The position numbers and the translations under genes are program-made. From the NCBI GenBank assembly GCA_017541205.1, contig JAFXZO010000002.1, positions 1 through 43,487 on the forward strand: DNA of 43,487 nt, written 5' to 3'. Below are positions 1 to 43,487 of the stretch, one piece after another. Every line of letters starts with the position of its first letter. Position 1 is the stretch's first letter. Source of the stretch: Clostridia bacterium (GTDB lineage: Bacteria > Bacillota > Clostridia > Christensenellales > Aristaeellaceae). A model generated the notes under the pieces. It was not told where the DNA came from and searched no databases. It worked only from the letters and a program-made list of their open reading frames with translations.

Positions 1-56
1 GAACCTGTGACCCCATCGATGTGAACGATGTGCTCTACCAACTGAGCCATGCGACC
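1..56 (-). tRNA. tRNA-Val(CAC), 3' part cut off by window edge
   Basis: The reverse complement starts with GGTCGCA (acceptor 5' strand), followed by a D-arm with GGCTCAGTTGGTAGAGC. The anticodon stem CATCG/CGATG closes the loop TTCACAT, which gives anticodon CAC and so decodes valine GUG. The variable loop and the start of the T-arm (GGTTC) are visible before the sequence ends. The T-loop, the 3' acceptor strand and the CCA end lie outside the window. The stem pairs perfectly, so the call is firm. Confidence 0.93.
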
Positions 57-159
57 ATATATATGATCCGATTTCTGGGTTTAATGGCCCGTGCCACATC
101 CACGGACGCCCATCGCATCGGGAAAGCGAGCAGGTTGCCGCTTTTCAACGGCAAGATTT

Positions 160-188
160 ATTATGCCATAATATGCGAAGGTTGTCAA
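160..188 (-). promoter_or_regulatory. sigma-A promoter of the tRNA-Val unit
   Basis: On the minus strand TTGACA (183-188) is followed after 17 bases by CATAAT (160-165). Transcription would start near position 153, about 100 bases before the mature tRNA 5' end. The -35 is perfect and the -10 has one mismatch. Confidence 0.75.
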
Positions 189-260
189 GGGCTAATTTAT
201 TGAAATTTCGTATTTGAAATTTCGTATTTTCAAAAACGAGCTTTGGGCGAGAAAAGCGAC

Positions 261-289
261 AAAAAAGCCATCGGCGGGCAGCCGATGGC
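261..289 (-). terminator. intrinsic terminator after the FMN_bind-like gene
   Basis: On the minus strand, GCCATCGGC and GCCGATGGC form a 9-bp stem with a 4-base loop, followed directly by six T. It lies about 25 bases after the stop codon of the upstream minus-strand gene. The remaining 190 or so bases up to the tRNA hold only the tRNA promoter. Confidence 0.88.
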
Positions 290-313
290 GGGAGGATGGG
301 ATCAGGGATTTAA

Positions 314-1165
314 TTATTCCGCGGGGGCGAAGAAGCTGATCTGGGTCGCGCCGGTCAAGGCGTCGGCGGCGAGGAGGGTGATGGGCGCCACTTCGATATG
401 CAGGGTGGTGAACTGGCCTTCATAGCCGCCCTCGGTCTTGAAGAAAACGGTCATGCTGTAGCCGGCTTCCTTTTCCTCGGCGGAAATCGTGCGGGTGATG
501 ACCCACTTGGCGTCGGCGGCAAAGCCGTTCACGGCGTAGTTGGGGCCCTTTTCGCCGGTCAGGTTATCGATCAGGTACAGCTCGGTGACGGTTTCGCCGG
601 TCTTGTTGTAGAAGGTATAGGTGCCGGTGGCGGCCTTGGCGGCCTTGGCGGCGGCCAGGATGCCCTGCGCGTAGCCCAGGGTGTCCGCGGTGGTGGCGCC
701 GGTCACGGCGTCAACGAAGTCTGCCTTGGTTTCGGCGGTGTAGCCGGCCAGGATCTCTTCCAGCTCGGCAATGGTTTTGCCGGTGCAGAAGGCCTCGATG
801 GCGTTAAAGTTGGCGGCGATCTGCACGGTGGAGCCGGCGCGCTGCATGTTCAGGCTGTACAGGTCGCTGTTGACGCGCTTGGAGCCCAGCACCTTGCCTT
901 CGGGATAGTTTTCGCCGAAGGAAGCGTCGCTGTTGGGCACGCCGACAGCCGCCAGGTCTTCCCGGCTGCCGATGAACTGGAATTCATCGATCTTGGCGGC
1001 CAGGATCACATCGTCCTGCAGGGCAACGGTGATCACCGCGAAGCAGCCCGTGCCATGCGCGGCGTATTCCACCTGGCCCAGGAGCACTTCCCCTTCAGCG
1101 GCCGCGGTTACGGCGGACAGCAGCAGCAAAGCGCACGCAAACAGAGCAAGAACCTTTTTCATCAT
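314..1165 (-). CDS. secreted FMN_bind-like protein with two flavinylation-type motifs
   Basis: About 283 residues. An N-terminal signal peptide (MKKVLALF..., hydrophobic core, cleavage near TAAA/E) has no lipobox cysteine, so the protein should be released or held by another partner. Residues about 26-175 resemble an FMN_bind domain and contain DAVTGAT (about 152-158). A second motif, DALTGAT, lies near the C-terminus (about 268-274). In this family the Thr of D-x-x-[ST]-G-A-T is the site where ApbE attaches FMN covalently through a phosphoester. Three ATG codons lie in a row behind AAGGAGG; the middle one (spacing 6) is chosen, and 1168 or 1162 are equally possible. The gene has its own promoter, follows an arsR gene on the same strand, and ends at an intrinsic terminator. 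A redox or electron-transfer role is inferred; no ApbE gene is in the window. Confidence 0.75.
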   Translation of the reverse strand: MMKKVLALFACALLLLSAVTAAAEGEVLLGQVEYAAHGTGCFAVITVALQDDVILAAKIDEFQFIGSREDLAAVGVPNSDASFGENYPEGKVLGSKRVNSDLYSLNMQRAGSTVQIAANFNAIEAFCTGKTIAELEEILAGYTAETKADFVDAVTGATTADTLGYAQGILAAAKAAKAATGTYTFYNKTGETVTELYLIDNLTGEKGPNYAVNGFAADAKWVITRTISAEEKEAGYSMTVFFKTEGGYEGQFTTLHIEVAPITLLAADALTGATQISFFAPAE

Positions 1166-1202
1166 CATGTTCCTCCTTATTGCTTTGGGGTTTTCCGCGC
1201 TC

Positions 1203-1244
1203 ATTATAGCGGATCGCGCGGACATAATCAATAGAAATTATTGA
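1203..1244 (-). promoter_or_regulatory. promoter with overlapping palindrome (possible ArsR operator)
   Basis: On the minus strand TTGATT (1226-1231) and TATAAT (1203-1208) are separated by 17 bases. A 17-base palindrome, TCAATA-GAAAT-TATTGA (1228-1244), overlaps the -35. AT-rich palindromes of this kind are typical targets of ArsR/SmtB repressors, and an arsR gene ends about 35 bases upstream. The regulatory link is inferred. Confidence 0.65.
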
Positions 1245-1280
1245 ATAAATCTATTTATTTTTTCGGGCCGACGGAGCCTG

Positions 1281-1580
1281 TTATTCCGCCTGCGGTTTTT
1301 CTTCGCTTTGCAGCATGCGCTTCATCACCGGCTGCATTTTTTTCAGCGAATCCATGTTGAGGAAGTACAGCGTCCGCTGGCCATCGCGCCGGCTATTGAC
1401 GATGCCGGATTCGATCAGCACCTTCATATCGTGGGAGAGCGTGGGCTGGGATATATGAAAATGCTCCAGCAGAATGCAGGCGCACACTTCCCCCTCCGAC
1501 AGGATATCCAGGATCTGCACCCGCTTGGGATCGGACAGCGCCTTGAAGATCTTGGCCATCGTGATGTATTTTTCTTCCAT
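1281..1580 (-). CDS. ArsR/SmtB family winged-helix regulator
   Basis: About 99 residues from the ATG at 1580 (MEEKYITMAKIFKALSDPKR...), with a GGGGG-type RBS eight or so bases upstream. A longer reading from 1622 has no RBS and adds 14 atypical residues. Typical ArsR features are present: ALSDPKRVQILDIL, the recognition helix region ISQPTLSHDMKVL and the wing SRRDGQRTLYFLN. The stretch EVCACILLEHF carries a CxC pair where classical arsenite/antimonite sensors have ELCVCDL, so a thiophilic metalloid or redox signal is plausible. It probably acts on itself and on the FMN_bind-like gene just downstream, whose promoter overlaps a palindrome. The true ligand cannot be read from sequence. Confidence 0.88.
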   Translation of the reverse strand: MEEKYITMAKIFKALSDPKRVQILDILSEGEVCACILLEHFHISQPTLSHDMKVLIESGIVNSRRDGQRTLYFLNMDSLKKMQPVMKRMLQSEEKPQAE

Positions 1581-1752
1581 CTGTAAAACCCCCGCCCATC
1601 CGTTTTTTATCATTCGCCGCATATTGCCCGCCGTTTTTCTATTCGGAAGCGGTAATTCCTTCCTGTATTATACCACATGCGCCATGGATCATCAAGCGGC
1701 AGGAGAATGTGATTCACCTATGGGGAAGAATCATTGTCCACTATATCCGCTC

Positions 1753-1901
1753 GCGCGAAGCGCATATCGAACGCGAAGCGTATATCGACCCCGAAGGGGA
1801 TATCGAGGCGAAGCCATATCGAGCCCGAAGGGCATTTATAAGCGCCTGCGGCGCTCGAGATAACGCTTTCGCGTTTCGATATACGCGGACGCGTTCGATA
1901 T
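1753..1901. repeat. array of eight mini-hairpins with conserved ATATCGA/TCGATAT spacers
   Basis: Eight short perfect palindromes follow one another: GCGC-GAA-GCGC (1753), ACGC-GAA-GCGT (1771), CCCC-GAA-GGGG (1789), GGC-GAA-GCC (1807), GCCC-GAA-GGGC (1823), AGCGCC-TGC-GGCGCT (1841), AACGC-TTTC-GCGTT (1862) and ACGCG-GA-CGCGT (1883). Stems differ but always pair. The spacer is ATATCGA in the left half and TCGATAT, its reverse complement, in the right half. Unit spacing is 16-21 bp. Open frames crossing the array are judged not to be genes. Its function is unknown. Confidence 0.88.
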
Positions 1902-1936
1902 GGGGCTGTTGCAGAAGCAAAAACTGCAGCAGTCCC
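1902..1936. repeat. left inverted-repeat end GGGGCTGTTGCA with internal hairpin
   Basis: GGGGCTGTTGCAGAAG (1902-1917) is matched in inverted orientation at 3964-3979 with one mismatch in 16 bases. The left end also folds on itself: GGGGCTGTTGCAG (1902-1914) pairs with CTGCAGCAGTCCC (1924-1936), 11 of 13 positions. It sits directly after a TCGATAT spacer of the hairpin array. It may be the end of an inserted element. The following bases, up to the sigma-factor gene at 2128, hold no gene; only the RBS at 2112-2119 is clear. Confidence 0.55.
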
Positions 1937-2127
1937 TTGGAACGCTTATAGAAAAAACCTGGAAAATGAAAGGAACAGGGAGGAAATGATTAGAAAGATA
2001 TGAGAATATGAGAAGGAATTTTTTATATATAGAGGAAATCAGAAAACCGCCTCGAAAAAATCAGCTGATGATTTGGCCTCTTTTGTTTATCGCGTCGTCT
2101 AATAAGCGTTGAAAGGAGGGAGCGGCC

Positions 2128-2634
2128 TTGGTTCAGGATCAGCACCAGGAATATCTGGACGCCCTCATCACCCAATGGGAAAAGCCGATGCTCCGGCTGT
2201 GCTTCGCTTATCTGTGCGATACCGAGCTGGCGGAAGACGCCGTGCAGGAAACATTCTTCAAGGCCTGGAAAGGCTACGGTCGTTTTCGCGGAGAAGCAGA
2301 GGAGAAAACATGGCTGACGCGCATTGCCATCAATACATGCAAGGACCTGATGAAGAGCGCCTGGATGCGGAATACGGACCGGTTCGTTTCCCCTGATGCC
2401 CTGCCGGAAGGCTCCATCCCCTTTGACGAACGGGACGACACTGTTACGCGTGCGGTGCTGTCCCTGCCGCCGAAGATCAAGGAAGTGACGCTTTTGCACT
2501 GGTACCAGGGCATGACGCTGGAAGAAATGACCAAGGTGCTGCGGCTCCCCCGATCAACAGTCAACTATCGGCTCAAGAAAGCGAAAATGATGCTGAAGAA
2601 GGAACTGGAGGATTGGTATTATGAAGACGAATAA
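2128..2634 (+). CDS. ECF-type RNA polymerase sigma factor
   Basis: 168 residues from a TTG start with a strong RBS, AAAGGAGGG (2112-2119). Region 2 is recognisable at about residues 12-80 (LAEDAVQETFFKAWKGY..FRG...TWLTRIAINTCKD), and region 4 at about 105-160 (LSLPPKIKEVTLLHWYQGMTLEEMTKVLRLPRSTVNYRLKKA split by the helix-turn-helix). There is no region 1 or 3, as expected for the extracytoplasmic-function group. It overlaps the next gene by 14 bases, the usual arrangement of a sigma factor with its membrane-bound antagonist, so the pair probably senses an envelope signal. Autoregulation is likely, but no ECF-type promoter was identified with confidence. Confidence 0.92.
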   Translation: MVQDQHQEYLDALITQWEKPMLRLCFAYLCDTELAEDAVQETFFKAWKGYGRFRGEAEEKTWLTRIAINTCKDLMKSAWMRNTDRFVSPDALPEGSIPFDERDDTVTRAVLSLPPKIKEVTLLHWYQGMTLEEMTKVLRLPRSTVNYRLKKAKMMLKKELEDWYYEDE

Positions 2635-3586
2635 GGAGCAGCTGAAAGACGCCATGGATCGCCGGCTTTCCTTTCTGGACGATTTGCCTTCCTGCCGGGC
2701 CAAAGTCCAGTATCGAATCGCGCAGAAGGAGGAACCTGTGGTCATGAAGAAAAAGCTCTCTGTTGGTTTGGTGCTTGCGATGGTTCTGGTGCTGCTGTCC
2801 GTGTCGGCTCTGGCGGCGGGGCTGCTGCTCTCCTCAAGGGTGACCGCCACCCAGATCGCGGATCGGGAGCTGGAAAAGCAATACGGAGTCACGGCGGAAA
2901 TGCAGACGTTCTTCGCCCGTGAAGAAAAAGAGATGCCGGACGGCGCCGTTCAGGTAACCTACACCGGCGTCGGCGGGATGGAATACGTGCTGGGTTCCTA
3001 TACCGCGCTGGTCAAAGACGGAAAAGCGGAAATCAGCTGGAGCCATGATGGCGAAAATACTTCCGGCGGTTATGAGGCGGAAGCCTGGGGGCAGGAGCAG
3101 CTCCGGCAGATGATGGCGGATAGCCTGGTTCAGAAGAAAAAGGACGCCTTCATGCGCAAAGCCTCCGAGATCGGCGCAAAGCACAGCGTCATGGAGGATG
3201 ATTCGCCCTCCGAAGCGGACGAGAACTATTTCGCGCAGCGCGAAGCCGATAAAACGGCTGCCCTGAAAGCGCGCAAGCTGTCCGAAGATGAAATGATCCT
3301 GATTGGCAGGGAGTTCATCATCAGCAATTACGGGCTGAATGAAGAACAAATCGCCCGCATGGAACTGTACACCAACAGTTACGAGGACGAAGAAAACTGC
3401 TGGTATGAAATGATCAACGGCCAGCCCTGCTTCCAGGTGGAATACCTGCTGTACAATGATGAATACGAGACCGGGGATCTCACGAAACGCACGGAAATGA
3501 ACGGATACTACATCGTCTATGTGAACGTGGAAACCGGTACTGTGGAAGAATACGCATACAATTCCAGCCTGGCCGGGCAGGGTTGA
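2621..3586 (+). CDS. membrane-anchored partner of the sigma factor (putative anti-sigma)
   Basis: 321 residues. A short cytoplasmic N-terminus (about 1-44, charged, with RLSFLDDLP) is followed by one transmembrane helix (about 46-70) and an extracytoplasmic region of about 250 residues. The C-terminal stretch GYYIVYVNVETGTVEEYAY resembles a PepSY-like end. No zinc-binding HxxxCxxC motif of the classical anti-sigma domain is present, so the role rests on topology and on the 14-base overlap with the sigma gene. The acidic ectodomain could be the sensor. An intrinsic terminator 13 bases after the stop closes the two-gene operon. Confidence 0.75.
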   Translation: MKTNKEQLKDAMDRRLSFLDDLPSCRAKVQYRIAQKEEPVVMKKKLSVGLVLAMVLVLLSVSALAAGLLLSSRVTATQIADRELEKQYGVTAEMQTFFAREEKEMPDGAVQVTYTGVGGMEYVLGSYTALVKDGKAEISWSHDGENTSGGYEAEAWGQEQLRQMMADSLVQKKKDAFMRKASEIGAKHSVMEDDSPSEADENYFAQREADKTAALKARKLSEDEMILIGREFIISNYGLNEEQIARMELYTNSYEDEENCWYEMINGQPCFQVEYLLYNDEYETGDLTKRTEMNGYYIVYVNVETGTVEEYAYNSSLAGQG

Positions 3587-3598
3587 CCCGACGATAAT

Positions 3599-3626
3599 AG
3601 CCCCGTCAGAAAAGGCGGGGCTTTTT
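3599..3626 (+). terminator. intrinsic terminator of the sigma operon
   Basis: AGCCCCG pairs with CGGGGCT across a short A-rich loop, followed by five T. It starts 13 bases after the stop codon of the anti-sigma-like gene. Confidence 0.92.
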
Positions 3627-3691
3627 GCCTGGCACTGTGAAATTTTTTCTGTAAATATCGGTCTTCCGTGATACGACCAGGATCAGATGGG

Positions 3692-3718
3692 GCTGAACGG
3701 CAGGTTCTGCCGTTCAGC
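3692..3718. repeat. perfect 12-bp stem-loop
   Basis: GCTGAACGGCAG (3692-3703) and CTGCCGTTCAGC (3707-3718) pair perfectly around a GTT loop. No T-tract follows on either strand, so it is not a normal terminator. It lies in a lower-GC stretch between the sigma operon and the inverted-repeat end at 3979. Confidence 0.7.
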
Positions 3719-3732
3719 TCTTGACTACAGTT

Positions 3733-3888
3733 CTACCAGAAGCAGACAGATATGTCAAGCTGGGCGCTTACTTGTCGATAGAATTCGTCCTTCTCCGCTT
3801 TGTACTCCCTGCCCCCGTATATTTCTAATCTTAACTGTTGACTTCCTTGCTGGATTGAAATATACTCTTCTTGTTGTAAGGTTTTCAT
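3733..3888 (-). pseudogene. 51-residue ORF in a low-GC patch, possible gene remnant
   Basis: ATG at 3888 to TAG at 3733 encodes 51 residues beginning MKTLQQEEYISIQQG and ending DISVCFW. The coding-like composition (Gln and Glu rich, amphipathic) suggests a real protein origin. There is no ribosome binding site upstream, base composition is lower in GC than its neighbours, and it ends abruptly. It may be the 5' remnant of a gene from an element whose end lies at 3964-3979. I do not recognise the family. Confidence 0.35.
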
Positions 3889-3910
3889 TGCAGAATTATT
3901 TTACAACAAA

Positions 3911-3956
3911 ACAGGGCATTCCGCTACTCCTCATAGCTGAATGTCCTGTCTTTTTT
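3911..3956 (+). terminator. terminator-like stem-loop with T-tract
   Basis: ACAGGGCATTC (3911-3921) pairs with GAATGTCCTGT (3939-3949) with one G-T pair, followed by C and six T. On the plus strand it follows no recognised gene; it may belong to a decayed element or stop read-through toward the exporter operon. Confidence 0.6.
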
Positions 3957-3963
3957 ATTGGGA

Positions 3964-4028
3964 CTTGTGCAACAGCCCCGTGATATGCGCTTCGCGCGAG
4001 GGAGTTTGTTTTGATGAGAGCGAAGCTC
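3964..4028. repeat. right inverted-repeat end and continuation of the mini-hairpin array
   Basis: CTTGTGCAACAGCCCC (3964-3979) is the inverted counterpart of 1902-1917. Directly after it, GATAT and the hairpin GCGC-TTC-GCGC (3987-3997) repeat the spacer-plus-hairpin pattern of the array that stops at 1901. Another unit, GAGC-GAA-GCTC, lies at 4018-4028. The block between the inverted ends therefore looks inserted into the array, with GATAT on both sides. Confidence 0.6.
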
Positions 4029-4081
4029 GCCGCTTCATGTGTACAGAAAGAGGATGGAGGAAGAAAATATCTTCAAGGCTG

Positions 4082-4112
4082 TTGACTTGGAGCGGACTTT
4101 CATGTTTATAAT
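4082..4112 (+). promoter_or_regulatory. probable promoter of the ABC exporter operon
   Basis: TTGACT (4082-4087) and TATAAT (4107-4112) are 19 bases apart, a longer than ideal spacer with near-consensus boxes. The downstream start codon is at 4208, leaving a leader of about 90 bases. Confidence 0.6.
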
Positions 4113-4207
4113 AGGCGGGAAGCCGCAAAAGAAACGAGCGGCGCGCTTCCGTCTGCTCGATCGACAGAAAGACCGCGCTGACCTGAAAAGGAGCATGTAC
4201 GAACGCC

Positions 4208-5974
4208 ATGAAGCTGATTTGGAGATATATCCGCCCGTACCGGTGGTTCATGCTGGCCGTTATGCTGGTGAAGCTGCTTGGCACAGGAACCGAGCTTTTG
4301 CTCCCTTATGTATTGGAGCATTTATTGGATCATGTGATCCCCGAGGCCGGCGGCGCGTGGCCGGTGGCGCTCTGGGGCGGGGTGATGCTGCTACTGACGC
4401 TGATTACCCGCGTGCTGAACGTGACGGCAAACCGGATGAGCGTTCGGGTGGCGCGCAACAGCACGTTCGCCGTCCGGCGCGATCTTTTCCATACGGCCCT
4501 GAACCTTTCCGGCCGCCAGATGGACCAGATCGGCCTGCCCTCCCTGATTTCCCGCATGACCAGCGACACCTATAATTTCCAGAACTTTGTGCGCATGATC
4601 CAGACCATGGGCATCCGCGCGCCCATCATGCTGCTGGGAGGCATCGCCATCACGCTGACGATGGACACCGGGCTCGCGTCCATCCTGTGCATCATGGCGC
4701 CGGTCATGATCGTGCTGGTGACCTTCGTTTCCTGGAAGGGCATCCCGCTGTTCAACGAGGTGCAGCGGCGGATGGACGTGCTGGTGCGCCTGATGCGGGA
4801 GAGCATCACGGGCATCCGCGTGGTCAAAGCGCTGAGCAAGGAACGCTATGAGGAGAAGCGCTATGGCGAGGCCAATACCCGCATGGCGCGGCAGGAAATC
4901 AAGGCCAGCGTGGTCATGAGCCTGCCCGGGCCGATCGTGACCCTGTTTTTGAATGTCGGCCTGACGCTGGTGGTGCTCGTCGGGGCGCGAAGGGTCAACG
5001 ACGGGATGACCGCGCCGGGCGTGATCCTGGCCTTTTTGACATATTTTAATATGATCCTGATGGGCGTGATGGGCCTGAACCGCATTTTCATGATGATGTC
5101 CAAGGCCAACGCCTCGGCCAACCGCATCGCGCAGGTCGTCGATATGCCGGAGGAGCTGACGCCGCTGCCCGAGGACCAGACCGAGCCCGCCCCGGGCGAT
5201 GAAGCGCTGATTTTTGACCATGTGACCTTCAATTACGACGCGGATTCCCCCGAGGAAGCCCACGGGCAGTTCCTGGGCGAAGAAAGGCAGCAGTGCCTAA
5301 AGGACATTTCCTTCCGCGTCAAAAAGGGCGGAAGCCTGGGCATCATCGGCGCGACCGGCAGCGGAAAAACCAGCATCGTGAACCTGCTCATGCGGTTATA
5401 TGATCCGCAGGACGGGCATGTGTTCGTGGACGGCAGGGACGTGCGCGCCTATGACCGGGATACGCTGCACGGCAAGTTCGGCGTCGTGTTCCAAAACGAC
5501 GTGATCTTTGCCGATACCATCCGGGAAAACGTGACCTTTGGCCGCGAGGTGAGCGAGAGCATGCTGGCCCGCGCGGCGCAGGACGCCATGGCCCGGAGCT
5601 TTATCGAGGCCTATGAGGACGCGTATGACCACGAGGCGGCCATCCGCGGCGCGAACTTTTCCGGCGGGCAGAAGCAGCGGCTGCTGATCGCCCGCGCGCT
5701 GGCCGCCGCCCCGGAGATCCTGATCCTGGACGACGCCTCCTCCGCCCTGGATTACCGCACGGACGCCGAGCTTCGCAAAGCCATCCGCGAGCATCACCAA
5801 AACGCGACCACCGTCGTGATCGCCCAGCGTGTTTCCTCCATTCTGGCAATGGACGAAATCATCGTGCTGCACGAAGGCGCTTTGATCGGCCGCGGCACGC
5901 ACGAGGAGCTGCTCGCCTCCTGCCCGGAATACCGGGAGATCTACCGCACGCAGATGAGCGAGGAGGTGGCGTAG
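4208..5974 (+). CDS. heterodimeric ABC exporter subunit with degenerate ATP site (BmrC/TM287-like)
   Basis: 588 residues: a six-helix transmembrane domain (about 1-310), then a nucleotide-binding domain. Walker A is GATGSGKTS (K387) and the signature is FSGGQKQR. Two catalytic positions are altered: the Walker B glutamate is aspartate (LDD, D509) and the switch histidine is glutamine (IAQR, Q540). These changes mark the degenerate site of heterodimeric exporters such as BmrCD, LmrCD and TM287/288. The partner starts two bases after this stop. The ATG at 4208 has an AAAAGGAG RBS 13 bases upstream, slightly far. Substrate is not deducible: multidrug, peptide or lipid export are all possible. 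Confidence 0.92.
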   Translation: MKLIWRYIRPYRWFMLAVMLVKLLGTGTELLLPYVLEHLLDHVIPEAGGAWPVALWGGVMLLLTLITRVLNVTANRMSVRVARNSTFAVRRDLFHTALNLSGRQMDQIGLPSLISRMTSDTYNFQNFVRMIQTMGIRAPIMLLGGIAITLTMDTGLASILCIMAPVMIVLVTFVSWKGIPLFNEVQRRMDVLVRLMRESITGIRVVKALSKERYEEKRYGEANTRMARQEIKASVVMSLPGPIVTLFLNVGLTLVVLVGARRVNDGMTAPGVILAFLTYFNMILMGVMGLNRIFMMMSKANASANRIAQVVDMPEELTPLPEDQTEPAPGDEALIFDHVTFNYDADSPEEAHGQFLGEERQQCLKDISFRVKKGGSLGIIGATGSGKTSIVNLLMRLYDPQDGHVFVDGRDVRAYDRDTLHGKFGVVFQNDVIFADTIRENVTFGREVSESMLARAAQDAMARSFIEAYEDAYDHEAAIRGANFSGGQKQRLLIARALAAAPEILILDDASSALDYRTDAELRKAIREHHQNATTVVIAQRVSSILAMDEIIVLHEGALIGRGTHEELLASCPEYREIYRTQMSEEVA

Positions 5975-5975
5975 G

Positions 5976-7745
5976 ATGGCCCGGCGCGATACCGTCATGA
6001 AAAAACCGAAGGATGCCCGGGGGACGCTCCGCCGCCTGCTCAAATACTTAGGGCCGTGGAAGTATGTGATCGCCGGCGTATTGGCGCTGAGCCTGTGCAG
6101 CAACGTGCTCAACCTTTGGGGGCCGAGCCTGGCCGGGTCCGCCATCAGCGAAGCCGCGGCGGGCGCGGGCAACGTCAATTTTGACGCGGTGCGGCATTAC
6201 GCGTCGCTGATGCTGGTGTGCTATGCGGCCTCCGCCCTGCTGGGCTTCGGTATCAGCCTGACCATGACCTTCGTCAGCCGCCAGGTGGCACGCCGGATGC
6301 GGCAGGATGTGTTCAATAAGCTGATGCGCCTGCCGGTCGGATACTTTGACCGGCACCAGGCCGGGGATATCATCAGCCGCGTCAGCTATGATATCGACGT
6401 GATCTCCACCTGCATGGCCACGGACATCGTGCAGATCATGACCAGCCTGGTCACCGTGATCGGATCGCTGATCATGATGCTGTCGATCTCCCTGCCCCTG
6501 TCCGCCGTGACGCTGGTGACCGTGCCGGTCGCGGTGACATACACCGTGCACATGCGCAAAAAGACGCAGCCGCGCTACGCCGAGCGCTCCAAAAGCTACG
6601 GAAAACTGAACGGGTTCGTGGAGGAAATGCTCTCCGGGCAGAAAACGATCCTGGCTTACGCGTACGAAAACCGCGTGGACGAACGCTTCGGCCGCATCAA
6701 TCAGGAAGCCGCGGACGCTTTCTCCGACGCGGAGCATTACGGCGTCACCCTGGGGCCCACCATGAGCGCCATCAACAACCTGGGCCTGAGCCTGATCGGG
6801 CTGCTGGGCGGCGTGATGTATCTGAACAAGTGGATCGATCTTGGAAAAATTTCCTCCTTCGTGCTCTACAGCCGCAAGTTCGCCGGGCCCATCAACGCCA
6901 TTGCCGAGGTGTTCAACGAGCTGTTTTCCGCCCTGGCCGCGTCCGAGCGCGTTTTTACCCTGCTGGATGAGGAGGAGGAATTGGCCGATCTGCCCGACGC
7001 CCGGCTGATTTCCAACGTTCAGGGCAATGTCAGCGTCGAGCATGTCATGTTCGGTTATGAGCCCGGCAAGCCCATCCTGCACGACCTGAACCTGGAGGCG
7101 GCGGCCGGCAGGCTGATCGCCATCGTCGGCCCGACCGGGGCCGGAAAAACGACGATCATCAACCTGCTCATGCGCTTTTACGATCCGGACAGCGGCGTGA
7201 TCCGCATCGACGGGCATCAGATCCGCACGGCCGTGCGCCGCAGCGTCCGCAGCGCGTACGCCATGGTCCTGCAGGATACGTGGGTCTTCCACGGCACGAT
7301 CTTTGAAAACATCGCTTACGGCAGGGAAAACGCCACCATGGACGAGGTGGTGGCCGCGGCGAAGGCGGCCCGTATCCATCCCTTCATCATGCGCCTGCCC
7401 ATGGGCTATGATACCGTCATCAGCGAAGACGGCGGCAACATTTCCAAGGGCCAGAAGCAATTGCTGACCATCGCCCGCGCCATGCTCTACGACGCGCCCA
7501 TGCTGATCCTGGACGAAGCCACCTCCAACGTGGATACCGCCACCGAGCGCGAGATCCAAAAAGCGATGCGCGAGCTGATGAAGCAGAAAACCTGCTTCGT
7601 GATCGCCCACCGCCTGTCCACCATCGAAAACGCCGATCAGATCCTGGTGCTTCGGGACGGCGACGTGGTGGAGCAGGGCACCCACCGCCAGCTGATGGAC
7701 CGAAAGGGCTTCTATCATCAGCTCTACGCCGCGCAGTTTGAGTGA
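5976..7745 (+). CDS. heterodimeric ABC exporter subunit with catalytic Walker B (BmrD/TM288-like)
   Basis: 589 residues with an N-terminal transmembrane domain and a C-terminal ATPase. Walker A is GPTGAGKTT, Walker B ends LDEATS with the catalytic glutamate (E514), and the switch histidine is present (IAHRLST). Its signature motif is altered to ISKGQ (S490-K491) instead of SGGQ. This complements the upstream subunit: the intact catalytic site would be formed by this Walker A/B and the partner's normal signature, and the degenerate site by the reverse combination. The start lies two bases after the upstream stop, so the two are co-translated and should assemble one-to-one. Confidence 0.93.
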   Translation: MARRDTVMKKPKDARGTLRRLLKYLGPWKYVIAGVLALSLCSNVLNLWGPSLAGSAISEAAAGAGNVNFDAVRHYASLMLVCYAASALLGFGISLTMTFVSRQVARRMRQDVFNKLMRLPVGYFDRHQAGDIISRVSYDIDVISTCMATDIVQIMTSLVTVIGSLIMMLSISLPLSAVTLVTVPVAVTYTVHMRKKTQPRYAERSKSYGKLNGFVEEMLSGQKTILAYAYENRVDERFGRINQEAADAFSDAEHYGVTLGPTMSAINNLGLSLIGLLGGVMYLNKWIDLGKISSFVLYSRKFAGPINAIAEVFNELFSALAASERVFTLLDEEEELADLPDARLISNVQGNVSVEHVMFGYEPGKPILHDLNLEAAAGRLIAIVGPTGAGKTTIINLLMRFYDPDSGVIRIDGHQIRTAVRRSVRSAYAMVLQDTWVFHGTIFENIAYGRENATMDEVVAAAKAARIHPFIMRLPMGYDTVISEDGGNISKGQKQLLTIARAMLYDAPMLILDEATSNVDTATEREIQKAMRELMKQKTCFVIAHRLSTIENADQILVLRDGDVVEQGTHRQLMDRKGFYHQLYAAQFE

Positions 7746-7767
7746 CCGCGTAACGCATGCCATTCAA

Positions 7768-7803
7768 AATAAAAAAAGCCTCCCTGAATGATTCAGGAAG
7801 CCT
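7768..7803 (-). terminator. intrinsic terminator of the DUF2828 gene
   Basis: Read on the minus strand, a 12-bp stem with one mismatch and a three-base loop (core TTCCTGAA/TTCAGGGA) is followed by seven T. It lies just after the stop of the minus-strand gene and between two convergent genes. The plus-strand side has no T-tract. Confidence 0.82.
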
Positions 7804-7818
7804 GGTCCGGGGAAGAAT

Positions 7819-9318
7819 TCACGCGTGGATCATGCTGTACCGCGCGGCGTTCAGCACGCGGAGCATATTATCCATGGGGGTGATGTTGCCGTCGAATTTT
7901 TCCTTGAGGGCATGGACGGCCGCGCCGCTCTGAAGGGCGGCGCCCTTGGTGCGGGCGGTCACGGGCGTCTGCGTCTGCCAGCTGTTCACGTTATGGAACA
8001 CCACGGCGGGCATCCGGTAGCCGCAATCCTCAAACTTGGCCCGGCACGCTTCGTACACCGTTTTATCCGGGTCGCGCACGGCGCGGTTGAACTCCATATC
8101 GGAAAAGATATAGAGCACGGCGGGCATTTCCTCCTGCTTGGCGCCGTTTTCCACGGCGGTGTACAGGATCAGATCGAACACCGCTTCCAGGTTGGTGCTC
8201 ATGCCCCAGGGCAGGGTGCCCAGGTAGCGCAGCTTATCCTGCAGGGTTTCCCCGTGGATCTCCACCAAATGCGGCGTGCTTTCAAAGGTGATGAGGCAGT
8301 TATGGAACAGCCCCGGACACCTTTCGGCGCAGTACAGGCCCATGGCCTGGGAAATCAGCGCGGGCATCAGCGGGCCGCGGGCGCAGTACATGGAGCCGGA
8401 GGTATCCACCACGCTGATGGCGTTGGCGCTTCCGATTGCCCCGGGAAGCCAATCCCAAAGCCGCTCCAGGGTTTCTAAGCCGCCGGGCGCGCGCTCCGCC
8501 CATCTGCCGCCCTGAAAGAAGGGCCGCAGCACTTCATAGGGGAACAGCGTATCCGTGTGGATGCACTGATCGCCGTTTTTTACGTCCAGCAGGTATTGCT
8601 CAAAGCGCGCTTTGTCCTTTTTCTCAAAGGCGCGGCGGTATTTGAGCATGGCCTGGGAGGGCACGGAAGCGTATTGGATCTTTTCGGGCTGCCTGTTTGT
8701 CAGGCTCCGTTCGGTCAATCCGATGCGGGCGCGCAGGGCGGTCAGCAGGGCGCGGTATTCCCGGGGGTCCATGCCCAGCGCGGCGATCAGCCGGCGGGCC
8801 GCGGCGCAGGTCCTGGGGCTGGAGGTGTTGTCCGAGGGCAGCCATTTTGCCAGCAGGGAGATATGCGCGTTTTCGTCGCCCAGCCCGCGCTTTTTGAGGG
8901 CGGCCCGGTCGTCGTCCAATTGCAGACGGATCACCCGCACGGCTTCCGCTTCCGCCGGGGTGCCCAGCAGGCAGAGCAGATCATCCCAACGGCCAAACTC
9001 CGCCACATAGCGCGCGTTCTTGACGGCGGTCTTGGGCCAGGTGAAGGCCACGTGGCGCAGCAGGGTCCGAAACAGCGTCCTTTCGCCCATGCCGCCGCGG
9101 ATGTCCCTTAAGTAGAAAAGCAGCTTCGCCGCCAGGTCCGCCTTCTCGATATAGGCCCGGTCGAACAGGCGGATCTGTTCTTTTTTGCTCCGATAGCGCA
9201 TGCCGCCCGCCACGGCGAAGAAATCCAGGCAGGCGTCGCCGGTGCTGCCGTGGGTCTTGGCCCCGTTCAGGGTGCGGGTGTAATTGGCCCGGGTTTTCAG
9301 GTTTTCCAGATAGCTCAT
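7819..9318 (-). CDS. DUF2828 / TROVE-like vWA-domain protein (Ro60-like)
   Basis: 499 residues with RBS GGAGG before the ATG at 9318. The N-terminal part (about 1-280) has the pattern of the DUF2828/TROVE helical repeats, including LLFYLRDIRGGMGER (about 67-80) and FGRWDDLLCLLG (about 108-119). The C-terminal part is a von Willebrand A domain with an intact MIDAS motif, SVVDTSGSM (D305, S307, S309), and a later FSDMEF aspartate. Ro60/Rsr proteins bind misfolded or Y RNAs through this kind of ring and act with exoribonucleases; RNA binding here is inferred from domain order. The gene stands alone, with its own terminator and about 1 kb of gene-free DNA upstream where a partner RNA might be looked for. 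Confidence 0.8.
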   Translation of the reverse strand: MSYLENLKTRANYTRTLNGAKTHGSTGDACLDFFAVAGGMRYRSKKEQIRLFDRAYIEKADLAAKLLFYLRDIRGGMGERTLFRTLLRHVAFTWPKTAVKNARYVAEFGRWDDLLCLLGTPAEAEAVRVIRLQLDDDRAALKKRGLGDENAHISLLAKWLPSDNTSSPRTCAAARRLIAALGMDPREYRALLTALRARIGLTERSLTNRQPEKIQYASVPSQAMLKYRRAFEKKDKARFEQYLLDVKNGDQCIHTDTLFPYEVLRPFFQGGRWAERAPGGLETLERLWDWLPGAIGSANAISVVDTSGSMYCARGPLMPALISQAMGLYCAERCPGLFHNCLITFESTPHLVEIHGETLQDKLRYLGTLPWGMSTNLEAVFDLILYTAVENGAKQEEMPAVLYIFSDMEFNRAVRDPDKTVYEACRAKFEDCGYRMPAVVFHNVNSWQTQTPVTARTKGAALQSGAAVHALKEKFDGNITPMDNMLRVLNAARYSMIHA

Positions 9319-10256
9319 GCTTGTTTCCTCCTTTCCTTCGTGCTGACGGCATTTCAGCCGCCGCGAGGACAGGGAAGCGCCATCGGGAGATTCGTCGAGC
9401 CTCTCCCAAACGCGCCGCGCGGAGGTGTTTCCGCCGGCTGAACCACCGTTCCTTCGGTCTTTTCACCTGCCCGAAGGCCGGGACGGAAAAAGCGGCGCGC
9501 CCCTGCCTGCGGGGCGGGCCGGACGCTGCGGGCATTTCAGCCTTCGCATCCGTTCGCTTTCTTCGCCGGAGGCCGTCCTCGCCTCCGCGTTCCGTTCTGA
9601 TCGCTGCTTCCTTGCCCTCCCCGTTTCGGGAAGGGTATGCCAGAGAATGCTCCGCGCGGTTCCTCCCGTTGAAAAACCGTGCGTCATGCCGCGTTCTTCA
9701 CGCTGCCTGCCCTTCGTTCCCGTTCCGTTTCTTCCGGGCCAGGCCATGCCGCGCTTTTTTTCGCCGTTTAGATGCCGCGTTTCCCACGCCGGTCGTGACG
9801 GGCGCCTCTATGAACCGAAGGGAAAAAATGGATACTTCATCAGACGCGAAGATGATTCTTCAAAAAATGTTGCGTATTTGTCAGTCTACTTCATGTTCAA
9901 CCCATACTCCTTTCGGAACGGTTGCGCTTCGAAGAGCAAAAGATACTTCACGGCCTGGGGTGTCGCTTTCCCCTGCGGTGGTATTCCTTCATTTGCTTAT
10001 CCTGACATGCGCTGCTGTATGCGCCTATATCCAGGAGGAATTCCTTCGGTTCACCCAAGCGGGTCCTCTGGCTGCTTGGTCAGCCGGAAGGAAGGCGGAG
10101 CGCCCTCCTTCCGGGCTGCGTGTTCGTTTGTCAAGGTGCCTTTCGGCGGGAGGCTCTTTGCTTTCCCTGCCGACGCGCTTAGGATAGCACGAAACGGGCG
10201 GCTTGTCATTCAACCGGTAGTTTAACTTTTTTCAGCCGCTTTTGGTCAAAAATCAG
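9319..10256. other. about 0.94 kb without a supported gene, pyrimidine-rich on the plus strand
   Basis: Two long plus-strand frames (about 9321-10187 and 9425-10225) overlap here, but both give low-complexity Arg/Pro/Ser/Phe-rich peptides without domain signature. The lack of stops is explained by scarcity of A in stop contexts. Features seen: the sequence GCATTTCAGCC twice (near 9350 and 9532), several TTCCTTCG tracts, and a stable hairpin where GGAAGGAGGG faces CCTTCCTTCC near 10085-10112. On the minus strand TGACAA-16-TATCCT near 10185-10210 could start a long leader or a small RNA. I cannot match it to tmRNA, RNase P or a tRNA-like Y RNA. Confidence 0.5.
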
Positions 10257-10285
10257 TTGACATTTCCATCCGCCCGGCGTATAAT
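10257..10285 (+). promoter_or_regulatory. consensus sigma-A promoter of the XRE gene
   Basis: TTGACA (10257-10262), a 17-base spacer, and TATAAT (10280-10285): a perfect match to consensus. The leader to the start codon is about 135 bases. Confidence 0.9.
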
Positions 10286-10426
10286 CACCCTTGCTTCACC
10301 GCGGACGCTTCTGATACGATTACGCCCATCCCGATCCAAACGATCCCCGAGGATCGCTTCGCCGTTGCCTCTTTCCGTTTCGACGGGCTCGCGCCGTCGT
10401 TTCGTGCCGGAAGGGAGATGGAAGCA

Positions 10427-10798
10427 ATGTATACGCAAACCGCGTTCCCGGTCATCGATCTGGCGAAGACCGGCGCCAGCATCGAGCAGCACCGGCGCAG
10501 GGCCGGCCTGAGCGTGCGGGAGGTGCAGACCTATTTCGGGTTTGAGTACCCGCAGGCCATTTATAAGTGGCAGCACGGCGAGTGCCTGCCCACGGTGGAT
10601 AACCTGCTGGCCCTGGCAAGGCTCCTGCGGGTGTCCATGGAGGATCTCCTGGTGTACGACGACCAGGAGCATTTTTTTGCTCTTTTTTCAGCGCCCGAAG
10701 ACGCCGGCGGCGCTTCTTCCCGGGGGCCGTTATTCCGTTCCGCTTTTCTGCGCGAAAAGGCGGAGGACGCGTTCTTTATTCTGTACCTTGACGAATGA
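10427..10798 (+). CDS. XRE-family helix-turn-helix protein
   Basis: About 123 residues. The ATG at 10427 (MYTQTAFPVIDLA...) has GGGAG nine bases upstream; the in-frame ATG at 10418 overlaps that RBS and is less likely. Residues about 18-75 form the XRE/Cro helix-turn-helix: ASIEQHRRRAGLSVREVQ, then YPQAIYKWQHGECLPTVDNLLALARLL. The remaining 45 residues carry no recognisable domain. It has a perfect promoter, stands alone and lies 67 bases before the hxlR-type gene. Target genes are unknown. Confidence 0.85.
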   Translation: MYTQTAFPVIDLAKTGASIEQHRRRAGLSVREVQTYFGFEYPQAIYKWQHGECLPTVDNLLALARLLRVSMEDLLVYDDQEHFFALFSAPEDAGGASSRGPLFRSAFLREKAEDAFFILYLDE

Positions 10799-10806
10799 CT
10801 GATAAT

Positions 10807-10844
10807 ATTCTAAAATTGATGCAACATTCATTTTAGAATGTAAC
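10807..10844 (+). promoter_or_regulatory. promoter overlapped by a 10-bp inverted repeat (probable HxlR operator)
   Basis: ATTCTAAAAT (10807-10816) and ATTTTAGAAT (10830-10839) are perfect inverted repeats 13 bases apart. A second nested palindrome, ACATTC-ATTTTA-GAATGT, covers the right arm. TTGATG (10816-10821) and TGTAAC (10839-10844), 17 bases apart, form a plausible promoter inside it. This is the arrangement expected for autoregulation by the downstream HxlR protein. Confidence 0.65.
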
Positions 10845-10865
10845 AGCAAACTTGGAGGTGCACCT

Positions 10866-11201
10866 ATGCTGACGAAGGAAGAACTGCCGGATTGCCCGGT
10901 CGCTACTACTGTTCAATTGATCGGCAATAAGTGGAAACTGCTGATTTTGCGCAATCTGCTGGCCCGGCCCTGGCGCTTCAACGAGATGCTGCGCTCCATC
11001 CCCGGCATCAGCCAGAAGGTGCTGACGGATAACCTGCGGGTATTGGAAACGGACGGAATCATCATCCGCACGGTGTATCCGGAGGTGCCGCCCCGGGTGG
11101 AGTATTCTCTGAGCGAATTGGGCGATTCCATGCGGCCCATCATTCAGGCCATGGAAGCCTGGGGAAAAGGCTATCAGCAGATGGTAAGAGCAGCAGAATA
11201 A
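10866..11201 (+). CDS. HxlR-family winged-helix regulator
   Basis: 111 residues, RBS GGAGGTG (10854-10860). It has the HxlR signature: DCPVATTVQLIGNKWKLLILRNLL (split by the conserved GNKWK), FNEMLRSIPGISQKVLTDNLR and a wing ending VPPRVEYSLSELG. The cysteine in CPV near position 10 is the conserved residue that senses quinones, diamide or aldehydes in relatives such as YodB, CatR and HypR. It converges with the minus-strand operon encoding an MDR-type reductase and a PNPOx-like protein, and HxlR regulators commonly control such enzymes, so it may govern the island. A direct link is not shown. Confidence 0.9.
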   Translation: MLTKEELPDCPVATTVQLIGNKWKLLILRNLLARPWRFNEMLRSIPGISQKVLTDNLRVLETDGIIIRTVYPEVPPRVEYSLSELGDSMRPIIQAMEAWGKGYQQMVRAAE

Positions 11202-11217
11202 ACCAACTTGAACAAAC

Positions 11218-11253
11218 AGCGCCCAGTCGATAAGAGACTGAGCGCTTTTGTTT
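11218..11253. terminator. bidirectional terminator between convergent genes
   Basis: AGCGCCCAGTC (11218-11228) and GACTGAGCGCT (11236-11246) pair with one mismatch, followed by TTTTGTTT. On the minus strand the stem is followed by a GTTTGTT run. It separates the hxlR-type gene from the convergent PNPOx-like gene. Confidence 0.82.
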
Positions 11254-11800
11254 ATTCTGCTGCATCAAATTTATTGGGTAGATGGTAGGTCTTATTGGGT
11301 AGCTCCGGCGAGAAGGAAGCAAATTCTGCCCAGGCTTCGGTGAGATAGTAACCGATCACTACGTCCCGATGATTGCCAAACTGGCTTGTCAGCACCGGGC
11401 TGTTTTCAAAGCAGCGGTCGATGATCGCCTGATCTGTGGTGAAGTTCACCTTGCCGCCCAGCCGCACATAAGTCATGGTCTCCTGATCGCAGACACAAAG
11501 CTGGATGTAGGAATGGGCCAGCAATTCCTTGTAGGATGTATAGAAGGTGACGGTATCGAAGTACAGCACCCCGTCTTCCTCAAATTTGAACTCGATAGGC
11601 CGGATCTGCGGATTGCCGTCCAGGCCCAGGGTGGTGGCATATTGCAGCGGGAAGCGATGGAACACATCCACTACCACGCTGAGGCCGTCCTCATAATTCA
11701 GCGATTTGAAAAAGTCCAGCGTGGATTGTTCCGCATGGGCAGCCATCGTCATCCCTCCCAATACCATGATACAGAGCAGCAATGCAATCAGCTTCTTCAT
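11252..11800 (-). CDS. exported PNPOx-like (FMN-binding split barrel) protein
   Basis: 182 residues. A clear signal peptide (MKKLIALLLCIMVLGG..., cleavage near AHA/E) precedes a split-barrel domain: ATTLGLDGNPQIRPIEFKF, GVLYFDTVTFYTSYKELL and YVRLGGKVNF are typical of pyridoxamine-phosphate-oxidase-like flavin proteins. Members are nearly always cytoplasmic, so export is odd. It is the last gene of the minus-strand operon; its ATG overlaps the stop of the MDR-type gene (ATGA), which implies coupled translation. No lipobox is visible. It may bind a flavin or F420-like cofactor outside the cell and act on the same pathway as the upstream genes; the substrate is unknown. Confidence 0.82.
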   Translation of the reverse strand: MKKLIALLLCIMVLGGMTMAAHAEQSTLDFFKSLNYEDGLSVVVDVFHRFPLQYATTLGLDGNPQIRPIEFKFEEDGVLYFDTVTFYTSYKELLAHSYIQLCVCDQETMTYVRLGGKVNFTTDQAIIDRCFENSPVLTSQFGNHRDVVIGYYLTEAWAEFASFSPELPNKTYHLPNKFDAAE

Positions 11801-12744
11801 TCGACCACCACCACGATCTTTCCGTCTACGCCCTTGTCCTGGGCCATGCAGGCCTCCCGGATGGTGTTCAGGGTAAACATCGCCCCGTATTCGGGCACAA
11901 TGCGCTTTTCATTCAGGAAAGCAAACAAAGCGTCCACGATTTCCTGGGTGGGATAATTGCTGAAAAAGCCAGTGAGATAGACACCGTTGGGAATATCCTT
12001 GATGGGATCGAAATTGTTGAGGGCATACACGCCGCCCAGAATGCCGGTATCACAGACGATGCCGCCTTTTTCCACGGCAAGCAGCGTGTCCTTCAGGTTT
12101 CGCGGGCCTACCAAGTCCAGCGCTTTGGTAACACCCTGCACCTTGCCCTGCAATTCCCCATCATCCAACACCTGCTCGTCCGCAGCGGCGATCAAGGGCA
12201 GCTTGGCTTCCCGATGGGTGGTGGCAATAACTTTGCAGCCCAAGGCTTTGCCGATCTGGATGGCGGCATAACCCAACGCGCAGGTAGCACCGCGGATCAG
12301 CAGGATGTCTTCTTTCTTTAATTGCAGGCACTCAAACAGGCTGCCCCAGGCGGTAAAGAAGGTTTCCGGCACGGCAGCCAGAGAAGCCCAATCCAACTGC
12401 GTTTCCACAGGAAAGACATGATGAATGGGCAAAAGCGCATATTCGGCATAGCTGCCGTCAAAGCTGCGGCCCATGCCACCCATGAGGGCGATCACCTTCT
12501 GGCCCTGCCGCCAGCCGCTGTCAGAGGGATCGGCGATCTCACCCACACACTCGATGCCGGGGATCACGGGCTTTTGAATATAAGGCGCTTTGATCTCCTC
12601 ATACCGCAAAATCTGTTCGGAATGGTTCATACCGAAGCCCTTCACCTTTACCAGTACCCAGCCGGACTTGACTGTAGGAATGGGTACTTCGGTAAGCCGA
12701 ACCGCCTCGCCATGGGTCACGGCGCTGATCTGCATCGCTTTCAT
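11797..12744 (-). CDS. MDR-superfamily NAD(P)H:quinone oxidoreductase-like protein
   Basis: About 315 residues from the ATG at 12744, with GAGGAGG upstream. The N-terminal GroES-like fold is recognisable (GFGMNHSEQILR, PGIECVGEIADPSD, GQKVIALMGG) and the Rossmann part carries LIRGATCALGYAAIQIGKAL, a variant nucleotide-binding motif. The structural zinc cysteines of classic alcohol dehydrogenases are absent, which fits the quinone reductase branch. Its start overlaps the radical SAM stop (ATGA) and its stop overlaps the next start (ATGA), so the three genes are tightly coupled. Reduction of a reactive carbonyl or quinone, or a redox step tied to peptide maturation, is inferred. Confidence 0.88.
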   Translation of the reverse strand: MKAMQISAVTHGEAVRLTEVPIPTVKSGWVLVKVKGFGMNHSEQILRYEEIKAPYIQKPVIPGIECVGEIADPSDSGWRQGQKVIALMGGMGRSFDGSYAEYALLPIHHVFPVETQLDWASLAAVPETFFTAWGSLFECLQLKKEDILLIRGATCALGYAAIQIGKALGCKVIATTHREAKLPLIAAADEQVLDDGELQGKVQGVTKALDLVGPRNLKDTLLAVEKGGIVCDTGILGGVYALNNFDPIKDIPNGVYLTGFFSNYPTQEIVDALFAFLNEKRIVPEYGAMFTLNTIREACMAQDKGVDGKIVVVVE

Positions 12745-13814
12745 AGCGTTTCCTCCTCGCATAGCTTTTCCCCGGTCAAATCGTTCTTCGTTTTCCAGCA
12801 TTGAGGGTCTACGTCGTAGAAATCTCCATGGGCTCCACTGGCTACCGCCGGGCAGCCCCGGCACCAGGCTTTCAGCTCGCACCTGGCGCACTTCTTAAAC
12901 TTGTCGTATTCCCGGTACTGTTCCATTTCGCATACCCACAGATCGGCCAGGCGATCCTGGAATGCGTTGCCCACTTTGCTGTTCTGCACCCGGCGGCAGG
13001 CGAACACGTCGCCATTGGGCAGGATGGTCATATGGCAGTTGCCGCAGTTGCAGCCGCCGTAGATCATATCGGGATCGGCGTTGGCCGGCAGCTTGAACTC
13101 CCCGGTCTCATACTGGTACAGCGTCCACAGGTGATCCTTGCGGTTGAAATAGGTGTCGTATCCCGCCGCCTCATAGGCCTTGAATTTGGCGTCGCAGATT
13201 TCCAGCAGATGCCGGTATTCCTGGGGCGTCATGCCCGTGTCTTTTTCCTCGCTGGTGGGACAGTAACGGGCAAAAGCATAGACGTTGGCTCCTGCCTTCA
13301 CCACTTCATCGATGATGCCGGGTACTTCGTGGATGTTGGTGCCGCTCACCGTGGTCATCACTACGCTGCGGATGCCTGCGTTGTTGATGGTCTGAATTTT
13401 CTCAAGCGTCGTCCGGTAGCTGCCGGGCTTGCGGAACCAATCATGGGTCTGCTCCAGACCGTCAATGGACAGCTGATACTTTTCACAACCCAGCAGCTTC
13501 ATGCGCTGGCAGACCTCGTTCGTCAAATGGAAGGGGTTGCCCATGATGGTGAAGGGAATCTGTTTGACTGCCAGCAGCTCCAGCAACGGCCAGAAATCCT
13601 TATGCAGGATAGGATCGCCACCGGTAATATAGAAATAAGGCAGCCGGTCATACATAGCACAGAAATCCTCGCAATTAGCCACCACCTCCTGCATCTGCTC
13701 CCAGGTCATGCTGTCCAGGCGCTTGCAATTATCCTCAGCAAAGATATAGCAATGCTTGCACCGCTGGTCACAGTCGTCGGTGATATGCCATTGGAAAGCG
13801 AAATACTGTTTCAT
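12741..13814 (-). CDS. radical SAM/SPASM peptide maturase of an ACGX-type system
   Basis: About 357 residues from the ATG at 13814 (MKQYFAFQWHITDDC...), with AGTGAGG nine bases upstream; a GTG five codons earlier is less likely. The radical SAM motif is CDQRCKHCY (CxxxCxxC), followed by YFYITGGDP. The C-terminal SPASM domain has CNCGNCHMTILPNGDVFACRR and later CARCELKAWCRGCPAVA...DPQC, enough cysteines for two auxiliary Fe-S clusters. The gene directly follows a Cys-rich ACGA-repeat peptide, which fits a RiPP maturase forming thioether or similar crosslinks. I recall that the TIGRFAM collection names an ACGX radical SAM/SPASM system; I could not check this. The next gene overlaps by ATGA. Confidence 0.92.
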   Translation of the reverse strand: MKQYFAFQWHITDDCDQRCKHCYIFAEDNCKRLDSMTWEQMQEVVANCEDFCAMYDRLPYFYITGGDPILHKDFWPLLELLAVKQIPFTIMGNPFHLTNEVCQRMKLLGCEKYQLSIDGLEQTHDWFRKPGSYRTTLEKIQTINNAGIRSVVMTTVSGTNIHEVPGIIDEVVKAGANVYAFARYCPTSEEKDTGMTPQEYRHLLEICDAKFKAYEAAGYDTYFNRKDHLWTLYQYETGEFKLPANADPDMIYGGCNCGNCHMTILPNGDVFACRRVQNSKVGNAFQDRLADLWVCEMEQYREYDKFKKCARCELKAWCRGCPAVASGAHGDFYDVDPQCWKTKNDLTGEKLCEEETL

Positions 13815-13840
13815 GACTGAATGCCTCACTTAATCTCAGG

Positions 13841-13872
13841 ATGCTCCGGCAGCCAGGGCGTAGCCGGAGCAT
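13841..13872 (-). terminator. stem-loop between precursor peptide and maturase
   Basis: ATGCTCCGGC and GCCGGAGCAT form a perfect 10-bp stem around a 12-base loop. On the minus strand it lies between the peptide stop (13893) and the maturase start (13814). No T-tract follows, so partial termination or protection of the precursor mRNA 3' end is more likely than full termination. Such devices raise the peptide-to-enzyme ratio in RiPP operons. Confidence 0.65.
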
Positions 13873-13892
13873 GGGTAGGTCGAAAAAGAAAA

Positions 13893-14132
13893 TTACTTGT
13901 CGCCAGCGCCACAGGCAGCTCCGCATGCAGCGGGCTTTTTTTCCTCGGCGGGCTTGTCAGCAGCACCGCAGGCGGCGGGCTTTTCCTCAGCGGGCTTGTC
14001 AGCAGCGCCACAGGCGGCACCGCAGGCAGCGGGCTTCTTCTCTTCGGCGGGCTTATCGCTCGCGCCGCAGGCAGCGCCACACGCCGCAGGAGCCATCTGC
14101 ACATTCCAGGAAGCCAGATTCTTCAGAGCCAT
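13893..14132 (-). CDS. Cys-rich ACGA-repeat peptide, likely RiPP precursor
   Basis: 79 residues with RBS AAGGAGG ten bases before the ATG. A short leader-like start (MALKNLASWNVQMAPA) is followed by seven ACGA units in blocks of 2, 2, 1 and 2, separated by linkers of the form (S/A)DKPAEEK(K)PA, ending GDK. All seven cysteines are in ACGA units. The linkers are charged and proline-containing, the repeat blocks small and flexible. It is the first gene of the operon and lies just before a radical SAM/SPASM gene, the normal RiPP arrangement. No double-glycine leader or exporter is nearby, so the product may remain inside the cell, for example as a metal-binding peptide. The reaction and product are unknown. 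Confidence 0.88.
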   Translation of the reverse strand: MALKNLASWNVQMAPAACGAACGASDKPAEEKKPAACGAACGAADKPAEEKPAACGAADKPAEEKKPAACGAACGAGDK

Positions 14133-14202
14133 GTGTTCGTCCTCCTTATCAGATTCGGGAGGCTATCCCGTGTTTTCACAATACAGGAAAAAAGATGACA
14201 GC

Positions 14203-14276
14203 ACAAGTACGCACCTTTTTGTAACTACCCCACAGTTATAAAAAGGTAACTATGTAATAAAAAGGTGCGTACTTGT
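14203..14276. promoter_or_regulatory. 18-bp perfect inverted repeat over divergent promoters
   Basis: ACAAGTACGCACCTTTTT (14203-14220) is repeated in inverted orientation at 14259-14276, with 38 bases between. The outer end of each arm (ACTTGT) supplies the -35 of a divergent promoter: TTGTGC-17-TATTGT toward the ACGA peptide and TTGTTT-18-TATGCT toward the repeat protein. A smaller imperfect palindrome, TTGTAACT-N7-AGTTATAA, lies in the centre. This strongly suggests one regulator controlling both transcripts; HxlR or XRE proteins of the island are candidates. Confidence 0.75.
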
Positions 14277-14355
14277 TTTTGGTTTTTCACGTCTGTTATG
14301 CTATGTGCGTCGGCAGGAAAGCCGATGAGAAAAATGTCGAAGGAGACGAAACAAA

Positions 14356-15087
14356 ATGAAAAAGCTGATCGCTCTGCTGCTGACCGCCGTAATGGCGCTG
14401 TCCCTGCTGGCTGTTACCGCTTCCGCTGAGGAGGAAGCAAATTGGGCATACGGTGTAACGATTGAAGGTGTGGGCACCATCTACTATGCCAAGGCGTACT
14501 TCTCCCAGGAAAACATCGTAAACCCCTTGACCGCCGCTGCTTATACCGCTGATGAGATCGCTGTCATCGTGGATGGCGCTGCCGCTGATCATGAAGCCTA
14601 TACCTTCCTGCTTCCCGGTGATGCTTTCCTGGGCATGGGCGGTTTCTGGTACGATCAGGATAACACCGCTGCCATCGTGAGCCATGCCGATCCTCTGACG
14701 ATGGATGAAAACGGCGTGTTCTCCACTGCGGAAGGTGAGCAGGTTGCCTCTCCCATTGTCAACTGGGCCTTTGGCGTGACCATCGAGGGTGTGGGCACCA
14801 TTTACTATGGCCGTGAATACTTCGCCAAGGAAGGAATCGTCAATCCTCTGACTGCCGCGCCCTATACGGCAGAAGAAATCGCCACCATCGTGGATGGCGC
14901 TGTGCAAGGCGCTGAAGGCTACACCTTCGATGTGCCTGCTGCCGCGCTGCTGGGCATGAACGGCTTCTGGTATGATGCTGCCAATACCGCCGCCATCACC
15001 AGCCATGCAGACCCGCTGACCATGAATGACGCCGGCGTTTTTTCCACTGCGGACGGCGTAGAGGTCGCTACTCCTATTGCGGAATAA
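14356..15087 (+). CDS. secreted protein of two tandem 107-residue repeats, family not recognised
   Basis: 243 residues. The signal peptide (about 1-24, MKKLIALLL..., cleavage near ASA/E) starts like that of the exported PNPOx-like protein in the divergent operon. The mature part is two repeats, residues 29-135 and 136-243, roughly 65-70% identical. Each has a GVTIEGVGTIYY start, a (I)VNPLTAA.YTA.EIA.IVDGA segment, a LGM.GFWYD motif and an ADPLTM...GVFSTA end. There are no cysteines and no anchor. RBS AAGGAG precedes the ATG. It shares a putative operator with the ACGA-peptide operon. It could bind a ligand or metal outside the cell, but no function can be assigned. Confidence 0.8.
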   Translation: MKKLIALLLTAVMALSLLAVTASAEEEANWAYGVTIEGVGTIYYAKAYFSQENIVNPLTAAAYTADEIAVIVDGAAADHEAYTFLLPGDAFLGMGGFWYDQDNTAAIVSHADPLTMDENGVFSTAEGEQVASPIVNWAFGVTIEGVGTIYYGREYFAKEGIVNPLTAAPYTAEEIATIVDGAVQGAEGYTFDVPAAALLGMNGFWYDAANTAAITSHADPLTMNDAGVFSTADGVEVATPIAE

Positions 15088-15108
15088 AGCGCCCAATAGA
15101 TTATCCAG

Positions 15109-15140
15109 GCTCTGGCAGAAAAATGCCAGAGCTTATGTTG
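15109..15140 (+). terminator. terminator of the secreted repeat gene
   Basis: GCTCTGGCA (15109-15117) and TGCCAGAGC (15124-15132) form a perfect 9-bp stem with an A-rich loop, followed by TTATGTTG, a weak T-tract. Confidence 0.75.
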
Positions 15141-15174
15141 TCTGTAAGCAGTTACAACACGCGCGCGCCGACGC

Positions 15175-15203
15175 TTGCGCGCGGGCCTGTATTCTGGTAT
15201 ACT
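15175..15203 (+). promoter_or_regulatory. probable promoter of the DUF1934 operon
   Basis: TTGCGC (15175-15180), 17-base spacer, TATACT (15198-15203), 22 bases before the start codon at 15225 and just ahead of the GGGAGG RBS. Confidence 0.65.
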
Positions 15204-15224
15204 GTTTAATGGGAGGGTATCCTT

Positions 15225-15662
15225 ATGGAAAAGAAACAGCAAGTGCTATTATCCGTCATGGGCTGGACCCATGAGGACGATGATCCAAGCGATTCCGTCC
15301 GGCTGCTGACCACCGGCACCATGACGGGCGGCAAGGACGCCTGGCGCATCGATTATACCGAAACACAGCCGGACAACGAAAGCAGCGACGTCACCCTGCT
15401 GATGGACAAGGGGGTTGTGACCATGCAGCGCAGCGGCACGTTCGCCACCAGCATGGTGTTTGAGCAGGGCCGGCGTTTTGAGGGCAGCTATCGCACCCCG
15501 TATGGCGATCTGGCGATGGGCGTGTACCCCACGCATGTGAAGTATCAGGTGGAGGATGGGCCGGTCGGCGAAGTGGATCTGACGTATCAATTGGATCTGC
15601 AGGGCCAGTTTGCCGCGATGCATGAGCTGCGCATCCGCTTTTGCCCGTCCGGCAGGCAATGA
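15225..15662 (+). CDS. DUF1934 (YwiB-like) calycin-fold protein
   Basis: 145 residues, RBS GGGAGGG before the ATG. The pattern of short beta strands with EGSYRTPYGDLAMGVYPTHVKYQ and LTYQLDLQG matches the DUF1934/YwiB family of small cytoplasmic beta-barrel proteins, whose biochemical role is not established. It overlaps the following gene by ATGA. In many Firmicutes the gene lies near argS; here it does not. Confidence 0.82.
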   Translation: MEKKQQVLLSVMGWTHEDDDPSDSVRLLTTGTMTGGKDAWRIDYTETQPDNESSDVTLLMDKGVVTMQRSGTFATSMVFEQGRRFEGSYRTPYGDLAMGVYPTHVKYQVEDGPVGEVDLTYQLDLQGQFAAMHELRIRFCPSGRQ

Positions 15663-16135
15663 GCGCGCTGGACGCCTGGCGGCGGCATGCCCGCGCGGCG
15701 ATCCCCCGGGGGTTTCTCAGGCGGGATCGGGGGGACGGGCTGTTCATCAGCGATTATCCCCGGTATCCGGACAGCGGCCCGGTAACGGACGCGCTGCGTC
15801 AGGCCGGGTTCCGGGTGCGGCTGGACGGGCAGCTTGCGGTGCTCGGCCTTTCCCCGGCCGGGATCGAAGCGCAGGCGGCGTCCCTGTGCGGGGAAGCGCG
15901 GCCGACGGATGAAACGCTGTACCTGTGGGCGCTGGCCGGCCGGCTGATACGAAGCGGAGGCGCGGCGACGCAAGCGGATATGCCCCACATCCATTTCACC
16001 TTAAAATGCCTGGACGCGGGCGAGCTGAGCCGCCTGGAAAAAGTGCTGTCCCCTGCTTCGGCGCTGGGCCAGCGGACGCGCCATCCCCTGCCCGCCGTGA
16101 TCGGCCGGCTGATGATGGACCATTTGAATCATTGA
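15659..16135 (+). CDS. hypothetical protein, translationally coupled to DUF1934
   Basis: About 158 residues starting MSALDAWRRHARAAIP from the ATG at 15659, which overlaps the DUF1934 stop. The sequence is Arg-, Ala- and Leu-rich with no transmembrane segment, signal peptide or motif I recognise. Segments such as GDGLFISDYPRYPD and a predicted helical C-terminus (CLDAGELSRLEKVLSPASALGQ) suggest a folded cytoplasmic protein. The overlap and conserved coding frame support it as a real gene. Function unknown. Confidence 0.7.
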   Translation: MSALDAWRRHARAAIPRGFLRRDRGDGLFISDYPRYPDSGPVTDALRQAGFRVRLDGQLAVLGLSPAGIEAQAASLCGEARPTDETLYLWALAGRLIRSGGAATQADMPHIHFTLKCLDAGELSRLEKVLSPASALGQRTRHPLPAVIGRLMMDHLNH

Positions 16136-16161
16136 TTTTTTATACGGAAAGAAGGGGTTGT

Positions 16162-16812
16162 ATGCTGATTACCTATCACGGGCATTCGGAATTCTATCTG
16201 GAAGGCGCGGACGGCTTTGCCCTGCTTACCGACCCGTACGACGGCCATGTGGGCTATCCCATGCTGCGCTGCCGCGCGGACGCGGTGACGGTCTCCCACG
16301 GCCACGGCGACCATAATTACGTGCAAAAGGCGTATGGCGCGCCCGCGATCATCGACGGCGCAGGAGAATGGCGGATCGCGCCGGAGGTGACGGTGACCGC
16401 CATCCCGTCCGTGCACGACGACGCGAACGGCGAAAAACGCGGCAAAAACCTGCTCATGAAAATCGAAATGGAGGGCCTGGCCCTGGCGCATCTCGGCGAT
16501 CAGGGGATCAGGCTTACGCCGGAGCAGGTGAAGGCCCTGGGCAGGATCGACATCCTGATGCTCCCCGTCGGCGGCTTTTTCACCGTCGACGCGAAAACGG
16601 CCAGGGAAATCGTTGCGCAGGTGAATCCCCGGGTGGTCATTCCCATGCACTATAAAACCAGCGTGAACGCGGACTGGCCCATCAGCGACGAAACGGAGTT
16701 CCTGCGCCTGATGGGGGCGGAAGGCGTATCGCCCTTGCCGCTGCTGCGCGTTACCAAGGGCGATTTGAGCGAACAGCCCGCCCTGGCGCTGCTGGACTGG
16801 CGCAAGGCGTGA
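16162..16812 (+). CDS. MBL-fold metal-dependent hydrolase (UPF0173/UlaG-like)
   Basis: 216 residues, start ATG 16162 behind an AAGAAGGGG RBS. The metallo-beta-lactamase signature is SHGHGDHNY (H46, H48, D50, H51). Further metal ligands are probably supplied by the SVHDD and AHLGDQG segments and the late PMHYKT histidine. The compact size and HGHSEFYLEG start fit the UPF0173/UlaG-like group of single-domain hydrolases. The substrate is unknown. It is followed 18 bases later by the polysaccharide deacetylase gene. Confidence 0.9.
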   Translation: MLITYHGHSEFYLEGADGFALLTDPYDGHVGYPMLRCRADAVTVSHGHGDHNYVQKAYGAPAIIDGAGEWRIAPEVTVTAIPSVHDDANGEKRGKNLLMKIEMEGLALAHLGDQGIRLTPEQVKALGRIDILMLPVGGFFTVDAKTAREIVAQVNPRVVIPMHYKTSVNADWPISDETEFLRLMGAEGVSPLPLLRVTKGDLSEQPALALLDWRKA

Positions 16813-16830
16813 CGGAAGGAGACGCTTTCC

Positions 16831-17472
16831 ATGATTTCCCAAAAGCTGGTTTCCCTCACCTTTGACGACGGGCCGAACACCGCCATTACCCCGCAGGTGC
16901 TGGATATCCTGGAAGAAAACGGCATCGTCGCCTCCTTTTTCCTGATCGCCGCGAGCATTACAGAGGAATCCGAGAAGGTGGCGCGGCGGGCGTTTGAGAT
17001 GGGCTGCGAAATCAACAACCATTCCGTGACCCATCCGTTCATGGGCAAGATGACCCAGGAGGAGATCCGCCGGGAGATCGACCCCTGCACGGAAGCGGTC
17101 AAGCGCATCACCGGCAGGGCGCCCCGGTTTTTCCGTCCGCCCTTTATCGACGTGAGCAGGACGCTGTTTGACACCGTGGACATGACGTTCATCTGCGGCG
17201 TCGGGTGCGAGGACTGGGTGCCCACGGTGTCCGCCGAGGAACGCGCGCGCCGCATCCTGGAAAACCCACAGGACGGCGATCTGTTCCTGCTGCACGATAT
17301 GCCGGGCAACGTGAACACCGTCGAAGCGCTCAAGGTGGTCATCCCCGAGCTCAAAGCCCGCGGCTTCGGCTTTGCCACCTGCGGCCAGCTGTTTGACGCA
17401 AAGGGCGTTACCCCCGTGCGCGGGAGGCTCTATTCCAACGTGCTGCAAACGGAGGACTGCAACGGCCTGTAG
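16831..17472 (+). CDS. polysaccharide deacetylase (NodB-homology, CE4)
   Basis: 213 residues. CE4 motifs are visible: LTFDDGPN (motif 1, catalytic base and metal Asp, residues about 9-16), NHSVTHPF (motif 2, the HxxxH metal pair), RFFRPPF (motif 3, here RPPF rather than RPPYG) and a late LLHD. No signal peptide or membrane segment is present, so an intracellular or non-classically exported enzyme is indicated, unlike cell-wall GlcNAc deacetylases. RBS GGAAGGAGA precedes the ATG. It may act on chitooligosaccharides or a sugar precursor; the substrate cannot be read. Confidence 0.88.
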   Translation: MISQKLVSLTFDDGPNTAITPQVLDILEENGIVASFFLIAASITEESEKVARRAFEMGCEINNHSVTHPFMGKMTQEEIRREIDPCTEAVKRITGRAPRFFRPPFIDVSRTLFDTVDMTFICGVGCEDWVPTVSAEERARRILENPQDGDLFLLHDMPGNVNTVEALKVVIPELKARGFGFATCGQLFDAKGVTPVRGRLYSNVLQTEDCNGL

Positions 17473-17521
17473 GAGCGGAAGGCTTTTGTGCGAACGGGAC
17501 GCCTCATTTTTTGCGCAGCAT

Positions 17522-17590
17522 TTGCATTCTTACCCAAGTTGACGTATAATATATAAGATTCTGCCTCGATGGATCGGTTTTGTATACAAA
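17522..17590 (+). promoter_or_regulatory. promoter and GTATAC-centred palindromic operator of the SDR/oxoamine synthase operon
   Basis: TTGCAT (17522-17527), 17 bases, TATAAT (17545-17550). About 28 bases after the -10 lies the perfect 12-bp palindrome TTTGTATACAAA (17579-17590), flanked by GG and CC, where a bound repressor would block elongation. The same core occurs upstream of the sugar importer at 36002-36011. Palindromes of this form are typical of GntR-family regulators. Confidence 0.7.
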
Positions 17591-17634
17591 CCTTTCCAAA
17601 ATGGTGGAATAACCGCCGGGACGGGAGGTTCGCC

Positions 17635-18468
17635 ATGAAAAGCGGTGAAAAAACCCAGGTGGTATGGATCACCGGCGCGTCCAGCGGCCTGGGGCTGCAT
17701 ACGGCCCAGGCGTTGGTCCGCGCGGGATTTACCGTGGTGGCCGGGGCCCGTTCCTTCGGGAAGGGCAAGACGGTTCCCGGCTGCGAGTGCCTGCCGCTGG
17801 ACGTAACGGACGCGGAGAGCATCCGCGCTTTTACGCAGGGGGCGCTTTCCCTGCACGGGGCGCCGGATGCGCTGGTCAACTGCGCGGGCATGCTGGTTTT
17901 AGGGGCTTGCGAAAGCTACGCGCTCAGCGAGCTTCGCCAGGTGATGGAGACCAACTTCTTCGGCCAGGCGGCGATGATTTCCGCCGCGCTGCCGCTGATG
18001 CGCCAAAAAGGCCGCGGCCGGATCGTGAATTTTTCCTCCATCAACGGGCTGCTGGGCATCCCCTTTGAAGGGGCGTATACCGCAAGCAAGCACGCGGTGG
18101 AGGGGTATTCGGAGTGCCTGGCGCTGGAGGTTAAGCCCTTCCATATCGAAGTGATGCTGGTGGAGCCGGGGGATCATCGGAGCGGCAGCAAGCTGTACCG
18201 CCGCCATTCCCAAGGCATGGGCGACGATTCGCCCTACAGGGCGGCCTTTGATCTGGGCACCCGGATGATCGCCCATGACGAAGAAAACGGCTCTGACCCG
18301 GACAGGCTGGGCGATAAGATCGCCAAAGCCCTGCGCCGCCGCCGCCTGCCCCGCAGGCTGCGGGTGGCGAAAATGGACCAGCATCTTGCCGTGCTCCTGC
18401 ACGATGTGCTTCCCAATCGGCTGTTTGAAAGGATCATCGGCAGCTATTACAGCAAACCCATCCAGTGA
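17635..18468 (+). CDS. short-chain dehydrogenase/reductase, candidate 3-keto-base reductase
   Basis: 277 residues from the ATG at 17635, with GGGAGG seven bases upstream; the longer frame from 17569 crosses the operator and lacks an RBS. The classical SDR pattern is complete: TGASSGLG (cofactor site), NCAG, the catalytic Ser in NFSSING and YTASK (YxxxK). The C-terminal part (LRRRRLPRRLRVAKMDQHLAVLLHD region) is basic and hydrophobic, suggesting contact with membrane or a lipid substrate. The next gene, 89 bases on, encodes an acyl ligase-ACP-oxoamine synthase. That pairing parallels serine palmitoyltransferase with 3-ketosphinganine reductase, so reduction of an acyl aminoketone is the likely reaction. 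This is an inference. Confidence 0.88.
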   Translation: MKSGEKTQVVWITGASSGLGLHTAQALVRAGFTVVAGARSFGKGKTVPGCECLPLDVTDAESIRAFTQGALSLHGAPDALVNCAGMLVLGACESYALSELRQVMETNFFGQAAMISAALPLMRQKGRGRIVNFSSINGLLGIPFEGAYTASKHAVEGYSECLALEVKPFHIEVMLVEPGDHRSGSKLYRRHSQGMGDDSPYRAAFDLGTRMIAHDEENGSDPDRLGDKIAKALRRRRLPRRLRVAKMDQHLAVLLHDVLPNRLFERIIGSYYSKPIQ

Positions 18469-18557
18469 CTGCGCCGGAGCGCAGCGGCTATCCTGCCAGA
18501 GAACCGGGAAAGCGGAACGCGGCCCGGAGGCGACCAAAGGGAATCGAGGGAACAAGC

Positions 18558-21500
18558 ATGAGTGAAGTGCTCGCCCGCAGCGAACGATTGCGGGAGAAAA
18601 TGACGCTGGAAAACTTATTTGAAATCATCAGCGGCGACGGCGAAAAGGTGGCCGCCCGGTATCTGGACGGGAACGAGGAAAAAGCCGTCACCTACGCCGA
18701 ATACCGCAAGCGCGCCTTTGCCTGCGCCAAGGAGCTGCGAAAAAAGCTTGGCGAACAAAACAAGGGCAAGTTCGTCGGCATCCAGGCCGATACCTGCCCT
18801 TCCTGGTTTTTTCTGTTCTGGGGCGTGATCGCCGCGGGCTATAACGCGGTGCTCATGGATTTCACCCTGAACGATGAAATGACCGCCTATATCCTGCGCC
18901 AGGCCGGGGCCATCGCCCTGATCACCAAGACGCCCAGGCAGCTGAACGGCAATGTTACGCAGTTCACCATCGCCCAAATGGAACAGCTTTCCGACGCTTC
19001 GGGCTTCCAGCCGTCGTTTGGCGATATGGTGGCCCTGTGCACCTCGGGCACCACGGACACCAGCCGCGTCTTCGTTTATAACGCGCAGGCCGTGTGCGCC
19101 CAGGTGCTCAACGCCGAAATGCTCTATCACGCCAACAAGCGCATCATCTGCGATGAGCCGCGGCGGCAGCTGGCGTTTTTGCCGTATCATCACATTTTCG
19201 GTTTTATGGTGTGCCTCCAGTGGATCCATTTCCTGGGCTATGAAACGGTGTACTTAAAGGACCGCAGCCCCAAAACCATCCAGGAGACCGCCCAGCGCTT
19301 CAAGATCACCCACCTGATGGCCGTGCCCCTGCTCGCCAACAACCTGTCCGTGGCGCTGGGCAAAAAGGTCGCCAAGGAAACGCGCTTCAAGCGTGCCGCC
19401 TTTAAGACGCTGCGCGGGCTGTCCCTGGCGCTCCAGAGCGTCGCCCCCGGGTTCGGGCTGGATTTTGCCAGGAACGTGCTTTTTAAGTCCGTCACCTCCC
19501 AGATCCTGGGCCCCGACGTCCGCTGCATCATCCTGGGCGGCAGCCATACGCCCAAGGAGCATATGCGCACGCTCAGCGCCCTGGGGTATTTCACCGTTTC
19601 CGGCTTTGGCATGACGGAAACGGGCATCACCTCCGTCGAAACCAACATGAACGTCATCACCCGCACCTCCGGGTCCGTCGGCCGTCCGCTGGCCAGCGCC
19701 GAATACCGGGTGCAGAGCGACGGCGAAAAATCCAACCGCGGCGAAATGTATATCCGCGGCAACACCATCCATACGGGGCGGCTGGTGGAGGGCAAGCTCC
19801 TGCCGCCGGGCCTGGATGAAGAGGGCTGGTTCCGCACCGGCGACGTGGTGCGCCTGGAAAAGGGCAACCGCATGTATGTGGAAGGGCGCGCCAAGGACGT
19901 CATCATCAACGAATCCGGCGAAAACGTGTATCCCGACGAGATCGAGGACGCGTTCGGCGCGCTGGAGGGCGTGGATCAGTTCTGCGTGCTGGGCCTGAAA
20001 TCCCGCAAGAAGGAAAAAGAAGAAAAGGGCATCCTCTCCCATATCCCGCATCCGCATCTGCCGGGCAAGAAAAAGGCGGCGGTGGATTATGAGGACATCA
20101 CCCTGGTCATCAACGTGGGCCAGCACTATAAGGACGACGAGTACATTTCCGGCATCATGGCCCAGGTGCGCAAGATCAACGGCGCCCTGCCCGCCTTGAA
20201 GCGCGTCAGCCGCGTCCTGGCGACCCCCGAAAAGTTCCAGACCGCCGGCGGCATCAAGGTCAAGCGCCTCGCGCTCAAAAAGGAAATCGAGGAAAACAAG
20301 CTGGCCTACCGCGATATCGATTTTAACCGCATGGCCGAAGCCTCCCAGGAGCCCAAGCCCCTCGTGCAGCAGGAAAACACGCCCTCCGATCTGCAATTGG
20401 AGGAAATCAAGCAAAAGGTGCGCCGCGTGTACGCCGAAACGCTTGATGTCCAGCCGGACCAGATCAGGGACGACGCGCACTTCATCGACGAGTTGGGCGG
20501 CGACAGCCTGCAGGTGCTGGGCGTGAGCCTCAAGATCGAGGAGCAGTTCAACGTGCTGATCCCCACCGAGGAATACGGCAAGTGCACCACGGTCAACGAC
20601 CTGTCCGCCCTGCTGTACGCCAAGGTGCGCGGCAACGTGGCCTATGAGAGCAGCGCGCCCGAAAGCCAGGAGCCCGTCACGCCCATTACCCGCTTTGAGG
20701 ATTCCCCGGAATACCAGGCGTTTCAAAAGCGCTATGAATCGCTGATGGGCGAAGGCCAGGAAAACCCTTACTTCGTCGCCCATGATTCGCCGCTGCTGGA
20801 CAAGAGCTTCGTGGACGGCCAGTGGATGCTGGATTTCGGCTCCTACAACTATGTTGGCATGAGCGGCCGGGAGGAAACGAAGGCCGCCGCCAAGGCCGCC
20901 ATCGACAAGTACGGCACCTCTGCTTCCGGCAGCCGCCTGCTTGCCGGTGAAAAGACGCTGCATAAGGAATTGGAGGCCGCCATCGCCGAATGGAAGCACA
21001 CCGAAAGCGCGCTGGTGCTGGTGGGCGGGCACTCCACGAACGTGACCTGCGTCGGCAATTTCTGCGGCAAGGGCGATCTGATCGTCTACGACGCCATTGC
21101 CCATAACTCCATCGAGCAGGGCTGCCGCCTTTCCCAGGCGACCGCCAAGCCCTTCCCGCACAGCGACGTCAAGGCGCTGGAAAGCATCCTGCGCAATCAG
21201 CGTCATAAGTTCGGCAAGGTGCTCATCGTGATCGAAGGCGCGTATTCCATGGACGGCGATATCGCGCCGGTGCCCGAGTTCGTGGCGCTCAAAAAGAAAT
21301 ACGGCTGCTTCCTGATGGTGGACGAGGCGCACTCCGCCTGCGTGATCGGCAAGACCGGCGGCGGCGTGGACGAATATTTCGGCCTGGCCCCGGACGACAT
21401 CGACATCAAGTACGGCACGCTCAGCAAGGGCCTGGGCACCTGCGGCGGTTATCTGGCCGGCAGCCGCGCGATCATCGATTATATGCGCTATAACCTGCCC

Positions 21501-21899
21501 GGGTTCGTCTTCTCCGTGGGCATTTCGCCGCCCCTTGCCGCGGCAAGCCTGGAGGCCATCAAGCTTTTGCGCAGCGATCCCACCATCATGGAACGGCTGC
21601 ACCGCAACATCAAATGCTTCATGGAAGAAGCGCATAAGCGCCATTTCAACACCTGCCTGGCCGGCGAAACGGCCATCCTGCCCATCCTGGTCGGCAAGGA
21701 CGAGGACGCCTGGGAGCTGAGCAACCGCCTGCGCAGGAAGGGCGTGATCGTGCCCCCCGCCGTGTACCCCGCCGTGCCTAAGAACAAGGCCCGCCTGCGT
21801 TTCTGCGTCATCAGCGAGCATCAGCCCGAGGAAATCGTCGAAGCGCTGGATAAGCTGCAGGAATGCGCCAAGGAAGCGGGCATCCAATTGCCGGAGTGA
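18558..21899 (+). CDS. tri-domain acyl-adenylate ligase / ACP / alpha-oxoamine synthase fusion
   Basis: 1113 residues from ATG 18558 (MSEVLARSERL...). Residues about 1-595 are an AMP-forming acyl ligase: CTSGTTDTSRVFVY (phosphate loop, about 160, lacking the usual GxPK), GFGMTETG, WFRTGDVV and GGIKVKR near its end. Residues about 620-705 are an acyl carrier protein with GGDSLQ, the phosphopantetheine serine being S650. Residues about 735-1113 are a PLP alpha-oxoamine synthase: NYVGMSG, YGTSASGSRLLAG, VDEAHS and YGTLSKGLG with PLP lysine K957. Such synthases (SPT, KBL, BioF, HemA) condense an acyl thioester with an amino acid and release CO2. All steps from free acid to aminoketone could occur on one chain. 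Product class (sphingoid, sulfonolipid-like or other) is unknown. Confidence 0.92.
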   Translation: MSEVLARSERLREKMTLENLFEIISGDGEKVAARYLDGNEEKAVTYAEYRKRAFACAKELRKKLGEQNKGKFVGIQADTCPSWFFLFWGVIAAGYNAVLMDFTLNDEMTAYILRQAGAIALITKTPRQLNGNVTQFTIAQMEQLSDASGFQPSFGDMVALCTSGTTDTSRVFVYNAQAVCAQVLNAEMLYHANKRIICDEPRRQLAFLPYHHIFGFMVCLQWIHFLGYETVYLKDRSPKTIQETAQRFKITHLMAVPLLANNLSVALGKKVAKETRFKRAAFKTLRGLSLALQSVAPGFGLDFARNVLFKSVTSQILGPDVRCIILGGSHTPKEHMRTLSALGYFTVSGFGMTETGITSVETNMNVITRTSGSVGRPLASAEYRVQSDGEKSNRGEMYIRGNTIHTGRLVEGKLLPPGLDEEGWFRTGDVVRLEKGNRMYVEGRAKDVIINESGENVYPDEIEDAFGALEGVDQFCVLGLKSRKKEKEEKGILSHIPHPHLPGKKKAAVDYEDITLVINVGQHYKDDEYISGIMAQVRKINGALPALKRVSRVLATPEKFQTAGGIKVKRLALKKEIEENKLAYRDIDFNRMAEASQEPKPLVQQENTPSDLQLEEIKQKVRRVYAETLDVQPDQIRDDAHFIDELGGDSLQVLGVSLKIEEQFNVLIPTEEYGKCTTVNDLSALLYAKVRGNVAYESSAPESQEPVTPITRFEDSPEYQAFQKRYESLMGEGQENPYFVAHDSPLLDKSFVDGQWMLDFGSYNYVGMSGREETKAAAKAAIDKYGTSASGSRLLAGEKTLHKELEAAIAEWKHTESALVLVGGHSTNVTCVGNFCGKGDLIVYDAIAHNSIEQGCRLSQATAKPFPHSDVKALESILRNQRHKFGKVLIVIEGAYSMDGDIAPVPEFVALKKKYGCFLMVDEAHSACVIGKTGGGVDEYFGLAPDDIDIKYGTLSKGLGTCGGYLAGSRAIIDYMRYNLPGFVFSVGISPPLAAASLEAIKLLRSDPTIMERLHRNIKCFMEEAHKRHFNTCLAGETAILPILVGKDEDAWELSNRLRRKGVIVPPAVYPAVPKNKARLRFCVISEHQPEEIVEALDKLQECAKEAGIQLPE

Positions 21900-21919
21900 C
21901 CGGAACCGGATTTTTTCCT

Positions 21920-21976
21920 GGGGGGACCATTCTTTGGCCTCCAAAGAATGGTCCCCCAGACCCCCTTCCAAGAAAG
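21920..21976. repeat. palindromic dispersed repeat, copy A
   Basis: GGGGGACCATTCTTTGG (21921-21937) and CCAAAGAATGGTCCCCC (21941-21957) form a perfect 17-bp stem with a CCT loop, followed by AGACCCCCTTCCAAGAAAGC. Copies B (27227) and C (33620, inverted) share the stem pattern and the CTTCC-AGAAAGC tail. It lies between two plus-strand genes. Confidence 0.85.
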
Positions 21977-22056
21977 CCATATTATTTTACCATCATACGA
22001 CGTATTGCGATCACAAGCTATTGTTCTGAACAACAAGTACAGGGAGGGCGCGCGTC

Positions 22057-22926
22057 ATGTCCACCTACCGGCTTTATCAGGAAGCCCGGGATACGGCATG
22101 GCGCGCGCTTCTTCGATTGCCGGATAAAAAACTGCCGGTTGACGTGGATGCGCTGGCGGGCATGGTCGGCGCGGAGATCCATCCGTTTCCCGATCCGAAG
22201 GAAGAGGAAAAGCTCGCCGCGCTGATCGCCCAATGCGGGGAATGCGCCGGCGTGTCGCTGCGCGTCAAAGGCGCGTGGCACATCTTTATCCGGCAGGAAC
22301 TGGACGCGGATCACCGGCGCTTCGCGGCGGCGCATGAAATGGGACATGTGCTGCTTGGGCATCCGACGGAGGCGCTTTCGCCGGGCGTGCGCCGTTTCCG
22401 GAGCCTGGAAAACGCGGGCGATCTGCTGGAGGAAACGCAGGACCTTGCCGATTATGCGGCGGATATTTTCGCCATCCGCCTGCTCGCCCCGGCCTGCGTG
22501 CTGCATGAAACGGGAACCGATACCCCGGGCGGGATCGCCGCGCTGTGCGGCCTGCCGCCCAAGGCCGCGGCGTTTCGGGCGGAAAGGATGGAAACGCTCA
22601 ACCAGCGCAACGTCTTTTATACCAACGCGCTGGAAGCGAAGGTGCGCGATCAGTTCCTGCCGTTTATCCATGCAGTGCGCTTTCCCGCGCCTGACCGCGC
22701 GATCAGGCTGGATTTTCCGGAAAGGAAAATTGCCGGAAAAGCCGCCGCGCCGGAAATAACCGGAAAAGCCCTGCTGCCGGATACCGAGCGGCGGGCGGCG
22801 CCGAATGCGCGGAAAGCGCCCGCTCCGGCCAAGAAGCGCGTTTACCTTCCCCGCTGGGCGAGGTACGCGTGCGCAGGCGGGCTCATTGCGCTCGCCATCA
22901 TCGTTTGCCGGATGATTTGGGGATAA
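22057..22926 (+). CDS. ImmA/IrrE-family metallopeptidase with C-terminal membrane anchor
   Basis: 289 residues, RBS GGGAGG. The zinc site is AAHEMGHVLLGH (HExxH, about residues 92-103), with the downstream helical region ADYAADIFAIRLLAPA typical of ImmA/IrrE (DUF955). An alanine- and proline-rich linker (about 235-265) leads to a single transmembrane helix (about 268-285), so the catalytic domain faces the cytoplasm. ImmA peptidases usually cleave a repressor; no adjacent cI-like gene is present, and the nearest XRE gene is 11 kb away. A membrane-bound regulatory protease is inferred. Confidence 0.88.
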   Translation: MSTYRLYQEARDTAWRALLRLPDKKLPVDVDALAGMVGAEIHPFPDPKEEEKLAALIAQCGECAGVSLRVKGAWHIFIRQELDADHRRFAAAHEMGHVLLGHPTEALSPGVRRFRSLENAGDLLEETQDLADYAADIFAIRLLAPACVLHETGTDTPGGIAALCGLPPKAAAFRAERMETLNQRNVFYTNALEAKVRDQFLPFIHAVRFPAPDRAIRLDFPERKIAGKAAAPEITGKALLPDTERRAAPNARKAPAPAKKRVYLPRWARYACAGGLIALAIIVCRMIWG

Positions 22927-22993
22927 GTTACCGATCAAAAGCAGGAAAACGCGTTTTCATGGCGAAATCGTACGCTTGGGAAGGAGGCTCATC

Positions 22994-23344
22994 ATGCGAA
23001 GAAGGATCAAGCTGTTTTATGTGCTTGTGGCCGCGTTTGTGATCGTGGCCTGCGGATTGATGACGCTGAACCGATTGGATCAGGAAATCGCGGTGCTTGA
23101 GGATACCGTGCGCGAAGTCAGGCTTCAGCAGGTGGCGGTGGAAGCCGAAAAAAGCGAGATGCAAAAGGAAATCGCCATGAAGGATACCCAAAGCTATATT
23201 CAGGAAAAGGCGCGCACGCTCTACGGCTACGTCTATCCCAACGAGATCCGGTTCGTGGTGGTCAATCCCGAAGCGCTTTATGACCAGGAGATCCCCGCGG
23301 AAGTGGAGATCGTGGAGCAGACGGCGGAGGATACGGCAGGATGA
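22994..23344 (+). CDS. septum formation initiator family protein (DivIC/FtsL-like)
   Basis: About 116 residues from ATG 22994, RBS AAGGAGG. Topology is a short basic N-terminus (MRRRIK), one transmembrane helix (about 7-27) and an extracytoplasmic coiled coil (about 28-75, LDQEIAVLEDTVREVRLQQVAVEAEKSEMQ), then YIQEKARTLYGYVYPNEIRFVV, the conserved DivIC end. It should act in the FtsL-DivIB-DivIC divisome complex. The stop overlaps the ppx start by ATGA, a neighbourhood often seen in Firmicutes. Confidence 0.88.
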   Translation: MRRRIKLFYVLVAAFVIVACGLMTLNRLDQEIAVLEDTVREVRLQQVAVEAEKSEMQKEIAMKDTQSYIQEKARTLYGYVYPNEIRFVVVNPEALYDQEIPAEVEIVEQTAEDTAG

Positions 23345-24231
23345 AGCGCGCGGCCATTGCGATCGGCTCCAATTCCACGCGCATGCTCGCCGCGGACGTG
23401 CGGGATCAGGCGCTTTGGAGCATCGTTCGGGGCCGCGAGGAAACGCGGCTCTTTTTGGGCTTGGACGCCGACGGCTCGATCCGGCCCGAGCGCCTGGAGC
23501 AAACGGCCCAGGCCGTATGCCGCCTCTACCGGCAGGCCGTGGATTGGGGGGCGCAGGATGTGGCGCTGTTGGCCACCAGCGCGACAAGGGATGCGAAAAA
23601 CGGAAAAGCCCTGGGGGAGAGGATCTTTGCGCTCTGCGGGCTCACCCTGCGCGTGATTTCCGGGGAGGAGGAAGCGCGGCTTGCGTTTCTCGCCGCGTCG
23701 CAGGGCAGGCGGCGGCTGGTCATGGATATCGGCGGCGGCTCCACCGAATGGACGCTCGGCGAAAACAACCGGGTGGAATGGGCGGTCAGCATGCAGCTTG
23801 GCGCGTCGCGGCTGCTCAAGCGCCGGAAGATCGAAAACGAAGCGGACGCGGAAGCGTGCCTTGCGCTCGCCCGCGAAATCATGGCCCCCAACGCGGAAAA
23901 ACTGCGCGCCTTGCCGCCGGCGCCCGTCCTGGTGGGCCTTGGAGGCAGCTGCACCACCGCGGCTTCCCTCTTCCTTCGCAGGCAGGTGCACGGCGAAGAG
24001 GCGGAGGGCATAGAAGTTTCCCTGACGGAAGCAAAAAGGCAATTGGCCCTGCTTGCGCCCATGACGCTGGAAGAAAGGATGCGCGTGCCCGGGCTTTTGC
24101 CCACCCGCGCGGCGCATTATCCCCACGGCCTGTGCATCCTGATCGCCGCGCTGGAAACGCTGGGGTTTGATTCCCTCACGGTGTCCGGCCGCTCCAATCT
24201 GGACGGGTATCTTTTATCACAAACAGAATAA
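23341..24231 (+). CDS. Ppx/GppA-family phosphatase (exopolyphosphatase-like)
   Basis: 296 residues. The actin-like ASKHA fold motifs are present: AIAIGSNSTRML (phosphate 1), VISGEEEARLAF, LVMDIGGGSTEW (phosphate 2) and LVGLGGSCTT. It lacks the C-terminal HD-type domain of the long E. coli enzymes and corresponds to the short form. The GSNSTR loop differs slightly from the usual GSNSxR/K. Either polyphosphate or pppGpp could be the substrate. It is translationally coupled to the DivIC-like gene. Confidence 0.9.
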   Translation: MKRAAIAIGSNSTRMLAADVRDQALWSIVRGREETRLFLGLDADGSIRPERLEQTAQAVCRLYRQAVDWGAQDVALLATSATRDAKNGKALGERIFALCGLTLRVISGEEEARLAFLAASQGRRRLVMDIGGGSTEWTLGENNRVEWAVSMQLGASRLLKRRKIENEADAEACLALAREIMAPNAEKLRALPPAPVLVGLGGSCTTAASLFLRRQVHGEEAEGIEVSLTEAKRQLALLAPMTLEERMRVPGLLPTRAAHYPHGLCILIAALETLGFDSLTVSGRSNLDGYLLSQTE

Positions 24232-24253
24232 ATTCGCGAAAGGAACAAACGCC

Positions 24254-26041
24254 ATGGCACAGGAACTGAAGGCCCGGCAGGACATGGATCCCCGCTGGCA
24301 ATGGCATCTGAACGACATTTTTGAAACGGAACAGGCGTACGAACAGGCGTATGAAGCCGCCGCGGCGCAGATCGAAGAGATGGCAAAATGGAAGGGCCGT
24401 GTGGCGAACGATCCCCGCCGCGCCATCCGGGAAGCGGACAGCCTGGAAATGCAGTTTGACCGGCTGGCCGCCTACGCGCTCATGCGCAAAGATGAGGACA
24501 GCGCCGATCCCCGGCGCCAGGCCCGGGCCGCGCGCTTCCAGTCTCTGATGGTGAAGGCCGGGGCCGCCGTGTCCTTCCTCGAGCCGGAATTGCTGGCCCT
24601 GCCCGAGGAAACCCTCAAGGCGCTGGCGGCCGATCCGGATTTCCAGGATTACAGCGAACGGCTGCGCGTGCTCCTTGCGCAAAAGCCGCACACCCTGCCC
24701 GCCGAGCAGGAAATGCTTTTGGCCGAAGCGGGGGACGTGATGGACGTGCCGCACGACGTGTTTTCCATGTTCAACGACGTGGACCTGCCCCTGCCCGAGG
24801 TGACGAACGAGGAAGGGAACAAAGTCCGGCTGACGCACGGCAATTACGGCCCGCTGATCCGCAGCCGCAGCCGCGAGGTGCGCAGGGAAGCGTTTGAAGC
24901 CATGATGGGCACCTTCAAACGGTTTGGCTCCACCATGACCGCCTCCTATTCCGGCGCGGTCAAGGCCGCGTGCTTCAAAGCCCGGGTGCGGCATTACGCG
25001 TCCGCGCGCGAAGCGTCGCTGAGCCCGCTTGAGATCCCGGTGAAAGTATATGACAATCTGCTGTACGCCGTGCAGGCCGCGCTGCCCGCGCTTAAGGAAT
25101 ACCTGAACATCCGCAAAAAGAAGCTGGGCGTGGAGGAATTGCACCTGTATGACCTGTACGTGCCCGTCATCGACGATTTCGATATGAAGATGACCTACCC
25201 CGAAGCCTTTGAACTGGTGTGCGAGGGCCTGGCGCCGCTGGGCGAAGACTATATCGCCAAGCTGAGGGAGGGGTACGCGGGCGGCTGGATCGACGTTTAC
25301 GAAAACAAGGCCAAGCGGTCCGGCGCGTATTCCTGGGGCTGCTACGGCGTGCATCCCTATGTGCTGCTCAACCATACGGACGATCTGGGCGGCGCGATGA
25401 CCCTGGCGCACGAATTGGGCCACAGCATGCACACCTATTACAGCAACCAGGCCCAGCCCTTCGTTAAATCCCAGTATTCTTTGTTCGTCGCGGAGGTGGC
25501 GTCCACCTGCAACGAAGTGCTGCTCATGCGCCATCTGATGAAGAAATACCGGGATAACAAAAAGGCGGAAGCCTTCCTGCACAACCAGCTGCTGGAAGAA
25601 TTCCGCACCACCGTATTCAGGCAGACCATGTTCGCCGCCTTTGAAAAGGAAGCCCATGAAATGTATGAGCGCGGCGAAGCCCTCACCACCGACGCCCTGA
25701 GCCGGATGTATTACAAGCTGAACCAGCAGTATTACGGCGGCGGATGCGTGGTGGACGATCTGATCGCCTGCGAATGGATGCGCATCCCGCATTTCTATCG
25801 CAATTTCTATGTGTACCAATATGCGACGGGCTTTTCCGCCGCCGTCGCCATTGCCTCCCGCATCCTGAGCGAAGGCGAAAGCGCCGTCCGGGATTACAAA
25901 AAATTCCTCTCCGCCGGCTGCTCCGTGCCGCCCATCCAGGCCCTGCGCTACGCCGGGGTGGATATGGAAACCCCCGAGGTGGTGGGCGGCGCCATGCAGG
26001 TCTTCGCCGAAACGGTGGAGGATTTCAAACGGCTGGTGTAA
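24254..26041 (+). CDS. pepF: oligoendopeptidase F (M3 family)
   Basis: 595 residues from ATG 24254 with AAAGGA upstream; the longer frame from 24167 overlaps ppx and lacks support. The zinc motif is TLAHELGHSMH (HExxH) with the downstream glutamate in FVAEVASTCNEVLL. The rest matches M3B PepF: an N-terminal helical lobe, then LYDLYVPVIDDFDMKMTYPEAF and YQYATGFSAAVAIA near the end. It cleaves short peptides in the cytoplasm. The length is normal for the family. Confidence 0.94.
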   Translation: MAQELKARQDMDPRWQWHLNDIFETEQAYEQAYEAAAAQIEEMAKWKGRVANDPRRAIREADSLEMQFDRLAAYALMRKDEDSADPRRQARAARFQSLMVKAGAAVSFLEPELLALPEETLKALAADPDFQDYSERLRVLLAQKPHTLPAEQEMLLAEAGDVMDVPHDVFSMFNDVDLPLPEVTNEEGNKVRLTHGNYGPLIRSRSREVRREAFEAMMGTFKRFGSTMTASYSGAVKAACFKARVRHYASAREASLSPLEIPVKVYDNLLYAVQAALPALKEYLNIRKKKLGVEELHLYDLYVPVIDDFDMKMTYPEAFELVCEGLAPLGEDYIAKLREGYAGGWIDVYENKAKRSGAYSWGCYGVHPYVLLNHTDDLGGAMTLAHELGHSMHTYYSNQAQPFVKSQYSLFVAEVASTCNEVLLMRHLMKKYRDNKKAEAFLHNQLLEEFRTTVFRQTMFAAFEKEAHEMYERGEALTTDALSRMYYKLNQQYYGGGCVVDDLIACEWMRIPHFYRNFYVYQYATGFSAAVAIASRILSEGESAVRDYKKFLSAGCSVPPIQALRYAGVDMETPEVVGGAMQVFAETVEDFKRLV

Positions 26042-26072
26042 GACCGAATAAGGATTTTCCGCATAAAGAGGT

Positions 26073-26122
26073 CCAGGAGAGAAATCTCCTGGCGCGGGGT
26101 ACAGGGGCCGCGGAGGCCCCTG
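26073..26122. repeat. two GC-rich stem-loops between convergent genes
   Basis: CCAGGAGA-GAAA-TCTCCTGG (26073-26092) and CAGGGGCC-GCGGA-GGCCCCTG (26102-26122) are both perfect. Neither has a T-tract. The pair resembles a dispersed double-hairpin repeat often found in GC-rich Firmicutes; it may serve as a factor-dependent terminator. Confidence 0.7.
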
Positions 26123-26130
26123 CCTCGTCC

Positions 26131-26607
26131 TTACCGTCTGATGATCCGCCACCCGGCGGATTCTATTTCGTCCGGCGCTTCAAAGAGGGCGAGGCATTTG
26201 TTTTTGAGGCCCTCGTCCACAGCATAATCGGAAGGGCCTTTATGGGCGTTTCGGCAGGCGATGTTCTGCAGCCAGGTATCCTCCGAAATATCCAGATAAT
26301 ACCATTGGACCGGGATGCCGCGTGCGGAGAACAGCGCCTGCGCCGCTTGCCGTTCGGCCTTTTTCCAAAAGCCCCAGTCCAGGATCACGTCTGTCCCGCA
26401 GCGCAGGATCTCCTGCGCTTTTTGATAGAGATGGTCCTTGACGCGCTGAGAAACGCGGGCGTACGCTTCGTCTCCTTCCGGCTGCGGGAACAGGGTCATG
26501 ATCTCGTCGCAGGAGAGGATCACCGCGTTTTTTTCCTTTGCCAATTCCCTGGCGAACCAGGATTTTCCGCTGCAAAGCCTGCCGCAGCAAAGATGGGCCG
26601 TTGCCAT
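26131..26607 (-). CDS. P-loop kinase-like ATPase
   Basis: About 158 residues from the ATG at 26607 (MATAHLCCGRLCSGKS...), with AGGAGG seven bases upstream; the ATG at 26613 is too close to the RBS. Walker A is GRLCSGKS near the N-terminus. SCDEIM and DVILDWGFWKKAER resemble the substrate-binding and Walker B regions of small-molecule kinases or zeta-toxin-like proteins. The substrate is unknown; no antitoxin gene is adjacent. It follows the FeS-less UDG-like gene after five bases. Confidence 0.82.
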   Translation of the reverse strand: MATAHLCCGRLCSGKSWFARELAKEKNAVILSCDEIMTLFPQPEGDEAYARVSQRVKDHLYQKAQEILRCGTDVILDWGFWKKAERQAAQALFSARGIPVQWYYLDISEDTWLQNIACRNAHKGPSDYAVDEGLKNKCLALFEAPDEIESAGWRIIRR

Positions 26608-26618
26608 CGCCATGCCTC

Positions 26619-27203
26619 CTATGCTTTTTCCTGGAGCGAACGCGCCAATGAAAGCACGTCCTGCTCGTACACCGGGGCGAGGGACCTTCGGTAAATAATG
26701 GACGCGGGATGGTAAAGCGCAAAGAGCCGGACCCCGGCAAGGCTTTCCGTCCACTGCCCGTGCAGCGCGCCGACCTGGGCGCGCGGCCCGCAGAGCACCT
26801 TGAGGGGCACGCCGCCGAGCGTCACCAGCGCCCGGGGCTTCACCGCCTTGATTTCCTTCATCAGCCAGGGGGTAAACAGGGTCAATTCTTCCTTGTTCGG
26901 CGCGCGGTTCCGGGCGCGGCCGGTCGGGCCGATCTGGGTCGGGCGGATCTTGACCGCGTTGGTGACGAAGATTTCGGCGCGGTCCAGCCCGGCCAGGAGC
27001 AAAAACTCATCCAGATTCTTGCCCGCCTTGCCCACGAACGGGCGGCGCTTCAATACCTCGGTTTCGCCGGGCGCTTCGCCGATCAGCATGAGCGCGGGGC
27101 CGTCCGCCTTGCCTTCGCCCAGCACCAGCGGTTTATCCTCGCCCGGCCAGAGCGGAAGAAAGAAATCCTGCATGTCCTGATACACTTTTTTGAGCCCGGG
27201 CAT
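26619..27203 (-). CDS. UDG-superfamily protein lacking the Fe-S cysteines
   Basis: 194 residues from ATG 27203, RBS GGAGGTG. Family-4-type UDG motifs are clear: IGEAPGETEVLKRRPFVGKAGKNLDEFL and the late YHPASI. All four Fe-S cysteines of family 4 are missing: there is no CxxC at the N-terminus, NAVKIRP replaces the usual NVVKCRP, and the ACxPYL-type position is LFTPWL. The adjacent upstream gene encodes a canonical copy with all four, so this is probably a diverged paralogue, either active without a cluster or altered in specificity. Confidence 0.85.
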   Translation of the reverse strand: MPGLKKVYQDMQDFFLPLWPGEDKPLVLGEGKADGPALMLIGEAPGETEVLKRRPFVGKAGKNLDEFLLLAGLDRAEIFVTNAVKIRPTQIGPTGRARNRAPNKEELTLFTPWLMKEIKAVKPRALVTLGGVPLKVLCGPRAQVGALHGQWTESLAGVRLFALYHPASIIYRRSLAPVYEQDVLSLARSLQEKA

Positions 27204-27226
27204 AGGCACCTCCGAAGTCGTTTTAT

Positions 27227-27289
27227 GGGGGAAACCGCTCTTTGGAGGCCAAAGAGCGGTTTCCCCCAACCCCCCTTCCGAGAAAGCCG
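27227..27289. repeat. palindromic dispersed repeat, copy B
   Basis: GGGGGAAACCGCTCTTTGG (27227-27245) and its perfect reverse complement (27249-27267), 19-bp arms with an AGG loop, followed by AACCCCCCTTCCGAGAAAGCC. It lies between two minus-strand UDG genes, in the same orientation as copy A. Confidence 0.88.
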
Positions 27290-27332
27290 GATGGGAAAGA
27301 TAGGAAAGATGGGAAAAAAAGGCGCTTACAAA

Positions 27333-27911
27333 TCATGCTGAGGGGGAGCTTTGGCTTTCCAGCTCCTTCAGCTTCCCCATGACCGCCTGCAAATCGTGCC
27401 AGGCGTCGCGCTTTTTGCTTTCGTCCCGAAGAAGCGCGGCGGGATGATAGGTGGGCATGAACCAAACGCCCTTTTTTTCCACCCAGACGCCGCGATCCCG
27501 CGTGATGCGCATCTGATCGCCCAGCACCGCGCGGGCGGCCGTGGCCCCCAGGAGCACGATCACCCGGGGCCGCACCAGCGAAAACTGCGCGCGCAGATAG
27601 GGCAGGCACGCCGCCGCTTCCTCGGGCAGGGGCACGCGGTTCTGCGGCGGGCGGCACTTGACCACATTGCAGATATAGACCTGCTCCCGCGTCATGCCGA
27701 TCGCCGCGATCATTTTTGTCAGCAGCTGCCCCGCGGCCCCAACGAACGCCAGGCCCTGCGCGTCTTCCTCCGCGCCGGGGCCTTCGCCGATGAACATCAG
27801 CTTGGCGCGCCCGTCGCCCTGGCCCGGCACCTTATGCCGGATGCCCCGGCAAAGCGGGCATTTCTGGCATGCCATGATTTCGGCGTGCAGCGAATCCCAG
27901 GATACTTCCAT
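27333..27911 (-). CDS. type-4 uracil-DNA glycosylase (4Fe-4S)
   Basis: 192 residues. All family-4 features are present: CQKCPLC near residue 15 (first two cluster cysteines), IGEGPGAEEDAQG.AFVGAAGQLL (active-site loop), VVKCRPPQNR (third cysteine), EEAAACLPYL (fourth) and TYHPAALL (motif 2). It removes uracil from DNA and tends to be found in thermophiles and anaerobes. The RBS before the ATG at 27911 is weak; a TATACT box only three bases upstream is noted but not taken as evidence of a leaderless message. Confidence 0.93.
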   Translation of the reverse strand: MEVSWDSLHAEIMACQKCPLCRGIRHKVPGQGDGRAKLMFIGEGPGAEEDAQGLAFVGAAGQLLTKMIAAIGMTREQVYICNVVKCRPPQNRVPLPEEAAACLPYLRAQFSLVRPRVIVLLGATAARAVLGDQMRITRDRGVWVEKKGVWFMPTYHPAALLRDESKKRDAWHDLQAVMGKLKELESQSSPSA

Positions 27912-27932
27912 CGTAGTATACCCAGCTTTCCG

Positions 27933-28154
27933 TTACTGAAAACGAAGGCGCAGCAGGGAGAAGGTGCTGGACACATCCTCGCTCAGCCAGGACAGCAGGC
28001 TGAACAGCAGGGCCAGCAAAACGAAAATGCTGATGATCCCCAGCACCACGCCCATGAATTCCATCATCTTGGCGGCCACGCGGAAATGGTCCTGCTTTTC
28101 CTGGCGCTCCCATTCTTTGCGCTGGTCGTATTCCTGCCGGTTTGGCTGCGTCAT
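27933..28154 (-). CDS. small single-pass membrane protein, function unknown
   Basis: 73 residues, RBS AAGGAGCG. A charged N-terminal half (RQEYDQRKEWERQEKQD, amphipathic) is followed by a long hydrophobic helix (about 35-57, GVVLGIISIFVLLALLFSLL). It lies 16 bases after trmL and before the UDG gene. I do not recognise a family. Confidence 0.75.
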   Translation of the reverse strand: MTQPNRQEYDQRKEWERQEKQDHFRVAAKMMEFMGVVLGIISIFVLLALLFSLLSWLSEDVSSTFSLLRLRFQ

Positions 28155-28170
28155 GGCTTTTCGCTCCTTG

Positions 28171-28686
28171 TTACAGATAGTCCATCCAGGGCTGCGCTTC
28201 GTCCTGCCGCCCGGTCAGCTCCCCTTGGGAGGACAGCCCCGGGAAGCCCTGCTGCCGAAGCGCTTCATACAGCACGATGGCCACCGAATTGGCCAGGTTC
28301 AGCGAGCGCGCGTCCGCGCGCATCGGGATGCGCACGCACCGATCGTACACCCGCGAGAGCAGCGATTCGGGCAGGCCCTTGGTTTCGCAGCCGAACACCA
28401 GAAAATCGTCCTGCCCATAGGCGGCTTCCGTGTACGCCCGCGGGGCCTTGGTGCTGGCGAAATGATAGCGCGCGTCCGGGTACGCTTCCATGAGCAGATC
28501 AAAACGCTTGAACACCCGGATATCCACCATCGAAAAATAATCCAGCCCGGCCCGCTTCATGTATTTGTCGGCCAGCTGAAAGCCCAGCGGCTCGATCAGG
28601 ATGAGCCCGGTCCGGGTGGCCGCGCAGGTCCGGGCGATGTTGCCGGTGTTCTGCGGGATCTCCGGCGCATATAAAACGACGTGCAT
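28171..28686 (-). CDS. trmL: tRNA (cytidine/uridine-34-2'-O)-methyltransferase TrmL
   Basis: 171 residues, RBS GGAAGGA. It is a minimal SPOUT enzyme: the start MHVVLYAPEIPQNTGNIAR, then LVFGCETKGLPESLL (motif 2) and RSLNLANSVAIVLYEAL (motif 3, trefoil knot). Length and motifs match TrmL/YibK, which methylates the wobble nucleotide of tRNA-Leu isoacceptors using SAM. Confidence 0.94.
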   Translation of the reverse strand: MHVVLYAPEIPQNTGNIARTCAATRTGLILIEPLGFQLADKYMKRAGLDYFSMVDIRVFKRFDLLMEAYPDARYHFASTKAPRAYTEAAYGQDDFLVFGCETKGLPESLLSRVYDRCVRIPMRADARSLNLANSVAIVLYEALRQQGFPGLSSQGELTGRQDEAQPWMDYL

Positions 28687-28733
28687 GAGCGTATCCTTCC
28701 AATAAATTCAAGAATTGCATTTTTTCGGGCCGG

Positions 28734-29402
28734 TCAGTTTTCTTCCCTGGAGGCTTTCTCAAGGGCTTGCCTCAGGCCCAGCAATTGCAGATCGCGCAAT
28801 TGGCCGGTGATCGTATCTTCCAGGCCGGGCACCCTTCGCAGATCCTCCTCCCAGATCGCCCGGTCGCTGAGCACTGCGTAGGCGAGGGACTCCGGCGGCA
28901 TATCGCAGCTTAGGCGGGAAAAGGAAAACAGGATCTCGTCATCCTCGGACAGCGCGCATTTTTCGCCGTCCCGGATCGTCCAATACGCGCCGGACGCGTC
29001 CTGCCGCGCGCCGGAAAAGAGCATGATCAGGCAGGAAAGCCCCATGCACAGGCACGGCGGGCACTGATCCTCCCGCTCCTGGAACGCAAGCAAAACGGGC
29101 AGCGCTTCCTCTTTCCATGCGCGCACGGCGTTGGGAAGCAGCAGCGCGAGAGGCGCCGTCACGGCGGGGCGCTCCATTTCCCGGCAAACGTCCATGGCCA
29201 TGGGCTCCAGCGTTTCGCGGGTCAGGCCCAGGTTCGGCATGATTTCGTTGAGCAGCGCGCGCCCCAAAAAAGGCCGGATGGTCTCGTCCCGCATACAGTC
29301 CTCCACCGTTTTGAGCCCCGCCATGTATCCGGCGGGGAACACCGTCCGCGTCAGGCAGCCCTGCATCCTGAGCCGCGCGTTTTTCCCTCCGTTCGTTTCC
29401 AT
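28734..29402 (-). CDS. stand-alone C-terminal domain of mannitol dehydrogenase/tagaturonate reductase family, catalytically degenerate
   Basis: 222 residues with a good AGGAGGG RBS. FPAGYMAGLKTVEDCMRDE, PFLGRALLNEIMPNL and LPVLLAFQEREDQCPPCLCMGLSCLIMLF correspond to the C-terminal domain of UxaB-type tagaturonate reductase and related long-chain polyol dehydrogenases. The N-terminal Rossmann domain is absent. The catalytic pattern K-x4-N-G-x-H-T at the start of this domain is replaced by A-x4-Q-G-x-L-T (Q14, L17), so oxidoreductase activity is not expected. The intact frame and RBS argue for a maintained gene rather than decay. A regulatory or sugar-binding role is possible. Confidence 0.75.
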   Translation of the reverse strand: METNGGKNARLRMQGCLTRTVFPAGYMAGLKTVEDCMRDETIRPFLGRALLNEIMPNLGLTRETLEPMAMDVCREMERPAVTAPLALLLPNAVRAWKEEALPVLLAFQEREDQCPPCLCMGLSCLIMLFSGARQDASGAYWTIRDGEKCALSEDDEILFSFSRLSCDMPPESLAYAVLSDRAIWEEDLRRVPGLEDTITGQLRDLQLLGLRQALEKASREEN

Positions 29403-29493
29403 GCCACCCTCCTGAGTCAGGATATCTCTATTTTAGCAAAGAATCCCGCCGGTGTAAAGCGAGGTAATTTTCTCCGTTCTGCGTCGGGGCGTG

Positions 29494-29522
29494 TTGAAAA
29501 AGCGCGGCGGGGATGGTATAAT
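29494..29522 (+). promoter_or_regulatory. promoter of pgsA
   Basis: TTGAAA (29494-29499), 17 bases, TATAAT (29517-29522). The start codon is at 29597. Confidence 0.8.
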
Positions 29523-29596
29523 ATCGGGGCAGACGGCCGAAGGGCGGCCTTCCTTTTCGGAAATTTGCTACAGAGGAATTTTGGAGTATTGCCGCG

Positions 29597-30187
29597 ATGA
29601 AAAAAAATCAGCCTGATAAAGAAAAAAGCAAAGAAAAAATCTGGAATGTGCCCAATGCCCTGACCATGCTCCGGATGGCGCTGATCCCCGTTTACTGGGC
29701 ACTGTTTTTCACCGGGCATCGGCATGAGGCGCTGGCCGTGTTCGCCGTCGCAAGCCTGACCGATATCCTGGACGGTTATATCGCCCGCAAATATCATCTG
29801 ATTACCAATTTCGGCAAGCTCATGGACCCTTTGGCCGATAAGATCATGTCCTTAAGCGTGCTGCTTTCGCTGGTGATCGCGGGCATCGCGCCCTGGCCCG
29901 TCCTTTTGATCCTGCTGCTCAAGGAAGGCTTTATGGTGGTGGGCGGGCTGCTTTTGTTCCGCAAGGACATCGTGGTTTATTCCCACTGGATCGGGAAGGT
30001 GGCCCAGCTGTTCGTGGTGCTTGGCCTGCTGGCCTGCTTCTTCTGGGAATGGCTTACGGAAAAGCTGGGCTTTCCGCTGCATCTGGCCCTGATGTGGACG
30101 GGCGTCGGCCTGACGGTCTGCGCCCTGATCCACTACGTCCGGTGGGGCCTTAAGCTTTATCGAGACAAAAAGCGGGAGCAAGCCTGA
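29597..30187 (+). CDS. pgsA: CDP-diacylglycerol--glycerol-3-phosphate 3-phosphatidyltransferase
   Basis: 196 residues. The CDP-alcohol phosphotransferase motif is complete: DILDGYIAR, then eight residues, GKLMDPLADK (DGx2ARx8Gx3Dx3D). Five or six membrane segments follow a charged N-terminus, as in PgsA, which makes phosphatidylglycerol phosphate. The RBS is GGAG with moderate spacing. It is monocistronic, with a clear promoter and a strong terminator. Confidence 0.92.
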   Translation: MKKNQPDKEKSKEKIWNVPNALTMLRMALIPVYWALFFTGHRHEALAVFAVASLTDILDGYIARKYHLITNFGKLMDPLADKIMSLSVLLSLVIAGIAPWPVLLILLLKEGFMVVGGLLLFRKDIVVYSHWIGKVAQLFVVLGLLACFFWEWLTEKLGFPLHLALMWTGVGLTVCALIHYVRWGLKLYRDKKREQA

Positions 30188-30238
30188 TCCTTTTGTCCGC
30201 TTCACTTTCGCCGATCCATACGTTCCCGCCTATCGACC

Positions 30239-30273
30239 ACGTTTCCGGCCCTTTACCGGAAACGTTCCTTTTT
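30239..30273 (+). terminator. intrinsic terminator of pgsA
   Basis: ACGTTTCCGG (30239-30248) and CCGGAAACGT (30256-30265) form a perfect 10-bp stem, followed by TCCTTTTT. Confidence 0.92.
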
Positions 30274-30305
30274 CACCCAAGCGACAACGACCATCGGAGG
30301 GCGGC

Positions 30306-31271
30306 ATGCGCTATATCACAACAGAAGGCCTGACAAAAACCTTTACCGTGCGCAAAAAGCGGGAAAAGGGACGTTTGCTACGCGAAAAAACGCAGGTGCG
30401 GGCGCTGGACAGCGTCAGCTTTTCCATCGAGCAGGGCGAGCTGGTTGGCTCCATCGGGCCAAACGGCGCGGGAAAATCCACGCTGGTCAAGATCCTGTCC
30501 GGCATCCTGACCCCGGAAAGCGGGGCCGTCACGGTGGACGGGCTGGTGCCGTGGCAGGAGCGGCGCAGGCACGTGAAAAACATCGGCGTGGTGTTCGGCC
30601 AGCGCAGCCAGCTTTGGTGGGACGTGCCGATCGTGGACAGCTTTTCCCTGCTTCGGGATATTTATCGGGTGCCGGAAGGAGACTATCGGAAGCGGCTGGA
30701 CGAATTGACGGAGGCGCTGGACCTTTCGTCCTTCCTTCGCACGCCGCTTCGGCTGCTCAGCCTTGGCCAGCGCATGCGGGCGGAGCTGTGCGGATCGCTC
30801 CTGCACGGGCCCAAGCTCCTTTTCCTGGATGAGCCGACCATCGGCCTGGACGCGGTGAGCAAGCTTTCGCTCCGCGATTTTCTGCAGAAGGAAAACCGGG
30901 AAAGGGGCACCACCGTTTTGCTGACCACCCATGACATGGAGGACATCGCCGCCCTGTGCCCGAGGGTGATGGTGCTGGGCCACGGGAAAAAGCTCTTTGA
31001 CGGCGCGCTGCCCGATCTTTTGTCCCGGTACGATAAGGTGCGGCAGGTGACGGTGCGCTACGACGGGGACTTCACGCTGCCCGCGCTCCCCGAAACCTGC
31101 CGCCTCACCCGGGAAGGCGCGGACTGCAAGATCACCTATGAGCCGGCCTCCCTGCCCACGGGCGCGCTGCTCAGCTTATTGCAGGGCGCCGGCGCCATCC
31201 GCGAGCTGACCGCCCAGCCCCAGAACGTGGATCATTTGATCGCCGCGATGTACAAGGAGATGGATCTATGA
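30306..31271 (+). CDS. ABC-2 type transporter ATP-binding protein
   Basis: 321 residues. Walker A is GPNGAGKST, the signature LSLGQRMRAEL, Walker B LLFLDEPTIGLD, and the switch TTHDMED. The N-terminal insertion with many basic residues (RKKREKGRLLREKT) and the WWDVP segment are typical of ATPases paired with DUF990/ABC-2 permeases. A C-terminal domain of about 75 residues follows. Its stop overlaps the first permease start (ATGA). With the next two genes it forms an exporter of unknown substrate. Confidence 0.92.
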   Translation: MRYITTEGLTKTFTVRKKREKGRLLREKTQVRALDSVSFSIEQGELVGSIGPNGAGKSTLVKILSGILTPESGAVTVDGLVPWQERRRHVKNIGVVFGQRSQLWWDVPIVDSFSLLRDIYRVPEGDYRKRLDELTEALDLSSFLRTPLRLLSLGQRMRAELCGSLLHGPKLLFLDEPTIGLDAVSKLSLRDFLQKENRERGTTVLLTTHDMEDIAALCPRVMVLGHGKKLFDGALPDLLSRYDKVRQVTVRYDGDFTLPALPETCRLTREGADCKITYEPASLPTGALLSLLQGAGAIRELTAQPQNVDHLIAAMYKEMDL

Positions 31272-32059
31272 GGGCGTACGTTTCGGCCTTCCGCATGCGC
31301 TGGAAAATGGAAGCGCAGTACCGCGGCGCGGTGATCGGCGGGTTCGTGTGCCAGATGCTTTTCGGGCTGATCCTGGTGGGGCTCTACCGCGCCCTGTACT
31401 TCAGCAAGCCGCAGCCCTTTCCCTTCGGCCAGGTGAGCACCTATGTATGGCTCCAGCAGGCGTTTTTCCGGATGCTGCTTGCCTCGGACGGCGATCTCCT
31501 GGATAAGATCCGCACCGGCTCCATCGCCTATGACCTGTGCCGGCCCGTCCACCTGTACACGTATTATTATGTGCGCGTCATGGCCCAGAAGCTGCTGGGC
31601 AGCCTGATGCGCGCCGCGCCGATGCTGGTGTTCGCGGCGCTGCTGCCGCCTGGGTGGGGGCTGCTTCCGCCGGCGGGCCCGGGCGCGTTCCTGACCGCGC
31701 TCCTGGGCCTGCTGCTCGGCCTTTTGTGCGTTTGCGCGCTCGAAAACATCACGATGGCCTGCACCATGCGCACCCTTGATTCCCGCGGCATGCAGGCCAT
31801 GATGAACCTGCTGATGATGGTGCTCAGCGGCAACGTCCTGCCCCTTACCCTGTATCCGGATTCCTGGCAGCGGGTGATCACCGCCCTGCCCTACGCGCAG
31901 CTTTTGGACGCGCCGATCAGGCTCTACACCGGCCAATGGCTCCTGTCCGACGCGCCGCGCATCCTGCTTCGCCAGGGCGCGTGGGCTTTGGCGCTGATCG
32001 CCGCCGGACGGTTTTTCTGGCACAGGAACCAAAAGCGTTTGATCGTACAGGGGGGCTGA
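31268..32059 (+). CDS. ABC-2 family permease, first subunit
   Basis: 263 residues with about six hydrophobic helices. FRMRWKMEAQYRGAVIGG, IRTGSIAYDLCRPVHLY and the ALPYAQLLDAPIRLYTG region are typical of the DUF990/ABC-2 export permeases. It overlaps the ATPase gene by four bases and is followed after four bases by the second permease, so the three are co-translated. The substrate is not known. Confidence 0.88.
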   Translation: MRAYVSAFRMRWKMEAQYRGAVIGGFVCQMLFGLILVGLYRALYFSKPQPFPFGQVSTYVWLQQAFFRMLLASDGDLLDKIRTGSIAYDLCRPVHLYTYYYVRVMAQKLLGSLMRAAPMLVFAALLPPGWGLLPPAGPGAFLTALLGLLLGLLCVCALENITMACTMRTLDSRGMQAMMNLLMMVLSGNVLPLTLYPDSWQRVITALPYAQLLDAPIRLYTGQWLLSDAPRILLRQGAWALALIAAGRFFWHRNQKRLIVQGG

Positions 32060-32063
32060 TGAG

Positions 32064-32864
32064 ATGGATACGGTGAAGCTCTATCTTCGCTCCATGAAAA
32101 TGCTGCTCAGGAGCCAGATGCAGTATCCCGCCTCCTTCCTGATGCAGACGCTGGCGCAATTGGTGATGGAGGGCGGCGAGTTCCTGGCCGTGATCCTGAT
32201 CGTGGACCGGTTTGAAAGCCTGAACCAGTGGACGGCGGGCAACCTGTTCTTTTTCTTCGGCCTCATGTCCGTCACGTTTTATCTGACGGAATGCTTTGGC
32301 CGGGGCGTCACGGGCGCGTTTCCCGGCATGGTGCGCTCCGGGCAGCTGGATACGCTGCTCCTTCGGCCCCGGGGCGTATTGACCCAGGTGCTGTGCAGCG
32401 CCATCGACCCCAGGCGGATCACCTGCATCGCGGTGGGCGTGGCGGCGCTGGTGATCGGGTGCCAAATGAGCCCGGTTCATTGGACGCTGCTGAAAGCCCT
32501 GGCCTTTGCGGAATCGGTGCTGTTCGGGTGCATGATGCTGCTGGGCCTGTTCCTGATCGAATCGGTGCTCTGCATCCATTCGGTCAAATCCGTGGAATTG
32601 GTGAACGCGCTGACCTACGGCGGACGCAGCGCCTGCCAGTATCCCATCGACATTTTTCCAAGGCCGCTGCGCGCGCTGTTCACCATGGTCGCGCCCTTCG
32701 CCCTGGTGCTGCACGTGCCCGCCGCCTACATCCTGGACAAGCCGCTCTACGGCTGGCCGGGATTCGCCGCGTTCCTCTGCCCGCTTTCCGGGGCCGCGGT
32801 GTTCGGCGTCATGTATCTGGTTTTCCAGCGCGCCATGCGCTTTTACCGCTCGACCGGGAGTTGA
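32064..32864 (+). CDS. ABC-2 family permease, second subunit (DUF990-like)
   Basis: 266 residues with six predicted helices. VRSGQLDTLLLRPRGVLTQVL and DIFPRPLRALFTMVAPFALVLHVPAAY (read as two adjacent conserved blocks) match DUF990 permeases. It is the partner of the preceding permease, forming a heterodimeric channel with two copies of the ATPase. recO begins five bases downstream. Confidence 0.88.
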   Translation: MDTVKLYLRSMKMLLRSQMQYPASFLMQTLAQLVMEGGEFLAVILIVDRFESLNQWTAGNLFFFFGLMSVTFYLTECFGRGVTGAFPGMVRSGQLDTLLLRPRGVLTQVLCSAIDPRRITCIAVGVAALVIGCQMSPVHWTLLKALAFAESVLFGCMMLLGLFLIESVLCIHSVKSVELVNALTYGGRSACQYPIDIFPRPLRALFTMVAPFALVLHVPAAYILDKPLYGWPGFAAFLCPLSGAAVFGVMYLVFQRAMRFYRSTGS

Positions 32865-32868
32865 TGCC

Positions 32869-33594
32869 ATGCCTTCGCTGACCACCCAGGCCATCGTGCT
32901 TCGCCATGCCGATTATCGGGAGCACGACCGGATGCTGACCCTGCTTTCCCCGTCCATGGGCCGCCTCGAAGCCCTCTGCCGGGGCTGCAAGCGGCCCCAG
33001 AGCCCCCTGCTTTCCGCCAGCGAATGGTTCGCGATGGGGGAATACGTGTTTTATTCCGGCAAAGGGCATTTGACCGTGACGGCCTGCAATCTGACGGAAA
33101 CCTTCTTTCCGCTGCGCACGGATTATGAAAGGCTGAAATACGCCACCTACCTGCTTTCCATTGCCGAGGCCGCGGCCCAGCCGGGGGACAGGGCGGTGGA
33201 GCTCTTTACGCTCCTGGCCCGTTCGCTGGGCCGCCTCGCGTACGGAAAGCAGGATGAACGGGCCGTTGCCGCCGCTTTCCTTTTGCATTTTTCCGCTGTC
33301 AGCGGGTATCGCCCGCGGCTTCATCACTGCGTGCACTGCGGCAAGAAGCTGGAGGACGCGGAGATTTGCCTGTTCGACCTTGAAAACGGCGGCCTCACCT
33401 GCCCATCCTGCCTCGAAAACCGCCTGCATACCCGCCCCGTCCGTCCGGAGCAGGTCCTTTGGATGCGCGATGTCCTCCGGCAGGGCATCGATAAAACCGC
33501 CCTGCCGGATCACGACGCGCCCGGCCCGCTGCTCGCCGAATACGTGGAAAACCGCATGGAAAAGCCCATCCGAAGGGACGGGCTGTGGCGATAG
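32869..33594 (+). CDS. recO: DNA repair protein RecO
   Basis: 241 residues. The N-terminal OB fold is seen in TQAIVLRHADYREHDRMLTLLSPSMGRLEALCRG. The zinc-binding part has CVHCGKK and CPSC, and the helical C-terminal lobe is of normal length. RecO loads RecA with RecF/RecR. It is the last gene of the ABC-2 transcription unit; the palindromic repeat copy C with its T-tract provides the terminator. Confidence 0.93.
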   Translation: MPSLTTQAIVLRHADYREHDRMLTLLSPSMGRLEALCRGCKRPQSPLLSASEWFAMGEYVFYSGKGHLTVTACNLTETFFPLRTDYERLKYATYLLSIAEAAAQPGDRAVELFTLLARSLGRLAYGKQDERAVAAAFLLHFSAVSGYRPRLHHCVHCGKKLEDAEICLFDLENGGLTCPSCLENRLHTRPVRPEQVLWMRDVLRQGIDKTALPDHDAPGPLLAEYVENRMEKPIRRDGLWR

Positions 33595-33619
33595 GAGAAG
33601 AGCCAGAATAATTTATACA

Positions 33620-33688
33620 GCTTTCTTGGAAAGAGGTCTGGGGGAAACCGCTCTTTGGCTGCCAAAGAACGTTTTCTCCCAGTTTTTT
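33620..33688. repeat. palindromic dispersed repeat, copy C, acting as recO terminator
   Basis: It starts with GCTTTCTTGGAA, the reverse complement of the copy A tail, so this copy is inverted. The stem GGGGGAAACCGCTCTTTGG (33640-33658) pairs imperfectly with CCAAAGAACGTTTTCTCCC (33662-33680), followed by AGTTTTTTTT. The eight T after the stem make it a plausible intrinsic terminator for recO. It sits between convergent genes. Confidence 0.85.
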
Positions 33689-34633
33689 TTACTCCTCCGC
33701 GGCCTGCGGCTGGGCGGACGCATCGTCCTGCTGGTTCAGCATCATCACGGGCAGGGCTTCCGCGGCGCTGCCGGACACGTAGGTGGGCAGCTGGCCGTTC
33801 CATTGGTGCACCTGGGTGAATTCGATCAGGTTCCGGGTGAGGGATTCGGCGATCAGGCGGTTGGCCTCGGCCTCGGCTTCGGCCTTCACGCGGGTGGAGT
33901 AGGCGGCGGCGTCCGCGTCGATCTTGACCACCTGGGCCTTGGCTTCGGCTTCGATCTTCTGGCGTTCGGCCTGCTGCTGGGTTTCCATGGTCTTCTGCTC
34001 CTGCTCGATTTCGGCCTGGAGCTTGCGCTGGGCCGCGACCTGCTTGGCTTCGACCGCGTCGGTGAAGGCGTCGGTAAAGTCGATGTTCTCAATGGAAACG
34101 GAGATGATGGAGATGCCGTAGCGCTCCATTTCGCTGCACAGGTGATCGCGGATCTGGATGGAGAGCTGCTCCCGGGCGCTGACCAGGTTTTCCGCCGTAT
34201 ATTTGGAAAAGACGGCCTTGGTGTTTTCCAGCATGCGGGGATAGACCAGCTTGCTGAAATAATCGGTGCCGACCTCCTTGAACAGCGTCATGGCGGTGGA
34301 CTTGTTGATGGCGTAGTTGATGGAGCCGATCACGTCCACCTGCTGGATATCGCTGGAAAACGCCTGGGTGGAAAAGGCGGTCTTCTGCTCCCGGTTATCC
34401 ATCAGGATCACTTCCTGGAAGGGATTCTTGAAATGGAAGCCGGCCTCCAGGGTATAATCCTCCACCTTGCCGAACGTGGTCACGATGGCGGTGTAGCCGG
34501 TATCGATCTGCACCGTGCAGCGGAAAAAGATCACAAGCACAGCCAAGAGGATGATCCCGGCCAGGATCAGGACCCTGACGCTCTTGGGGTCGACTTTTTT
34601 CTGGGTATTGACGGGGGTGGTGAACTGAGACAT
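33689..34633 (-). CDS. SPFH/prohibitin-family membrane protein
   Basis: 314 residues from ATG 34633, RBS AAGGAGG. One transmembrane helix (about 20-40) is followed by an SPFH domain (VQIDTGYTAIVTTFGKVEDYTLEAGFHFKNPFQEV seen in two blocks) and a long charged coiled coil (about 190-260, rich in AEAEAKAQ-type repeats). The C-terminus is glutamine- and alanine-rich. Relatives form large ring- or cage-like assemblies around membrane proteases such as FtsH; no protease gene is next to it. The longer frame to 34921 has no RBS. Confidence 0.9.
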   Translation of the reverse strand: MSQFTTPVNTQKKVDPKSVRVLILAGIILLAVLVIFFRCTVQIDTGYTAIVTTFGKVEDYTLEAGFHFKNPFQEVILMDNREQKTAFSTQAFSSDIQQVDVIGSINYAINKSTAMTLFKEVGTDYFSKLVYPRMLENTKAVFSKYTAENLVSAREQLSIQIRDHLCSEMERYGISIISVSIENIDFTDAFTDAVEAKQVAAQRKLQAEIEQEQKTMETQQQAERQKIEAEAKAQVVKIDADAAAYSTRVKAEAEAEANRLIAESLTRNLIEFTQVHQWNGQLPTYVSGSAAEALPVMMLNQQDDASAQPQAAEE

Positions 34634-34815
34634 GGTTTTGATCCTCCTTACTTGGCCGCGGACGGCCGGGCGGCCCCGGCGTCCAAAGTTCCTTGGTGAC
34701 GGGACAAGCATAGCATAAGGGAAAAGCCCTTGCCAGACAAAACTGCCTGAAAAGTACAAAAACCCGCTTAAATTGTCAGGCCGGGCCGCCGTCCGCGCGC
34801 GTCCCCGCGCCGGAA

Positions 34816-34845
34816 TTGCATTTTGATCCGGCGGCATGTTATAAT
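34816..34845 (+). promoter_or_regulatory. promoter of the anSME-like gene
   Basis: TTGCAT (34816-34821), 18 bases, TATAAT (34840-34845), 29 bases before the start codon. Confidence 0.75.
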
Positions 34846-34874
34846 GGAAAAAACACAAGCTGGGGGATGGAAGG

Positions 34875-35990
34875 ATGCGCAACGTGATCGCGCTGATTAA
34901 GCCCGCGTCGTCGCGCTGCAATATGCGGTGCGATTATTGCTTTTACGGCGACGAGGCGGAAAAGCGCCGGCAGGCGTCCTACGGCCTGATGACGGAGGAA
35001 ACGCTCAAAAACGTGATCCGCAGGTGCGTGATCCCGGCGGAGGGCTCCTGCGTGTTCGCGTTTCAGGGCGGGGAGCCGACGCTGCGCGGCATCGCGTTTT
35101 ATGAAAAGGCGGTGGAATACGCCGCGCACTTCAACCGCCGCGGCGTGCCGGTGCAGTTTTCCCTGCAAACCAACGGATACGCGCTCGACGACGCCTGGAG
35201 CGCCTTTTTCGCGAAGAACCGGTTTTTGATCGGCGTATCCGTGGACGGGACGCGGGAGATCCACGACCGCTGCCGCCATACGCCGGACGGCGGGCCGACG
35301 TACGAACGGGTCATGGAGGGCGTCGCGTCCCTCAAACGGTTCGGGGTGGAATTCAATATCCTGACCGTGGTGCACAGGGAGGTCGCGGAAAACATCGCGG
35401 AAATCTACCGGGACTACCGGCGCAAGGGCTTTGATTACCTTCAGTTCATCACCTGCCTGGACCCCTTGGGGGAGGAGCGCGGCAGGCGGGCGTATTCGCT
35501 CACGCCGGAAGCCTACGGCCGCTTCCTGATCACGCTGTTTGATCTGTGGTATCGGGACCAGACGGCCGGGCGGGCGCCTTCGATAAGGCAGTTTGAAAAT
35601 TATATCGGCATCCTGCTGGGCGAAGCGCCGGAAGCCTGCGAGCAGCGGGGGCGGTGCGGCGCGCAGTACACGGTGGAGGCGGACGGCAGCGTTTACCCGT
35701 GCGATTTTTACGCGCTGGACGAATGGAGGATCGGCAATTTCAACGAAAACCGCCTGTCCGAAATGGATGAAACGCGGGAAGCGCTGGGCTTCCGCCAGGC
35801 TTCCTTTCCCGTTCCCGGGGCCTGCGAAGCGTGCCGCTGGTATGCCCTGTGCCGCAACGGCTGCCTGCGGAGCCGCCTGCCGCTTTGCGGCCCCGAGGGG
35901 GGGCGGAATTATTTCTGCCGCGGCTACCAGATGTTTTTTGAATGCTGCCATGACCGCCTTTACGCCCTGGCGAAGCGGCTACGGCGATAA
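34875..35990 (+). CDS. anaerobic sulfatase-maturase-like radical SAM/SPASM enzyme
   Basis: 371 residues, RBS GATGGAAGG. The radical SAM motif is CNMRCDYCFY (C15, C19, C22), followed by FAFQGGEPTL. The SPASM region has CGAQYTVEADGSVYPCDFYALDEW, CEACRWYALCRNGC and a final FCRGYQMFFE, the order found in anSME, which converts Ser or Cys of sulfatases to formylglycine. No sulfatase gene is in the window, so the substrate may lie elsewhere or be another peptide. It is monocistronic. Confidence 0.9.
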   Translation: MRNVIALIKPASSRCNMRCDYCFYGDEAEKRRQASYGLMTEETLKNVIRRCVIPAEGSCVFAFQGGEPTLRGIAFYEKAVEYAAHFNRRGVPVQFSLQTNGYALDDAWSAFFAKNRFLIGVSVDGTREIHDRCRHTPDGGPTYERVMEGVASLKRFGVEFNILTVVHREVAENIAEIYRDYRRKGFDYLQFITCLDPLGEERGRRAYSLTPEAYGRFLITLFDLWYRDQTAGRAPSIRQFENYIGILLGEAPEACEQRGRCGAQYTVEADGSVYPCDFYALDEWRIGNFNENRLSEMDETREALGFRQASFPVPGACEACRWYALCRNGCLRSRLPLCGPEGGRNYFCRGYQMFFECCHDRLYALAKRLRR

Positions 35991-36001
35991 ATTTTTAGCA
36001 G

Positions 36002-36049
36002 TTGTATACAAAAAATGTGGTTGCTTTTTTCGCAAATCTATGTTAATAT
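36002..36049 (+). promoter_or_regulatory. promoter of the sugar importer with upstream GTATAC palindrome
   Basis: TTGCTT (36021-36026), 17 bases, TAATAT (36044-36049). TTGTATACAA (36002-36011) is a perfect palindrome ten bases upstream of the -35 and shares its core with 17579-17590. A further 11-bp inverted pair, ATTTTTAGCAG (35991-36001) and CTGCTAAAAAT (36158-36168), brackets the leader. No gene was found between 35991 and 36206. Confidence 0.65.
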
Positions 36050-36206
36050 GTCCATATAGAAGATCATCAAAATATGTCCGGAAACCGTCCTATGCGATTT
36101 TCACGGGATCTGACCGCTCTGTTTCCCCTTTCCATACGATCCTTAAGCAGCGAGAAGCTGCTAAAAATATGCGGCTATGCCGTGTCACAATGAAGGAGGC
36201 CATACT

Positions 36207-37439
36207 ATGAAGAAACTCGTATCCCTGTTGCTGTGCGTTATGATGCTGCTCGTCAGCGTGAGCGCCCTGGCCGACATCGTGATCTGCCAGAACAAGGTGG
36301 AGATCACCAACGCGCTGATGGACTACGCCAAGCTGTACTCCGAAAAGACCGGCGTTGAAGTAAAGGTCATCACCGGCGGCGGCTCCTCCGACTACAACAC
36401 CGTGCTCAAGGCCGAAATGGCGTCTGGCCGTGAACCCGACATCTTCGTTATCGAAGGCCCCACCGGCTACAACCTCTGGGCTGACCGCATTACCGATCTG
36501 ACGGGCGAAGAGTGGATCCAGTACACCGGCATGTCCTACATGGTCGACGGCAAAGTGGTCGGCTTCCCCGTATCCCTGGAAGGCTATGGCTTGGCCTACA
36601 ACAAGGAGATCCTGGACAAGGCCGGCATCGATCCGGCGACCCTGACGAACGTGGAAGCCTACAGGGCCGCGTTTGAAAAGCTGGATTCCATGAAGGCGGA
36701 GCTCGGCCTGGATATGGTCGTTTCCATGGTGGCCGGCACCACCACCGGCATGACCTGGGTAACCGGCCTGCACAACTTTAACCTGTACCTGACCGTCGGC
36801 ACGCCCCAGGGCGACCAGACCTTCATCCAGCAGGTCCTGGAAGGCAAAGTGGACGACGAACGCTTCCATCAGTATTGCCAGTATGTGGCCCTGCTGTTCC
36901 AGTACAGCACCCAGGATATGCTGCTCAACGGCACCCAGGACAGCCAGCTGGCCGCTTTCGCCAACGGCAAGGCCGCTTTCTATCATCAGGGCAACTGGAT
37001 GGATCCTTCCCTGGTGGTGCTCAATCCCAGCTTTGAAATCGGCTATGCGCCGCATGCCTTCCTGCAGGAAGACACCGACGGCATCATCGCCTTCACGCCT
37101 TCCTGGTACGTGGTCAACGCCCATGGCAATGTGGACGAAGCCAAGGCTTTCCTGGCCGCTATGGCGACGACCGAAGAAGGACATGATTACATGGTCAACA
37201 AGGCCGGCATGGTGCCCGCGTTCACCAACGTGGCCCTGCAGCCCACCGGCCCCCTGTCCATCAGCCTGATGAAGTGGAACGCCGAGGGCAAGACCTATGG
37301 CGCGGAACAGTATCAGCTGCCCGACGGCTTCGGCATGCAGACGCTGGGGCCCATCTACGAGCTGCTAGCCCAGCAGGTGATCGACGTGGATACCTTTGAA
37401 ATCATGATGAAGGACGCCATCGCCGGCATCGCCAAGTAA
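36207..37439 (+). CDS. extracellular sugar-binding protein of an ABC importer
   Basis: 410 residues, RBS AAGGAGG. The signal peptide (about 1-22) ends ALA/D and has no lipobox cysteine, which is unusual for a monoderm binding protein because these are normally lipid-anchored. The mature part fits cluster B/D carbohydrate-binding proteins: GREPDIFVIEGPTGYNLWADRITDLT, GKVVGFPVSLEGYGLAYNKEIL, LAAFANGKAAFYHQGNW and FTPSWYVVNAHG. It heads the importer operon with two permeases; no ATPase is present, so a shared MsmK-type ATPase is probable. The substrate is likely an alpha-glucoside, given the GH13 gene. Confidence 0.92.
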   Translation: MKKLVSLLLCVMMLLVSVSALADIVICQNKVEITNALMDYAKLYSEKTGVEVKVITGGGSSDYNTVLKAEMASGREPDIFVIEGPTGYNLWADRITDLTGEEWIQYTGMSYMVDGKVVGFPVSLEGYGLAYNKEILDKAGIDPATLTNVEAYRAAFEKLDSMKAELGLDMVVSMVAGTTTGMTWVTGLHNFNLYLTVGTPQGDQTFIQQVLEGKVDDERFHQYCQYVALLFQYSTQDMLLNGTQDSQLAAFANGKAAFYHQGNWMDPSLVVLNPSFEIGYAPHAFLQEDTDGIIAFTPSWYVVNAHGNVDEAKAFLAAMATTEEGHDYMVNKAGMVPAFTNVALQPTGPLSISLMKWNAEGKTYGAEQYQLPDGFGMQTLGPIYELLAQQVIDVDTFEIMMKDAIAGIAK

Positions 37440-37469
37440 GGATCTGAATAACCTGTCATAGACCGATCG

Positions 37470-37517
37470 GGGGGCTGCGGCCGGAGAACCTATTCTTGGA
37501 CGCGGCCCCCTCTGTTT
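37470..37517 (+). terminator. attenuating stem-loop after the binding-protein gene
   Basis: GGGGGCTGCG (37470-37479) pairs with CGCGGCCCCC (37501-37510), with one G-T pair, followed by TCTGTTT. It lies between the binding-protein and permease genes and would keep the former more abundant. Confidence 0.75.
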
Positions 37518-37556
37518 CAAAACGGCACACGCCACGAAAACAAGGGGGGATCAGCC

Positions 37557-38456
37557 ATGACCAGCAAACAAAAGCGCAAGCTGACGGAATTTCTGTTTCT
37601 TGTGCCCACGCTGCTTGCGTTTGTGATGGTCATTATCATTCCGTTCATCTACGGTATTTTCTACTCCTTCACCGACTGGCAGGGCACCGGCACCTTCACC
37701 AAGATGGTGGGCTTTGAGAACTACAAGGCCATCTTCAACGAGCCCGCGTTCCTGCATTCGTTCTTAAAGACCCTGGAATTCACGATCATCAACATCATCA
37801 CGGTGAACGTGGTGGCGTTCCTGATTTCCCTGCTGGTCACCGGCGAGATCCGCGGCCGCAATGTGTACCGCGCGGGCTTCTTCGTGCCCAACCTGATCGG
37901 CGGTATCGTGCTGGGCCTGATCTGGCAGTTCATTTTCAGCAACATCCTGCCGGCCATTGGCCAGGCCATCGGCTGGGATCTGATCAGCAAATCGCTGATA
38001 TCCAACAAGGATACCGTCATGTTTACCATGGTCACCGTGAATACCTGGCAATACGCCGGCTATATCATGCTGATCTACGTGGCGGCCATCCAGAGCATTT
38101 CCAAGTCCGTCATGGAGGCGGCGGAGGTGGACGGCGCCCGGTACTGGACCCGCATCGCCAAGATCCAGATTCCCCTGATGGCGAACGCGTTCACCATCTC
38201 CCTGTTCCTGACGCTGACCAACAGCTTCAAGATGTACGATGTGAACGTGGCCCTGACCAACGGCGGCCCCGTGTCCATCTTCATGAACAAACCGGTCCAG
38301 GGCTCGGAGCTGCTGGCCCTGAACATCTACAACACCGCTTTCAAATTCAACAACATGGCCCAGGGCCAGGCCAAGGCCGTGCTGTTCTTCGTGGTGCTGA
38401 CTGTGTTCTCCATTATCCAGGTCTCCTACAACAAGAGCAAGGAGGTTGAGGCATAA
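37557..38456 (+). CDS. sugar ABC transporter permease (MalF/UgpA-like)
   Basis: 299 residues with six transmembrane helices starting at TEFLFLVPTLLAFVMVIIIPF. The cytoplasmic EAA loop is SVMEAAEVDGARYWTRIAKIQIPLM, in which EAA---G contacts the ATPase. RBS AAGGGGGG (about 37540) precedes the ATG. The stop TAA overlaps the next start by one base (TAATG), so translation is coupled to the second permease. Confidence 0.93.
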   Translation: MTSKQKRKLTEFLFLVPTLLAFVMVIIIPFIYGIFYSFTDWQGTGTFTKMVGFENYKAIFNEPAFLHSFLKTLEFTIINIITVNVVAFLISLLVTGEIRGRNVYRAGFFVPNLIGGIVLGLIWQFIFSNILPAIGQAIGWDLISKSLISNKDTVMFTMVTVNTWQYAGYIMLIYVAAIQSISKSVMEAAEVDGARYWTRIAKIQIPLMANAFTISLFLTLTNSFKMYDVNVALTNGGPVSIFMNKPVQGSELLALNIYNTAFKFNNMAQGQAKAVLFFVVLTVFSIIQVSYNKSKEVEA

Positions 38457-39412
38457 TGGCAAAGACAGAGAAAGAGCTCGTCAAGACCGCCGGCGCCGCC
38501 GCATCCCAGCCCAAAAGGCGGAAAGAGAAAGAGCAAATCGAGCGCATGGCCGGTTCCGTTCCCCATCCGGGGAGGCGGATCGCCCTCGAGATCGTTACGC
38601 TCATCCTCTTTATCCTGTTCATGCTGCCCTTCGTGATCGTGCTGCTCAACTCCATGCGCACCAACGCGGAGATCATCAACCAGCCCGTCGGCCTGCCCGA
38701 AAACGCGGGCAACTTGTTCCAGAACATTGCCGACGTATGGAACAACCCCACCTTCAACTTCCTCGCCGCCTGCCGCGACAGCCTGATTATCACCGTCCTG
38801 TCTCTTGCCGCCATCTCCATCTTCTCGGCCATGGCCGCCTGGGTGCTGGTGCGCAATAAGACCCGGTGGAGCAACCTGATGTTCCTGATGTACGTTGCCG
38901 CCATGGTGATCCCCTTCCAGGTCGTGATGTTCCCCCTGCTGACCTGGTTCAAGACCGTGGGCGATTTCCTGCATATCCCCATGCTCCGCAGCTATCAGGG
39001 CATCATCTTTGCCTACCTGGGCTTTGGCGAGGCTATGAGCATCTTTATTTTCCACGGCTTCATCAAGGGCGTGCCGCTGGAACTGGAGGAAGCGGCGGAC
39101 ATCGACGGCTGCACCCGCGCAGGCACGTTCTTCCGCATCGTGTTCCCGCTTTTGCAGCCCGTGTTCGTGACCGTCCTGGTGCTCAACGGCCTGTGGATCT
39201 GGAACGACTATCTGCTGCCGCTGCTGGTGCTGGGCGCTTCCGGCGATATCCGCACCATCCCGCTGGCCGTGCAGGGCTTCAACGGCTCGTTCGTGAAGCA
39301 GTGGAACCTCATCATGGTGTCCACGCTGCTGGCCATGCTGCCCATCATCATCCTGTATATCTTCGCGCAGAAGTATATCGTCAAGGGCATGGTGGAAGGC
39401 TCCATCAAGTAA
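38456..39412 (+). CDS. sugar ABC transporter permease (MalG/UgpE-like)
   Basis: 318 residues: a basic N-terminal tail of about 35 residues (KRRKEKEQIERMAG), then six helices. The EAA loop is LELEEAADIDGCTRAGTFFRIVFPLL. The long charged tail is longer than usual for the family. It pairs with the preceding permease; together with a shared ATPase it would import a disaccharide or oligosaccharide. Confidence 0.93.
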   Translation: MAKTEKELVKTAGAAASQPKRRKEKEQIERMAGSVPHPGRRIALEIVTLILFILFMLPFVIVLLNSMRTNAEIINQPVGLPENAGNLFQNIADVWNNPTFNFLAACRDSLIITVLSLAAISIFSAMAAWVLVRNKTRWSNLMFLMYVAAMVIPFQVVMFPLLTWFKTVGDFLHIPMLRSYQGIIFAYLGFGEAMSIFIFHGFIKGVPLELEEAADIDGCTRAGTFFRIVFPLLQPVFVTVLVLNGLWIWNDYLLPLLVLGASGDIRTIPLAVQGFNGSFVKQWNLIMVSTLLAMLPIIILYIFAQKYIVKGMVEGSIK

Positions 39413-39422
39413 TATCCCATCC

Positions 39423-39459
39423 GCGCAGGGGCCATCCGTATGCCCCTGCGCTTTCTTTT
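39423..39459 (+). terminator. intrinsic terminator between permease and glucosidase genes
   Basis: GCGCAGGGGC (39423-39432) and GCCCCTGCGC (39442-39451) form a perfect 10-bp stem, then TTTCTTTT. The RBS of the glucosidase gene follows within ten bases, so some read-through is likely. Confidence 0.85.
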
Positions 39460-39473
39460 CGGAAGGAGCGTTT

Positions 39474-41141
39474 ATGAGCGAAGAAAGAAAAGCGTGGTGG
39501 AAGGAAGCGGTGGTGTACCAGATCTATCCCCGCTCCTTTGCCGATTCCAACGGCGACGGCATCGGCGACCTGAACGGCATCACGGCGCATTTGGATTATC
39601 TGAAGGAATTGGGCGTGGACGTGATCTGGATCAGCCCGATCTACGCGTCGCCCAATCACGACAACGGCTACGATATTTCGGATTACCACGCCATCATGAA
39701 GGAATTCGGCACCATGGAGGATTTTGACCGGCTGCTGGCCCAGGTCCACGCCCGGGGCATGAAGCTGGTGATGGACCTGGTGGCGAACCATTCCTCCAAC
39801 GAGCATCCGTGGTTCGTGGAAAGCAGAAAGGGCAGGGACAATCCCTACCGCGATTATTACATCTGGCGCGACGGGGTCAACGGCGGGCCGCCCAACAACT
39901 GGGGCAGCTGTTTTTCCGGCTCCGCCTGGGAATACGACGAGGCGAGCGGGCAGTATTACCTGCACCTGTTCACCAAGGAACAGCCGGATCTGAACTGGGC
40001 CAATCCCAAGGTGCGCGAAAGCATCTACGACATGATGCGCTGGTGGTGCGACAAGGGCATCGACGGGTTCCGCATGGACGTGATCGGCATGATCGGCAAG
40101 GAAAACTACGACGACGGGCCCGTTCATCCCGGCGCGCTGTACGGCGATTTCGCGCCTTCCTGCATGCATACCGAGGCCACCCACCGCTATCTGCAGGAAA
40201 TGCGCAGGGAAGTGCTGGACCGCTACGATCTGCTCACCGTCGGCGAAACCAGCGGCACGACGGAAAACGCGCTGCGGTATGAAAACAACGATCAGACCGA
40301 GCTGAACATGGTGTTTGCCTTTGAGCACAACGACGGCCTCAACGACGGAACGGAGCTGGCCAAATGGAGCGATCACGGCGCGCCGCTTTGCGATGTGCGC
40401 GCCACGCTGAACCGCTGGCAGCTGGCGCTGCAGGGGAAGGCCTGGAATACGGTGTACCTGGGCAACCACGATCAGCCGCGGCAGGTGAGCCGTTACGGCT
40501 GCGACAGCGAGCTGTTCCGGGCCCGAAGCGCGAAAATGCTGGCCACCCTGATCCACACCCTGCGCGGCACGCCCTACGTGTACCAGGGCGAGGAGCTGGG
40601 CATGACCAACATCTACTTTACCGACATCAGCCAGTATCAGGATGTGGAAAACCACAACGCCTGGAAACAGTGGGTGGAGAGCGGCCGGGTGGACGCGCAG
40701 GACATGCTGCGCTATTTCGCCCGCATCTCGCGCGACAACGCCCGCACCCCCATGCAGTGGAACACGCAGCCCAACGCCGGCTTCACGGCCGGCACCCCCT
40801 GGCTGCCCGTCAACCGGAATTACCTGCTGATCAACGCCGAGGATCAGCAGAAGGACCCGGATTCCGTTTACCATTATTATCAAAAGCTGATTTCCCTGCG
40901 GCACGCGCACCCCGTGATCGTGTACGGCCTGTTTTCTCCGCTCCTGGAGGACGACCCCAGCGTGTGGGCTTACCGGCGCACATACGAAGGAAAAACGCTC
41001 ACCGTCGCCCTGAACTGGACGGATCGCAAAGCTCCCTGCACCCTGATGGACGAAACGCCGGGGGAGGAGCTGATCTCCAATTACCCCACCCACCAGAAGG
41101 GCTTCCTGCAGCCCTATGAGGCGATCGTCAAGCTGGATTGA
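39474..41141 (+). CDS. GH13 oligo-1,6-glucosidase / alpha-glucosidase
   Basis: 555 residues, RBS GGAAGGAG. The catalytic triad of GH13 is present: GFRMDVI (nucleophile D202), VGETSG (acid/base E258) and GNHDQPR (transition-state aspartate D333). QPDLNWANP, the domain marker of oligo-1,6-glucosidases and trehalose-6-phosphate hydrolases, and the valine after the nucleophile both fit alpha-1,6 specificity. No signal peptide: it hydrolyses imported sugars in the cytoplasm, consistent with the importer upstream. Isomaltose, panose or a related oligosaccharide is the probable substrate. Confidence 0.93.
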   Translation: MSEERKAWWKEAVVYQIYPRSFADSNGDGIGDLNGITAHLDYLKELGVDVIWISPIYASPNHDNGYDISDYHAIMKEFGTMEDFDRLLAQVHARGMKLVMDLVANHSSNEHPWFVESRKGRDNPYRDYYIWRDGVNGGPPNNWGSCFSGSAWEYDEASGQYYLHLFTKEQPDLNWANPKVRESIYDMMRWWCDKGIDGFRMDVIGMIGKENYDDGPVHPGALYGDFAPSCMHTEATHRYLQEMRREVLDRYDLLTVGETSGTTENALRYENNDQTELNMVFAFEHNDGLNDGTELAKWSDHGAPLCDVRATLNRWQLALQGKAWNTVYLGNHDQPRQVSRYGCDSELFRARSAKMLATLIHTLRGTPYVYQGEELGMTNIYFTDISQYQDVENHNAWKQWVESGRVDAQDMLRYFARISRDNARTPMQWNTQPNAGFTAGTPWLPVNRNYLLINAEDQQKDPDSVYHYYQKLISLRHAHPVIVYGLFSPLLEDDPSVWAYRRTYEGKTLTVALNWTDRKAPCTLMDETPGEELISNYPTHQKGFLQPYEAIVKLD

Positions 41142-41169
41142 TGGATCGCGGGAAAAATATTATAGAAAA

Positions 41170-41217
41170 AGAGCATTCCGTTTCTTGAACACACAGGGGC
41201 GGAAGGCTCTTTTTTTG
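41170..41217 (+). terminator. intrinsic terminator of the sugar operon
   Basis: AGAGCATTCCG (41170-41180) pairs with CGGAAGGCTCT (41200-41210), one mismatch, followed by seven T. Confidence 0.9.
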
Positions 41218-41354
41218 TGAAGCGCCGCGCTTTGATGAGACACACCCGGACGGGTTGTCATGGCTCTGAAAGGGAGTTGGCGCAAAATCGGCCTTTGGGG
41301 GATGGACGCTGAAAAAAAGCCGCAAAAAAATTTGAAAATGAGGGGCAAAAATGC

Positions 41355-41383
41355 TTGCAATTTGTCGGGAGCTGTTGTATAAT
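41355..41383 (+). promoter_or_regulatory. promoter of the S10 ribosomal operon
   Basis: TTGCAA (41355-41360), 17 bases, TATAAT (41378-41383). The -35 has one or two mismatches. The start codon of rpsJ is 230 bases downstream. Confidence 0.85.
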
Positions 41384-41389
41384 ACTCAA

Positions 41390-41612
41390 GCTGTCTGTTT
41401 AGGGATGAAGCGCTAAGTTGCCGTTCAGGCCAGAGCGGGTAATTAGCGTGGACCAGCCGGGGCACGATCCCGGCGAACGGACTCGAGCCGTGCGAAAGGC
41501 ACGGAAGGCGACGGGCTTCCCCATCAAGGTTGGCGCCGCCTGCGAAGCGCCGACAGAGGGAAAGGCTCCCCCCGTCAAGCCGTGAGTACGAAAACATCAA
41601 GGAGGAAAAAAC
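41390..41612 (+). ncRNA. structured 5' leader of the S10 operon (possible L4-binding leader)
   Basis: A leader of about 220 bases with several stems: CCGTTC (41421-41426) with GAACGG (41475-41480) enclosing GCCGGG/CCCGGC (41456-41461/41469-41474); CCGTGC-GAAAG-GCACGG (41488-41504); and GTTGGCGC/GCGCCGAC (41529-41536/41547-41554). It ends with the rpsJ RBS GGAGG. In enterobacteria and Bacillus, L4 controls this operon by binding its leader, and rplD is the third gene here. Matching it to a known leader class needs a covariance search. Confidence 0.6.
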
Positions 41613-41921
41613 ATGGCCAGCCAGAAAATCCGCATCAAGCTCAAGGCGTACGAGCACAACCTGATCGACCAGTCCGCCGAGCGCATTGTGGAAACCGCCA
41701 AGCGCACGGGCGCCCGGGTTTCCGGCCCGATCCCGCTGCCCACTGAAAAGGAGATCGTTACGATCCTCCGCGCCCCGCACAAGTATAAGGACAGCCGCGA
41801 GCAGTTTGAACGCCGCACGCACAAGCGCCTGATCGATGTGCATAACCCCAACCCCCGTACTGTGGACGCCATGATGAAGCTCGATTTGCCGGCCGGCGTC
41901 GAAATCGAAATCAAGCTGTAA
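41613..41921 (+). CDS. rpsJ: 30S ribosomal protein S10
   Basis: 102 residues, [47 protein letters not shown] (read in two blocks) and [11 protein letters not shown] are diagnostic. It is the usual first gene of the S10-spc region and also the NusE antitermination factor. Start chosen at the ATG eight bases after the RBS. Confidence 0.97.
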
Positions 41922-41936
41922 GGCAGGAGGGCAATT

Positions 41937-42578
41937 ATGAAAAAGGCAATCGTTGGCAAAAAACTGGGTATGACCCAGATTTTCCTGCCCGACGGCCGTC
42001 TGGTTCCCGTGACGGTCATTCAGGCGGGCCCCTGCACCGTGGTGCAGAAGAAAACCATGGAAAAGGACGGCTACGAGGCTGTGCAGTTCGGCTTTGACAA
42101 GGTGCCCGAGAACCGGGTGGCCAAGCTGGTCAACAAGCCCGACGCCGGCCACTTCAAGAAAGCGGGCGTCGCCCCCATGCGCGCGCTGCGTGAATTCCGG
42201 CTGGAGGACAGCGCCTCCTACGAGATCGGCCAGGAAATCAAGGCCGACATCTTCGAGGCGGGCGAAACGGTGGATATCACCGGCATCACCAAGGGCCGCG
42301 GCTATACCGGCCCCATCTACCGCTGGAACCAGCACACCGGCCCCATGGCCCACGGCTCCAAGTATCACCGCGGCGTAGGCTCCATGAGCGCAAACTCCGA
42401 TCCTTCCCGCGTGTTCAAGAACAAGCACATGGCCGGTCATTACGGCGTGGAAAGGGTCACCATCCAGAACCTGTCCATCGTCCAGGTGGACGCCGAACGC
42501 AGCCTGCTGCTGGTTCGCGGCGCGGTGCCCGGCCCCAAGGAAGGCCTGCTGCTCATCCGCAATTCCTGCAAGGCCTGA
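41937..42578 (+). CDS. rplC: 50S ribosomal protein L3
   Basis: 213 residues, [23 protein letters not shown] at the start and the [21 protein letters not shown] region (central extension near the peptidyl transferase centre) are diagnostic. The Gln in [11 protein letters not shown] corresponds to the site methylated in E. coli L3. The gene order S10-L3-L4-L23 is standard. Confidence 0.97.
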
Positions 42579-42596
42579 TGAAGGAGGAAACAAACA

Positions 42597-43223
42597 ATGC
42601 CTAACATCGATGTGCTCGACATGCAGGGCAAAAAAGTGGGCAGCATGGAACTGAGCGAAGAAATCTTCGCCGCTCCCATCAACGTTCCCGCTATGCACCT
42701 GGTCGTTCGCTCCATTTTAGCCAATAAGCGCCAGGGCACCCAGAGCGCCCTGACCCGCGGCATGGTCCGCGGCGGCGGCCGGAAGATCTATCGCCAGAAG
42801 GGCACCGGCAACGCCCGCCACCATGGCAACCGCGCTCCCCAGTTCCGCCACGGCGGCGTGGTGTTCGCGCCCCAGCCCCGGGACTATGTCATCAAGGTTC
42901 CCAAGAAGGTCCGCCGCCTCGCGATGAAGAGCGCCCTGACCAGCCAGTTCAACGACGGCAACATCGTGGTGGTCGATCAGATCAAGCTCTCCGACGCCAA
43001 GACCAAGCTGATGGCCGGCGTGCTCAAAGCCCTGGGCGCCGAGGAAAAGAAAACCCTGCTGGTGCTGCCCGGCCGCGATGAATCCGTCATCCGCGCGGGC
43101 AAGAACATCCCCACCCTCAAGGATGCTTATGTAAACACCATCAACGTGTATGACCTGCTCAACGCCGATAAGATCATCGTGCTCAAAGGGGCCATGCAGG
43201 ATCTCCAGGAGGTGTACGCATGA
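42597..43223 (+). CDS. rplD: 50S ribosomal protein L4
   Basis: 208 residues, RBS [39 protein letters not shown]-like extension ([21 protein letters not shown]) and [21 protein letters not shown] are typical. L4 is the autogenous regulator of this operon in several bacteria. The stop overlaps the rplW start (ATGA). Confidence 0.97.
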   Translation: [208 protein letters not shown]

Positions 43224-43487
43224 AGAACCCGCATGATATCATCCTGCGCCCCGTCCTGACCGAAAAAGGCTACGACGGCATCGCCGATAAGCGCTATGTC
43301 TTTGAAGTGGCCATCGACGCCAACAAGGTGGAAATCAAAAAGGCGCTGGAAAAAGTATTTCCTTCCATTAAAGTAGCGCGGGTCAACACCCTGCGCACCC
43401 TGGGGAAGATCAAGCGCCAGGGTATCCACTCCGGCCGCACCCCCGAGATCAAAAAAGCCTACGTCACCCTGACGGAAGATTCCAAGC
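43220..43487 (+). CDS. rplW: 50S ribosomal protein L23, 3' end outside the window
   Basis: The first 89 residues are visible, starting MKNPHDIILRPVLTEKGYDG and continuing with YVFEVAIDANKVEIKKALEKVF, VNTLRTLGKIKRQG and IKKAYVTL. This is the normal L23 pattern; only a few C-terminal residues are missing. L23 lines the ribosomal exit tunnel and docks SRP and trigger factor. Confidence 0.95.
   Translation, partial: MKNPHDIILRPVLTEKGYDGIADKRYVFEVAIDANKVEIKKALEKVFPSIKVARVNTLRTLGKIKRQGIHSGRTPEIKKAYVTLTEDSK

Follow-up and report, generated by a model that had tools for sequence, protein, structure and literature searches.

What does a short peptide that carries all its cysteines in repeated ACGA units do beside a radical SAM enzyme, and what does the enzyme do to it? 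The question is raised by a locus of a Clostridia bacterium (assembly GCA_017541205.1), analysed within a stretch of 43,487 nucleotides of contig JAFXZO010000002.1 (positions 1 to 43,487; hereafter the window). The first gene, acgA (13893..14132, minus strand), encodes a 79 aa ACGX-repeat precursor peptide with seven ACGA units in a 2-2-1-2 arrangement, separated by the linkers DKPAEEKKPA, DKPAEEKPA and DKPAEEKKPA, and each of its seven cysteines lies inside one of these units. It starts with a leader-like N-terminus, MALKNLASWNVQMAPA (14085..14132, minus strand), and a Shine-Dalgarno-like AAGGAGG (14141..14147, minus strand, read from the sequence) stands 8 nt ahead of its ATG. The second gene, acgM (12741..13814, minus strand), begins 78 nt past the acgA stop, the range 13814–14132 comprising the peptide and the intergenic gap as far as the acgM start codon, and encodes an enzyme of 357 aa with the motif CDQRCKHC and SPASM cysteines, in which Radical_SAM and SPASM are the only Pfam domains to pass their cut-offs. 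A sequence-only reading of this DNA had described the peptide with its seven cysteines and a CxxxCxxC/SPASM enzyme, which ORFs and profiles confirm, and had pointed to an ACGX system in the TIGRFAM collection. That system exists, and an NCBIfam search places AcgA in TIGR04341 (ACGX-repeat peptide; 57.7 bits, E 1.3e-15, curated cut-off 28) and AcgM in TIGR04340 (rSAM_ACGX; 592 bits, E 2.6e-178, curated cut-off 400). It had also known of no characterised product, and searches by family names, gene names and accessions found no paper on the product or role of ACGX; the pair is a named but uncharacterised family, and a well conserved one. The same reading mentioned neither the CX3D/E spacing nor the redox operon, hairpin and operator-like site described below. 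As far as literature searches show, the redox-operon setting, the control site, the hairpin and a set of diverged precursors missed by the peptide model are new.

The precursors were compared among relatives, most of the ACGX loci being found, according to record titles, in Clostridia from guts and rumens. When the window genome (assembly 84.9% complete) was searched with TIGR04341 this locus was the single match, and of 396 genomes sampled from the order 5 gave a score over the model's cut-off. Among 79 precursors with a usable start (L007, L051 and L059 have broken 5' ends and were omitted) 77 begin with a leader-like sequence of the MALSNLxGW type. Glycine follows 474 of their 482 cysteines, a count that skips cysteines before position 60 in L013 and L106 and whose eight exceptions include a few from upstream extensions of mis-set starts, and in 453 of the 474 alanine precedes the cysteine. 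The number of ACG units ranges from 2 to 10 per precursor (5 to 9 in the window and ten close relatives), and in 193 pairs of adjacent units the spacing is exactly four residues. When all 82 precursors were used, Asp or Glu was found at position +4 of 261 of the 288 unit-terminal cysteines, defined as those with no second Cys at +4, the acid fraction being 0.00 at +3 and 0.01 at +5; in AcgA of the window all four unit-terminal cysteines show this CX3D/E motif. In the 193 doublets the first cysteine has Cys and not an acid at +4, and the precursors of L003, L103 and L108 have no acid at +4 of any unit-terminal cysteine. Two diverged precursors are missed by the TIGR04341 model: that of L009, where the +4 acid is retained in all eight units (mostly ACGAKDPAP), and an archaeal one on a methanogen plasmid (P0001), whose seven units all carry Glu at +3.

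Cysteine conservation in the enzyme and its family relationships were studied in 25 of about 90 enzyme sequences. Ten cysteines are invariant (C15, C19, C22, C255, C257, C273, C309, C312, C318 and C321) and C339 is nearly so. When families were ranked for the window AcgM individually, the second-best was SbtM, the thio(seleno)oxazole maturase (TIGR04082), with 163.6 bits, which is under the curated cut-off of 350 and covers only model positions 197–515 of 516. The next were heme b synthase (116 bits), TIGR04053 (115 bits) and NirJ1 (99 bits), the first and last of these being enzymes of tetrapyrrole synthesis and not of peptides, while the known thioether-forming families reached 54–65 bits (StsB 65, SkfB and PapB 54–55). 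For the PapB ranthipeptide maturase family, NF047865, the score was 53.8 bits against a cut-off of 340. The SbtM profile matched all 25 members, and over the whole set its best E-value was second after rSAM_ACGX. No SbtM was found in 299 Bacillota genomes at E 1e-60, in a search run without a positive control, and since this left none for a tree the kinship of SbtM and AcgM is one of profile scores.

These scores bear on the modification chemistry, for which the sequence-only reading had proposed a thioether and a loss of 2 Da per unit. SbtM is described in a review as taking four hydrogens off Cys or Sec substrates to give a thiooxazole (PMC11002830), and reports on captophorins describe the same ring as made by MNIO enzymes with O2 on EGKCG repeats, with a loss of 4 Da (PMC13097082, PMC12538549). 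As SbtM ranks second and the thioether families score 54–65 bits, a loss of 4 Da per cysteine is no less likely than the 2 Da of that proposal, and the thioether product is not established. The most likely product of AcgM, as judged from profiles and motifs, would be a 5-thiooxazole on each modified cysteine. It is placed somewhat above the thioether, by a small margin, because Ala-Cys-Gly is found in nearly every unit while the +4 acid is found in part of them only, and because of the profile kinship with SbtM.

The alternative that survives best is that AcgM makes a ranthipeptide, linking each unit-terminal cysteine to the acid at +4 in a CX3D/E thioether with a loss of 2 Da each, which would give a chain of small rings and leave the first cysteine of each doublet free, perhaps as a metal ligand. 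The position of the acid, with next to none at +3 and +5 and with conservation even in the diverged L009 precursor, is the chief point in favour of this reading, and PapB is reported to make the same link from Cys to Asp of CX3D and to accept Glu as well, with a loss of 2 Da (PMC9413430). It does not account for the 193 doublets whose first cysteine faces another cysteine, for the three precursors lacking any +4 acid or for the archaeal precursor with its acid at +3 instead, and AcgM scores 54 bits with the PapB family (cut-off 340) against 163 with SbtM; this alternative is a serious one, though less likely than not.

The pairing of the two genes was analysed in 91 loci: 80 from a scan of genome contigs, ten more, and the window. 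The set excludes L012, with a shortened enzyme, and includes L013, with an enzyme fragment under the cut-off; the loci are interrelated and the counts are not independent. An ACG-repeat peptide was found upstream of the enzyme in 82 of the 91, with a gap between acgA and acgM of 20 to 821 nt (median 102, 79 loci). Among the nine without a peptide, three are cut by a contig end (L076, L101 and L104) and three lack the 5' end of the enzyme gene (L066, L102 and L109); L102 seems to have lost the enzyme start along with the peptide, and L109, entered as peptide-less, has 61 unread bases upstream. The remaining three are real exceptions. In L002, which has an enzyme of 73% identity followed by the quinone oxidoreductase gene, no ACGX peptide was found within 1.4 kb upstream, nor genome-wide by the peptide model or a paired-unit DNA pattern. 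The enzymes of L010 and L011 are 54–55% identical to the window enzyme, and in L010 the gene directly upstream encodes a membrane protein that has a Cys/Ser/Gly tail at its end and scores weakly with TPM (18.3 bits, under the cut-off of 22.1). The sequence-only reading had asked whether related genomes carry the enzyme without any ACGX-like peptide: the pairing holds in most loci, and the strict rule that the enzyme always comes with such a peptide is ruled out by L002, L010 and L011. Within the 396 genomes sampled from the order the enzyme passes its cut-off in 11 and the peptide in 5, and all five peptides adjoin an enzyme, one of these being a fragment. A phage origin of the locus was considered and rejected, a single weak match being found among 50,697 phage records and two fragments in viral contigs.

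The same data address a second alternative, that AcgA simply works unmodified, as a metallothionein-like or redox-buffer peptide, and that AcgM has another substrate. The number of ACG units, varying between 2 and 10, the low-complexity, Cys-rich sequence, the redox operon described below and the tetrapyrrole-synthesis enzymes among the families nearest to AcgM would all suit such a peptide. The adjacency of peptide and SPASM enzyme in 82 of 91 loci and the seemingly joint loss of the peptide and the enzyme start in L102 argue against it, and so does the fact that, among enzymes of at least 70% identity whose start and upstream sequence are intact, L002 alone was seen to lack the peptide; this alternative is held to be unlikely.

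The gap between the two genes contains in the window a stem-loop (13841..13872, minus strand) with a perfect 10-bp stem, ATGCTCCGGC/GCCGGAGCAT, and a 12-nt loop, which covaries in relatives. Folding was performed for 70 of 82 gaps, those of 40–220 nt, and all 70 were more stable than 20 mononucleotide shuffles were on average, with a perfect stem of at least 8 pairs in 41. A consensus structure of 18 aligned gaps, chosen by hand for the covariation analysis, has 95.5% of its cells paired, and 27 cells show a two-sided change with pairing kept; neither value was reached in any of 500 shuffles, and sliding the partner strand of the hairpin abolishes the pairing signal. Of five covariation measures two did not beat the shuffles, namely the number of pairs with a two-sided change (35 of 500) and further pair types (499 of 500). 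The hairpin probably serves in processing or attenuation, giving more precursor than enzyme.

Downstream of the pair the window contains a gene for a quinone-oxidoreductase-like dehydrogenase of zinc/MDR type (11797..12744, minus strand; profile and Pfam matches), its ATG overlapping the acgM stop (ATGA), followed by one for a PNPOx-like flavin split-barrel protein (11252..11800, minus strand; profile and Pfam matches), which has a signal-peptide-like N-terminus and whose ATG overlaps in turn the stop of the quinone-oxidoreductase-like gene, so that the three genes are linked by two ATGA overlaps. The neighbourhoods of 80 relatives were analysed by tblastn with internal controls, and the quinone-oxidoreductase cluster of the window was found to follow acgM in relatives also. 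A nitroreductase or a quinone oxidoreductase gene is located directly downstream of the pair in 69 of the 75 loci with enough sequence. Between 0.9 and 6.5 kb downstream, in 62 loci, the search revealed a nitroreductase in 42, a PNPOx-ferredoxin protein in 32, a sirtuin of the SirTM class in 26, and a quinone oxidoreductase and a macrodomain in 16 each, while none of the five redox/ADP-ribose queries hit the upstream control stretch (0 of 55 for each). The sirtuin shows a sequence match to SirTM (PDB 5a3a, E 5e-69) and has no Pfam match, and the macrodomain matches PDB 8rsi (E 3e-75). In 51 of 68 loci the 2.7 kb upstream contain a divergent gene of the HxlR/DUF24 family, compared with 0 to 5 loci in every other 2-kb bin; 17 of the 68 lack it. 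On a plasmid of Roseburia sp. 831b, where NCBI annotates acgA and acgM, the pair has the same order as in the window and stands in the series HTH regulator, acgA, acgM, nitroreductase, 4Fe-4S protein, protein-ADP-ribose hydrolase and Sir2-type protein.

The neighbourhoods leave little room for an exported RiPP, a bacteriocin or signal produced under stress by coincidence, which appears very improbable: several of the SPASM families that AcgM weakly matches work on antimicrobial peptides and the leader-core architecture would fit such a product, but no transporter or protease holds a fixed position among the neighbour clusters common to at least four loci, ABC genes are scattered over both flanks in 15 of 81 neighbourhoods, and the annotated Roseburia operon has neither transporter nor protease, an MFS gene being found upstream only past three genes.

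When the regions upstream of acgA were analysed, 80 of 82 being long enough, the 10-mer AAGTACGCAC (reverse GTGCGTACTT) was found in 66, a count in which L059 is scored as site-less though its broken frame reads through one copy, compared with at most 11 of 80 for the commonest 8-mer in 20 mononucleotide shuffles. With one mismatch allowed the GTGCGTACTT site is found in 71 of the 80 (five being added by the mismatch). The position is narrow, 62 of the 66 plus-strand copies beginning 76–92 bases ahead of the peptide, and exact copies also precede acgA on Roseburia and Subdoligranulum plasmids, in Roseburia between the regulator and acgA. In the window there are two operator-like copies in opposite orientation: CAAAAAGGTGCGTACTTGTG preceding acgA (14202..14221, minus strand, from the motif search) and a second (14258..14277, plus strand, two mismatches to the searched 20-mer) which faces a divergent ORF of 243 aa (14356..15087, plus strand) with a signal-peptide-like start, two similar halves and no Pfam match, possibly under the control of this second copy. 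A genome-wide regulon was considered and dismissed for the window genome, where the site is found at this locus only (up to 3 mismatches of the 20-mer). An RNA family as explanation of the upstream feature was also rejected, as there is no Rfam match within 10000–16000 and the motif also lies beside HxlR genes elsewhere.

A search for TACAAAAANGTGCGTACTT with one mismatch in the 396 genomes gave 15 sites in 13 genomes, the reversed control giving 2 genomes. Two of the 15 are ACGX loci, and of the 13 others, several of which are close relatives of one another, nine flank an HxlR gene and one precedes a macrodomain-SirTM pair. In three ACGX loci (L056, L057 and L094) HxlR is replaced by a LysR gene and there is no site within two mismatches. 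Because most of the sites outside ACGX loci flank HxlR genes and the LysR loci lack the site, it most likely belongs to the HxlR regulator; in L098, where HxlR is present, the best site has three mismatches. The HxlR gene of the window (10866..11201, plus strand) does not lie beside the site but at the opposite end of the operon, in convergent orientation, and no copy of the site was found in its own promoter region. Its product belongs to the HxlR/DUF24 family by PF01638, has a sequence match to PDB 7bze (E 3e-27), and in the alignment of the window and its relatives an N-terminal cysteine (Cys10 in the window) is conserved in 48 of 49 sequences, with one gap, and followed by proline in 48 of 49. 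This Cys-Pro is not known as the pattern of Bacillus subtilis HxlR and disfavours formaldehyde sensing of the kind known from that protein, although residues alone do not settle the signal. DUF24 regulators with an N-terminal cysteine and the nitroreductase YodC are described in connection with thiol, quinone and HOCl stress (PMC6943732), and SirTM operons have been tied to oxidative stress (PMC4518038). Regulator, control site and partner genes point to thiol/electrophile stress, which gives the family a testable function with concrete inducers to try.

Taken together these data suggest, at roughly even odds (about 0.5), that acgA and acgM form the core of a thiol/electrophile-stress operon whose product is a cytosolic, stress-induced poly-Cys RiPP. 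The HxlR/DUF24 regulator with its single conserved N-terminal cysteine would act at the GTGCGTACTT site, as repressor or activator, and reaction of the cysteine under quinone, aldehyde, hypochlorite, disulfide or metal stress would turn the operon on. The hairpin between the two genes would presumably raise the output of precursor above that of enzyme. AcgM would recognise the short leader of the MALSNLxGW type and proceed along the peptide, oxidising the cysteine of each Ala-Cys-Gly to what would be a 5-thiooxazole, the ring that SbtM forms and that the MNIO enzymes of captophorins form with O2. The product, probably cytosolic since neither exporters nor proteases occupy a constant position in the neighbourhood, would serve as a repetitive sink for soft metals, electrophiles or redox equivalents beside the nitro- and quinone reductases and the SirTM/macrodomain pair.

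Among known systems the locus is an instance of the NCBIfam ACGX system, both window proteins passing the curated cut-offs and their gene order being that of the Roseburia sp. 831b plasmid. With PapB ranthipeptides it shares the CX3D/E spacing at unit-terminal cysteines but differs in the enzyme (54 bits against a cut-off of 340). SbtM, the second-best family for AcgM, likewise acts on peptide Cys or Sec as described (PMC11002830), but AcgM lies far under its cut-off (163 against 350 bits) and the model is covered in part. To operons with SirTM and a macrodomain and to DUF24 regulons of the YodB/HypR type the ACGX loci are similar in the SirTM and macrodomain proteins, the flavin/NADPH reductases and the Cys-bearing HxlR-type regulator, the difference being that in ACGX loci a Cys-repeat peptide and its enzyme occupy the first two positions; GcvH-L and LplA2 were not recognised among the shared neighbour clusters of these loci. 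RiPPs are not otherwise known from operons for ADP-ribosylation by SirTM. The closest likeness in the peptide itself is to captophorins, bufferins and oxazolin, which have short Cys-Gly repeats (EGKCG compared with ACGA), are Cys-rich and belong to an oxidative or metal stress context, captophorins being described with absorbance at about 305 nm, copper binding, a preference for Cys-Gly and induction by stress (PMC13097082, PMC12538549). Their enzyme is an O2-using MNIO, whereas that of ACGX is a radical SAM enzyme, and in the window genome (84.9% complete) no MNIO (PF05114) was found, with controls positive in 2 of 14. ACGX may even be, though this is less likely than not, a captophorin of anaerobes: an O2-independent, radical-SAM-made poly-thiooxazole under thiol-sensing HxlR control, produced together with nitro/quinone reductases and SirTM ADP-ribosylation, which would act as an intracellular metal/electrophile buffer in gut and rumen bacteria and has a diverged form on a methanogen plasmid. 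If the thiooxazole is correct, two unrelated enzyme chemistries, one with and one without oxygen, would have converged on stress peptides of one type, and the captophorins of Pseudomonadota, which bind copper, would have an equivalent among anaerobic gut bacteria.

When loci related to the window's acgA-acgM pair were compared, the precursor of L009 (genome G272) was found to carry eight ACG units, all single and in most cases within the sequence ACGAKDPAP; it is missed by the TIGR04341 model of the ACGX-repeat precursor AcgA, and the adjoining enzyme is 53% identical to the window's radical SAM/SPASM enzyme, AcgM. The locus L002 (genome G067) harbours an orphan AcgM with a quinone oxidoreductase gene downstream, and no ACGX peptide turned up near this enzyme or, in searches with the peptide model and the paired-unit pattern, in the rest of the genome. 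In L010 an AcgM-like enzyme (492 bits) begins ~60 nt after the gene of a membrane protein (2587-3549, minus strand; TPM-domain match below threshold) with the C-terminal end SSCSSGSSCSSCSSCSSCGSGG, a tail that may serve as substrate for what would be a sister enzyme to AcgM.

An archaeal ACG-repeat locus is situated on a plasmid of Methanosphaera sp. ISO3-F5 (L143:2440-6024) and contains an HxlR-like regulator, a precursor with CG[TGS]E units and the palindrome AAGTAACCATTTGGTTACTT upstream of it, an enzyme split into two pieces in the annotation, a zinc-binding dehydrogenase and a PNPOx-ferredoxin-like protein. AcgM fragments, ~85% identical to the window enzyme, are also located at the ends of two contigs listed as viral (L144 and L145), which may be host DNA.

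Elsewhere in the window, a short-chain dehydrogenase (17569-18468) adjoins a large fusion of AMP-binding ligase, acyl carrier and class I/II aminotransferase domains (18465-21899), and the protein at 7819-9318 matches DUF2828 and DUF7788.

The second copy of the acgA control site (14258-14277, plus strand) faces a divergent gene (14356-15087), which may be co-regulated with acgA and encodes an exported-looking protein of two similar halves without any family match. Another inverted repeat (10807-10839), ATTCTAAAAT ... ATTTTAGAAT, precedes the window's HxlR gene and differs from the acgA control site.
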